Shown here in pieces: positions 1 through 60,000 of a DNA stretch of 60,000 bases; the first letter of the stretch is position 1; each line of letters starts with the position of its first letter. The stretch comes from Bolinopsis microptera (taxonomy: Eukaryota; Ctenophora; Tentaculata; Lobata; Bolinopsidae). The notes under the pieces were generated by a model, which ran no database searches, was not told the origin of the DNA, and saw only the letters and a program-made list of their open reading frames with translations. The stretch is taken from NCBI RefSeq assembly GCF_026151205.1, contig NC_087074.1, forward strand, positions 8,537,726 through 8,597,725, read 5' to 3'. Made by a program: the position numbers and the translations under genes.

Positions 1-3000
1 CCTCATATTATTCCGGCATTACTGGAGTTCCTGGTTCACCAAAGTATAGATTTTGTTGTTTTGGGACACGGCGTGAGATAGGACCTGACTCAGAGCCCGA
101 CACTCCAGCATTACCTTCAGCTACTTCACAACTTCTTGAACATTCGACTACATTTCCTCGCTCTGTATATTTTGGATGAGTTAAGAACTTTGATTAGTGG
201 TATTGATTAGGCTCGCTCTCCTGAATGTTTGTGTAGATTTAACGTCTTATATTTTCGTTAATTTATTCATTATAGTCTAGGTTCACTTGCTTTACGTCAA
301 TCTTAGTCCGGCGTTATGGACTCTGATTTTAATTAATCCGATCGAGGGACGCTTTTAAAACATCATAAAATAGCATCTTATTTTCAGCTTGCTTTAGAAT
401 CCTGTGAATAGTGTAGCGAGAAAAGGAGGTGATTCATGATTTACTTGGTTTCCGGAAACCTAGTAAATTTTCAAGTGGAATGTATCTGGGTATTGGGCAG
501 CCTACCTCCATATTATCTAGAGGTAGCACGGGGACGGTCCATCTCAGCTGCACTTCGACCGTATGCGAAAATTCATTTTCCGGTAAAATTACGAATAATA
601 ACGGTCGATTGTTTCGGATAAGGCGAGAAGTAAGGTCTCGATATAAGGTTAGATAACACCTGCAGTCAGATAGTCACGAGGTGTGACGTTATATCGCCCA
701 CGTGACCAATTCCCGCGCACTTTGTCAACACGTTCTCTTTACCATGTGCACGTGATCTGACATCCTTCACTGATTGGTTAATTCACAGATTGCGGGTTGT
801 TGACTGGTCAAAAGCTACTGTGTCCATGAGGGTAGGTGTGCACCTACGAGCTACAGAAAACTCCCCGATTACCGGACTAAAACCTACAAACAGATGCCCT
901 CCTTGTAGGAAGCTAGTTTGATGAAAGTTGAAACTGTTGAACTGCTCAACTACCTCATCACCTCCCTAGTTTATACACCTACTTAGGCACCCCCGATACA
1001 GTGATTATACCCACAACACGCGTCACAAAAACAACACCTTATATGTCCATCTTGATGCAGTATATCCGATAAACGATAATTCGCTGATAGTTTCCTTCTC
1101 CCAGCTTTTGTGATTATATTCTCCGATGAGTTAGTTCTTATAGTTACAGTTGTAAAACACCGCCCATCAACTGTTAATCAGCTTGCAATTTGTTCTAGCA
1201 AATTGCAGACGTCAGGATTGTTTCCGCCTCCAGATCACGCCCGATTGAATCTGCTGAGCATGTTAATTGTAAACTGAATATTGTTGTAATGATGGGCATC
1301 CTCTTCAATCTTCATCTGTCTTAGAATCATGAACAGGGTAATTTCCTAATGTTCATTGGAAGTCTTTTTTGGGCTTAATTTAATTAGATATTCTATATTT
1401 ATTCCCATAATTGTCCATTCTGACTGAACCAGATCCTTCAGTTTGAGATGATTTAACTTTAAGATCAGTGAATTACACTCATTTACGTTTCCCTTATCTA
1501 TTCTGCCCTATAGTTATACTGTTTGTGCGATAAAACGGTTTAAGAAGGGAGATGATTCGTATAATCTTTTAAGATAAGGCTTATCATTGGTTGTACGGGA
1601 AATTATTAACACCACATTTATTTTTGTTCAACCACTTTGGTTTGATTTGTTTTGCTAGCGTTGAATTGTGCCATATATTCTGGCGAATCTAATTCAATGT
1701 AATTTTATTGATGCAATACTTTCTCCGGTTAATTTTTCTTATCTTTACGCAAATACAAAACCAGACTTAACTTCAATAAAACACCAGACTGTTGCCTAAA
1801 ATCCAGAACGCTCATCTTAAAACGTCGCAAGTTTAGTAATATCAAAAGGAACATGGTAGGTTACCGGTTTTGTTAGGGCGGACTTCTCGATCAAGTAAAG
1901 TTCTATCATCGCTTTATGATCGACTTAATCCATTATGCTGCCGTTATAAAACTACTTGCTTAAAGGTGTGAAGTACTAAAGAAATTCAGACTTCAAACTC
2001 ACTCATTGTAATTTTAAATCACTCCAGAGTCCATGCTCGCATCTCTCAATACAAGGCACTGTATTTGTCCTGCTTAATAAATACAGCAACCTGCGGTGTA
2101 CAACAATAACAGTGCGGAGATGACCTCACTGAATATAGTTTGTAGTTTGTAGAACAGTCTAACTGTGGAGGCAAGTGCGAGGGAGTCCTTTCTCCGGACA
2201 TGTGCCCACATGTTTCTGCCATGCGATTTCCGGAGTGTTTTTCAACTGTTGTCAGATAATCAGATGACGGTGATGGTTAACGGATTGACACTTTGCAGCG
2301 ACAGGATCGCGAATATGTCCAGCCTTATGTTGTTCTAACCTAGCCCGAAATAAGCGACTGTTCAGATTTAGCTTTTATTCCCTTACCCCACTCACGTTGT
2401 CTCATAAATACTTTAAAATGAACCACCCATCCCAAAATAAATACTCCCTTCCGAGGGTTGGTTGTAGAGGTCTGAATCTAGTAAATTTACAAATATAGCT
2501 GTGATCATCATAATATTTCAGGACATAAAGATATTTCAAAATCACGCAAGATGTAAATTTAGTGATCTTAATGTTTTGCTCCGTTTCAATTTCATTATTT
2601 GTTTAGCTTGGCACATTTGCTCCGGTGCGGCAAATTAGATGATTTGAGGTCTGACTTTCCTGACCCAACCCATTTAATTGATAAGATCATATTGATAACT
2701 TATTTTACGTTGAGTTTTGGTGTATTTCTATTCTAAATCAGCTTTCTGTTTTATAGCACAGTCCACATGAACCCCTCGTATGAATGAAACCAGTAAAGAA
2801 TATCTAGAAAGTTCCGTACTAAGATACACAACACGTGTTCCGGTGGATTAGTACACAACACGTCTTGGCTTCATGTTGTCTACCTGGGCTGACCGTGCCT
2901 GCTTCGTCCCTAATTAACGTGCAATTTGGTAAAACGTAGACCTGTTCTAGAGTTGCACTTGTTTTGTCTGAGTTTAGTTTATTTGGCAAGCTCGTCTCTT

Positions 3001-4280
3001 TTGCTGCAGTAGTTTGGCGTTCATTCTGTCAATATTGTCTTTTGAAAACTTAGCACTGAAACTTAATTTGCTCACTCTGCTTATGACATCACCCTAATAA
3101 TTTCAATTTTATTTTTCAGCCGTTTTAAGTGACCTCAAGGTTTAAGCTATGATTTATCAGCGCCTTATTTCACCAAGGCGTCCACAAGTCCCAACTACTG
3201 AAACTTTTAACAGTCAAATAGAAACGAGCGTCAAATGTTTTAAAAGACATTTCTATTTTCTCACTTTTTTCGACTATACGTCTCGACACAGGTTATTTAG
3301 TTAGCACTTTCAGCTTCGAGCACTTGCCGGTAATTCCTACAGGTTACAGACAGTGCCAGGTACTAGTTACCATAGTTACCACTAGTTGCCAGGTACTGTC
3401 TGTGATTTGTCTCCGGAGAACCTGCCTGGAGGGGGAGTCATCAGACCTGGCTAACCACTCTGAAAATTACTGAACTTTTCATCAGAGTGACACTCGTTAC
3501 CTTTTATCAGCCGTGCCCGCACGTCATGTGTTATTCATTTATTTAGTTCAAATAAGAATAAAGGGAATAAACAGTGTTTTGGTATAAATGTTTAGTATGA
3601 CTGATGACACTTCATAAGCTAGTTCAACTAGTAGTTGTGTTCTGGTGGATTACTTTTTGGTACCGTGTAAGAAAGTCGCGTTTGAAGAGCAATTTTACCG
3701 TTTCATTCCTTTTAACACCGATTAAGAATATTCAATTCTATGGGAATTTTACTTTCTAGAAGGTAAGGTGTTTACTGTCTCATGAATAACAAAATTATTT
3801 AAATCTATACGGTACAGTAGGCAGATTTGTTTATATACAAAAAATCAGCGATTGAATCGTGTATAATGTACTTATTAAAAAGTAAAAAAAGGTATCCAAA
3901 TGATCATAATCAAACTACACAAATTTTCAAATTGCTGAAAAATGTTTGTGAAAATGTTATGATGATATTTTCCATCAAGGATGAGGTTTGACCTCAGATC
4001 ATTCGATGCGCATTTTCTTGTTCGGATGGTACTTTGTTACCTCAATTGGTGCTCTTGTCGATGTGTCTTTTACCCTATATTTGTTACTTCTCCAGCATGC
4101 ACCCCACGAGCTTTACCCACAGAATAGTTTTCATTCTGCGTCACTGCCCCGTGACAAAGAATGTGTTTTATTATGATTATGAACGAGGGGATAATGATAA
4201 GCTATTATTCAACCGAAGGTTGTGGGTTCGAATCCCTTCGCATTCGATAACATTTGAAAACCAGATTCATATTTTTCACA
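1..4280. other. Gene-free stretch, no coding feature supported
   Basis: AT-rich DNA with only short random reading frames on both strands. I see no exon with convincing splice sites and no RNA gene. Minor structure only: a near-palindrome around 3345-3405 (two diverged arms containing CAGGTACT and ACTAGT) and two close copies of TACACAACACGT near 2825 and 2852. It may hold regulatory DNA of a gene outside the window, but nothing shows this directly. Confidence 0.5.
4200..4250 (+). repeat. tRNA-like sequence, probable SINE remnant
   Basis: The stretch carries a clean polymerase III B box, GGTTCGAATCC, preceded by an anticodon-arm-like segment (CAACCGAAGGTTG). No good A box or closed acceptor stem is visible upstream, so it is not a functional tRNA gene. 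A second site near 8020-8035 shares the string GGTTGTGGGTTCGA, which points to a dispersed tRNA-derived repeat rather than chance. Confidence 0.4.
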
Positions 4281-4305
4281 GTTATTGTTCAATATAAAAA
4301 GGGTC

Positions 4306-4455
4306 AGGGGCGTCATCGTCTATTCAAATTTACCAATAACTGTAACTTCAAATAAATTTGAAGAAGAACCTCTGTCATGACGTCACTGGCTAAAAATGAC
4401 AGAACTGTCTCAAAATCCTTTTTTATCCTCCAAAGTCTATGGCGATGACGCCCCT
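4306..4455. mobile_element. Short inverted-repeat element (possible MITE)
   Basis: AGGGGCGTCATCG at 4306-4318 is matched exactly in reverse complement at 4443-4455, giving a 150-bp element with 13-bp perfect ends. The inside is non-coding. I could not find a matching target-site duplication at the two edges, so the superfamily is open. It lies about 145 bases beyond the stop codon of the first nuclease-helicase gene. Confidence 0.45.
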
Positions 4456-4599
4456 TTATTATTCAATAATGATACATGTCAATTCAATTACACTAAGTTA
4501 AATAAAAACAGTCATATTGATATCTTCATCTCCATGTGAATACACATTATCACTTCGGTTCTGTATATGTACTCTGTATGTAGTACTATGATATTGTGA

Positions 4600-7122
4600 C
4601 TAGGCGGATTCCATGTCAGTATCTTGCTGAGTGCTGCTAGTTGGAACTTCCTCGTCTTCTTCTAACCTCATCTTCTTCGTAGATCTAGTCGCAGACTCAA
4701 CTTGTGATCTGACCGAAAATCTCTTTACAACATGTCTTTTAACAATAACCGATGAAGAACCAGATTCGACGTTATCCAGGAAGGCTTTTAAAAAGTCGGG
4801 TGGGTTGCCATGTTCCACATAGAGTATCAGTGAGCAATACACCCGAGCACGGGATACAGCGAGGTACACCCTGGTCAGAAACTCTCGGTAGAGTGTCCTT
4901 CTGTCTATCGAAATTAGGCCAACAACTGCAGCCCATTCTCTGGAATAGCAGTATCGTATCTTTTCCGAGCAGCTTTCAAGATCATCATCAAGTGTTAGAT
5001 TATGAGTAGGCACCCGTTTGCTCTTAATCTTTGGATTGGTCAATCGCACAATTTGAAAGTCTTCATGTTTGCTAAGTTTTCGTATCTTTCCGTTGGCATT
5101 GCTCTTTTTGTCCTGCAAGTCTAGAAGTCCCATTTCTCTTCTCAATATTTCGTTTATTTTATCGGTTAATTTACCGCCCTTGTTTGACAGTACTAAATTA
5201 ACCACTACTTTAGGCCCATGAATATAATGAGAGTACTTTTGTGATGGAATTATTGTCGTTGAATCGTGGAAATCTCCTTTAAATTGTTCTCTTACTACCG
5301 AGAGAAGAGAGGATACCTCGTATGAATTTCTCATGTTTGATTGCAGGGTTATCATTTTCATGTGAGTCTCTATACTTCGTATGGCTTGGTCTATTGCTCT
5401 CGCATCTTCCTCCGATTTTGGATGGTAAAACAATTGAACAGCATCAACAGTCATTCGTACAAATGAACACTTGTTGATGCTAACGATAAGCTCTTCAAAT
5501 GACTTTGCAGACTTTGGGGTCAAAAGGCACTGAATGTCGTCAATTAATATTTTGCAGTCTTTGAAATATTCTATTATCTGGCGTAAAGTGTCCAAAAAAT
5601 TTCGTGAATAGTCAATGATAGTGATCGAAAATAACAAGATCTTTTCAGAGGACTCCTCTGCAGTTTCTTTTATTTTACTGAGGCTATTTGCTTTTAAGTT
5701 ATTTCCAATCTTCTTGAAATAATACTGAAGATTTGCTCTCTTGATTATTTCAATGTAGGCAGCTGTGGCTCTATGTCCAAACGAGAAAACTACCACCCTC
5801 TCCTCTGAAGAGACATCCATTGCTATATTGAGCAATTTTGTCTGAAGAACTATAGTTTTTCCAGTTCCAGCTGGTCCGTTGATCAGCAAACGGTCACTTT
5901 GATCATCTAAAGCAGCCTTTTGGGTTTCTCGAAGATATTTTATGTCTAGAATTTTCATTTCTTCAGTAGCTGTGATGACCTCGGTATTGTTGTGCAAAAT
6001 TTTTCCCCCTTTCTTAAATTCACGTGTGACTTTACTGGTACGAAGATTATCGTCTATGTTTTTGACATCAATTCCAAACTGATCATCTGTTGAACTTCCA
6101 CTAAGACCAGTCACAATTTCTTTAATCTCTTCTTTCAATGGTGTAGTAAACTGCAGCTGAAGTTGACCTTCGATGTCAACATTCCACCACAAGTTAAAAT
6201 TGTGAAAATCGTCTTTAAACAGAATCTGAGTGTCTGATTGTGGGTGTTTCGCTAGATATTCCGCTAGATATCCCTCTGCATCCTCCTTTTTGATTAGAGG
6301 AAATGTACAAAACTTAAATATAGGCTTTGGAGATCCAACAACTAGCTCCATGATCCGTTTCAGGAACTTTTCCGTCCTCTCTGTTTGTTGGATGCCCTTG
6401 CCGAGGTTATCTGCTTTTGCGATCTTTTCTAATCGACAGTGTTTAACCTCAAATGTCGCGAAAAAATTCTTCCCGATCACTAGAAAATCAGTTTCGCCTT
6501 CCGGATCGCTGCACTGTTTGTGACAATGATGGGGTTCTTTTCGTTTGCATCTGCCGGCTGTACAGTCATGATCAGGAAAGACTGCTTCGAACAAAAGGTG
6601 GTCGTATTTAAACCCATGCAAAATCACACAATGTTTCTTCATTCTTTCCAGTGCCCGAAAAACTATTACCTCCGCTTCATACTCCATTGATGATTTTTGT
6701 TCCTGTCGTTCATTCTCACTCATGTCTAATTTGTCTCTGTGTATGAGGTCGATGTGTTTGGAAAGGTTTGGTATTGATGGAATCATTATAGAATATCCAT
6801 CCCATTCATTTCCACAGTATCTGTTTAGAATTTTTCTTCCGGTCTCTCCAAACAATTCCTGAATGTAAAATACCGACTCATCTGAAAAGTAAACAGTACT
6901 CAAGGGAAGAAGGGACGAAAGTTATGCACGTTTTTTACTGAGCGACGCAAGAATGATGTTCTATTTTTAAGATTACTCGGATAATGTTTTTATTTTACTG
7001 CTTATCTATTTAACAGCTGAACGGCATACTCTATATTACTTACCGGCTGTCAATGCGTGTTTGTTTTTGATTTTCTCCTCCATTTCTTCAATGTTCCAGA
7101 ACAATCGTTGCACACCCTCCAT
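4600..7122 (-). CDS. NERD-like nuclease fused to SF1 helicase-like ATPase, copy 1
   Basis: Two exons: complement(4600-6881, 7044-7122), 786 residues. The ATG at 7122 opens a 79-base exon that ends in GTAAGT. The acceptor TTTTCAG lies at 6882-6888 and the phase-1 join restores an Asp codon. Residues ~90-200 look like a PD-(D/E)XK/NERD nuclease: Glu97, GETDF at 155-159 and EVK at 171-173. A Cys/His insertion (Cys133, Cys138, Cys146-His) sits just before the active-site strand. Then come Walker A GPAGTGKT (362-369), a Walker-B-like LIDD (473-475), LQSNMRNS (539-546) and a motif-VI-like AVSRAR (701-706), the order expected for an SF1 helicase. The tail is acidic/Ser-rich with a small basic patch. 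The domains predict DNA or RNA cleavage coupled to ATP-driven translocation; the biological role is unknown. It is a tandem paralogue of the gene at 8511-11057. A TTTATT at 4456-4461 is a possible poly(A) signal on this strand. Confidence 0.85.
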
Positions 7123-8510
7123 GGCCTTTCGCCTCGATCTATCCCTAGCTTTGGATAAAATATAAGTTATATTCACAATCCAGGGCTGAGTCGAATTTTG
7201 GCAATTGATACAATTTCCGAGGATCTTTTTTCAATATCGGAAATATCGTGAACGAGGTTCCTTTGACGCAGGATCCTCTCTAGATAAAAATGTGTTGTCA
7301 CCAAATCCACTTGAACGAAATTTCTCGATGATTAAGAAATTTATGCTGAATAAGTAATTAATGTACAATATTTAGGACGTACAGAAGTTTTACCTCTTTT
7401 TAGCAGATTTTACAACGTTTTTACTTCGATGAGCATACAACACTTACCTAGCTATATCACAATTATAAAGTACAATTAGAATACGAATGAATCACTGATA
7501 TGGAATGTAACTAGAACAAAGTAAACCACATCACAATACTACGTGCGGTATGTAGAGACCTCTGAGGGGTCACACACACTTACATTCACTCTGAAATTCC
7601 AACATCAATTAAATACTGAGCCACCTTGTGTGAGGTTTATGTTAACGCTGTAATACAGAGGTACGCATAATGCTCCATCATATGTAACTTGATCCTCACC
7701 AATGCAGCCATACAGGGTATTAATATTCATATTTCGTAGCGAATGACCTACTTTAATATGTTATAGTATATGCCTTGATATTCCGTCTTAGTCATAGGCT
7801 GCAGTAGCCCATACTGTTAGTACTATTGTACTGGGTCAGTCGTCTCCATGCTATCACGCTATTCGCCTCTGGAGTCGAGCTTTACCCCGCCTTGAAAAAC
7901 CCGGGTTAAATATACCAACCGTCAAAACGGTAAATGTGGCTGTTATCACTTTTTTGTGGATCAACTTAAAGAGTTGCGTACACTACAAAGGAGTTACATA
8001 TTTTGTTTAGTTGGTGGAGGTTGTGGGTTCGAGACCGAGTGTGGTGTTAAAATTACAAACCCAAAACTTTTTTATATTCTAGAACAGCAAATGGATTTAA
8101 ACTGCTGTGCAAATTTATTGTATGGATAATGGCGACGTATAGGAATTCAGTATGAGTTCGAACAAATAATAGCTTACACAGTTATGAATAATTATTTTGT
8201 TATAATTTTTGAATTTTACGTCTAAATATAATTTAGAAAGAATAACATAATGAACATTATTTTACGTTAATGATACATACTTTAAAATAATGGGTAATTA
8301 ATGGTATATAGAACAGTGAAAAAATATTAATCAATGAAAAACACTTCTACAAAAAATAGAAAATGTGGTACAGTATTAAAATCAATACGAAAACAATCAA
8401 CATGACGTATTAACTTTAAAAACACCACAAAACTTGATCTGAACTTAATAAACAATTAAAGTATTGTGATAGCCCGTAACCAACGACTGATAACTATAAC
8501 TAGGTAGGTA
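7123..8510. other. Spacer between the two nuclease-helicase genes
   Basis: AT-rich and non-coding. It should hold the promoter of copy 1 (right of 7122 on the minus strand) and the 3' flank of copy 2. A tRNA B-box-like string (GGTTGTGGGTTCGA) near 8020 probably marks a SINE remnant. No further exon of either gene is visible. Confidence 0.5.
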
Positions 8511-11057
8511 TTAGTTAACCGAATCCTGTTTAACATTTATATTATATATATTTATATTATATATATTATATTTCTTAATAATCGCTGTATCGCTAGATTC
8601 TACACTATCCAAAAATCTGCTGAAAAATGGCGGCGGCTTACTTTCTCTCATGAAAAATATAAGGGAGCAGTAGACACGAGCTCTTGAAGCAGCAAGATAA
8701 ACCCGCGACAGGAACTCTTTGTATGTCATGTTACAAGGACAGATCAATGCAATTACTGCGGCCCATTCTCTAGAATAGCAATTTCGTATCATCTCGATAT
8801 CAGTCCCTGAACTCATAATGTTTCTAAGCTTTTCACTCATTTTGTGACTGTCTGCTACTTCAAAATCCTTTATGTTCTTAAACTCCAGGACCCGAACTTT
8901 ATCGTTTTCAATTGTATTTCTCCTTCCTAACGCCCCAACTCCAAGCAGCCCAAATTCTCTCTCGGTGACGCTGATTATTTTATCACTTAGTTTTGCACGT
9001 TGACTGGATGACAAAACATGAATGACCGGTTTGGCTCCGTGTATATAATGAGAGAAATTTTGTGTGGACATCAGGGTTCGGTCTATGTTTGGAAATTCAC
9101 CTCTCAGGTCTTCTCTAACGACAGCTAACAGCCGGGACATTTCATAAGAGTTTCTTAAGTTGGATTGTAGTGTAACTATCCTTGCGTGAGCTGTAATGCT
9201 GTTAAGAGCCTCCGCTACGGTTGATATACCACCTTCTGAACTCGGGTAGTAAAACAGTTGGGCTGCATCAATGGCAATACGAGCAAATGAACATTCGCTC
9301 AGAGTCCTCAGAAGTTCCTGGAATTTCTGGGAGACGTTAGAGTAGTACTCGAGTGATGTCTTTTTTGAGCTTGGTACAATAAAGTATTGTACGTCATCCA
9401 TAAAGATACATTGATCTTTTAGTAACTCCACCATTGCGTTGATTCTGCCTAAAAACTCAATTGGGAACGAGAAAATGGTGATTGAAAAAATTAGAACTTT
9501 TTTGTCCTCGGAAGTGCTCTGTATCAGCGATTCAATGTCCTCGATTCTGGTATCGTTCTTAATCCTCTTAAGATAGCATGCAATACCCGCTGCTATGATA
9601 CAGCTCTCGTGAAAAAGTGCCGCCTGGTTACCGATTGTGAACAAAACTATCTTTTTGTTGACACTTGGGTACTTAGCCATTTGCATCAGTTTAGTCAACA
9701 TAATCACAGTCTTTCCTACTCCTGCTGGTCCATTAAGAATAACAACTTTTTCATCACAATCTAAAGCTGTTTTTTGGTCATCTCTAATGTAGCTAATGCC
9801 GAGAATTTTCATCTCATTGCATGTCTCGTGGACCTGAGCATTGTTGAGAACTGGGCGACCCTTCTTGTTTTCACGAGTTATTTTGCTCTTCCGAAGATTT
9901 TCATCAATTTTGATGATACATTTTCCCATATCAAAGCTCTCTGCGGTACCTACTATACCAATAACGACAGATTTCACATTCTCAGATATGGGTTCGTATC
10001 CTCGACCACGCGTTTCTACGTTCTTCATCCACCACGGATGGAAATTGATGAGAACATCTTCAAACAATAATTGTTCTCCTCTCACAGGGTTTTGGCATGT
10101 GTTTTCATTCAGTGCGTCTTCGAGGTATTGTCTGGCTTCGTTTTCTTGTAAGAAAGGAAATGCATAAAACTGAAAGACTGGGTTCATATCTGCGTCGTTT
10201 CCGTATATCTCTATGATTCTTTTAAGAAATTTTGCAGCTTTATCTGCTTGATTTTTACCTTTACGAAGGTTTTGCTCAATGTTCTCCGGCTTGCAGTGCT
10301 TCACCTCGATAATGGCGAAATAATTTTTTCCAATTACAAGAAAATCAGTCTCTCCTTCGAGGCCCCGATTTTCTTTATGACAAGCATGATCACCCGATCG
10401 ACGGCACTTGTCTGATGTACAGCTGTGATATGAGAAAACTTGTTCATACAGTAAATGTTTAAACTCAACCCCATGCAGAACAACGCAATTCTCCCGCAAT
10501 TTCTCTAATAATCTGTAAACAGTGACTTCAGCCTCATATTCCATCCGCATATCCTGATCCTGCCGTTCAGTTTCGGACATCGCTGCAGAATCAATCGTTA
10601 TTAGATCGAGACGCTGTTGGTTAGGAACTGGAGGGCACATAACTGAGGATCCATCCCATTTCTCGTTGCAATGTGCTCGGAGCACCTTTTTTCCTGGTTT
10701 TCCATAGCTATTATCTAACACTGCAATTTGTGAATCGAAAGTATTTCCTCTCACTTCGCCTGAAAGTTTTCCTCGATTAATGTTTAAATATCAATATCTT
10801 AGTTTTAAGTCATACTAAATATCCATATTTTCTATATAAAGCCTGTGAATCACTGCGACTAATTAATTGTAAAAAGGTGACAATAACCGAGTATACTACC
10901 GTAATTTCTGATGAAATATCGGATCTTATATCACTCTGTCTATCTTCAACTTAGAATTATAGGTTTTTAGATCAAATTAAGCCTCACCTTGTGCTTCAGT
11001 ATTATTTTGAGGGTCCTCGTTTACGTTATAAAGCCCATCCTCATCCTGATTTGACAT
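8511..11057 (-). CDS. NERD-like nuclease fused to SF1 helicase-like ATPase, copy 2
   Basis: Two exons: complement(8511-10759, 10988-11057), 772 residues. Exon 1 starts at the ATG at 11057 and ends CAAG/GTGAGG. The acceptor CTTTCAG precedes 10759. The intron is phase 1 and in the same place as in copy 1, which supports both models. The nuclease core is intact: the MEYEAEV helix Glu, GETDF at 159-163 and EVK at 175-177. The Cys/His insertion is kept (Cys137, Cys142, Cys150-His). Walker A is GPAGVGKT (367-374), the Walker-B-like site is FMDD (~476-479), then LQSNLRNS and a C-terminal AASRAR. The last residues are Asn/Ile/Tyr-rich because an ATATT microsatellite (~8535-8575) runs into the reading frame, so the C-terminus has drifted. 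The first-exon peptide is unrelated to that of copy 1. Same family function as copy 1; partners unknown. Confidence 0.85.
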
Positions 11058-12650
11058 CTAAAGACTAAGAAGATATTTAATTACACTGAATATCTTAACT
11101 CTTCTATCTAGATAATCTTGACGTATCTAAGATAGTTTGCCCAGATGTCAAATGCACCATATTTGTTAAGGTGATTTTTTCCTAGCACCTAATTATACAT
11201 GTAATAATCAACGAGCGAGTTAATATTGAACATGCCGTCTGTAATGCTCAGTTAACAACAATGATAAAACAAACTTAATGCAATAATTCGAATAACATAT
11301 ACTATTAATAAACGAATGAATGAATGAATGAATGAAGCATTTATTATACTAATACGCTCATGTTTCATTGCCTGTATACTGATACAATACGCACATATGT
11401 TATAACGACAACTGGTATTGGAGTAGTTAGGGGAAATTGGGAAGCCGTGTATCCCACCTTCTCAAATTTTGATATTTACCAATTATTAGGACGAGTGGCT
11501 AAGCTCACTTTTTCCGTACTTAGCAGGCTGCAGGCAAAGCTGCCTTTGATATTAGAAATTGGGTTATACCAACATCAAAACGACAAGCATACAAGTGATA
11601 TTATATCGCACCGGTCAACGTATACAAATTGCCTTAACTGTGTTCTGATGCTCAAAATCTTAGGGTTTTTCAAATTTAGCACGCGCTTTGGACACAGCCT
11701 GAATTTCAAAAACAGCAAAACGTGTAAAAAGGCCTAGCAATTTGGCAATAGAGATCATTTTCAAACACAGTTTCAAGAACGATTAAAATAATACAATTTT
11801 AAATTCATATTAGGGCCTGCAAGCAGCTCTTGTGAAATAAGTGTAGTTCGAAAAAGGGATGCAAATTGTATTCTCTCGAAAAAATTTCAGGAAATTTGCT
11901 TCCAGAATTGAAATCTAGCAATGTGAAATGATAAATACAGCAAGATTTTGTTGTGCCAATTTAACTATTTAAGGGCCAAAGGAAAAGTCCTGCAAACTTT
12001 GAAAAATATGCTTACAGTAATAGATCACACTCTCAAAGATGGTGCAACATACAAATAGGGAGAATTTGGAACAATTTTTGGAAAATTTATTCTAAGGAAT
12101 GAATTCTAGCGATGAGGAATGTAAATTTGGACTACAAGGGGCAAATTGTGTACTGCTAATTAACTTGAAAATACTGAACACGGCATAAAAGAGTAATCAG
12201 TAATGTTATCTGAATTTTATAATCGCTAGGCTTCTGAACGTCTGATGAACCCTGACATGTAATATCAGAATGTGTAATATAAAATATCAGATTTCTGGCT
12301 TATACTAGCTGGATTGTGTCCTGCTAATTTAATTGAAAATACTGAACACGGCACAGAAGAGTAACCAGCAATTTTATCTTAATTTTATAAATACCCCTGG
12401 CGGTATCATATGTCAAAATGACCCCTCAGAACGTATACCTCACCAATTATTCCTTATATGGGTGATCTAGAGCCTTATATATCGCTAAATCGCTCTTTTC
12501 TCGGGGTCTCGGTGGCCGAATGGCTAAGCAAACCATTCGAAACCCGGTTTGTGTAGATGACCACTGCCGGTTGTGTTGAGAATTGGTGGCTATTCCAACT
12601 ATAGCGCAAGATTTGGGTTTCAGAAATACGCGGACTGTATGTACATACTA
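11058..12650. other. Gene-free stretch with tRNA-like and simple repeats
   Basis: No supported exon. A (GAAT)n microsatellite lies at about 11312-11335. Two A-box-like strings, GACGAGTGGCTAAGC near 11491 and TGGCCGAATGGCTAAGC near 12511, resemble tRNA-Leu/Ser D-arms and probably mark tRNA-derived SINE heads. Neither can be folded into a full tRNA by eye. Confidence 0.4.
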
Positions 12651-12667
12651 CATATAGGTATTTGATT

Positions 12668-12745
12668 GATCGGATACAGATCCAATCGGATACAGATCGG
12701 ATACAGATCGGATACAGATCCAATCGGATACAGATCCAATCAAGT
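12668..12745. repeat. Short tandem repeat, CGGATACAGATC units
   Basis: Units of CGGATACAGAT follow one another, alternating with a CCAAT insert, over about 80 bases. The repeat produces a misleading repetitive reading frame on the minus strand, which I do not treat as a gene. Confidence 0.75.
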
Positions 12746-13004
12746 ACGCGACACTGACACAGTAACAAAGATTACTGCAACTGAAATAAAGGCTGTCTAC
12801 AAGTTAAGTATGAATTACTGCTTAGTAGAAGGGTGATATATAAAGCCTGATTCAAGAATCTTGTGATTCGAACACCGTACCCCCACCTTTTACTGAAAAT
12901 ATTGTTTATTGTGGGCCAATATATAATGAAGCTGCTCTATATCTGATCGCCAAATATACAAAGAAAGTATCGTAATTCATGTGTAATTTCTTGTACTGTA
13001 TCTA

Positions 13005-13460
13005 CAGGGTGAGTTGAAAATAGTGTGTAGAATGTAAATGGCTCTATTTTTTTTGACAAATGAAATTTCCGCTTAATTTTTGCATATTTAGGTAATGAAA
13101 ATATATAAATTTTATAATAATACAATAAAAATACTTAATAATTAATAATTTGCTCAATCCATCGTCCTTTATTAGCTATGACATGTTGATAACGTGTAAG
13201 ACAATTGTCAAAATGTAGGAGAAGATAGATTTTTAGACTCGATTTTCAGGGCACGCGATTTGAGAACCCCATTAGGACGAATTTACGAATTTTTGGTAAA
13301 CTGCCAAAAATCAACCAAATTATGAGTAAGAATCAAATGAGAGGCAAAAATGAAATTTGTAACGTTTATGAACTGATAGCAATTCACCTTTCAAAATTTG
13401 CTCCTTCGTTAAAAAAATGATCGATTTTTACATTCTACACACTATTTTCAACTCACCCTG
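13005..13460 (-). mobile_element. Mariner/Tc1-type deletion derivative with transposase C-terminus remnant
   Basis: Terminal inverted repeats start CAGGGTGAGTTGAAAATAGT at 13005 and end with its reverse complement at 13460, with near-identity over roughly 33 bases. Both ends are flanked by TA (13003-13004 and 13461-13462), the target duplication of IS630/Tc1/mariner elements. At 456 bp it is too short to be autonomous. On the minus strand near 13150-13210 a peptide LTRYQHVIANKGRWIEQI followed by a stop resembles the C-terminal end of mariner-family transposases, so this is an internally deleted copy, not an unrelated MITE. Confidence 0.85.
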
Positions 13461-13982
13461 TACATTGGATTTTATATCCTTATGTTTCGACAATGATAAA
13501 ACAGATTTCAAAATTGTGTTTCTTGAAATTTGCAACATCTTGGCTGAAGGTGCCGGAAAACGTTTGGAGTTTTTTGAAATCCATTTCAAAACAGTCGAGA
13601 ATGTTTACCGATTCTTAACAGTTTTCCAGAAGACGTCATTACATATTAATAAGCAGATAAATACCCCCTTTTGTAGGTAATTAACATATTGTTCTTTTCC
13701 AAGCAATCTCTCTGTTAATTATAATATTTAATATTTGATCAAATAAAACTTATTAAATACCATTTGATTACCACTCCACCCATGCCATCGCCCCTCAGTC
13801 TGCTTCATAACTTAAAGAATACCATTATCAAGTCATTTGCGAGATTAGACTCGATCTGAAGTATAAATTAGATCACATACTCCAGTCACCAAACCTCTTC
13901 CCAAACCTGCAGCACACAACATTCATCAAGCTTAGTACTGCATGATCCAAACTACAAGTACAGCTTGTCCAAGTGAACTCAC

Positions 13983-14120
13983 CTGCGTTGAAGAACTAGT
14001 GCCGATGATATCACGGTAGGTAGGAATGTCAGCAATGTGTCGTTCTATTAGTGCAGTGTGAGAGTTCAGGCTGTGCCGTTGTAGCTTTGTTCGGTCACTC
14101 GATACCTTGCACTGTTCTCT
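13983..14120 (-). CDS. Candidate internal exon of an unidentified gene
   Basis: Open for 46 codons on the minus strand between an acceptor-like CTAAAAG and a strong donor CAG/GTGAGT. The peptide looks protein-like (contains SLNSHTALIERHIADIPTY) but I recognise no family. Both ends are phase 0, compatible with the candidate first exon at 19080-19160, with the hAT element lying in the intron between. No downstream exon was found. It could be chance. Confidence 0.25.
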
Positions 14121-15744
14121 CTTTTAGTCGCTTCATTAACTCTGCCCCACCTCGGAATTGTTCTGATGATCCGATTCTTTGAAACCGATACTTCTCGTTT
14201 TCCCGCTCAAATGCAACCCAGCTTCTCCCAATCTTACCCTAATCTTGTCCAGCTGATTGGTGTTTAATCCGCTGTTTAATCGGTAACCAGGACTCATTAT
14301 TCAACTGATAAGTTTTCAGGCGTCTAATGAGACCTAATTATCACAAGTTAGTATCTCTGTTTTTAACTGTTCAGCGCCACTCCCTCATTAACTCCACATA
14401 ACCTCTACTACTGTTCTGAATTCTGATCTGATATGTGGGTGTATCCGATCTCAGCTCCACTTCCTGCTTCCTTGTCAACAGATAGTTATATCTTCTCCAA
14501 CCAGTTCCACTTACCATTCTTATTCTTATCGTTTTCTAGTTAGTAACTATCGAAAATCTTGACTGTTCTTTTACTTCTTGTCATGACGAATGACAATTTT
14601 GTAAACGATAGCACCTACACTGTTCCTCCTCCTGGCCGCCATAATCTCCCTAGCTGTTGTATGATAATGACGAGTAACCGCACTGTTCGTCTTTATAGTA
14701 ACGCGAGTCCAGTAATTTCTATACTTTTTATCCGCTCAAAAAAGGGATAAACGGTGATAAATTTCTCGGTTGTTATGTTTTCCCATGTTGTTGGAGACTG
14801 CTAAATAGTTACTAGTAGTAGTGAGTCATTGTTACTATTATACAGTTGAAGACGAAGGCTATGTGTAGGTGTGCAGACTCTAAACTCTCTGCAAATTTTT
14901 GCAAGATTCAATGTTGCTGCAGAGCTAACAATAATAGCTGGTTTATCTGAGCCGGTGCCAATATTCATAAGTGAGCTGCACGAGAGCTTGTGTACACGGT
15001 GTGAGCTTCTTTCACACACATGACATCACAAAGACACGTTGCTGCGCTTCTCTGGTGGTGTCTGTGTGAAGTTGCGTCATCTTGTTGTATCTGGTATACA
15101 TGCAGCTTTGATCTCTCGGAACATCTGTTGTTTTGGGTGAAGGATCTGGTGTTGTTCCTGTGGTTACATCATTGCAACTTTATCCTAGTAGGGAGGAGAA
15201 CTGCATGCAACTCATCACTTCTGCCGTGGGAAATTGATTTGTGTGACAGTTTTAAGTTTAGTAATCAGTGCACCGTAATTACCATCCCTTATTCTGTATT
15301 GCTGTACGGGTGTAGGGTTGGTCGCTTTGGTAATGTTTTGAGCTTTTTGTTACTTTGCCAGAATTTATGATTTTGATTTTCGAGCGTTGGCTGGATCTTT
15401 GAGTGTTGAATGGGGCGTGATAATCCAAATACCGACCTTTTATTGCTGAATTTACAACATTTATAAATTCAACTGAGACAGTCACACCAGCTTTCCCCTA
15501 GTTTAAAATTCTCACCTACAAATTACGGCCTTGTCCACAGCATCACTCCACCTAGTCCGATTCTAAATTACATATGCAACGAGAAACCCCCACAATCCAG
15601 CAACTTCATAGTCATATAGTTCTGTTACTAATTATCAGAGAGAGAGAGAGGGTGAGAGAGAGAGCACTACTAGGAACTTGTCACATCCCCTGTCTGTTTA
15701 AATGCAATCAGTCTCTCCAGCTGCTCTGGAACACCACACACTGC
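14121..15744. other. Gene-free stretch left of the hAT element
   Basis: Nothing supported on either strand apart from short unsupported reading frames and a GAGA-rich simple repeat at about 15638-15665. Confidence 0.5.
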
Positions 15745-15983
15745 CACAGTGCCAGAGGCACATATTAGGTGCGATGGGTGCGGGATCGCACAATTTACCG
15801 TTTTCCGCACATTTCCGCATAATTAATTGTTTTCCGCACATTTCCGCACATTTTGTAATTTTCTGCATATTTCCGCATAATCTAGAATTTTCCGCGTAAT
15901 TTCGCATAATTTTGAAATTTTCGCGTTAAGATTTTCGATGTGAAAACCAAAATATTTTAAAAGTCGGGCTCTTTTATTTATTA

Positions 15984-16482
15984 GGACCGTGACTCAGGCC
16001 CTTTCGGGACCCTGACACAGGCCCTTTCGAGACCCTGACCAAGGCCCTTTCGGGACCCTGACCCAGGCCTTGTCGGGACCGTGACCCAGGCCCTTTTGGA
16101 ACTCATACCTAGGCCACGTGACCCAGTTACCACGTGACCCAGGCCCTTTCGGGACCCTGACCCAGGCCCTTTCGGGACCCTGACCCAGGCCCTTTCGGGA
16201 CCCTGACCCAGGCCCTTTTGGAACTCATGCCTAGGCCACGTGACCCAGTTACCACGTGACCCAGGCCCTTTCGGGACCCTGACCAAGGCCCTTTCGGGAC
16301 CGTTACCCAGGCCCTTTCGGGACCCTGACCCAGGCCCTTTTGGAACTCATGCCTAGGCCACGTGACCCAGTTACCACGTGACCCAGGCCCTTTCGGGACC
16401 CTGACCAAGGCCCTTTCGGGACCGTTACCCAGGCCCTTTCGGGACCGTGACCCAGGCCCTTTCGGGACCGTGACCCAGGCCG
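15984..16482. repeat. Minisatellite with 122-bp higher-order period
   Basis: About twenty copies of a ~21-23-bp unit (CCCAGGCCCTTTCGGGACC plus a GTGAC/CTGAC variable part). A distinct segment with GGAACTCAT and two CACGTG boxes recurs at 16099, 16221 and 16343, giving an exact 122-base higher-order period. It is markedly GC-richer than its surroundings and sits wholly inside the hAT element. The repeats give long open frames on both strands (a VPKGPGSR-like protein on minus), which I regard as a by-product of the period. Confidence 0.9.
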
Positions 16483-16484
16483 TT

Positions 16485-16670
16485 ATGGAACCCTCGTCGT
16501 TACCGTACCAGGCTCGTATATCACATCACAACGTCATGGACCGTTTCCTAAAGAAACGAACAGCTACAGACAGTGACCCATCATCAAGCTCACCACACAA
16601 GAAACAGAAGATACCTGCATGGGATCTGATCGACTCTATCAAGAGGCGTCTTCAAATAACTGTCTCCTGA
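16485..16670 (+). pseudogene. hAT transposase-like N-terminal fragment
   Basis: A 61-residue frame from the ATG at 16485 to TGA at 16670, directly after the minisatellite. It contains MDRFLKKR followed by a Ser-rich stretch and PHKKQK, a start style common in hAT transposases and their host-gene relatives. No zinc-finger (BED) or catalytic region follows, so it is a truncated relic. Assignment rests on its position in the element plus this short resemblance. Confidence 0.5.
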
Positions 16671-17004
16671 TCTCTACCAGATCAAGTCACTGTTCTCAGA
16701 TAACTGAATCTCAATATTAGGTTCAATCATGGTCTTAGTAAAGAACTACACCCTCAGTAACACATAAACAGACCTATTTTTGATAAGAGCGGCGGTTATA
16801 CGTTTAGAATTTCCAAAGTCCTTGAGAAAATGCAAAAGAAAACCGCACAATTCCCGCACAAATTTCGAAAACATCGCCGCACATTTGCCGCATAATTGGT
16901 AAAAATTTACCGCACCTTACCGCACATTTAACCTTTATAGTCGGGTGCGGTATCGCATAATTTCGATTTTTTTACCGCACCTAATATGTGCCTCTGCACA
17001 GTGC

Positions 17005-19079
17005 TATCTCTCTCAGTGTAGCAGACAGGTTCCACCACACTTCCACCCTCACTTCCGGGTAACTGCCACCGTGGTCGGCAGCAACTGTGATATTAGCCAC
17101 TTTGCCGTTTTGTCACATGGACGAGTGTGCTGATATCAGATAGTTTCTCAGTTGGGGCCGGTGAACTTATTGTTTGATTTTTTAGCCGTTCTGTCATGAA
17201 ATATAATTTTCAGCTTTATTTGTTCGTTGTAATTTGTCTGTTTTCAAGTATTTTGTCACAATTTCTCCTCCGTCTCTCTTTTTTCTATATATTTTCTTAG
17301 TTTTATTTGCTGTAGTCTTTGTGTCGAAAGTCGCGATGAAATACGAATGCTGCCAGTACTATCTGTTTATTGACAAGTAATTTTTGCTCTGCTTCAAAAG
17401 TCAAATAGTTGACGTGTCTGGATAGGAGCCAACTGCCAAGTGCTTGATTTAGTCTCTTTATGTATTATGTTTCTTTAATCCAATAGAATTTAAATCCAGT
17501 CAACTGACGCCGTCTTTAAAATAAACTGTCTGTAACAAACGAACTTATACGTATAATATTAGAATCCTGTTGTTTTCTGCTGGTGGTCATTCTGTTGAAG
17601 GATTTCTTAAAAATATTCGCCCTTTCCTCCCCATCCTCCCCATCCTCCCTCTCTCTATCCTCTCTCCCTCTCTTCCCTCTCAGAAACTAATTCAACATGA
17701 AGTATACAGTCTAGCTACTAAGTGGTGTGACATTTATATTAAATAGTAACGTGTACCCACTACTTCCTCAAACTTTTGAGAGTAATTATCTAAGTTTTGT
17801 AGTGACCCACATAGTGCTTAGTACACAGTGTACACAGTGTATCTGTTTACTTTAACTGTCTGTGCAGACTGTAACGTAGTTTGTGTAGTGTTCGCGGTAC
17901 TGTTGCGGCACTTTCTTTTAGGCTTTGTGCTACCAATCAGTACATTTTTATAATTCTGGTTCATTCTGTAAATTAACTCGTCAAACAACCTATCGATCAC
18001 TCCCACAGGGTCCCACAGTTATGACAGATTGATAAGGAATCTTATCTATGATCTATCTGTAAATTCTGCCAGTTCACTTATCAATTTAGTCTGCATTTTA
18101 ATTTATCATCAGCATGTTCTCATCTGCTATCTGTATCGTTAGTTTAAAACCTCGAAACATTATTCCCTGTAAACATTTTTACCCGGCGCAGGTGACTTTA
18201 TTGGTTGGTAACACCTGAAATATGATCAGTTTTAACCACTTCGTCACGCTGTGTCCTAGAGGTGTTTAGGGTTGGGGTGGGTCCAAACACAACAGACTTC
18301 ACAATATAATCACACGTATCGGATGATAATTCATGTGATTAGGGAAATATTGAGAGTACCGGTGCTCCAGCATGCATCTAGATAACACGTGACATTACCA
18401 TAACACGTGACAGTATGACTTGTGTATCTGAGCAATCAGAGGTCGCTCTGTGTACGTCGGGAAATTTGGATTTGTTGATAGCTTGATGAAAGTAGCCGAC
18501 CTGACCAAGTTGGAGTTAGCGTGCTGACTATGTTTCATTATGCTGAATTTATTCTACTCGTTTAGTCTCTTGTTTTTAGTTTAGTCCCTTGGTTTTAATT
18601 TAGTTTAGTTTAATTAAGTTGCTTGATAATAACAATTATATAATTGTGTCTAATTGAAATTCTGTTCAATAGAAATATAGATCCTATGAAACATGTGTGT
18701 ATACTGTATACTGTACAGTTTAAGTAACTATCTTAGAAACCCAGGAATTATGAACAGTTGTTAGATATTTCTAGAATATGAGGAAATGCTGGATATAGTA
18801 ATATTAGGAATAATCAAGGTTAGAGGCACAATGTGGGCAATGTTGTGGTTAGCAGAATATGTTTTTACTAAGCTGCTAAATAAGGTGTTTGGGCGTGTCC
18901 GTTTTGTGGTTCAGAGATTAATTAGAAAATCAGAAAACGTTTAAAACAGTTACGGTGTGTTGTGTATATATAATATTTACATTATTCTGGTGATTGACGT
19001 ATGTAAATATCATTCGTTCGTCATAAACGCAGTCTCTCATCTGTTCCACTATAACTAACCAAGAGTGTAACAGTCTTAC
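17005..19079. other. Gene-free stretch right of the hAT element
   Basis: No exon with both splice sites recognised. A CT-rich run lies near 17620-17680 and a TTTAGTTTAGTT-type simple repeat near 18560-18615. The missing 5' exons of the plus-strand PH-domain gene may lie here or further left, but I could not find a PH-domain start. Confidence 0.4.
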
Positions 19080-19160
19080 GTTTGTGTACTCAATGTTAAC
19101 TTTGTCCAACTGTCCTGATGTTTGGAAAACGAGAACTTCCCTTCTCAATCTGTTCAACAT
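19080..19160 (-). CDS. Candidate first exon of an unidentified minus-strand gene
   Basis: An ATG at 19160 opens 27 codons ending at AAC/GTAAGA, a good donor, phase 0. The peptide begins MLNRLRREVLVFQTSGQLD. It lies in the region just left of the first visible PH exon but on the opposite strand. Phase 0 agrees with the candidate exon at 13983-14120. No known family recognised. Confidence 0.25.
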
Positions 19161-19246
19161 TGTTTGCTCTTGACACTGATTCTTTTGCTATTATTCCATC
19201 AGATTCGGTTCCATTTTATCTAAATATCTGACCAGTACTTTGGCAG

Positions 19247-22200
19247 GATGAAAAGATGATGTTTGCAGCTCACACGCGGGAATCACGTGACAAATGGATA
19301 TTCTCCCTCAACAAGTGTTGCAGTAACGACAGTCTCGAATGTGAGTACCGCCATCCCTACTTTGCATGACGATCTTTTACCCTTTTAATTCACTAATTCT
19401 CAAGATTTCGCTAGAGAATTATTAATTCATCTCATAATTTAATTTCAAATCGCACGATAACATTTATAACCGTAGATACTCGTGACTTCGTATCTATAAT
19501 TCGGTGTCTGACATTTAATTTCTTCCCTAACTTGATGAATGGAAATCTTATTAACCGAGTAAAATTAATCATCGAACTTTGTCTCCTACTCCAAATTGTA
19601 CGTGTCCTGAAAAATAATTTGTCGTCGTATATCAAATTTCGTGTACCGCCCAGAACCACCGCCTCATATTTAGTACATTCAGCACGGCTTAATTAATACA
19701 TTCATCACTAGAATTATAATTAGAAAACTTTGATGAGATTAGTTTGACACCGTTTGTAATCGTACGTTTTCGATGAAGTGATGATTTGTCTTCAGAGATA
19801 AATACCAACCCTTACTAACAAGGAAGAGGTATCTTGATGCTAAAACTAGATACATCATTCTCTTCTACCTTATACGGCCTCCCCACCTCTAGGCATCTTC
19901 CCCGGTACTCCAACGACCAATGTACTACTATATACTATACTTTACCCCTGTTTAAAGTTTGTAAAAACCTAAGTTAGATGGTTGTCGCCGGGGATAGTTG
20001 TTGTAGTGTTAGTCTCTGTATTTGTTTTATTAGGTGACAGTACCATATATAACACTACACTTATAACACTGCCACACTATATCGATAAGTTCAGTGCTGG
20101 GTGCTACCATCTGACAGGTGACATGTCCTTTTCTAGACTTCTCCGCACTTCTCGAGCTTACCGCGGTCGCTTCGCTACAAATAAGGGCTGCTCTGCGGGC
20201 AACAGCGCGCTTTTTATTCATTTTCGTTCTTGCTTTGGAGTTTTTTAGGCTGGTCAGTAGTGTAGTTACACGTGATTTGTTGATGGTTAGAGGGGGAACT
20301 GTCTGTTTGAGAGGGGTCTATGAGGTGGACACGTGATATCCTGATCTGTCCTCACGTTAACACCATTACATAGTCAGTTGCTCGTTCCTTTCCCTGTTCT
20401 GTTTAGTTGTGTATCCCTTTCAATCATCTACAGAGAGTTTCATATTTTGTGGGTATAGTTTGAAATTCGAAAAAGTATTTAGTAACGAGCGGTTTCATTC
20501 TTTTAAATTATGTTATTGCTATGGTTGGACTCAGAGTTTAACATTGCAACAACTGTTATTTACCATTAGTTTAGAAATACACGCGAGTTAAAAGTATACA
20601 CAGGAATTTCAAAACACCCTGTATTTGTAACCCTAGTTTTGTAACCTTGCACGAGCAAGAAGCTGCAGTTTCCAAAAGGGCGTGTATATCAGTGAAGCTG
20701 GTATGAGGAGTGAACGTATAAATATAGTCCTGTCATATGTCAACTTGTTGTTACCTGCTGGAATGAATTACGTAGGAGTTAGTGCTGCAGTATTGTAGGC
20801 TTCTTCGCACACATCCGAAATCAGATATATATATTGCTGAAATTAAATATACAGGCTCCATATATATATGGAGCCTGTATATTTAATTTCAGCTCGCTTG
20901 AACTTTTAGCCTCGCTTTGCTGCTTTTGCTATCGGCCTTTTTGTAACGGACAAAAATCTTAACTATTTCCTCTAAGTTGCTTAGTGGAGTTAGTGCCAGT
21001 ATACAGTTTATGACACTTGTCCAGTAAATTGCTTTATCCTCTGTGTCTTTCTATTGTTTCTCGGTTGTTTGATTTTACATATCCCATTAGGTTAACATAT
21101 TTAGACACATGTTTAACGAATAACGAGATTGGTAAAACTGTATATCATTATCAAAAGCTAGGATTGTAGATTGGAATATGGATGACGCTGAAAGTCATAT
21201 CCGAGGTGAGGATCAAAACAAATGTTTAAACACATAAAAGGGTCTGGTACAAATGACAAATGGTGTGACGAGTTTTTTTCCTGATGAACATTGGGCACTT
21301 ACTCTAGCTTTTGTACTCCACTCTGTACATTTGTTATGTTAGATTTCTATGTGACGACTGTAAAATGTAAATAACATATTTCCCAAACATTTGCGTATCG
21401 TTTGTTTGTTTGTTGTGTATTATAATTAAGTACCTAGTAAAACTAAGATGAATGGGTTTGGCTGGGTTGAAGTTTTAGCATTCACATGTTGCGTGTGTTT
21501 GACTGCACTACTCATCAGGAAGTTTCTAAGTGAGACGAAGCGCTTAACACTGGATTAAACTTCTCAAAGTTTAAAATTGAAATTAAAAATGTTGCCATTC
21601 ACAAGTTCATAAACGCCGTTAACTTGAGGTTGAAATTCGATCGAGCCTTAAACCTCTAAAAAGTGAAAATTACTCTAAAACCTCTAAAAAGTGAAAATTA
21701 CTCTAAAACATCTAAAAAGTGAAAATTACTTTAAAACGTGTCCGTCACTCCTTCTTCCTCCGCAGCTTTCAGAAGCAACTCCATGAACGGGAGTACGATA
21801 ACACTAAACACGGTAGATAAGATAAAAGATGTGAAGGAGGAGATCACTTTTGCAGAATACAAGGGATATCTGAGGGAGAAGACACACATGTTCCAGGTAA
21901 TTGGAACTCGAACTAACCTTTAAAAGTAGCCTCTAAATTAGTCTAATTGGTTTAATTAACTTTTCACTGTACACACTGTTGGTTCTTTAAACATCTTACA
22001 TAAACTGATTATCTAACACTTACTTATTGTATATTTCTGGTATTTCACCTCGTGCTATTTTTAACCTCTCTCTATTCCAGTGGACAAGAAGATATTGTTT
22101 CGTCACTAAACACAGCCTCTACATCACGCTGAGCGAGGAGAATCTAGAACCCCTCTTTGAGATTGTTCTCAGTACCATCTCCGTTAACCCAGACTCAGGT

Positions 22201-25200
22201 ACAAGCTTACTTTAACTGAGAGCTACTCCGGGTTTTAGCTTTGTGGCGCATGTACTGCCTAGCACTCCCTGATTCTTATATTTTGACCTTGCTTAATGCC
22301 CATCTTTGGTCTGTTAGAAAAGATCCTGCTTATTTTTCGAATTATTATTTTTACCACTCTTACGGATTCAACGCCCTGTTTCTTTCCAAATTAACACCAA
22401 CACGTGTGAATCCATCCACTGTCTTTACTATACCCAAAATCCAACTAACAGTCTAAGAAACCACCACAAAAATATAAGTTGAGTTTGTTTTGGTTTCACT
22501 ATTCCTGGGCGGATGGTTTGAGCTGTGGTTACCAAACCCAGTGCTCGTCACACTCCTATAACTCCCCATAAACCTACCAAGATCACACAAGTTGCTTATC
22601 CTAACAACTGCTCCCCTTAGAACTGAAGAAACCGTACGCATTCCGGCTAATATCAACCCAGATAGCCAGAGAGTTGTTCCTGGCTGCGGAGAGTGAGGAG
22701 GAGTATGACACGTGGCTCCTGGTGCTCGCTGGTAAACCTGTCCCTATAAGAGACCAAATCTCACATAACAAGGTACTTTAATCTTATTTACATGTAGAGA
22801 GAAACCATTGATTGTAGGCGCTCATTATTTTATCTAGCTGTTGGCATGTTTTATAAACAATCAAGAACCTCTCCACTAACCTAGCATCATCTTCTCCCAG
22901 GCCCCCAGAAGTGAACCAGCTCCACCAGCACCCATCCCAGCCTGCAAGATGAGGGAGATAGCCCACACCAAGGGTCTCCTCTTCAGATTAGTGGACGGTA
23001 ACTGGATCTGCTCGTGGTGTGCCCGGCACCATAGCAACCTCCTGCTCTACGACTCAGAAAACTCGGCCCTCCCCTTCAACTCGGTCAAGTTGTCGGGAGC
23101 AGACATCGCCACAGACCACGCTCATAACATCTACCGCTTCCTCATTACACCTTCTAATCAGGACACTGTGAGTTATCTGTGTGTTTACCTGATAGTTGCT
23201 AAACAGCGTACCTATTATCTGCTCTTCTGTTTGTATTTAATTAGTTGACCTGTGTTTTAATTGCTCCTGACGTGTCTGCTATGAAAGTCAGTGCTATCAA
23301 TTATCATTGATTAGTCCGGGGAATTTTGACAATTAACATGCTAACTGAACTCCCTTCTCCATCAGACCCTGACACTGGGTACAGAAAACATAACAGACTT
23401 TGAGAGGTGGTGTGCAAGCTTCACCATGGCAACGACGATTCGGTCGCGCACCGCCACCGGCTCCTCGTCAACACGAGGAGACAGTTTCGGGAGAAAGTAC
23501 GAGAGTTCCGACTATTGTACGACCAGCAGCGCTGAAAGACTGGATAATAGCAGTCAGAGTCTACCTGCTGAACGGTAAGTTTAAGGGTGGGACGAAGTGG
23601 ATCTGCAGGATAGCCCCTCTCTGATAGGGGTATATTTTAGGCGGTAGTGTGGGCCAGGAGAATGTCCCCTCTCAGTTTCGTATCTTTTGCTCAAGAATGA
23701 AGTCATGTGGCCTGTCACCGACTAATTTAGTTAGTTAATGCTTCACGTTGCAATTTACAGTCCAAAATGTTAGGAATTTTAATACAGCTCATTTCAAATT
23801 TTGGTCATTTTTGGGCGTTCATCCTGTCATTTTTACACATTTACACATTCTTCACCGTCTGTATTTATTTCAAATATTTAGTTCATTCTGATCTTTTACC
23901 CTAACAAGAATTTCGCCGCGGTTAAACCACGCACGATCTATTTTCCCTACGACACGATGTACTTGTATTTTGTACCATTAATTCTTTCGAGTGAAAAGAG
24001 TGACTGGAAAAAATAATAAACGAGTGGGATTCGCGCATGGTAAAAATTGACGATTTATTTGACCATTGTAGCGCCGCGCGCATCAACAATAAATGAATCC
24101 AGAAAATTGCGGAAAATAACTTTGCGAAGGAGGAACTTCACTGTAATTAATTAACACGTGGCTAGCGTCGCGCGCAGCATAACAGACGCTTCCAATACAC
24201 ACAATTATAGGGGAGTGGTCTATATTGCGAAGGAGCAGACTTTTGTCGACACCGTAGGACCGTCGGGCCACCTCATATATCCAAACCCGATTACTTATTC
24301 CCTACGATCTTTTTGCCTTCGGCAAGAGTAGGGAAAAAAATGTGATCTCACTAGGGGTAAGGAATGACCTCAGAGCGCTTGTGATGATCTGACTAAACTG
24401 CTGTTTATGACACATGTCAACATGTTTTGCTATTTTGCTATCACCTGGCTTTAAAAAAGATACCACCTGGCTTTAAAACAACCTTTCTTCATGTCATCGT
24501 CACCTGCTCATGACGTTCCATGACGCTTTTCACCGGACCATGCTTGTACTATAGCAACCTGTTGCTAGGTTACCTGGAAACTTTGTGAAGGTATGATTCT
24601 CTGTCAACACGCCGCGCTCCTTGCCCGCCTCAAATTCTACTGAGCTAACTTGGGCTGCTTCTCTGAGTCACGATAGGGCAGATCTTACTTAGTGAAACGT
24701 GGCAGCAAGCTTGCGATGTAGTAGTGGCAGACGTGTTGATATTGTTAGGAATCTCTTGTTTTTGTTGCCGTTCCTTTACGTTTCGCTGGGCTTGTATAGT
24801 TGATAATATCTTTTTGGCCGATATGCCACAATACGAACTTTCTATCAGTATACGCAGGCCTCCAAGCAAACCAAGCAAATGCAGGTACATGTTGCATAGT
24901 AATTATATACTGACTAAATATGTCTCTCAGATGTGGACCACACAAGAAACCTTAGTTACCCTTCGTTTAGACTTTATACCGTCATCTGTCACTCAGTTCA
25001 CCCCTTATATATATTAGTCTCCTTTATTTTAAGAATATTTCGCCTGTTCCCTTCTTATCAGTAGCACTATTCTTGATCTACTTTTGTTAATTTCAGTTTT
25101 TCTAATGCGAATTTAACCTCATAAACCAATTAAAAGTCAATCAATAAACATATCCTTGTTTTCAGTTTCACATCCGGGTATGGGAGCGCAGAAAGTCTAA

Positions 25201-28200
25201 ACAGTGTTGGGTCTGGAATGTACGAGAATGTTAGCAAGCATCACAGCAACAGAAACAGTTCCGAGTACGAGGACTATGTTAATATGGGTCACGTGCCTCC
25301 ATCAGTCCCTCAGCGACAAGCTAACGAGATGGTAAGTTCATTGTAAGGCATGTTGGCGCACAATTTTTAGTTCTTGGATCTATTGAAATTTGCAATAGTC
25401 CTTATGATTATTTGACAGTCCATATTGTGCTGTATTTTGCCTACCTAGATATTCCGAATTTCAATTTCTCCCCTGACTAAGATTATGTAATTCAGGTTGA
25501 AGAGTGGGTAGATAAAGTGCAGCAAGTTGAACCAGAATACGACGAACACGACGCCTCACAACCACCTGACCTACCTGAGAAACCTCGCGATCACGTGATC
25601 AACTCTAAAATAGACAATCGAGAAAAGCTCACGACCCGTGAGATGGCAGCTAATTTTGAGGAAGAGGACGAGGACTACGCAGAGCTTCCCCCTCTTCCGG
25701 AGTCCAGACAGCCTCGTTCCGAGCCTGCTGACAAACCTGCAGAGGTTGAGTTGGTGGAGCAACAGCCCGAACCTGTCAGTGTTAAAAATTCTAATCAGTC
25801 TTCTGGGTCAATAGGATTTGATACCTCGAATCTTCTTCCGGAAGTGGAGAGTTTGGAGTTGATTTCAGACAGAGAGTTCGAGCGCATGGAAAGGGAAATA
25901 TTGGACAGCGCAGACTCTTCAGAGAGGGATCCGTCCTCAAAAGTTAGCAGTAGCAATGATCTGTTAATCAATCAATCAGTAGATTTCCCATTCGATGATC
26001 TTTTGGATCAACTTGAAGAGCTAGATGAACCTAAAAATCTGAACAGACTGAGTGGAAATTCCCAGCAATCTGATATGCCTTCAGAGATTCCTACTCCAGT
26101 TTCAGAGCCAGAATCACACCCTTCACACTCGAGCTACGACATCGTCTCTCAAGATGTGTCTCCTGAGGAACCCTTGGAACATATCAGTGAGAAAGAAATT
26201 TTAGATGCCACAGAAAACGTCCCCTCAAAAGATCGGAATTTAAGACCTACCTCTTCCTCCCCGTCATCTTCATCTTCTTCTTCTTCTTCTTCAGGAACTT
26301 CCTCTTCTGATCCACCGTCATCAACACCCGATGATTCAGACAAAGTATCCGAGACGCTGGAGGATACACCCAAACCATCTCACTCTAACGTGTCCAGACT
26401 TTCCAGTTTGGATAAATTAGAGACCTGGGACAGTGGGCTGGAGGAGTCTCTCTTGAGAACCTCTAAGATCCTCCAAGAAGCAACTGAGGAACACGAGCAC
26501 AGGATGTTCCCTGATCAACTGCTTTTGAAACTAGGTTTGTTCTCTCTCTCTCTCTCTCTCTCTCTCCCTTGTTTTGCTCTCTCCCTTTTTTTTCAATTTT
26601 CAACGATATTGGTGAATTTTTGATCAATTAATTAAAACCAATTGACTATTAAATTCGTAAATTCCAGTCAACAGAGTTATTTTTCCATTTGGTTTGATTA
26701 TCAATACTTTTCAGGAAGTTTAGAAGATGAAAGTTACAAATACACTGACCACTCTGCGGCAGACTTGCCAAGTCCTGTAACATCAAGCATAGACAGTTGT
26801 GAAAGTCCCCAATCTGACAATCCCCCAGCTGCCACAAAACCTAAAGCTGGAAAACCTGTCAGTAAACTTGCTCGACCTTCTGGCCTTGCGCCACCAACCA
26901 AACTAGCTACTCCCAGTCCTAGAACATCTCGCAATGGCACACTTAAGAAATGTACTGCTTCTCGATCTAGTGGTAAGTCGGAGTGTTTTGTGTTTGTTAG
27001 TTTGTACTATGTCTCGTGATCGTACAATCATATCCAACTACTGTATCTATGTCAAAATTTAGACTAACTAACAACGGATTAATTTTATATTGTATGCCGC
27101 TTAAAATCATAAACAGTTGAAGTTTTTGCAATATCTTTATTCATCCTATTATATCGTTTATTTTAACACTTTTCTATTTTCAGATAACGTTTCTGGCTTA
27201 CCTAAAAGTAGACCAACCTCAACAGAGGGACGAAACTCAAAAATAACATCACCTTACGGCACCTTACCGCGAAAGAAGAAGACCGTTCCTAAACAGACCA
27301 AACTGACCAGATCAAGACAAAACAGCAGTGAGGGTGGAATACCAGGACCCCGGGCCAGTCCGAGCGCCACTTCCATCAGTAGTCCTAGTATTGGCCTCAG
27401 AAAAAACACATCACGTGATTCATCATCAGGACTTGCGGCCCCCAAGAAGACCAACACTCTGCCCCGACCATCTAGGAGTCTTGCTCGACCTATTTCGGGT
27501 ACTGGTCTTCAAAAACCAGCAGGTTTGAAGGTTCCAGCCTCGCGGGAGACAGTCAGATCTAGATCATCTTCTAGAGAATCAGTAGCTTCTTCTACTGGAG
27601 ATCGAGATTCAGTGAGGAGAGACTCGGGTGATTCGGCTACAACCAGGTCCTCTCTGAGTAGGAACAATCCTACTGAGAGGTCCATGAGACGTAGACTTTT
27701 GTCAACCGAAACAAGCAAAACTCTCACAGGAAAGAGGCGCTTATCAGTAGGAACTAAGAAAATAGCTCCTGAAGTGTTGCGTTCCCCGAGTTACCAGAAT
27801 GCAGTATCAGGGAGTGATGAACCCTCCGTCCCCAAGAGAAGCACGAGTCTAAGAACCTCAGGTACGTCCTCTTTACCTGGCTCCAACTCCTCCTCTCCAA
27901 CACCACGCGCTCCTGCCAAATCTAGAGGCAGCACTCTTCCTACTCCATCTTCAATCAGATCTCCATCTCGATCCTCTGCCCAGTCTCCAGCTAGTTCTGT
28001 TTCCAAACTACGAACTGTGTCAACTTCGTCTAAAACATCCGAAAGTAGGCTATCTAGAGGAACCGAAGACAAAACGGACACTCCTAAATCGATTTTAAAA
28101 CCGCCCAAATCCGAGACGAAACTCCCAAAATCTGGACTTCCAGCTCCTAAATCAGGGTTGAAAACCCCATCTTCGACAGGCCTCAGAAAACCCAGCTCTG

Positions 28201-28226
28201 GTGGAATTCCGAGGCCTTCAAGGTGA
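19247..28226 (+). CDS. Multi-PH-domain adaptor protein with Ser/Pro-rich basic tail (5' end not found)
   Basis: Exons: 19247-19340, 21766-21896, 22081-22198, 22621-22772, 22901-23167, 23366-23574, 25166-25331, 25496-26534, 26715-26972, 27184-28226. All phases agree, giving 1158 codons. Exon 1 is the last part of a PH domain (FAAHTRESRDKWIFSL), so at least one upstream exon is missing. Residues ~63-152 form a second PH domain (GYLREK, WTRRYCFV, C-terminal Trp146). A third, more diverged, spans ~182-275 with Trp269. Tyr343 in YENV fits a Grb2-SH2 motif and Tyr361 in YVNM a PI3K-p85 SH2 motif. The rest is acidic and poly-Ser, then strongly Ser/Pro/Arg/Lys-rich with repeated KSGLP/KSGLK-like elements to the final RPSR stop. 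This predicts a membrane-recruited signalling scaffold, perhaps cytoskeleton-linked. No orthologue named with confidence. Confidence 0.82.
20836..20893. repeat. Perfect 58-bp palindrome
   Basis: The 29 bases from 20836, starting GCTGAAATTAAATATACAGG, are followed at once by their exact reverse complement, with an alternating TA centre and no spacer. It lies in the first visible intron of the PH-domain gene. It could form a long hairpin or cruciform. It may be the collapsed ends of a small transposon. Confidence 0.95.
23575..25165. other. Longest downstream intron of the PH-domain gene
   Basis: A 1.6-kb intron bounded by GTAAGT and TTTTCAG. It holds a short direct duplication (CACCTGGCTTTAAAA near 24444 and 24468) and a locally GC-rich patch near 24070-24180. 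No exon or RNA gene seen. Confidence 0.5.
26250..26300 (+). repeat. Poly-Ser-coding trinucleotide tract
   Basis: A TCT/TCA-rich microsatellite inside the exon 25496-26534 encodes a run of about ten serines and its Ser-rich flanks. It is in frame and probably length-variable. A second simple repeat, (CT)n at about 26540-26568, follows the donor of the same exon. Confidence 0.8.
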
Positions 28227-31200
28227 TACTCCCACTGTTGGATTATCTAATTTTTATCGATAGAATTAATTTTTTGTTAATGATAATATGGGAGTAGATG
28301 GGGGTTGAGCTTTCCTCTGCTAGGTATCGAAGGCCCTATGGTGCTAAATTCTTATCGTTTTTAACATTGTTTTCGACAGTAAAAGTTGTAAACAGAACGC
28401 TAGTAGGCATATTTGGTTAATTTATTGTTTGAATTGGCAGTTGATTATGCTTTAAAACGTTTGTTGTAGAGAATGATAATGATATTGAAACGTTTTCCTT
28501 GCATTTTTGGGTGATTAATAAGTATGTATAGAAACTAAGAGTAAATCAACATTGCATCCTGCATCCTGCATCATTTCCATTATTTTATGATTGTTTCCTG
28601 AAATACGAACAAGTTAATCGGCTGTATATTGTCGTCATAAAAATTAATAAATCATATAGTCCCAAAAACTTATGTACCTGTACTGCTTGATTTCAATATT
28701 AATTTAAGTGATTTTTCATTTTGGCTGTATCCTTATTTTCGCCAGTTTTACTCAAAATTTTGTTCCGAATGTCGAGTTTGTTGCTTCGAAACGAGTGATA
28801 TTACGGATTTCCTAAAACTTAATCAGCGACAATAAGAGTTTTAAGTTTCGTTTATATTTCAAAAGATTCCAGGAACTAGAAGGCGCCTGCCAACTAGTGA
28901 TAATTGTGTATTGATTTTATTCTTGAAAGAATTTGTTGATATTTGTTTATTTTTGATACCATCTTTGATATTATGTTCATCTCTTTCGTTAAATATTTTG
29001 TTTAACCTCAAATTACAAGTGTTTAGTTTTGTTTATCATGATTCAGCTAGCACGACTTGGACTATGAGTATAACCATAACTGAAATAAGTGAGACCAAAT
29101 CCGTACAGTATCCAAGAAGCACTACCACTAATCATGGTAGACACTAGTCAGCTCTCTTATTCTAGGGTGAGGGTTAGGGTTAAGCTCTATTGACCTCAAC
29201 CCTTACTCTTCATTGTAAGCCTTAGTATTGCCACTGAACAATTATTATTAAGTTCAAATCGAAAGTCATCAGTGGTTATGAAATATGAAGACTACATGTT
29301 ATTTGTAGATACCAAGATAAACCCGATAATAAAAAACAAAACTTAGTGGATTTTTGCAGTTATTGTTAGCGAACACTCTCGTATGACTTCAGTAAGATTT
29401 CGAATATTTTAGACATGTATACTCGTTACCACCGAGCGTTATTAATAACTTATGAATTTAAATTTGAATACAAAAATTTATTATAAAGGCTGTCAGTTTT
29501 CGTTTACAAACTAAAGAGATAAATAATCAGCCGTGTAAAACTATGCTGCATCATCCTGCATAACATTTGTATGCTTGTATTTTAGTTTGAATATGTCATT
29601 CCAATTTAACGGAACACTGATTTCAATTATACTAAATGAAGATTGAGCAGTGTATTATAACATACTGTGTATGATATATCAGATATCGATCGAGTGCGAA
29701 TAAGTAAAAGTAATCACACCAGTTATTAAGAAGGGAAAAAAGAATATAATCAATGATTATTATTAGAATTCTATTATCGATAAAACGCTTAAAAGTTGCT
29801 TTGCATGCTTTTTATAAATAAATATTGATGTTGTCGAAAACCAAATCTTTGGTGTATTAAGTCAATTTATTTCTTAATTAATTTAACTTTTGACTAATTA
29901 CAAATTATAGATATATAAACCATATAACTGTCTAAACGGCAACGCACCATAAGAATATACTGTCTCATAGGCACAATAGCAAGGGTAATGGTATTGCATA
30001 AGAATATTTGCATTATCATCTCTATCGAAACATTTCCGCACATACCATTTCTTGCTACGGAAATGCTAAATGTAAATTTAAAATCATGAAATACTTTTTT
30101 TAAATTTTTGTCTTTTTTCCTTTTTTTAAACATTTTTAATAAAAATTTATAATAAATTTAAGAAGTAAAAATAAAAAGTGAATACCTTAACATAACACTG
30201 AGCTCGAAACATCATCATAATTGAAAGTGAAACAGTTTAAAGGTTAACACAATAACACAGCAAAAAAAATTGAATTTGATTTCATTTTCCATTAAACTAT
30301 TATGATATTGATAACTAAAACATTGATACATGTTACGTATCCCAAATATCAGAGACGCGCGAAAAGTGGCATGCAACGTATGTCAACTAAAACATATTTA
30401 AACTATCGAGGAAATTTTTAAACTCGCTGGAAAATATATATAAATGCTCACAGTTGATTATTAAAACATTGCCAGTTTTATGATACAAAGTTAATCGAAA
30501 TTCATGTATTTTTTTCTTTTCTGTTTAATTACTTTTTTTTCTGTATTTATACAAACTACCTTTGTTAAGATTACTACTACTAGTCCGTTTGCTGTTATTT
30601 TCGTAAGATTATACCTAAAATTAAAAGTATAGAAAGCAGAAGGTTTCATTGCACTTGAACCGAAGTAGATACGTATTGTCAGTTTATATGATTATGTGAT
30701 AAGTACAGTATAGTTCTATTCTTCTAAAATATTTGTAAAACTAGAGTTCCTGAGAAATTCGGATCCTCTTCGAGCTAGATAGAAGAAGAAGTAGGTACTA
30801 GGTCTGTCTGTTAGCAGTTAGATTGAACTTCTGTAGCTTAGCAACTTGTTTTCCATCTTGCTCTCATCGTCCTCTGAAATAGCAATAGTATGAAGAAAAA
30901 AAAGGCCGCGAAGAATTTAACTTATCGTTATCAATATCATGATGGCATTCAGCGGAGATACTTCGTTGCCTATGACGTCACTAGATACGAACTATGATTT
31001 TCATTGAAACAGCCACTGATGACATCAAATGGGCCGCTACAGTGGCGATTTAAAGTACGGAGAATAGCTCGGTAATATCTGCAGGGAGATTTGTTTTAAA
31101 ACATATAAGAGATACGAAAAGTTTGTTTTAGCAGGAGCTTTCAAAATATATGTGTAATTGTAAATTGTCTTCTCGGTAATATTGTTTAAAATTCCAGGGT

Positions 31201-31521
31201 CAGGTTTCGAATAGTTATTGGAGATGCTAAAATCAAAAAGAAATATAAAGGTTTTTATTTTCTAGATACGAACGAGATACGAGCATTAAGACTCAACTCT
31301 ATTTACAATAAAAAATCGATTTCATAACTTCAAATTCTTAATTTATAAATAAAACGATGCTCAGGTTGTACTTGTATTCACGTTTATTATACTTATAGCC
31401 ATTGTTAATATTTTATACATCTCTGATCTCTGATTGTGAAGATCGCAGAAGGTTTCCCAAAGTGTGCATGGAACAAATTTGTTTCGCAAATTTACAAAAA
31501 TGTAGCCTTAACAATCTCGAG
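28227..31521. other. Gene-poor AT-rich intergenic stretch
   Basis: Beyond the 3' end of the PH gene I find no supported exon. A partial telomere-like GGGTTAGGGTTA lies near 29168. The rest is AT-rich with many short frames of no merit. Confidence 0.5.
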
Positions 31522-31763
31522 TTAGGAGTAGGACTCCTGTTTTGAAGCATATTGTTCGGTAACGCCAACGGGACTGGTCTCTGTGCTGCTTCCAGTGTTA
31601 CTTTCCTGATCCTCCTCAGAAGGTTCTTGAAATGGTTTAATTACAAAATCTGGTTATTGTATGATCACTTGTTTAGCTCGTACAATGTACACGAAGGCTG
31701 TAAGTACTACTACTAGTAGATTGCTATAAAGTGTTGTGACTGGGGTACCGTTAAAGCCATAAA
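31522..31763 (-). CDS. Possible 3' exon of a membrane protein with an in-frame TAA
   Basis: On the minus strand an acceptor-like GTATCAG precedes 31763. The reading frame then encodes GFNGTPVTTLYSNLLVVVLT followed by AFVYIVRAKQ, a clear transmembrane-type segment with a basic stop-transfer end. A TAA stands at 31654-31656. The same frame then continues for 43 more codons, starting PDFVIKPFQEPSEEDQES, polar and acidic like a cytoplasmic tail, to TAA at 31522. Either the first TAA is the real stop, or it is read through, or the gene is decayed, or the CCAG just after it is an alternative acceptor. No upstream exon found, and no family recognised. Confidence 0.35.
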
Positions 31764-31779
31764 CTGATACAATTAATTA

Positions 31780-32420
31780 TCTTATCGGACTTCATTTGAA
31801 CGGACATTAATTGGACGCTGAAGGCCCTAGCGTTCGTTTTAATGTCCATTCAAATTAAGTCCGACAAGGTAGTTACGTTAAATACGTTAAAATAAATGAA
31901 TGCCTCAAGCGTTCATTTTAAAATTAATGTCCGTTCAAAATTATTTCTGTTCAAGCAATTTCCGGTCAAATATCGTCCGATAACTATAAATATAATAAAA
32001 TGAATTATATTTTTATTAGGTCAAGACATCCAATTTCTTTTAGTATTACGCTTTCATTGCATTACATTCGGTGATCCGTGAAAGCTTATTAAATTATATT
32101 TTATAGTCATATGGAAACTACTAGGTACCTTATCGGTCATAACTATCACGGACATTACTTTCACGCTGAAGACCTTAGCATGAATAATTATGTCCGTGAA
32201 AATAATGTCTGTGGCATTATAAAGGTCCGTGAATAATAAAGTCCGGTAATTATTTCCATTAATTTTAGTGTGTGTGTGTACCTACTTTAACTTATGCGTA
32301 GATTAAGATAATATGCGTGTAGCATACCTTATCGGACCTTATTTGACCGGAAATTAAATGAAGTTGAACGGACATAATTATGGACGGACATTAAAATTAA
32401 CGCTCGAAGACATTCAAAAC
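31780..32420. repeat. Cluster of diverged inverted repeats with CTTATCGGAC and GGACATTA motifs
   Basis: CTTATCGGACTTCATTTGAA near 31782 is mirrored by TTCAAATTAAGTCCGACAAG near 31850-31869, with GGACATTA and TAATGTCC inside, making one foldback unit. Related strings recur at about 31925-31985, 32128-32260 and 32330-32405. This looks like several nested or tandem copies of one decayed foldback element. No coding content. Confidence 0.65.
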
Positions 32421-32585
32421 CATCAAAAATCCAAATTCATTTTTTTTGGCGTTTTAAAAATGTTAGCAGATAAGGTATTAGCTTATTTGACCAAAACCCA
32501 TAATCGATCATGGGTAGAGTGGACCGCGCTGCCACTGGCTCTCTTTCCCAAACAAAAGGAAATGATATTAATTTGATTGACCGTC

Positions 32586-32897
32586 TGCAAATGCAAAATA
32601 ATACCGAGAATGAAATCGTTCGCTCGCTTTTCCCATTCATTCACGGCTTACGAATTGTAATAAGTTTCGATTAATTACATCAATCACATGCTGTGAAAAT
32701 CTGTTTGAGTTGCGTTCGGGTTGACCTAGTATTTCGGGATAAGGGTGGTATTTAATGAATTAGCTGAAGTTTATTCATTATTAAATCTTTATTGCAGAGT
32801 ATAAGCTGCCTTCGGGTAGTCCTTCTTAATCTATTACAATTGTAAAAGAATGGGAAAAGCGAGCGACCGATTCCATTCTTGGCATCATTTTGCATTT
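32586..32897. repeat. Foldback pair with ~65-bp inverted arms
   Basis: The arm at about 32586-32655 contains CGTTCGCTCGCTTTTCCCAT; the arm at about 32829-32897 contains ATGGGAAAAGCGAGCGACCG, close to its reverse complement, and similarity runs on through TGCAAAATAATACC-like sequence at the outer ends. The loop is about 170 bases. A third, direct-orientation copy of the right arm is near 33870-33925. Confidence 0.7.
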
Positions 32898-34180
32898 TAA
32901 TTCCTGCGTTCGATCTAATTTCTGCGTTCGTTCTAATAGTAATAGTAATTACATCTTGGTTACAGTAAGCAAGTTAACAATTAACAATTAACCGCTTGCA
33001 GTTTAAACTTTACCGCAAAACAGCCGCAACACTCGATTTGATGCGTTAATTTTGTCGCATCACCAACGAGGTCGTATAAACTTATAAAGGCCATAGATTA
33101 GATTTTGTGTGGCCGTTTAGAGGCAGTATAAAGGCCATGTAATATATCTTTTCAGTGGCCGTATAGTGGCCAAATCTAATGGACCCGACCACATTTCCGG
33201 AGACTAATATCAGGTGAATATGGAATATATTATGATATCCATGACCATATAATTATAACCTTAACTCAAACATCGGGGAATGCAATGTTGAATTTCTTAA
33301 AAGTTACAATTCACACAATTATTAATAATGTGCACTTTTTAAAAAAAGAGAGGCTGGGTCTGGTTGGCCCACGAGAGGATAGCATATGGAATATGGATGC
33401 TTTGCCTACCTCTGGAGTATGGCAGTCCTGTGGGAGGATGCCGGTGGAATCAAGATGTGTAATAAAGGATGAGGGTAAGTGTTGTGGGGTGAGTCATAGA
33501 TGAACGCTTAAGTGGTGGTTGAGTGTGGAAAATGTGCACTGAAAGTACAGAAACGAGCAAAATTTCGACAGTTCAAAATCTACAAAAATTCAATGATTAT
33601 CACTTTCCAATCGTTTAATTAAGGTTGTTAAGAACTGGGGCAATTAGCAATAGCTACGTGCTGCAATTTTAAAATTGCATATATATAACGAAATGAACGA
33701 TACCTTTTATTTATATTCACATTGTTTAATACCAGTTTGATTATGACATCTGTCGACATGTGAATATCTGTTTGGTGCGCGGTACCTGTTGGGGAAAAGG
33801 GTGGTATTATGTTGCGAAGTTTATTCATACTTTCTTATTGCACAATAGCTATTTAAATCCTTCTATCTTACAATTGTAAATGAATGGGAAACGAGCTCGA
33901 CAGTCCAATCTTGCATATTTGCATTTAATCCTGTGAATCTGATTCTGCGATTCGTTCTATATTTGATGCGGGATTGACATCTTGCGTTACAGTAACAAGT
34001 TAACATTAACAATTAGCTGCCAGTTAACACTTACGCAAACTAGCCCAACACTGAGAGGGGTTATGGCGATCAGTTATAATTATAAAGCATATTAATATTG
34101 TGCCGTTTTAGACAGTAAATGCAATAATAATCTTGGGCCGTTCAGTGGCAATATCTATGTGACGATCATGTCAATTTTAA
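32740..34180. repeat. Diverged tandem duplication, two copies about 1 kb apart
   Basis: Copy 1 (about 32740-33190) and copy 2 (about 33790-34160) share the same order of markers: AAGGGTGGTATT, GAAGTTTATTCAT, CAATTGTAAA, AATGGGAAA, TTCGTTCTA, TTACAGTAA, AAGTTAACA, AGTGGC. Copy 2 is shorter, mainly through many small deletions. Between them, 33330-33503 has a short open frame that I do not accept as a gene. Confidence 0.6.
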
Positions 34181-34478
34181 TCTTCCTAATCATATGGTTG
34201 ACTAAAATAAAAGACCAAGTTAAACATCAATTAACGATAAAACTGGTTATGATCTATAATCTATTCCGTCGGCGCTTTGCTAAAATGGGTATGACTGGTG
34301 ACTCTTTTGTCAAAAAGATATTTCTGGCGAAAGAAAAGCGTGCATAACGATAACGTGCACAGTTCGAACCATGTGAATTATAACCGATAAGGTGGTAAAG
34401 ATTGTCAAGATAAAAAACTATTTTTCAAATAACGTTTTTTATCCGATAATTAGTTTGATTCAGCAATTGATCTATTTC

Positions 34479-39368
<4,890 letters not shown>

Positions 39369-40267
39369 AATTGAAAAGGGTTTTCGTCAAAGAGATACGA
39401 GCAACGAAATAGATATGATTTAATAAAAGTGATCGCCAACTTGTTTCGCGTGCGAGCTGAGAGTCACTCCTTCATCAAATTTATCAAAGTCGCGGCAGTT
39501 TTTACACGTTTTATAGACGCGCAATTCAAATCAATTATGCGCGGCGCGAACATCCATTATTATGAAAATTTTCGCGATCACGGTTTATCGATTATATTTA
39601 TTAATATCAATTCGAAATTTTCAAAATGCAGCGGTATAGCAAAAACATAAAAAGCTTAATCATAAATCATAAATGATTAGTATTAATATTAATAGTTATT
39701 ATTAAACTGTTATTTAGTTATTCTCCACACCACACACGTTAAAATTTTTTATTTAAGACGCCAATTCCAATGCGGCGCGCGCCGCTCTTTTCCATTTTCG
39801 AGCTTTTCACTTATATGTTATAGTTTTAAAAGTTATTATACGCAAGCAATAAATTAGTAAGCTGGGTTGTATAAAAAACAACATTTTAAATGCCACAGCA
39901 CAATACATATGCATTGCTTTGTAAAACGTTGGAATACGCACATAAATTGATTATTTATTATTAATATTAATAATTTAATTGTCGTGCCACCATTTTAAAT
40001 TTGTATTTGTGATCAACAAACCTCCACGAATGAATATCGCAACCATGATACCACATTGGCCTACGTAAGTTGTCCACAATTTAGGTCCCTGAACTAAACT
40101 GCAAATGAGTTTATGAGTTGTACTTGTAAAACTAAAACAAAGTGAGGTTTGCCATGTTAAACTGGTTCTACGTTTTTAGAAATTTAGACGAGTCAACGAA
40201 CAAGTTTACTTGATTGCTGATGACCCTAGGCTATAAGTATAATGATAATGTCCATAGAGATTCGTTG

Positions 40268-40598
40268 TCATACGTTGTATGACCTTGTATCACGTTGCGA
40301 CCCCCACGGTCGTTTCACTTTATCGTCCTGACGATACAGGGGAAGCCGCGCACTCGTGCGCGGAGGGTCATACAACGTATGACAAGTATAACCCGACACG
40401 CACGTGTGCGCGGTTACTGGGCCGCGCTCAGCCTGTCATTCCGCCAAATCTTTATGTTAATGAACATAATAGCCTGGGGTCCTCAGGTAAGTGCGCGGCT
40501 CCCCTGTATCGTAGAAACTCTATAGTGAACCGACAACGGGGGTCACGACGTGATAGAAAAGATTTGGTGGAATGACAGGCTGAGCGCCGCCCAGTAAT
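40268..40598. repeat. Interleaved inverted repeats in order A-B-A'-B'
   Basis: Segment A (about 40292-40352: GCGACCCCCACGG ... GATACAGGGGAAGCCGCGCAC) pairs with A' (about 40491-40549). Segment B (about 40413-40453, GCTCAGCCTGTCATTCCGCC) pairs with B' (about 40558-40597). A third pair, GTCATACGTTGTATGAC at 40268-40284 and its exact reverse complement at 40368-40384, lies on the left. The block is GC-richer than the neighbourhood. The crossing order is that of a pseudoknot if transcribed, or of two overlapping foldback insertions. Confidence 0.8.
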
Positions 40599-41031
40599 CA
40601 ATAGGTAAGCCATAAGCAGACAATATGTAAGTCACAACGTAAAATAGTTAATCCCTTATCCCGGCAAATTGTTGTATGTAGGTTTATTGTTTATAATCTA
40701 CCAAGGGCAAGACGCGCGCTGGCCGCTGAAATGGGCTCATCGACGAGTTGGACTCATTGACGAGTATCAATCGTTGCGTTAAGCGAATTGCTGTAATATT
40801 TGAAGGATGTTACTTGTCTAAATTTCTTCAAAGTCAAAAGTGGCTCGCGCCGCTTTCTTCTCAAAATGTTGTGTTAGTCCGAGGCAAATGTTATGGCCCG
40901 AGGCAAGTGCTACAAAGTAGTGCGCGCCGGGCTACTGCTAGTCCATATAATATAATTATATAGCGAGCCCATGTCGATCTATTGTCTATCCCATCTTGAC
41001 TTCAAATAACACTCGCTACTTTGATTGCCTA

Positions 41032-41050
41032 ACCCTAACCCTAACCCTAA
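41032..41050. repeat. Interstitial telomere-like CCCTAA tract
   Basis: Three perfect CTAACC/CCCTAA units followed by degenerate AACCTAACCTA. This is the TTAGGG-type animal telomere repeat in an internal position, of the kind left by repair or insertion events. Confidence 0.7.
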
Positions 41051-42074
41051 TATAACCTAACCTATAAGTATAATTAGACTGGGATGGGCCCATTTTAGTG
41101 TTTCCCCCATGGTATGGATACGTTTAACTTTAAGAATGAGTGTTAAACTTAAAGTTATAGACAGCTTCTGGAGTGAGCCAGTTTTTTCCCGCCATATTGC
41201 ATATCTTCTACGTTTATAAAAAGTTTATAAATAAAACTTGTAGTCTGAGATCCCCAGACAAGGAGGGAGCAGACATGAGACAGAGGAACGCGCTCAAAGT
41301 CAAAATTCTAAGGGCGCACCAGGTGACTGGTGAATCAAAGCCAGTTCTCTAGCGCATGACTAAGTTAAAATTTCTGCAAGGATAAGTCAGAATGCTGTTT
41401 TTATATCAATTTACAAATAAAGTTAAGCACTTAAATACGACAGTCGACAATAATAAATAAATAATTCCAATTCAAAGGCATATAACTATAAATAATATCA
41501 AATTTTTCTTCTTAGTCTTTCTCAAATCTACGTTTTTATATAACCCCTAACAAGAGTCTTATCGACCACTTAAAAATATCTAAATGTAGTCTAGATTCGA
41601 AATGATAACTAAAAGGACGATAATATCTGAGAAGAAACTCTAACTCTAAGTTGAACTAATTGAAATCGTCGCATTGAACAATTTTATTTTGGAAAAAGAT
41701 CAAACCAAATATAAATTTTTTAGGCCAGTAGTTGTTCAGTTATTGGTTCGTTAAAACGCGGAGTTTACATCAATATTATACGAAAATAAACTTCAACTTA
41801 ATAAAATTATCAGCTCTTATTTATTCTCACGGACCTTATTCAGTCAAATTTAAGGCCGACATAATAAGGTAAAAATCAGATCGACTGATTAGGTTAATAT
41901 AATTTTCTTTATTTACGCCCCTTCATAAATTTCTGAATACGATTTAATCAGCAGTTCAATTAGTTAAAAAATCTGATTTGATAGCAGTCTTACTTCCATC
42001 AAAATTCCAATTTAACTGATGATGAAAGGTAAGGGGTAGTTAGGAGTCTTAAGAGTCATGACCATCCTGAAAGT

Positions 42075-44552
42075 CTATCTGGTGTGTATGATGTCATGTG
42101 ACAAGGTGTACCCGTTATCCGGTTTTCCAGCCAGTACCACCTGCTTCTGCGTCATCCTGTCCCTTTGTCTCCGGTTCTTAAACCAGTTGCTCACTTGAGT
42201 CACACTCAGACCGGATCTACTCGATATCTCTTTCTTCTCTGCAGAAAGATGAAAGTTATTCATATGGCTAAAATTGATTACATACAGTTACCAAATATTC
42301 ATGCCATCGGCGACGATAACAATAACAAATAAAATTGATGCCATGCAAAAATTGACAGGGAAATTCCAGGCACTAGTAACTGTTTTAATTAATAAAAGGC
42401 TATCTAATATATAATAGTAGTATGAGTATCCATGAACATAAACAACTTTTATTTGGTTAAAATCCAGTGTTACATTGTAACTGAGGTAACGTCTAAATAT
42501 GTTTACGTCTTGACCGCTAATTAAAAATATTTATCATCGATGTCGAAACAATTCTCATCATTTTCACCATTTTTGGCGAGGCTAATTTTCTATCCTTAAC
42601 TTTTTTGAAATGATCGGCGAGAATACAGAAAGGAATCATAGCATAGTGAACATTTTTGTCGCATATTGCACATGTCAACTTAAGTAACCATAAACAATTT
42701 GGTAAACGAACGCAAATTAAAGCCCACATCGTAAATAAGCAGTAGATAGAGATTAGTAAACTTAAGATCAGTAAACTTGTCGTGACGGTGTTGAGTCGCA
42801 AGCTCAAATCAAAATATTTCAACCACATCTTAGTCCTACACGTAAAATGGGGATGAATCATATAAATATGAATCAAATAAAATAACTAACCTGCTGGGGT
42901 AGGGTACTTGTTGGTCATGTAGAAATCAACTAGATAGGATCTGGACCTGTCTTTAAAGCAATAAGATGTGTTGTCTCCGTCCCAAATCGTTGGAGGAAAC
43001 GGAAATTTCTTTCGTAGTCTGTACCTGAAATGAGAGTCAGGTAAAAGAGCAATATAAGGTTCTAACATTTCACTGATACAGGGGAGAACATTCGTCATTC
43101 ATTCAATCCATTAACCAAGGCGCCAAGTTGGAAATGGATTCATCAGAAACGACGATACGGCCAAATTGGTTTGCTAGTAGCTATCTTTTACATGTTAATT
43201 TTACTAGCCAATCAATTTTCTGTTCTTGATTGACAACTTAACAGATTGTACCCTATATGATCAAGAAAGCGTCAAATTTCATAGGCTTGGATTCCACTAA
43301 CCCAAATTCCCGAAACACCATTTTCTTAATGGCCTTAATTTTCGTCAAATATCAGGCCAAAAGGTGAAATTGGCAATCAATTAGTACATCAACTCTATAT
43401 AAAATAAAGACCTCCTTCAATTCAATATCTACTCAAGGTCCTAAAGACCAAAAAATCAGGTTACCTGTCCACAGCAGTAAGTGGTCGGCCCCTCATCCGT
43501 TCAGCGTCATTGTAGTGAGCCTGGAGCCACATAGCTTGCAAATCACCATGGTGACAGTGACTGAACATCCGCGACTGCATTAAACAGAAAAACTGAAATT
43601 AAAGGGTGGGTTAAAGACAACTACTTCAGATTTGTGTAAAGTTTAATAATAAAAAATAAGGGAACAAAACGGTCTTATGTTCAAATATCAATATGCGGAA
43701 TGTGATTGGAAAATTTTTACTTCATCCGAGTTAACCTTATCTTTACGTTTAACACCTACTGAGTAGATAAACATTTCTTTCCATGAATCTGAACGTGGGA
43801 AGATATAAAATCACTGAGCGATATTACGACCACATATTATCTACCTGAAGGTACTGCCTGGTATAGTAAGCCACGTAAACATGAGCTCTAAATATAGTCT
43901 CATCATCCAGGGGAGAAGGAGGAGGAAGTGACCACACCAACTCCACCAGCTTATCCATATCTCCCGCCTCCATCAGCCCACCAATCCTACCCACCAACCC
44001 TCCCACTGGGTACTGTACTTCTGATTTCCAGGGAGCCACATCAGTTGGCGCCTTGCACTGGTCAGTGGGGTACATCCGTGTAGTCTCCGCTCTGGAGAAG
44101 GTGTAGGATGGGTGAGTGAGGTAGGGAGAGGGGTGGTCTGCGGGAGGGTAGGATAGAGTAGGATAGTTGAGAGGAGAGACTGTGCGAGGAGGGGATTGTG
44201 TGTAGGATTGTTCTGGAGACAGGTCGGCAGGGTGGTAGGGAGACTGGGAGTTGAGGTAGGACGGGGTAGGATCTGGAGAGTAGGTCTGGGAGGGAGGGTA
44301 GGGTGGAGTAGTGCTGTACAGAGTACCCGACCCTAACTGTGAACTATTGGGGGAGGTTTGATATTGTAGTATTTCTGGAGAAGGAGCAGGTTCGATTTTG
44401 GGAGTAAAAGGAACAGGAAAGGAACAGCTGGAGGAAACTTCAGCTTGGTAACTGATGCCACCCATAATAGGACCACGAGAATCACAACTTAGGATACCCG
44501 GATCGGGCATCTCGAACTTTGGAAGCGAGAAATAGCTTGACACAACACTCAT
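42075..44552 (-). CDS. SIX-class homeobox transcription factor, Six1/2-like
   Basis: Exons: complement(42075-42238, 42891-43024, 43465-43574, 43845-44552), 371 residues, all phases agree. The start is the ATG at 44552 (MSVVSSYF); upstream in-frame codons lack a better ATG. Residues 1-180 are Pro/Ser/Tyr-rich and disordered. The SIX domain spans ~182-285 ([37 protein letters not shown]). The homeodomain spans ~286-345 with [18 protein letters not shown] and [20 protein letters not shown] next to WDG is the Six1/2-type signature; Six4/5 has TVYCFK. Recognition-helix Trp, Asn and Arg residues are intact. It would act as a nuclear DNA-binding regulator, in other animals with Eya co-factors. Odd: a long N-terminal extension before the SIX domain and only ~25 residues after the homeodomain, whereas Six1/2 proteins usually start near the SIX domain and carry a longer tail. 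Confidence 0.93.
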
Positions 44553-45559
44553 ATCGACAAAAGGAATCAAAGCAAGCAGGTAGTAGAATGAATACGAGCG
44601 AGTAGAGTGTGACGCCCTAACGGCTAATGTTTATAAACTGATTAACGGCAAAGGTCACGTGATCACAACACCATGTGACGCGCAGCACGTGACCACAGTT
44701 CTCAAGGCAGACAACCGGGCCTGGTCCTGATAATTTTTCTCAGCAGCAACACTGCCGCACATGGCTCCGGTGTCTCGTGATCAGATTTAGATAAGTTTTT
44801 GGGGTTGAGTAGATGATTAGTAAGCAGGGCTGAAATACTAACTTCAACGTCACTGTCAATTAATTGGTTTAATAAATGTTGAGGCTTGTCACAGGAGGGC
44901 CAAAAAGATTCCGACATTATGTGTTCCGTGAGAAAAAATAATTAATCGCAAGGCAAATCTGTGGAACTTAGCCAAATGTAAACTATGGCGACTTTCAAGT
45001 GAGAAATGGAAATCTAGGCTAAAGGGAGTGTCTTTTACGCTCCAGTAAGTCTGGTAAAATTCCAAACATTGGTCCTCTAATTAAAAAGTCGCATATTGTA
45101 AGGACAGTGAAATGTACACCTGCCCCCGGGACCAGTGTTTTCTCAGGAGTTGACGTCCTTATTTTGTTAATTTACTGCTAAACATTATATAACTTTGTAA
45201 ACAATTATTGGAACTAAAGGGCTTGGTCAAAATTACGATTTGAATAATAACGCTATGTTTAGTGTTATTTCAATTTGCTATGGTGGGAACTTTTTTAAAT
45301 CCTGGGATAATCACCGGCCCACATGATATCTATTTTATGTGAGATCGATGCTTACATTAACACTTCAATAACTTCCTCGAGACAAATTATAATTAATTGA
45401 AAACGGCGAATAAATCTTAATTATCTATACCTAAATTTGCCGATAATCTGATTACGATCATTTCCACGCAGAAAATACCTCACAAAATCTCAGATAGATG
45501 ATTGGCATTCCACACGTTGTTCAATCAGTTCGTGAGCTTGTAAAAATTTAATCATCACG
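44553..45559. other. Divergent intergenic region between the SIX gene and the secreted-protein gene
   Basis: The two flanking genes are transcribed away from each other, so this 1-kb region should hold both promoters. CACGTGAT and GCACGTGACC strings near 44655-44692 are E-box-like. A small minus-strand reading frame lies at 44702-44917. Confidence 0.5.
44702..44917 (-). CDS. Possible small protein or upstream reading frame, 71 aa
   Basis: An ATG at 44917 opens 71 codons to TGA, starting MSESFWPSCDKPQHLLNQLI, with a helix-like middle (DSDVEVSISALLTNHLLN). It is upstream of the SIX gene on the same strand, so it could be an upstream reading frame in its 5' leader or a separate tiny gene. No family recognised; may be chance. 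Confidence 0.3.
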   Translation of the reverse strand: MSESFWPSCDKPQHLLNQLIDSDVEVSISALLTNHLLNPKNLSKSDHETPEPCAAVLLLRKIIRTRPGCLP

Positions 45560-48500
45560 ATGAAGCAATTTGCCCTGTTATTGATTTTTCACATCACATC
45601 AACATTTGCCAACCCCTTTAAAAATCTCTACTGCTCACAGGTATAATTTCCTCTGGTATTCCATTAGAAATTTAAGGATTCTCTAAAAATGGTCCATTAA
45701 TATTCTTAATCTAACAACGCGTACCTCCCCTAACAACGCGTACCTCCCCTAACAACGCGTACCTCCCCTAACAACTTACCTAACACCGCGTACCTAACAA
45801 CGCGTCCCCTAAGATATCCAGCTCGTCTCAGTACAGTGGATTTCACCTCTTCACGAACATTAGGCTTAACCAAGTTCTCTGCCTGGAAGTTCACAATTCA
45901 AGCGTAGAAATACGACCAAATGAAATCCTTCCTGGTCCACTATTAATCACCATCAAGGTAAAGAGTTCGGAATAAGTTCGATCCATATAATATTCAAATA
46001 CACTTCTAACAGTTAAAGGCTATTCAAATTATTAAGTTAAGATCAGAGTAATAGTATAACTCATCATTTTAATAAGAAAAATAATATCTCGTTGAAAGTT
46101 AGTTTCCGTCGCAATTCTAGTCATCTTAGGCTTATTAAAAACTCAGTTGGAGGATGTGGACCAAATATACGAGTACAAGTCGAGCTACAAATTTAGTGAA
46201 ACGTGGCTGAGTGAGGGAGACTGCGAGTGTGGGTGTGGATCCAACAACTACAAACCACTTTGCCCCCAGGGGTTAGTCAACAGATACTAATATCTACTCA
46301 GAAATGATATGAATAACAGGACTATAATTTAACTAGATGTGTGGTATAAATAGGAGGTCGATGTAAATGCCAGCGTGGTTAAGATTCAGGATATCAGATG
46401 AAATATCGGCATATAGGATATCAGATGAAATGAGATTTGATTTTACGCCGTATTTCAGGCTCATTAGAACCTGTTTTGATGTTAAAAAAGAAGTAGTGTT
46501 GGGCAAGGATCAGTGTCCGGACTCTAATGGTAATACTTTTATTACATCTATACTCTATACCCTTCCAATAGTTGATATCTTTATCATTTCATTTCATTTG
46601 TACCGATTTCATTGCGTTCTCTTTAACTTCAAATTTCAAACCAAGAATTAAGTGTACTTACCATTTGAAGGGGGAAAAGGGACAGTTTCCTGCTCAGTAG
46701 ACGTCATCCGGCCAGGTTCACGGAACAGTTTCCGGGCGGTAAAGATAGACGGGGAGATACAACAAGCCAGGTACTGGTTACCATGGCAACAGTACTCCTT
46801 TAACATGGTTACCGTGAGAGTCTTGTCACGGGTATATCGTCATGGTGACTTGTCGTTAGTTCAGTCGGCAAAGGATCACCCTGTCAACAGACTGTAAATT
46901 AGATCCGGAGCAATTACTACATTCTTAGAATAGCGTTTATAGTTACGTAGATGTGCTGGAAATAGTTAGAATTACTCACAACAACAAATACTGAAATATT
47001 GTACAGGTTTAGGGTGAGCTACCTGGATTTGAAGACGGGGGTTGTCCTGGATACTGTGGTTCTGGAGAAGACTCTTAGGGCTATAACTGACAATAATCCA
47101 GCTTCTCTCTTTTCTATTGAGGTTGTAAAATGTTGTCATTACTGGAGATATGATGTTTTTAGTGAGGCACTGAGTATTTTCATTGTAGAATCTTTAATCA
47201 ACTGAACAGTGGTCTTTATGTAAAATGTAAAACAAGTAATCTTGCCATGTCCAGATCATTGCTGTTAATGTTGAAGTCTGATCGTTTTATTCTATTCGTT
47301 TTTTCTAAAAGTAAACTTATTACAATACATTTCTACCGATCTTGAATTGCCCAATAAACCTGCTAATTTGCAGAATTCTTAGAACCGTCACTCAGATTTA
47401 CAACCCTTTCTAGTACAATTCTAACATATGTTAATTCTAATTATACATTATTATAATTTATTTTAAATTTCTCAGTTCTGGTCAATTCTACCAACAGTGG
47501 GCGGCATTAAACCTGGCTGGTACTTCGGTGCAGAGGATACCTCTCAACTCAAATACAATGCACCACTTAACAGGTAATTAGTCTAATAAGGTCAATTACA
47601 AACCAGGCTCCTGGACCCATCCCAACCCAATCTTCAGATAGGACATTAGATTTCAATTACAGGCCCAACTTGCTGCATTAAATCTACTCAACTGCAATTT
47701 AAAGCCTTACAAAATTTTTAGAACAATTCTAGAATATGGGTTTATGTTTGTTCACACCCTAAATCATGGCTCACCGCAACTACCTGTCTCACCAGACTCA
47801 CTGCAATTCAGAACATCAACTTATTTAGTCATCTGTTGAGGATCTCCTCCTGGCATACCATGACCTTATAGAGGCATTAAATAGCACTAAACTAAATTAC
47901 TACTAGCTGTCGTGACACGTGACTCACCCCGTGACACAACATTCACGACGGATCAGACTAAGCTCTTTTCTCTCTCCTCACATGACATAACCTCAGTGAC
48001 ACAGAGTGGAACGTTCACAAGCTGGGCTGGTCCAAGTTAACGGAGAATGGGGGAGTGGAGACCAGGGGAGATTCGATTAGCTCGGCAGTTAGCTTCACCG
48101 TGGAGAACTGTCAGCGTCAACTCATAACTACAGGTTATAAGGGCGGAGCTGGATTCTAGATCGAGTTATTAAAGGTCGTTATCATTGTACAATGTGCTGT
48201 CATTGTGGGAAGTGGGTAGGAAGCAGAACACGTGGTGGGAAACAAGGGCTCTCCCAGTTCCTACTCTCTCCCGCCCAACTACAGCTACATCTGTGTTGAC
48301 AGAATAGTGAGATGATAGTGGGAAAAGTAGATAGTAGAGTATGGAGTGGATAGATTGGTATAATTGCTCTAAAAGAGGGACGAGAGGTAGATAATGCTGT
48401 CTAGTTAAAGGGGGGTTGCAATGAACGAAATTTTTGATCGTTTGGTCGGTAGAAAGTAATGCTAAAACTGATCATAGTTTTACTAATGTAGCCATGGCCA

Positions 48501-50082
48501 ATGGGTAAATTTTGAGGTCATCTTCAAAATGTTGAGAGATTTGGGAATCAATATGAAATTTAAATTTGATTTTTTATCTGGTAAAGTTGTTTGAACATTT
48601 GTAAAGTATCGACTTATCACTTATGTCGTAGTGATTGCGATAAAATTGTCCAAGAAATAGAAAAGAGCTGTCCACTATCCAGCCAATAGGTAATAGGTAA
48701 TTTTTCAACTCTATTGAACATATTTTTTGAACAGAGTTAAAAACTAAGTTGTGGTTATGACATACCTAGTCAAAAACCCACCGGCTCCCCCTCCCCCCCC
48801 CCCATATACAATTACAGGCCACGTAATCACCTTGCCCAAAGACGTATTATATAATCAGCTAGGGTGCATGACAGTGACTCTAGTTTTGTGACAGGGATCA
48901 CTGTGAAGTGCAGAGCAGACAGCCAGGTCCACTGTGCCGGCCTACAGAGTCTTCCTGCTGCTCTGATAACCCCGGTAACCCTGATAATCCTGTCAGATAC
49001 CGGCGGGTGTAACCCTGGTAACCCTATTTTCAGAGTTTGTGTACCAAAGTGAGAAGTGGTACAGTGCTGTGTTTGATCGGGCAGAGCATGTGTCACATGC
49101 TAACTCACATTGGACTGACAGTGTGTATAGAAACGACACTGCACGACAGGTTACCACACTTTTATACTCATCAGCTGGGTTATGGAAAATATAATTTATC
49201 AGATCAAAATGATCAAATCTTCGGAAGTATAAACTTTCTTTTTATGGGTGGTTCAGAATTATCACGATTAAAGCGCCTTAACAATTGTGGAAAGGTTAAC
49301 AGTACCAATTTAGACGTGTTTATATTTAAGTTTGGATCAACATGATCATAATATGTTCAAAATTTGGGACTAAGACCATCTTTTTAGGTGGTGGCAGAGA
49401 TGAAAAAGCCAGGAGGAGTCACTACAAAGGTATCATTCAACAAGGAGTACAAGTCTAATGTTTACAAGAACTTATTCTCCTCTGACATGCTTTTCAATTT
49501 CACCCTCATACTTCCAAAGAATTACAGCAACACATCACTTGACGGAAACATGACGTCATCAGATAACGTGACGTCACCAGATAACATGACGTCATCACTG
49601 GATATCACAATGAAAGGCTCGACTGGTGTGGTGATAGCGACCATCACGACACACGACTACAGGAGCAAGAAATGGGGAGGCAGCACATCTTATGTTTACA
49701 TTCCAGAGGATGAGAACATGTGGTCACACCATGTGAACGTCACGTTAGGAGAGTGTGATGTGATGAGAGTTGAAGTGTGTCTCAGAGGCCTGTTCAGCAG
49801 TAAACAGAGGTGCCAAGTCAAAGAGGTGAGTTTTAAGAATTAACATAGTGGAAAGAACATATTGTGAGCCAGAGCATCAAGATATTGAGTTTTTGTGCAG
49901 TTTTTCCTAACTCCTTAACGCGAACTGCTTTACAGATCAATTGTAGAGGAGAAAACCCAACATCACCTCTTGAAGATACCATCAAGAAAAGCTCTGCGCC
50001 CCAAAAAACACCGACCTATATCTTTGTTATCCTTGTACTACTCCTTACAAATCAGGCTTTTTGGGGACTAGGCTGCTATTAA
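45560..50082 (+). CDS. Secreted or C-terminally anchored Cys-containing protein of unknown family
   Basis: Phase-consistent exons: 45560-45640, 45832-45957, 46147-46271, 46459-46529, 46653-46770, 47007-47121, 47476-47573, 47997-48133, 48227-48306; then an unresolved exon around 48880-49000; then 49388-49825 and 49936-50082. It starts with a signal peptide (MKQFALLLIFHITSTFA). Next are a beta-rich segment (NQVLCLEVHNSSVEIRPNE), a Cys cluster (GDCECGCGSNN), FRVSYLDLKTGVVLD, PGWYFGAED and SFTVENCQ. The exon at 49388 encodes about 146 residues with many Asn-X-Ser/Thr glycosylation sites. The last residues, IFVILVLLLTNQAFWGLGCY, are hydrophobic to the very end, like a GPI signal or a tail anchor without cytoplasmic part. 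A faint resemblance to class-II-fusogen-type proteins (HAP2, EFF-1/AFF-1) is inference only. The internal join near 48306-49388 is not solved. Confidence 0.7.
45718..45805. repeat. 19-bp minisatellite in intron 1
   Basis: TAACAACGCGTACCTCCCC is repeated three times exactly and then in degraded, shorter copies (TAACACCGCGTACC, TAACAACGCGTCCCC), directly before the second exon of the secreted-protein gene. It contains one ACGCGT per unit. Confidence 0.9.
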
Positions 50083-50490
50083 TTATTCTATTAGACTTGA
50101 CCAACCGTTAGATGAATCTTACTTAAGTACTGAGATGGCTTTAAAGAATAGAGATACATAAAATGAAACTCAGAAATCTGAAATTAAGTGAATATCATAC
50201 ACTGTTATCATACAATTAGTAATATATTTCATATTATATTTACACTCTGTAGTCTGGACGTCATTTTATTTGTCTTGTAAGGGAATTGTAACAGTTTGCT
50301 TAAAACTTCTAATTCTACATAGATAACAATTTAATGAGTTAAAATTCAGCGAAATGTTTTATACCTTCAAGGTTCAAATCATTCGCATGACCTGCAAAAC
50401 GATATCAAGTATCCTTGATTAGAATTCAAATATCTAAAAAATATTAATGACAGCTCAGTCCCAATGGTAAGCTTACAATTGTCAAAGTTC
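50083..50490. other. Convergent 3' region
   Basis: The secreted-protein gene (plus) and the coiled-coil/PDZ gene (minus) both end here, about 400 bases apart. AT-rich, no gene seen. Confidence 0.5.
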
Positions 50491-53400
50491 TCAGTTACCA
50501 TATCTGTTAACAAGTTCTGAAACAGTAGACTCGTCTTTTGGGTTGGAAACATTGCCGTTAGGTTTGCCGGATGTAGAGGTTCTGGGTTCTCTAGTGGTGC
50601 TGCTGAGTCCAGGACTGAAGCTAGTGCTCTGGTGAAGCGAGGAGTTAGGTGTTGATCTGGGTGTACGATGGTGGTCCATCTCCATTGTTACAAGCAGCTC
50701 GTTCTTCGATCTTACTGTTGTCTCTAGGGTCTTCAAGTACTGCTCCTTTTGGGCTAGCAACGCTTTGAGGTTCTGCATTTCTTCAGCCGTCTTCTGGTTG
50801 CTGAGTGAGCTTATCTCGCTCTTCTGTTTTGCTTTTACATTAGCCAGTTCGTCCTTGAGATCAGCAGCATCACCCTGTAACTCCTGGCAGTGTTTAGCAG
50901 TTTTATCCAGATCCATCACTAGACCCTTGATCTGATCCTTTAGAGCCTCTGCTCTCAACTTACTCTCCACTCTAACATCAGGAGCTACTCTTGCAACAAC
51001 AAGCTGCATAGCTCGTGGAGAATCCATGTCTTTACTCACTGCTTCAAAGGACCCATTGGAGACGTCGTTCAGATTGATCTCCACAACTCTGTCTCCACCA
51101 GCTAGTCGGTGAGTCTTCCCAGCAGAGCTGTTAACGTCTACCTTGTCTACGTACACACCGTGTTGTCCTTGTTTAAAATAAATACCTCTGGGTATCTGCT
51201 GAGTCACCGCAGGGAGGTCCACAGACACCAGCTCCAGGGTCTCACCGGGTTTGAGAACGTTACAAAGGTTGTACATGCTGCTTCCTTTCTTTGCTTTGTC
51301 GACCTCTTTCTTTAACTTTCTCACTTCGTCCTCTTTTTTCCTTTGGTTCTGGTTAGCTACTTCTAGATCCTTCTCAAGGCTTGTCAGCTCCGTTTTAGCT
51401 GATTTCTCCGAGTTTTTGATAGCTTCAAGTGCCTTTTCTTGGGCGAGTAATGCGTTCTCCAGTCTTCCAACCCTAGCCTTGCAATCATCGTACTCCAATT
51501 GTAGAGACTCGATGTTCTCGATCAGGTGCCGGTTTTCTTGTTCCAGTTTACCATTCTCAGCAATCTTCTGTTTTATTTCCTCGGCAAACTCTTCGTTGAC
51601 GTTGTGGAGTCTTGAAACCTCACGTTTGTTGACATCCAACTGTGCCTCTGCTTCGATTCTCGCCACCTAGACAAATGAACTGTAAAATATTTCCCTCGAA
51701 AATAATACAGCCGAATATTATTATGAGTTTCAAATGGTTATATAACCTGAGTTTCTAAGAAATCATATCGCTACCAGCTGGGTGATATTTAATTATCAAA
51801 CAGTCAAAATACCTCCAACAGCTAGGCAAAACAACAACAATATTAAACACACAAAACAGATGTCAAACCCTCACCTCAGCTATTCTAAGATCTGATCTCA
51901 TGGTATCCAGATCCTCGTACGTCTCGTTCAGCTCCTTTACTCTCAACAAAAGGGTCCCCTCCAAAGATGACACGGTTTGTTGTAGTGCGTCACACTGACC
52001 AAAGAGTTAGTTAGCAAGAAATGTAACTTAACCTGTCCTTCTACAGCTGACTGTGATCATGATTATCATTTAATGTTAAACATTTGATGATATCACGAAC
52101 AGCCATCCAAGTTCCAAGAAGACACGGGAGCCTGGGTTAACGAACAGTTAACAGTAACAGTCAACACGAAGGCACACAGTGCAACCACCTCCAATTTACC
52201 GGACAAAGAATTAAAAACAGTACTTGTTTGGCTAGAAGAGCAAGTCGCTCATTATCAGAGTCGAAATAGTCAGCAGGATTGATCTCCCCGTCCTGTTTCT
52301 CGACCACCAGCACCTCGTTCCTCTTGTGAAGGAGAGTGTTGGCTGTTTCCAGCTGCACTGACTGTCGTCTGGTGACGTTCAACTGAGTCATCTGGAAACA
52401 CACACAATTTTAGTTTCCCTCTGACTTAACGATTGAACTTTTTGTTGGAATAGCGGAGATGTTTTATTGTTTCTTCCGATTTATGTTGGAAATAGAAGTA
52501 GCTCAAATGAAAGATAATATAATAAAAAAGATAAGGTTCCCGGCGAACATATAATATCAGCCAGCCAACAATTTGTCTGTAATCGTACCATGTTCCTATT
52601 CTGTTCCTCCAGGTCCTTGACCATATCATCCTTCTGTTCCAGAGCCTTCTCCAGTGCCATGATTCTGTTGCTGTACAACTTCTCTAGCTCCATAATGGTA
52701 GACACCACAGCTTCAGCTTTACTGTCCTGGAATGAGATGAGTTTCATCAACTTGACTATTCAGTAGAAAAATAAATTATTATTGTTAGTTAAGTCACCAA
52801 ATATTTAGTTCTCCTTTTAGATACTACAGTAAAGAGTTACCTTGTTCTTTTTGATGAGATCTTGATTTGAGTTCTTGAGCTTCTTGATCTCCTCATCAAT
52901 TTGAGATTTCTGGGCATCTTGTTCTATACTCATGCGAAGTGCTTGCTCCTTCAGATCATGGTACGCTTTTTGCATAGACGTCAACTGAAATTTACATAGT
53001 TTGCATGAATAAAATATTATAGAATATGAAAAGAAACTGAAATGTGGGTATTATTTTCTATTAAGCACCGAATAGAACAAAATATAAAAGGGACAAATTC
53101 GGTAATATACAATTTTACACCTACTTCAGCTGCTTCTGAAATGATTTTCAACCCCACCGCATGGCAATTGCAATAAGAATCAACTTCCAGATCTTTCATG
53201 ATTAACAGTAAAATTCAACAAACCGGAGGAAAGATAAAATTGTGGACTGTACACTGTACAGTAGTTTAAGAGCAGCTTTATCAGCAGTTTATATACGAAA
53301 TACAATCGATAGATAACCCAATAACCAGGTACCTTATACCTAATTTCCGCAACAATATCGCCAACTCACCCCTCCTACAATTTGCCAACACTAGCAGCCA

Positions 53401-56400
53401 TAACTTGCTGTATTACGTCAGCAGTAATACCTATCACTAACTACACTCATTATACCAAGATATGTACCAACCTCAGACTGCAAGACTTCGAGTTGCCGGA
53501 GCTTCGGTTTGGTCTCCTCTATTTCAGTCAGCAAGTTTTTGTACTGACGTTTCAAGTCGGCCTGTGGGGAAGAGGGAACTTTAACCACAATGTCAACATC
53601 AACTGAACGGCTGGAGCCACGTGGAGACCGTGGCGACCGAGGAGATCTGATCTCAAGTGTGGCTGAGGAGGCTCGATTGGTAGAAGATGTCATATTGTCA
53701 AACAAAAACCGTTAATAGAAACTGTTACACGAAAAGAAATATGATCAATAGACGAAATAACCTTTTGGTCGGTTGCCATTGCAGGGATGTAAGGAGGGGG
53801 GTTGAGTGTGAAATAAGAGTTCTCAACAAATTATAGCTCTAGTCCTCATAGCAACGCTACAGAAATGCCACCCGTGGATGCTCCTCGGGAATCTAATTTT
53901 AAGGGAACTTTACCCGACCCTTTTCTGCCATTTGAGACTTACTCTACTTCTTTATGCTGGAAACTTAAACCAGAGACCATGAAAATTAGGCTGATATTGA
54001 TAAACAATCCCCTCATTCTACTAGTATAACCCCAACGAAGTCAAAATTTCATATTCTGATCGCCAAGGATCCCTTTAAGACATCAATCCAGTAACGGGGC
54101 TCTAGACAACCGTTACTGTTAGGAATGTGACCCAGGAGGTAAAATTATTGAATCCGGGTGGCATGTCACAATGTGATTTATAAAAAAGAGAGAGGTAATA
54201 GTGGAAACATAATACGAAGTGGAAGAAAAGATTCAGTCATTATATTATCACTTCTCTGGGCTGCACATATTAGTTAACAATGCATGGTTCAATGCTCATG
54301 AACAGGTCATTCAAAGGAACTAATGGTTCTATTTTATTATATGTATTGAGTTTCAGGGGTGAACATATCCTAGCTGTGCTTGTCCTCGGCTATCAAAGAA
54401 AAGCTTGACCACGCTAGCTTGATCATGAAAGTTTGAACAAACAAGTGGGGGTTTAAAATACTTACATGAGGCATCATTTTGTTGATCTGATCGGAGGGTA
54501 ACTCCTCACAATCATCCTCCTCGGTAATACACGGGAGTTTTATCTCGTATAATGTCAACCCAGTAGCTTCATCTTGCTCCAGATCCAGGATCCTGTTAAA
54601 CTTATCCTTCTTGAAGGTGGTCCTCAACTTATCAAGTCTAGAACACAGATGTCGGTAGTTTCCATTTAAAGTCTCGTACTCGGAAACTTCAGATTCGGAG
54701 GTTTCTGATTCTGAGGTTTCTAAGTCATCATAAGCAGCACCGTAAGAGTTGTCGGGCCTGGCATGTGGTGATCTGTATCTGGGATCTGGGGAATCAAGTT
54801 CACTTTCGGAATCACTTTCGGTTTCATGTTCGGTTGGCTGAGGAGTGTGAAAGTCTCCAGTGTCTGTTTCTGTCTCAGGTTCAGTTGAAGGACAGCACGG
54901 ATGCTGGACAATGTCGAGTGAATTGTATCGAATATTGATATCACCATGATAATCACTTTCACTTTCTATTTCAACTGAAGGCAAATTAGGATATCTCGTG
55001 TCACCATGTCCTACTGTTTCCGAAGGGTCATCATGGAAGTCATCGTCGTAGAAAGAATCCATATCATCCGAATCAGCACGATTTGGTCTATTAAGTTTAA
55101 TTTCCACATCGCCAGTTTGCGAGAACTCTTCAATCAGCTTATTCTCTTGACTTTGTTGAAGTATTGGTTCGTCATTAGCCACTGTGTCTATCTCTTCTGG
55201 CTCCTGGTCCTCAGGAAAGTTTTCACATCCGGGAACGTGCTCCTTTATCCCTAATTTCAAATCAAGATCTCCAGGGGGACTTAGGTATCGGTCCATGAGA
55301 TCGTCAACTATACTTGGTTTACGAACCAGTGGTTTGCGGATAGACTCGCTTGATTCAGATGGTGACCAAGAATCTTCCTCACAGGTGGTGACCTCAGAAT
55401 GTTTCATCTGGTCTGATTTTGGCTCTGGTTTGGTTTCACTCAGTGCACTAAGAGACAACTCTTCAATGACAAACGTGTTATCAAAAGGATCTGAGACGTC
55501 TATGTAGTCCGTAGAATCCTGTTCATTATCAGCTGAACCCTCATCACCATTTAAACAAATCAAAGAAGAGCCAGCACCTGTGTCAACTTGTACCCCAAGA
55601 GGACTACTCATATGTTGACTAAGGATATCTGTAAACTCTTCTGTGTCTGATGCAAGCCAGTCAGGAACCGACTCCACGTCAGACATGACAGCTTCACCCT
55701 CATCCACCATATACTTAGATGCCGAGGAGACACTCTGGCAGTCAGATAACACATCTGTTTGGAGGCAGTCGACTTGTATCACTTCAGTCGTTTCAATGAC
55801 GGGAATCACTTCGTCAACTGATGTGATAGAGAGACATTCTACAAGCTGGAGTGACATAGATTCGGTGTCACTGAGTGTAGAAGCTACCTCAATAACATGA
55901 TTCTGAAGATGAGGATGTTCCTGAACATTGGAGTTATATAGTATGAGAACAGAATTAACATCAGGAACTTCTTCTGGTTCAATAACATGAGTGTTTTCAT
56001 CGAAAGGAGACTCACTTATTTCACATTCTTCATAATGTATATCCTCAGAATCGGATTTGTCCGAGTGATAAGTCACCTCTATTCCCACAGTCCCCCTATT
56101 CTCAGGTGGACCAGGCAGATAGGATTGGAACAACTCCTCCAGCTCACATGCTGCTGCTTCAGGATCTGAGCAGTATTCATCGAGAATAACTGGGTTGGAG
56201 AAATCTGATTCAGACGAGATAATTTCATCGGAATCACTGACAAGAGTGTCATCATAAACGTTAGAGTTGTTTTGCAGGCTCTGATTGTACGTTGAATCGC
56301 TAAAACAATGCCTGTCTGTATCTAACGAAGTAGCAAAACTCTCCCCGCAGTCATTGACAAGTTCGTCAATTTCAAATCTGAGATTGTCGACAGACTCGCG

Positions 56401-59400
56401 TAGAATGGCAGTAGAATTTGTGGATGCTGTTGTTCTAGAAATTTCCGTGGTACCAGTCTCGATGGAAGGCTGAGATAGCGAAGTTCCTGATTTATGATGG
56501 GGTCTCCGCGTTATTTTGCAGGGGACAATAGCGTCTAACCTTTGTTTTGTCAGACCCTCATTCGAAAAGTCTGGGCTCGGTACTGTTGGATCTCCATCCA
56601 CAGCCACTTTACAATCCATACTATCATTTCCGCTTTCAATCGGGGACTTAGACTTAACACTAGGACTTTTTGGTTTTGGTAGCAGTTTAGGTGGACTTTT
56701 CGGACGTTTAGCAGCTGGGGCCAAAGTTCCAGCAATAACTTCAGGAATATCAACACAATCCTCATCAATACTAGAAGATTGAATGAGAGGATCACGTTTC
56801 AAAGATCTATCTGAGGCTTGAGAAGAGGTATCATCAGTCGATCTCGGTCTGGAGGGCCGACGAGTTTTCTTTAGTTTCTGAGCTTTACTGGGGGTCTTGG
56901 GAGGGGTTCCTTTCATCAGCCTCTCATTGGGTTTAGTAGGAGACGAATCAGTGGATGACGACTGGGCACATTGTTCAAAAAATTCTATTGATCTAGATAT
57001 CAACCCGGCTTTTTGTTCTGACACCCCTTCAGAGAGGTCACTCTCATCTGGCTTGGCTATATCATTAGAAAACTGTTTCTGTTGTCCATCGTCAACCGGT
57101 TTTCGCAGTTCATCCACAAATTGCTGCTGCAGTTCTTCAACAAACTGTTGTTGTAGTTCATAAACAGGTCGGTCATCGCTAACAGAATGTTCTTTCTGTT
57201 CATGATAGGGCTCGTCTTGTTCTTCAAGGACAAAAGAACCCATAGGGTCACTGAGAGCGCACTTCATCTTTTCAGGACTAAAATACTTTTCCTCCAGTAA
57301 ACTTGTTTTTTCCTCTAAAGCACTGTACAACTTTTTAGTTTCAGCGAGAAGAGCTAGACTTTCAGTCATGGGTAGTCCATCAGCCTCGGGTGATTTCATA
57401 TCATCTTCTCTGGGTGATTTCATGTCATCTTCTATCTGATCAGCTGGGAAACTTATATCTGTTTCAATCTGATCGGCTGGGAAACTTATATCTGTTTCAA
57501 TCTGATCAGCTGGGAAACTTATATCTGTTGGAAAATCGGCTTCAGTAGGGAAGCTGATGTCTGAGTCCTCCACTGAAGTGTCGTAAACATTATCCTTATC
57601 GGACATTTCGTTGTGGGCAGACATGGAATCTTGGAGAATCGTTATATCTTGACTGTCGGCAGTATTATTAATAGAATGGTCGTTATTGATCTCAACAGTT
57701 TCGCTGTCAGAAACAGCACTATAGTCACCAATCAGTTCCACATTTTTGTGTTTCAACTCCGCTTGAGCTTTTACATGAGTCAAATATTTATCATACTCCT
57801 CATCAGTCTCAAAGTCGTTTCTACCGATGTCAAAGTTATCCCAACTCATCTCATGAAGAGGATTACCATGGCTAGCCACAGACAGTTTCCTGGGAGTGCT
57901 GCACTCCGATCCTGAAGGAGGCTGTCTCTCGTTTTCGGAGCTGCCCCTGATAGAATGTTCTAGGTCTGTGGTTGGGGAGGTGATGTTGAAGACGGGGATG
58001 GTGAGATCCTCGTCTTGCTCCTCAAAACTCTCGTGATCAGCAGGACGGTAGCTACTTCCATCGCTCACGTTCACCCCGCTATCTGAACAACATGAGCTCT
58101 GTTCTAACGCACTCTTAGCTGTAATGAACAGCTCAGGATCCGATTCACCGTCACTGCCGTTAGAGGTCCCGAAACTCATCCGGAAGGACTGACTAGTAAT
58201 ATTTAGAGCGGGCTTGTCGTAGTCTGTTGAGTAACTTGACTCGGGAGACTCCTGGTCCATTTTATTGTGTCTCGGTGAAGGGGTGTAGAAGTCTGAGTTG
58301 GTGTAGGATTGGTTTATTGGGGTACCGGAACTGTCTAGAAACTCGCTGTGAACGAAACTGTTGGCATCTAGAGCGGGAGGGGATCCGTGAGCAAGTAGAT
58401 CAGCGTGCAGATCTGCGAACAAGTGCTCTTCTATTCCTTCAATGTCTCCCGAGGAGGACCTTTTGATAAAACCTGAGGAAAGATATAATTAGACTTCAAA
58501 CAGTTCATATGATACTTTTAGAAGACATACCTTGGAGAAGACTGAAGGAACCAGTGGGAATTTTGATCAGTGAAATACTGGCCATTTTGATAAACTCTTA
58601 AATTTTATCAAGAATTTGTGTGCCTCTTGTATAGAGTTATTAAAGTGCAAATTTATTTATAGAACGCTAAATTCCATACAAATTTCGGTAGAATTTTCGA
58701 CTGAAGGAATTTCGTCGATATATCGACGAAATTCCTTCAGTCACTGAAAACCTACATTATAATGTAGGTTTTCAGTGACATACGTAATCAAAAGAAATCG
58801 ATACAACAATGGATCGGTTTAATTAGATGCGGCATAATTATGTTAATATCATAAGCGGTAACCATGGCAACAATTCGAAGCACACCCCCGCTTGAAATTA
58901 AATATTTAAATAAGGGGGGTTGAATAACGATATTTCATGGAGAGGTCCACGACTTACGGAATTCAGGAGGATGTTGCAATCCCAGCCATCTATTCTGCAT
59001 CTCCTCAAACCCTGAGCTTATCTTCTGTTGTCTGGAGTCTATTTCCTGATTACCCAACTCAAGATGTCCCGACAGGTCTTCTTCAAGCAACGGGAATTCT
59101 TCTGGAATTTCCAACGATCTGGAATTGGAAATATTTAAATGCCAGTTGTGTAACAGCTCCATTTCAAAGATTCAACAATTGGATCAAGTGATTCACATAA
59201 CAGTAAATTAGTTACAAAACCAAATAAAAATAGTACGATGAGCCACATGGACAAACAACCGAACCTCGGAGAGGTGGCATCAGAATAGTTGAACAGGTCA
59301 GCTGACTCGAAATCAGGAACCTCGCCAGGACCCAGTGTTTCTATTGTTCCTATTGAAGAGCTGGAGGGTTCGAATGGGAATCTGTTCTGTTGTTGTTGGG

Positions 59401-60000
59401 AAACCACACTGCTAAATGGTGTGACGGTTGTGAAATCTGTGTTGGATTCCTGCATTCCTGAGCTGGACACTTTTGAGGAGAATTGGCTGGGAGCCGCTAG
59501 CTGACCAAATGACTGAAATAAGGTGATCTTTAGCTTAATTTAAGATGTTTCAAAACTTTATTAGACCAATATATATTAGACCAATTAAATATGAATATAA
59601 TTTTTAGGACCAGAGCTCGGATAACCAATTGTGTTAAGATTGAAAGTTCACCTCAGGAGTCGAAGGTGAGAGACCTAGAACGAATTTGACATCTTCGAAT
59701 GGTAGCCACTTTCTCTGTAGTAAAACGGGACAGTCCGTACTTCTCAGTACTCGATCTAAGGTTTTGACTTATGAAACTTGTGAATAAACCATAAAAACGA
59801 AAAATTCAGTACATTCTTGTATTACTATTAGATAGGTGACAAATCTAGAGTTTTCAACTTTCAGTATTTTATCAAACAAACCGAAGTTAGGACGCCGTTC
59901 CATCAGATGATATCTCTGGCAAGGATCTAACTGGTATTTGTTGACAAGTTCAGATATTATTCTGGCGGTGGTGGCATCTTCAGCAACTTCAGCAGCTCCT
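50491..60000 (-). CDS. Large scaffold: RA-type domain, acidic disordered region, coiled coils, PDZ-like domain (5' end outside window)
   Basis: Exons: complement(50491-51666, 51875-51994, 52224-52391, 52589-52726, 52841-52984, 53472-53561, 54466-58472, 58958-59118, 59265-59512, 59652-59755, 59882->60000). All phases agree; 2157 residues lie in the window. The first two exons give an RA-like fold end (TARIISELVNKYQLD, then FDRVLRSTDCPVLLQRKWLP and VKFVLG), which suggests small-GTPase binding. The 4-kb exon is Ser/Asp/Glu-rich and disordered, with a triplicated DISFPADQIE segment. The next five exons are coiled coil (ADLKRQYKNLLTEIEE, LEKALEQKDDMVKDLEEQN). The last exon has more coiled coil, then a PDZ-like domain about 143-227 residues into that exon (PRGIYFKQGQHGVYVDKV, RLAGGDRVVEIN), coiled coil again and a Ser/Thr-rich tail. 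Likely a cortical or junctional scaffold; orthologue not recognised. Alternative first exons are listed separately. Confidence 0.82.
53472..53693 (-). CDS. Alternative first exon giving a short coiled-coil/PDZ isoform
   Basis: The ATG at 53693 opens MTSSTNRASSATLEIRSPRS and reads straight through the acceptor at 53561/53562 into the shared coiled-coil exon. An in-frame TAA lies just upstream, so this is a real possible start. The short isoform would be 655 residues: an Arg/Ser/Pro-rich head (SPRSPRSPRGSSRS), coiled coils, PDZ-like domain at about 407-491, and tail. It lacks the RA domain and the acidic exon. This implies an internal promoter between 53693 and 54465. Confidence 0.6.
53762..53779 (-). 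CDS. Candidate mini first exon (MATDQK)
   Basis: ATG at 53779 followed by five codons and a GTTATT donor, phase 0, which fits the phase-0 acceptor before the coiled-coil exon at 53561. It would give a third N-terminus. Six codons and a weak donor make this tentative. Confidence 0.25.
57433..57530 (-). repeat. 33-bp in-frame tandem repeat in the acidic exon
   Basis: A 33-base unit is repeated three times nearly exactly, encoding DISFPADQIE plus Thr/Asp each time. A further diverged DISFP lies on either side, and an EDDMKSP motif is duplicated next to it. The repeat preserves frame. It may be a multivalent short linear motif. Confidence 0.85.
58531..58585 (-). CDS. Alternative first exon of the long scaffold isoform
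   Basis: ATG at 58585 opens MASISLIKIPTGSFSLLQ and ends CAAG/GTATGT, phase 1. It joins in frame to the 4-kb exon at 58472 (acceptor CCTCAG). The exon at 58958-59118 also ends in phase 1, so both can feed the same acceptor. This isoform would start after the RA domain and have 1965 residues. Confidence 0.65.
58699..58779. repeat. Two adjacent perfect palindromes (44 and 40 bp)
   Basis: 58699-58742 is a perfect palindrome centred in CGTCGATATATCGACG. 58740-58779 is a second perfect palindrome centred in CTACATTATAATGTAG. They share three bases at the junction. They lie about 115-195 bases upstream of the MASISLIK first exon, in an intron of the full-length gene. Neither is coding. Confidence 0.95.

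What the first reader, a model, noticed from the sequence alone, without database searches (positions are those of the whole stretch)
4600..11057. Tandem nuclease-helicase fusion genes in an animal-type genome
Seen: both genes keep an intact PD-(D/E)XK triad (helix Glu, GETDF, EVK), Walker A, a Walker-B-like IDD/MDD and a motif-VI-like (A)SRAR, in the order NERD-like nuclease then SF1 ATPase. Known: NERD and SF1 fusions are best known from prokaryotes, where such pairings turn up in DNA processing and phage defence. Inferred: a locally amplified, possibly fast-evolving nucleic-acid defence or transposon-control gene. The locus is embedded in transposon-rich DNA. The two proteins share motifs but differ widely elsewhere, and their N- and C-termini are unrelated.
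Basis: partly seen in the sequence, partly recalled or inferred. Interest (0 to 1): 0.85.

Follow-up and report, generated by a model that had tools for sequence, protein, structure and literature searches.

The report
Comb jelly's huge nuclease-helicase gene family
Two neighbouring comb-jelly genes encode a nucleic-acid-cutting enzyme fused to an unwinding motor, like proteins of bacterial antivirus systems, and belong to a family of more than a hundred copies in this animal, some of them fragments, that may be an uncharted branch of its immunity.

Summary
The observation largely holds. Gene A (7122..4600) and gene B (11057..8511), both minus strand, encode an N-terminal NERD-type PD-(D/E)XK nuclease, then an SF1 helicase. 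They are 41% identical over 737 columns, so "differ widely elsewhere" is wrong. The genome is a ctenophore's (photoproteins match berovin and mnemiopsin), probably Bolinopsis microptera. The pair belongs to a genome-wide family: NERD over Pfam's cut-off at 114 places; 142 merged loci, fragments included. Catalytic residues are near-invariant in the 57 sequences read. Profiles show homology across both domains with bacterial NERD/DEAD-box helicase proteins (E 1.6e-26), a domain type also found in anti-phage systems. Nuclease and Walker A are constrained; the stretch between Walker A and Walker B has pN/pS about 1.4, though that region was chosen after a first scan. Nuclease and helicase halves have been exchanged between paralogues. 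Best reading: an expanded, diversifying nucleic-acid defence family working like bacterial nuclease-helicase immunity proteins. Function is inferred; nothing tested immunity. Structure prediction was uninformative; other animals could not be searched.

The parts
7044..7122 (-). Gene A, exon 1 (predicted, start codon at 7122, donor GTAAGT)
   Evidence: ATG-initiated segment ending in phase 1 before GTAAGT; joined to exon 2 it gives a 786-aa frame with no internal stop. No transcript evidence.
4600..6881 (-). Gene A, exon 2 (main exon: nuclease, middle region, helicase, stop)
   Evidence: Open frame 6921..4600; acceptor TTTTCAG just upstream of 6881.
6277..6741 (-). Gene A nuclease domain, frame residues 61-215 (NERD-like, PD-(D/E)XK)
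   Evidence: PF08378 E 0.0059 on residues 138-207; profile alignment of the family to bacterial NERD. Borders are mine.
6442..6498 (-). Gene A catalytic core GETDF...EVK (residues 142-160)
   Evidence: E143 56/57, D145 56/57, E158 57/57, K160 55/57 family members.
6523..6600 (-). Gene A His/Cys insertion in the nuclease (H108, H118, C125, C133), possible metal site
   Evidence: H108 51/57, H118 46/57, C125 43/57, C133 51/57; the bacterial profile has a gap here. Metal binding is inferred.
4732..5946 (-). Gene A SF1 helicase region (residues 326-730)
   Evidence: Borders are mine.
5854..5877 (-). Gene A Walker A GPAGTGKT
   Evidence: Lys in 56/57 members.
5542..5781 (-). Gene A residues 381-460: fast-evolving stretch between Walker A and Walker B (its place suggests the 1B region; inferred)
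   Evidence: Pooled pN/pS 1.42 at kappa 2, 1.44 at kappa 2.1, measured on 15 pairs of paralogues, not on A and B themselves.
5536..5541 (-). Gene A Walker B-like IDD (D461, D462)
   Evidence: D461 56/57, D462 55/57.
4843..4854 (-). Gene A motif VI-like SRAR
   Evidence: R691 50/57, 7 rows gapped.
10988..11057 (-). Gene B, exon 1 (predicted, start codon at 11057, donor GTGAGG)
Evidence: No transcript evidence.
8511..10759 (-). Gene B, exon 2 (main exon)
   Evidence: Open frame 10790..8511; acceptor CTTTCAG just upstream of 10759.
10131..10595 (-). Gene B nuclease domain (about frame residues 66-220)
   Evidence: PF08378 23.0 bits, over its cut-off of 22.1, residues 86-193.
10299..10355 (-). Gene B catalytic core GETDF...EVK
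8583..9800 (-). Gene B SF1 helicase region
   Evidence: Borders are mine.
9708..9731 (-). Gene B Walker A GPAGVGKT
9393..9398 (-). Gene B Walker B-like MDD
8676..8687 (-). Gene B motif VI-like SRAR

Best explanation
Both genes are members of a large ctenophore family of NERD nuclease-SF1 helicase proteins, homologous across both domains to bacterial 'NERD domain-containing protein/DEAD/DEAH box helicase' proteins (shown, by profile comparison). Most likely mechanism (inferred): a motor that loads on foreign or abnormal nucleic acid, such as replicating viral or transposon DNA or a protein-coated intermediate, translocates with ATP, and cuts with its conserved PD-(D/E)XK site, as proposed for bacterial Nhi. 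The constant parts (nuclease, Walker A) are effector and engine; the variable stretch between Walker A and Walker B, and perhaps a second one before motif V, would be the surface that meets the target or a pathogen inhibitor. The repertoire grows by tandem and interchromosomal DNA duplication and is reshuffled by exchange of nuclease and helicase halves.
For: Identity: NERD over cut-off (gene B; 114 places); hhalign of 25 ctenophore vs 8 bacterial proteins prob 99.7, E 1.6e-26 over 505 columns spanning both domains; nuclease halves alone prob 97.3, E 1.7e-11. Enzyme kept: catalytic residues near-invariant in 57 sequences, from 57 of the 127 loci then known. Pattern of conflict: pooled pN/pS over 15 disjoint pairs at kappa 2 (measured kappa 2.1): nuclease 0.44, Walker A 0.44, residues 381-460 1.42 (one-sided P 0.0012); pN higher there than in the nuclease in 12 of 14 pairs covering it (Wilcoxon P 0.0006). 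Repertoire: 142 merged loci, 51 within 50 kb of another against 7.7 expected. Shuffling: L007/L043 pS 0.79 in the nuclease half vs 0.14 in the helicase half, P 3e-42; L011/L014 the reverse, 0.06 vs 0.46, P 7e-22 (55 pairs tested). Of 6 bacterial kin fetched, 3 lie beside a helicase gene, 2 beside DUF1998 and 1 of these also beside a DarT-family gene; a review table lists PF08378 in Mokosh type I and Nhi-like systems (PMC10952713, passages).
Against: No expression, infection or biochemical data. The region 381-460 was picked after a sliding scan of 12 of the 15 pairs, so its P values are not those of a prior test; at kappa 1 it is 1.21 with P 0.055; no codon-model test was run, and recombination disturbs local pS. 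Other regions do not exceed 1 significantly at kappa 2. PADLOC matches of the ctenophore proteins are short (about 35-125 residues) and nearly all in the ATPase; gene B has none. AlphaFold2 models were poor (mean pLDDT 31.5 and 39.7), so no fold check of the nuclease. Fast turnover also fits families that fight transposons, or selfish genes. The loci read were chosen for long open frames or high scores, so intactness is overstated for the family as a whole.
Confidence: 0.6

Rival explanations
1. Genome guardian: the family acts against the animal's own transposons (cutting extrachromosomal or replicating transposon DNA), not against outside pathogens.
For: Nuclease-helicase chemistry and an expanding, diversifying family fit conflict inside the genome equally well.
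Against: None specific: transposon content around the loci was not measured, and no link to a transposon family was looked for beyond the flank comparison.
Confidence: 0.17
2. The genes are cargo of, or are themselves, mobile or selfish elements, and copy number reflects self-propagation.
For: Copies on all 13 large contigs; fragments and copies with stops are common in the listings. In three comparisons with L032 (L029, L030, L033) homology starts at the same base, 38 bases before the frame, and ends 117-146 bases after it, which on its own would suit an element with fixed ends.
Against: The start shared by those three lies at L032 and looks peculiar to L032: L029, L030, L044 and L036 share further upstream sequence, and L029/L044 or L009/L039 match to the end of the fetched DNA. 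A small GT..AG intron-like stretch ahead of the frame is kept in 6 of 8 copies aligned (by eye), which speaks for DNA duplication rather than retrocopying. Nuclease pN/pS is below 1 in 14 of 14 pairs where it could be computed. Flanks examined were only a few hundred bases.
Confidence: 0.12
3. An ordinary DNA-repair or replication nuclease-helicase (Dna2- or AddAB-like in role) that has undergone neutral duplication.
For: The domain pair resembles repair nuclease-helicases; the family profile's PDB hits are a PhoH-like protein (E 3e-4), PcrA (9.9e-4), DNA helicase IV and, weaker, AddA and UvrD.
Against: 142 loci, median pairwise identity 34% among 57 members, and region-specific pN/pS above 1 are unlike a housekeeping enzyme.
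Confidence: 0.08

Closest known systems
Bacterial 'NERD domain-containing protein/DEAD/DEAH box helicase' proteins (for example WP_111070928.1, WP_089451289.1; PADLOC models RTasNERD-Hel and C3a187 'NERD+UvrD')
   Same: Same order, NERD nuclease then SF1 helicase; profile homology across both domains, prob 99.7, E 1.6e-26; same GExDF...E(V/L)K and GPAG.GKT motifs.
   Different: The bacterial proteins used are 535-576 aa; ctenophore frames are mostly 700-1,100 aa, with a His/Cys insertion in the nuclease and longer middle and variable regions. About 17% identity in the profile alignment. Over a hundred NERD-bearing places in one genome.
Nhi (nuclease-helicase immunity, Staphylococcus epidermidis)
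   Same: [quoted passage not shown] The PADLOC Nhi model hits L023 at E 4.5e-5 and L027 at 0.0026.
   Different: The match is limited to 44-63 residues of the ATPase; genes A and B do not match it; SSB triggering untested.
Vertebrate Schlafen group 3 proteins (SLFN5, SLFN11)
   Same: Animal proteins with an SF1 helicase; the bacterial relatives' profile hits SLFN11 at E 8e-17 and the ctenophore profile hits SLFN5 weakly, 0.046. Their nuclease and virus-restricting role is recalled.
   Different: Schlafen carries a different, non-NERD N-terminal nuclease (recalled); PF09848 matches are below the cut-off.
NLR / NACHT receptor repertoires of invertebrates
   Same: Large, clustered P-loop NTPase family; one member (L017) carries C-terminal ankyrin repeats.
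   Different: The NTPase has SF1 helicase motifs, not NACHT (PF05729 15.9 bits against a 26.7 cut-off in gene B); an enzymatic nuclease instead of a death-fold adaptor.

Membership tests
NERD nuclease (PF08378) | Score over Pfam's curated cut-off | tested here: met
   Gene B 23.0 vs 22.1 bits, met; gene A 17.5, not met. Genome-wide, 114 places over the cut-off, best 43.1 bits, E 9.8e-9; 2 of 14 control genomes ring.
NERD nuclease (PF08378) | PD-(D/E)XK catalytic residues kept | tested here: met
   D145 56/57, E158 57/57, K160 55/57, Q179 57/57.
NERD nuclease (PF08378) | Restriction-endonuclease-like fold | tested here: inconclusive
   AlphaFold2 gave pLDDT below 50 over nearly all of the nuclease region.
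SF1 helicase (UvrD/HelD/Schlafen-type) | Walker A, Walker B, motif III (D..Q), motif IV Arg, motif VI | tested here: met
   K355 56/57, D461 56/57, D493 55/57, Q496 55/57, R531 54/57, R691 50/57 with 7 gapped. Motif numbers are assigned from recalled knowledge of SF1.
SF1 helicase (UvrD/HelD/Schlafen-type) | Over a Pfam SF1 cut-off | tested here: not met
   Genes A and B: UvrD-helicase 22.9 and 13.4 (cut-off 23); SLFN-g3 21.9 and 14.9 (cut-off 24). Relatives L016 (28.1) and L023 (24.2) do pass UvrD-helicase.
Bacterial NERD-SF1 helicase family | Homology across both domains in the same order | tested here: met
   hhalign A4 vs A3, columns 103-717 vs 16-547, E 1.6e-26; nuclease halves alone E 1.7e-11. 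With fewer sequences (11 vs 3) only the helicase part aligned.
Nhi anti-phage system | Full-length match to the Nhi model | tested here: not met
   Only a short ATPase stretch in L023 and L027, of 10 ctenophore proteins scanned; none for genes A and B.
Nhi anti-phage system | Activation by viral SSB and degradation of viral DNA | not testable with these tools
   Needs biochemistry.
Schlafen | Schlafen N-terminal nuclease core plus SLFN helicase | tested here: not met
   N-terminal domain is NERD-like; no Schlafen core among the families listed at E <= 1; PF09848 below cut-off.
NLR / STAND receptor | NACHT or other STAND NTPase over cut-off | tested here: not met
   NACHT and nSTAND models below cut-offs in genes A and B. 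Relatives L017 and L028 pass NPHP3_N (31.0 and 26.9 vs 24.8).
Immune gene family | Diversifying selection and repertoire turnover | tested here: inconclusive
   Turnover and exchange of halves are clear; pN/pS above 1 in one region depends on kappa and the region was chosen after a first scan.
Immune gene family | Response to infection | not testable with these tools
   No expression data held.

The most novel reading that the evidence does not exclude
Probability: 0.4. Interest if true: 0.9.

Novelty: new variant of a known kind. Interest (0 to 1): 0.72.

Why it matters
How the earliest-branching animals fight viruses is open. A recent survey of immune genes in Mnemiopsis and two other ctenophores searched 20 Pfam domains, and the word NERD does not occur in its main text (PMC11797021, passages), so a family of this size could have been missed or filed under other P-loop domains. 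If the reading is right, nuclease-helicase immunity of bacterial style is used on a large scale by a living animal, and the constant-plus-variable layout makes target recognition directly testable with domain swaps that nature has already made.

Tried and rejected
Viral origin: scans of IMG/VR with the family alignment (600 stretches matched a pattern, 0 relatives by tblastn) and with bacterial L057 (no pattern match), and tblastn of L016 against 50,697 phage records (no match at E <= 1e-3), gave nothing. PHROGs matches of 5 proteins lie in the ATPase region. NCBIfam gave 0, 0, 1 and 1 weak hits for four proteins.

L023 against plasmids gave 2 weak helicase matches (E 0.1 and 0.01). The profile A1 found one weak P-loop match in the 3 genomes of those loci. 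No close donor was found, so horizontal transfer is an inference; a tree with other eukaryotes was not possible.

Solved structures: gene A alone has no match better than E 0.57.

Structure: gene B alone, mean pLDDT 31.5; gene A with B and three bacterial sequences, 39.7, 58 residues at 70-90. Foldseek (best E 1.4e-5, TM 0.12-0.18 to the query in the 50 rows shown) and VIA-align (best Z 7.7, none at 8 or more) list assorted P-loop motors, helicases and NSF/Sec18 alike, over residues 301-706. I draw no fold conclusion; no nuclease fold appeared in the rows shown, which is not evidence of absence.

RIG-I C-terminal domain (PF11648) and STING (PF15009): no match in the genome, but the control set was silent too, so this does not show absence; not used.

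Retrocopying as the route of spread: set aside because 6 of 8 aligned copies share a small GT..AG intron-like stretch ahead of the frame (by eye).

Papers: searches whose listings showed no paper that by its title treats NERD-helicase genes of animals: 19 papers; 20 of 274 listed; 0; 8; 25 of 14,095 listed; 0; 7. PMC11184263, PMC13231562 and PMC6005172 were searched for terms only: 'NERD', 'helicase' and 'nuclease' occur 0 times in each. The library is open-access only, so this does not show that nothing is in print.


Full report
What is in the sequence. Two long uninterrupted minus-strand frames occupy 6921..4600 (gene A, 773 aa) and 10790..8511 (gene B, 759 aa). Each has a short upstream exon: A 7122..7044 and B 11057..10988, with GT-AG introns in phase 1 in both genes, giving 786 and 772 aa (spotted by eye, no transcript data).

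Domains. Pfam's NERD nuclease model (PF08378) matches B over its curated cut-off (23.0 vs 22.1 bits) and A below it (17.5 bits); several P-loop ATPase and helicase models match both, all below cut-off. Relatives in the same genome match better: L025 NERD 33.2 bits and L016 UvrD-helicase 28.1 bits, L023 ResIII 31.9 and UvrD-helicase 24.2 bits.

Which animal. The window also holds alpha-tubulin-like frames (recognised by eye). Tandem arrays of EF-hand frames encode photoproteins; one, L061, matches berovin (E 1.1e-123) and mnemiopsin (5.5e-121) in the PDB. The assembly has 264.65 Mb in 232 contigs; contigs C1-C13 sum to 258.07 Mb, 97.5% (my sum of lengths). Published Bolinopsis microptera: 13 chromosomes, 97.23% of bases in 13 scaffolds, 265 Mb, 346 scaffolds (PMC10232365 and PMC11797021, passages). 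So the host is a ctenophore, most likely B. microptera; the scaffold number and the percentage do not agree exactly.

How many. Gene A as query gives 71 matches, with 58 of 271 candidates scored; PF08378 gives 114 places, all over the cut-off, where 2 of 14 control genomes ring. Merged, 127 loci. Three further queries, L033, L016 and L006 (62, 55 and 76 matches at E <= 1e-6), raise the merged count to 142 loci, 80 of them spanning 1.9 kb or more. The count is rough both ways: only the best candidates are scored, fragments and copies with stops are included, a broken gene can count twice, and loci seen only through NERD span a few hundred bases and so cannot enter the 80. Of the 114 NERD places, 70 lie in open frames of at least 650 aa. 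51 of 142 loci start within 50 kb of another, against a mean of 7.7 (maximum 20) in 500 random placements; split genes inflate this somewhat.

Constraint on the catalytic sites. I read 55 further loci, so 57 of the 127 with A and B, chosen for high scores or long open frames. Among the 57: E84, E92, E158 and Q179 in 57, E143 and D145 in 56, K160 in 55, Walker A Lys in 56, D461 in 56; of 49 rows covering all listed sites, 47 keep D145, E158, K160, K355 and D461 together. Median pairwise identity is 34%, with close pairs up to 95%. A conserved H108/H118/C125/C133 set (51, 46, 43 and 51 of 57) sits in an insertion that the bacterial profile lacks; metal binding is my inference.

Relation to bacterial proteins. 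All three are proteins of 549-575 aa with GETDF or GECDF...E(L/V)K followed by SF1 motifs; L057 matches PADLOC RTasNERD-Hel end to end (E 2.5e-35). With L057 as query, plasmids gave 14 records, several annotated as NERD domain-containing proteins or helicases. I fetched 6 of the 14: L069 and L070 lie beside a helicase-related gene, L071 beside a DEAD/DEAH-box helicase, L072 between a sigma factor and DUF1998, L074 between DUF1998 and a DarT-family gene, L073 without a listed neighbour. In 198 sampled genomes of L057's phylum, 4 had a match at E <= 1e-10, its own included. Profile comparison: 11 ctenophore vs 3 bacterial sequences, prob 98.1, E 7.4e-14, helicase only; 25 vs 8, prob 99.7, E 1.6e-26, 505 columns across both domains; nuclease halves alone, prob 97.3, E 1.7e-11. 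This is the main identity result.

Selection. Nei-Gojobori counts give whole-gene dN/dS of 0.34-1.11 for the 32 closest pairs; A vs B is saturated. A sliding scan of 12 disjoint pairs showed the peak between Walker A and Walker B (1.85 in residues 401-440) and lows of 0.26-0.35 over most of the nuclease and at Walker A. I then set regions and pooled 15 disjoint pairs, these 12 among them, with sites near gaps removed: at kappa 2, nuclease (61-215) 0.44, middle 0.55, Walker A (326-380) 0.44, 381-460 1.42 with one-sided Fisher P 0.0012, 461-500 1.22 (P 0.11), 501-580 0.70, 581-655 1.20 (P 0.135), 656-700 0.85, C-terminus 1.28 (P 0.21). At kappa 1 the value for 381-460 is 1.21 (P 0.055), at kappa 4 1.64 (P 6e-6). 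Kappa at 2,424 four-fold sites of 12 pairs is 2.1. A Bonferroni factor of 9 leaves P about 0.011 at kappa 2, but the region was set after the scan, so this is support, not proof. In 12 of 14 pairs covering the region pN is higher than in the nuclease (Wilcoxon P 0.0006); in the 14 pairs with overall pS below 0.25 the value is 1.55 (P 0.00025, kappa 2.1). That this stretch corresponds to the 1B region of SF1A helicases is inferred from its place.

Exchange of halves. Of 55 pairs with pS under 0.25 in at least one half, the strongest contrasts are L007/L043 (nuclease half 0.79, helicase half 0.14; P 3e-42), L043/L046 (0.77 vs 0.16; P 5e-39) and L011/L014 (0.06 vs 0.46; P 7e-22). L007 and L046 are close relatives, so the first two probably reflect one event. 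In L011/L014 divergence jumps from under 9% to 45% after about residue 360, just past Walker A. Recombination or gene conversion between paralogues is the natural reading. It also makes local pS uneven, so ratios from single pairs should not be over-read.

Spread. Copies on different contigs share DNA beyond the frame for tens to hundreds of bases. Three comparisons with L032 begin at the same base and end close together, which could suggest fixed ends, but other copies share more upstream sequence than L032 does and some pairs match to the end of what I fetched. I favour DNA duplication; the flanks seen are short.

Variants. L017 continues into ankyrin repeats (PF12796, E 8e-71; further repeat units downstream in L064); L025 has two NERD-like units, the first without the EVK glutamate (sequence); L021, L022 and L024 have a hydrophobic N-terminal stretch and a long spacer between nuclease and helicase (by eye); L075 carries a tandem 26-residue repeat in the middle region.

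Mechanism. Shown: conserved nuclease and ATPase residues, homology, expansion, region-specific divergence. Inferred: that it binds and cuts foreign or abnormal nucleic acid. The nearest worked example is Nhi, for which activation at replication complexes with phage SSB has been proposed (PMC10732053, passages); a review table places PF08378 in Mokosh type I and Nhi-like systems (PMC10952713, passages); NERD as a possible backup effector in BREX PglW is discussed in PMC12839542 (passages).

Against. No functional data. Structure prediction failed to give a usable model, so the nuclease fold rests on sequence profiles. PADLOC matches of the 10 ctenophore proteins scanned are short and nearly all in the ATPase; exceptions are weak matches in the nuclease region of L026 (HEC-02B, E 0.00057) and L023 (a Cas2 model, E 0.032); gene B has none. 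I could not search other animals, so 'ctenophore-specific' is not claimed; nor could I date or root the family. Origin by transfer from bacteria is likely but untested.

Verdict. It is a new variant of a known kind (bacterial NERD-SF1 helicases), in an unusual setting and number.

Noticed in passing
G000 C13:11082760-11094295, C5:17013039-17026356, C1:21999721-22006881, C3:3415799-3427318 (one unit each: L059-L062): Four tandem arrays of EF-hand photoprotein-like frames with spacing mostly about 940-1,030 bases; one unit, L061, was compared with the PDB and matches berovin and mnemiopsin.
   Followed up: partly
window 34479-35003 (-) and 36549-37094 (-): Two near-identical alpha-tubulin-like C-terminal frames about 2 kb apart (by eye), apparently a recent tandem duplication.
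   Followed up: no
L017 242-3301 and L064: A family member whose frame runs from nuclease-helicase into a long ankyrin-repeat array; the frame stops in L064 and more ankyrin units follow downstream.
   Followed up: partly
L025 998-4399 (-): Two NERD-like units in one frame, the N-terminal one lacking the EVK glutamate: a possible inactive regulatory copy (by eye).
   Followed up: no
L075 3104-5800 (-): A 26-residue unit of the middle region repeated many times in frame, within a 1,783-aa open frame.
   Followed up: no
L021, L022, L024: Members with a hydrophobic, possibly membrane-spanning N-terminus and a long spacer between nuclease and helicase (by eye).
   Followed up: no
L072 1847-2121; L074 1-185 and 1995-2106: Bacterial NERD-helicase genes on plasmids next to DUF1998 (both loci) and a DarT-family gene (L074), which looks like a defence neighbourhood.
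   Followed up: no
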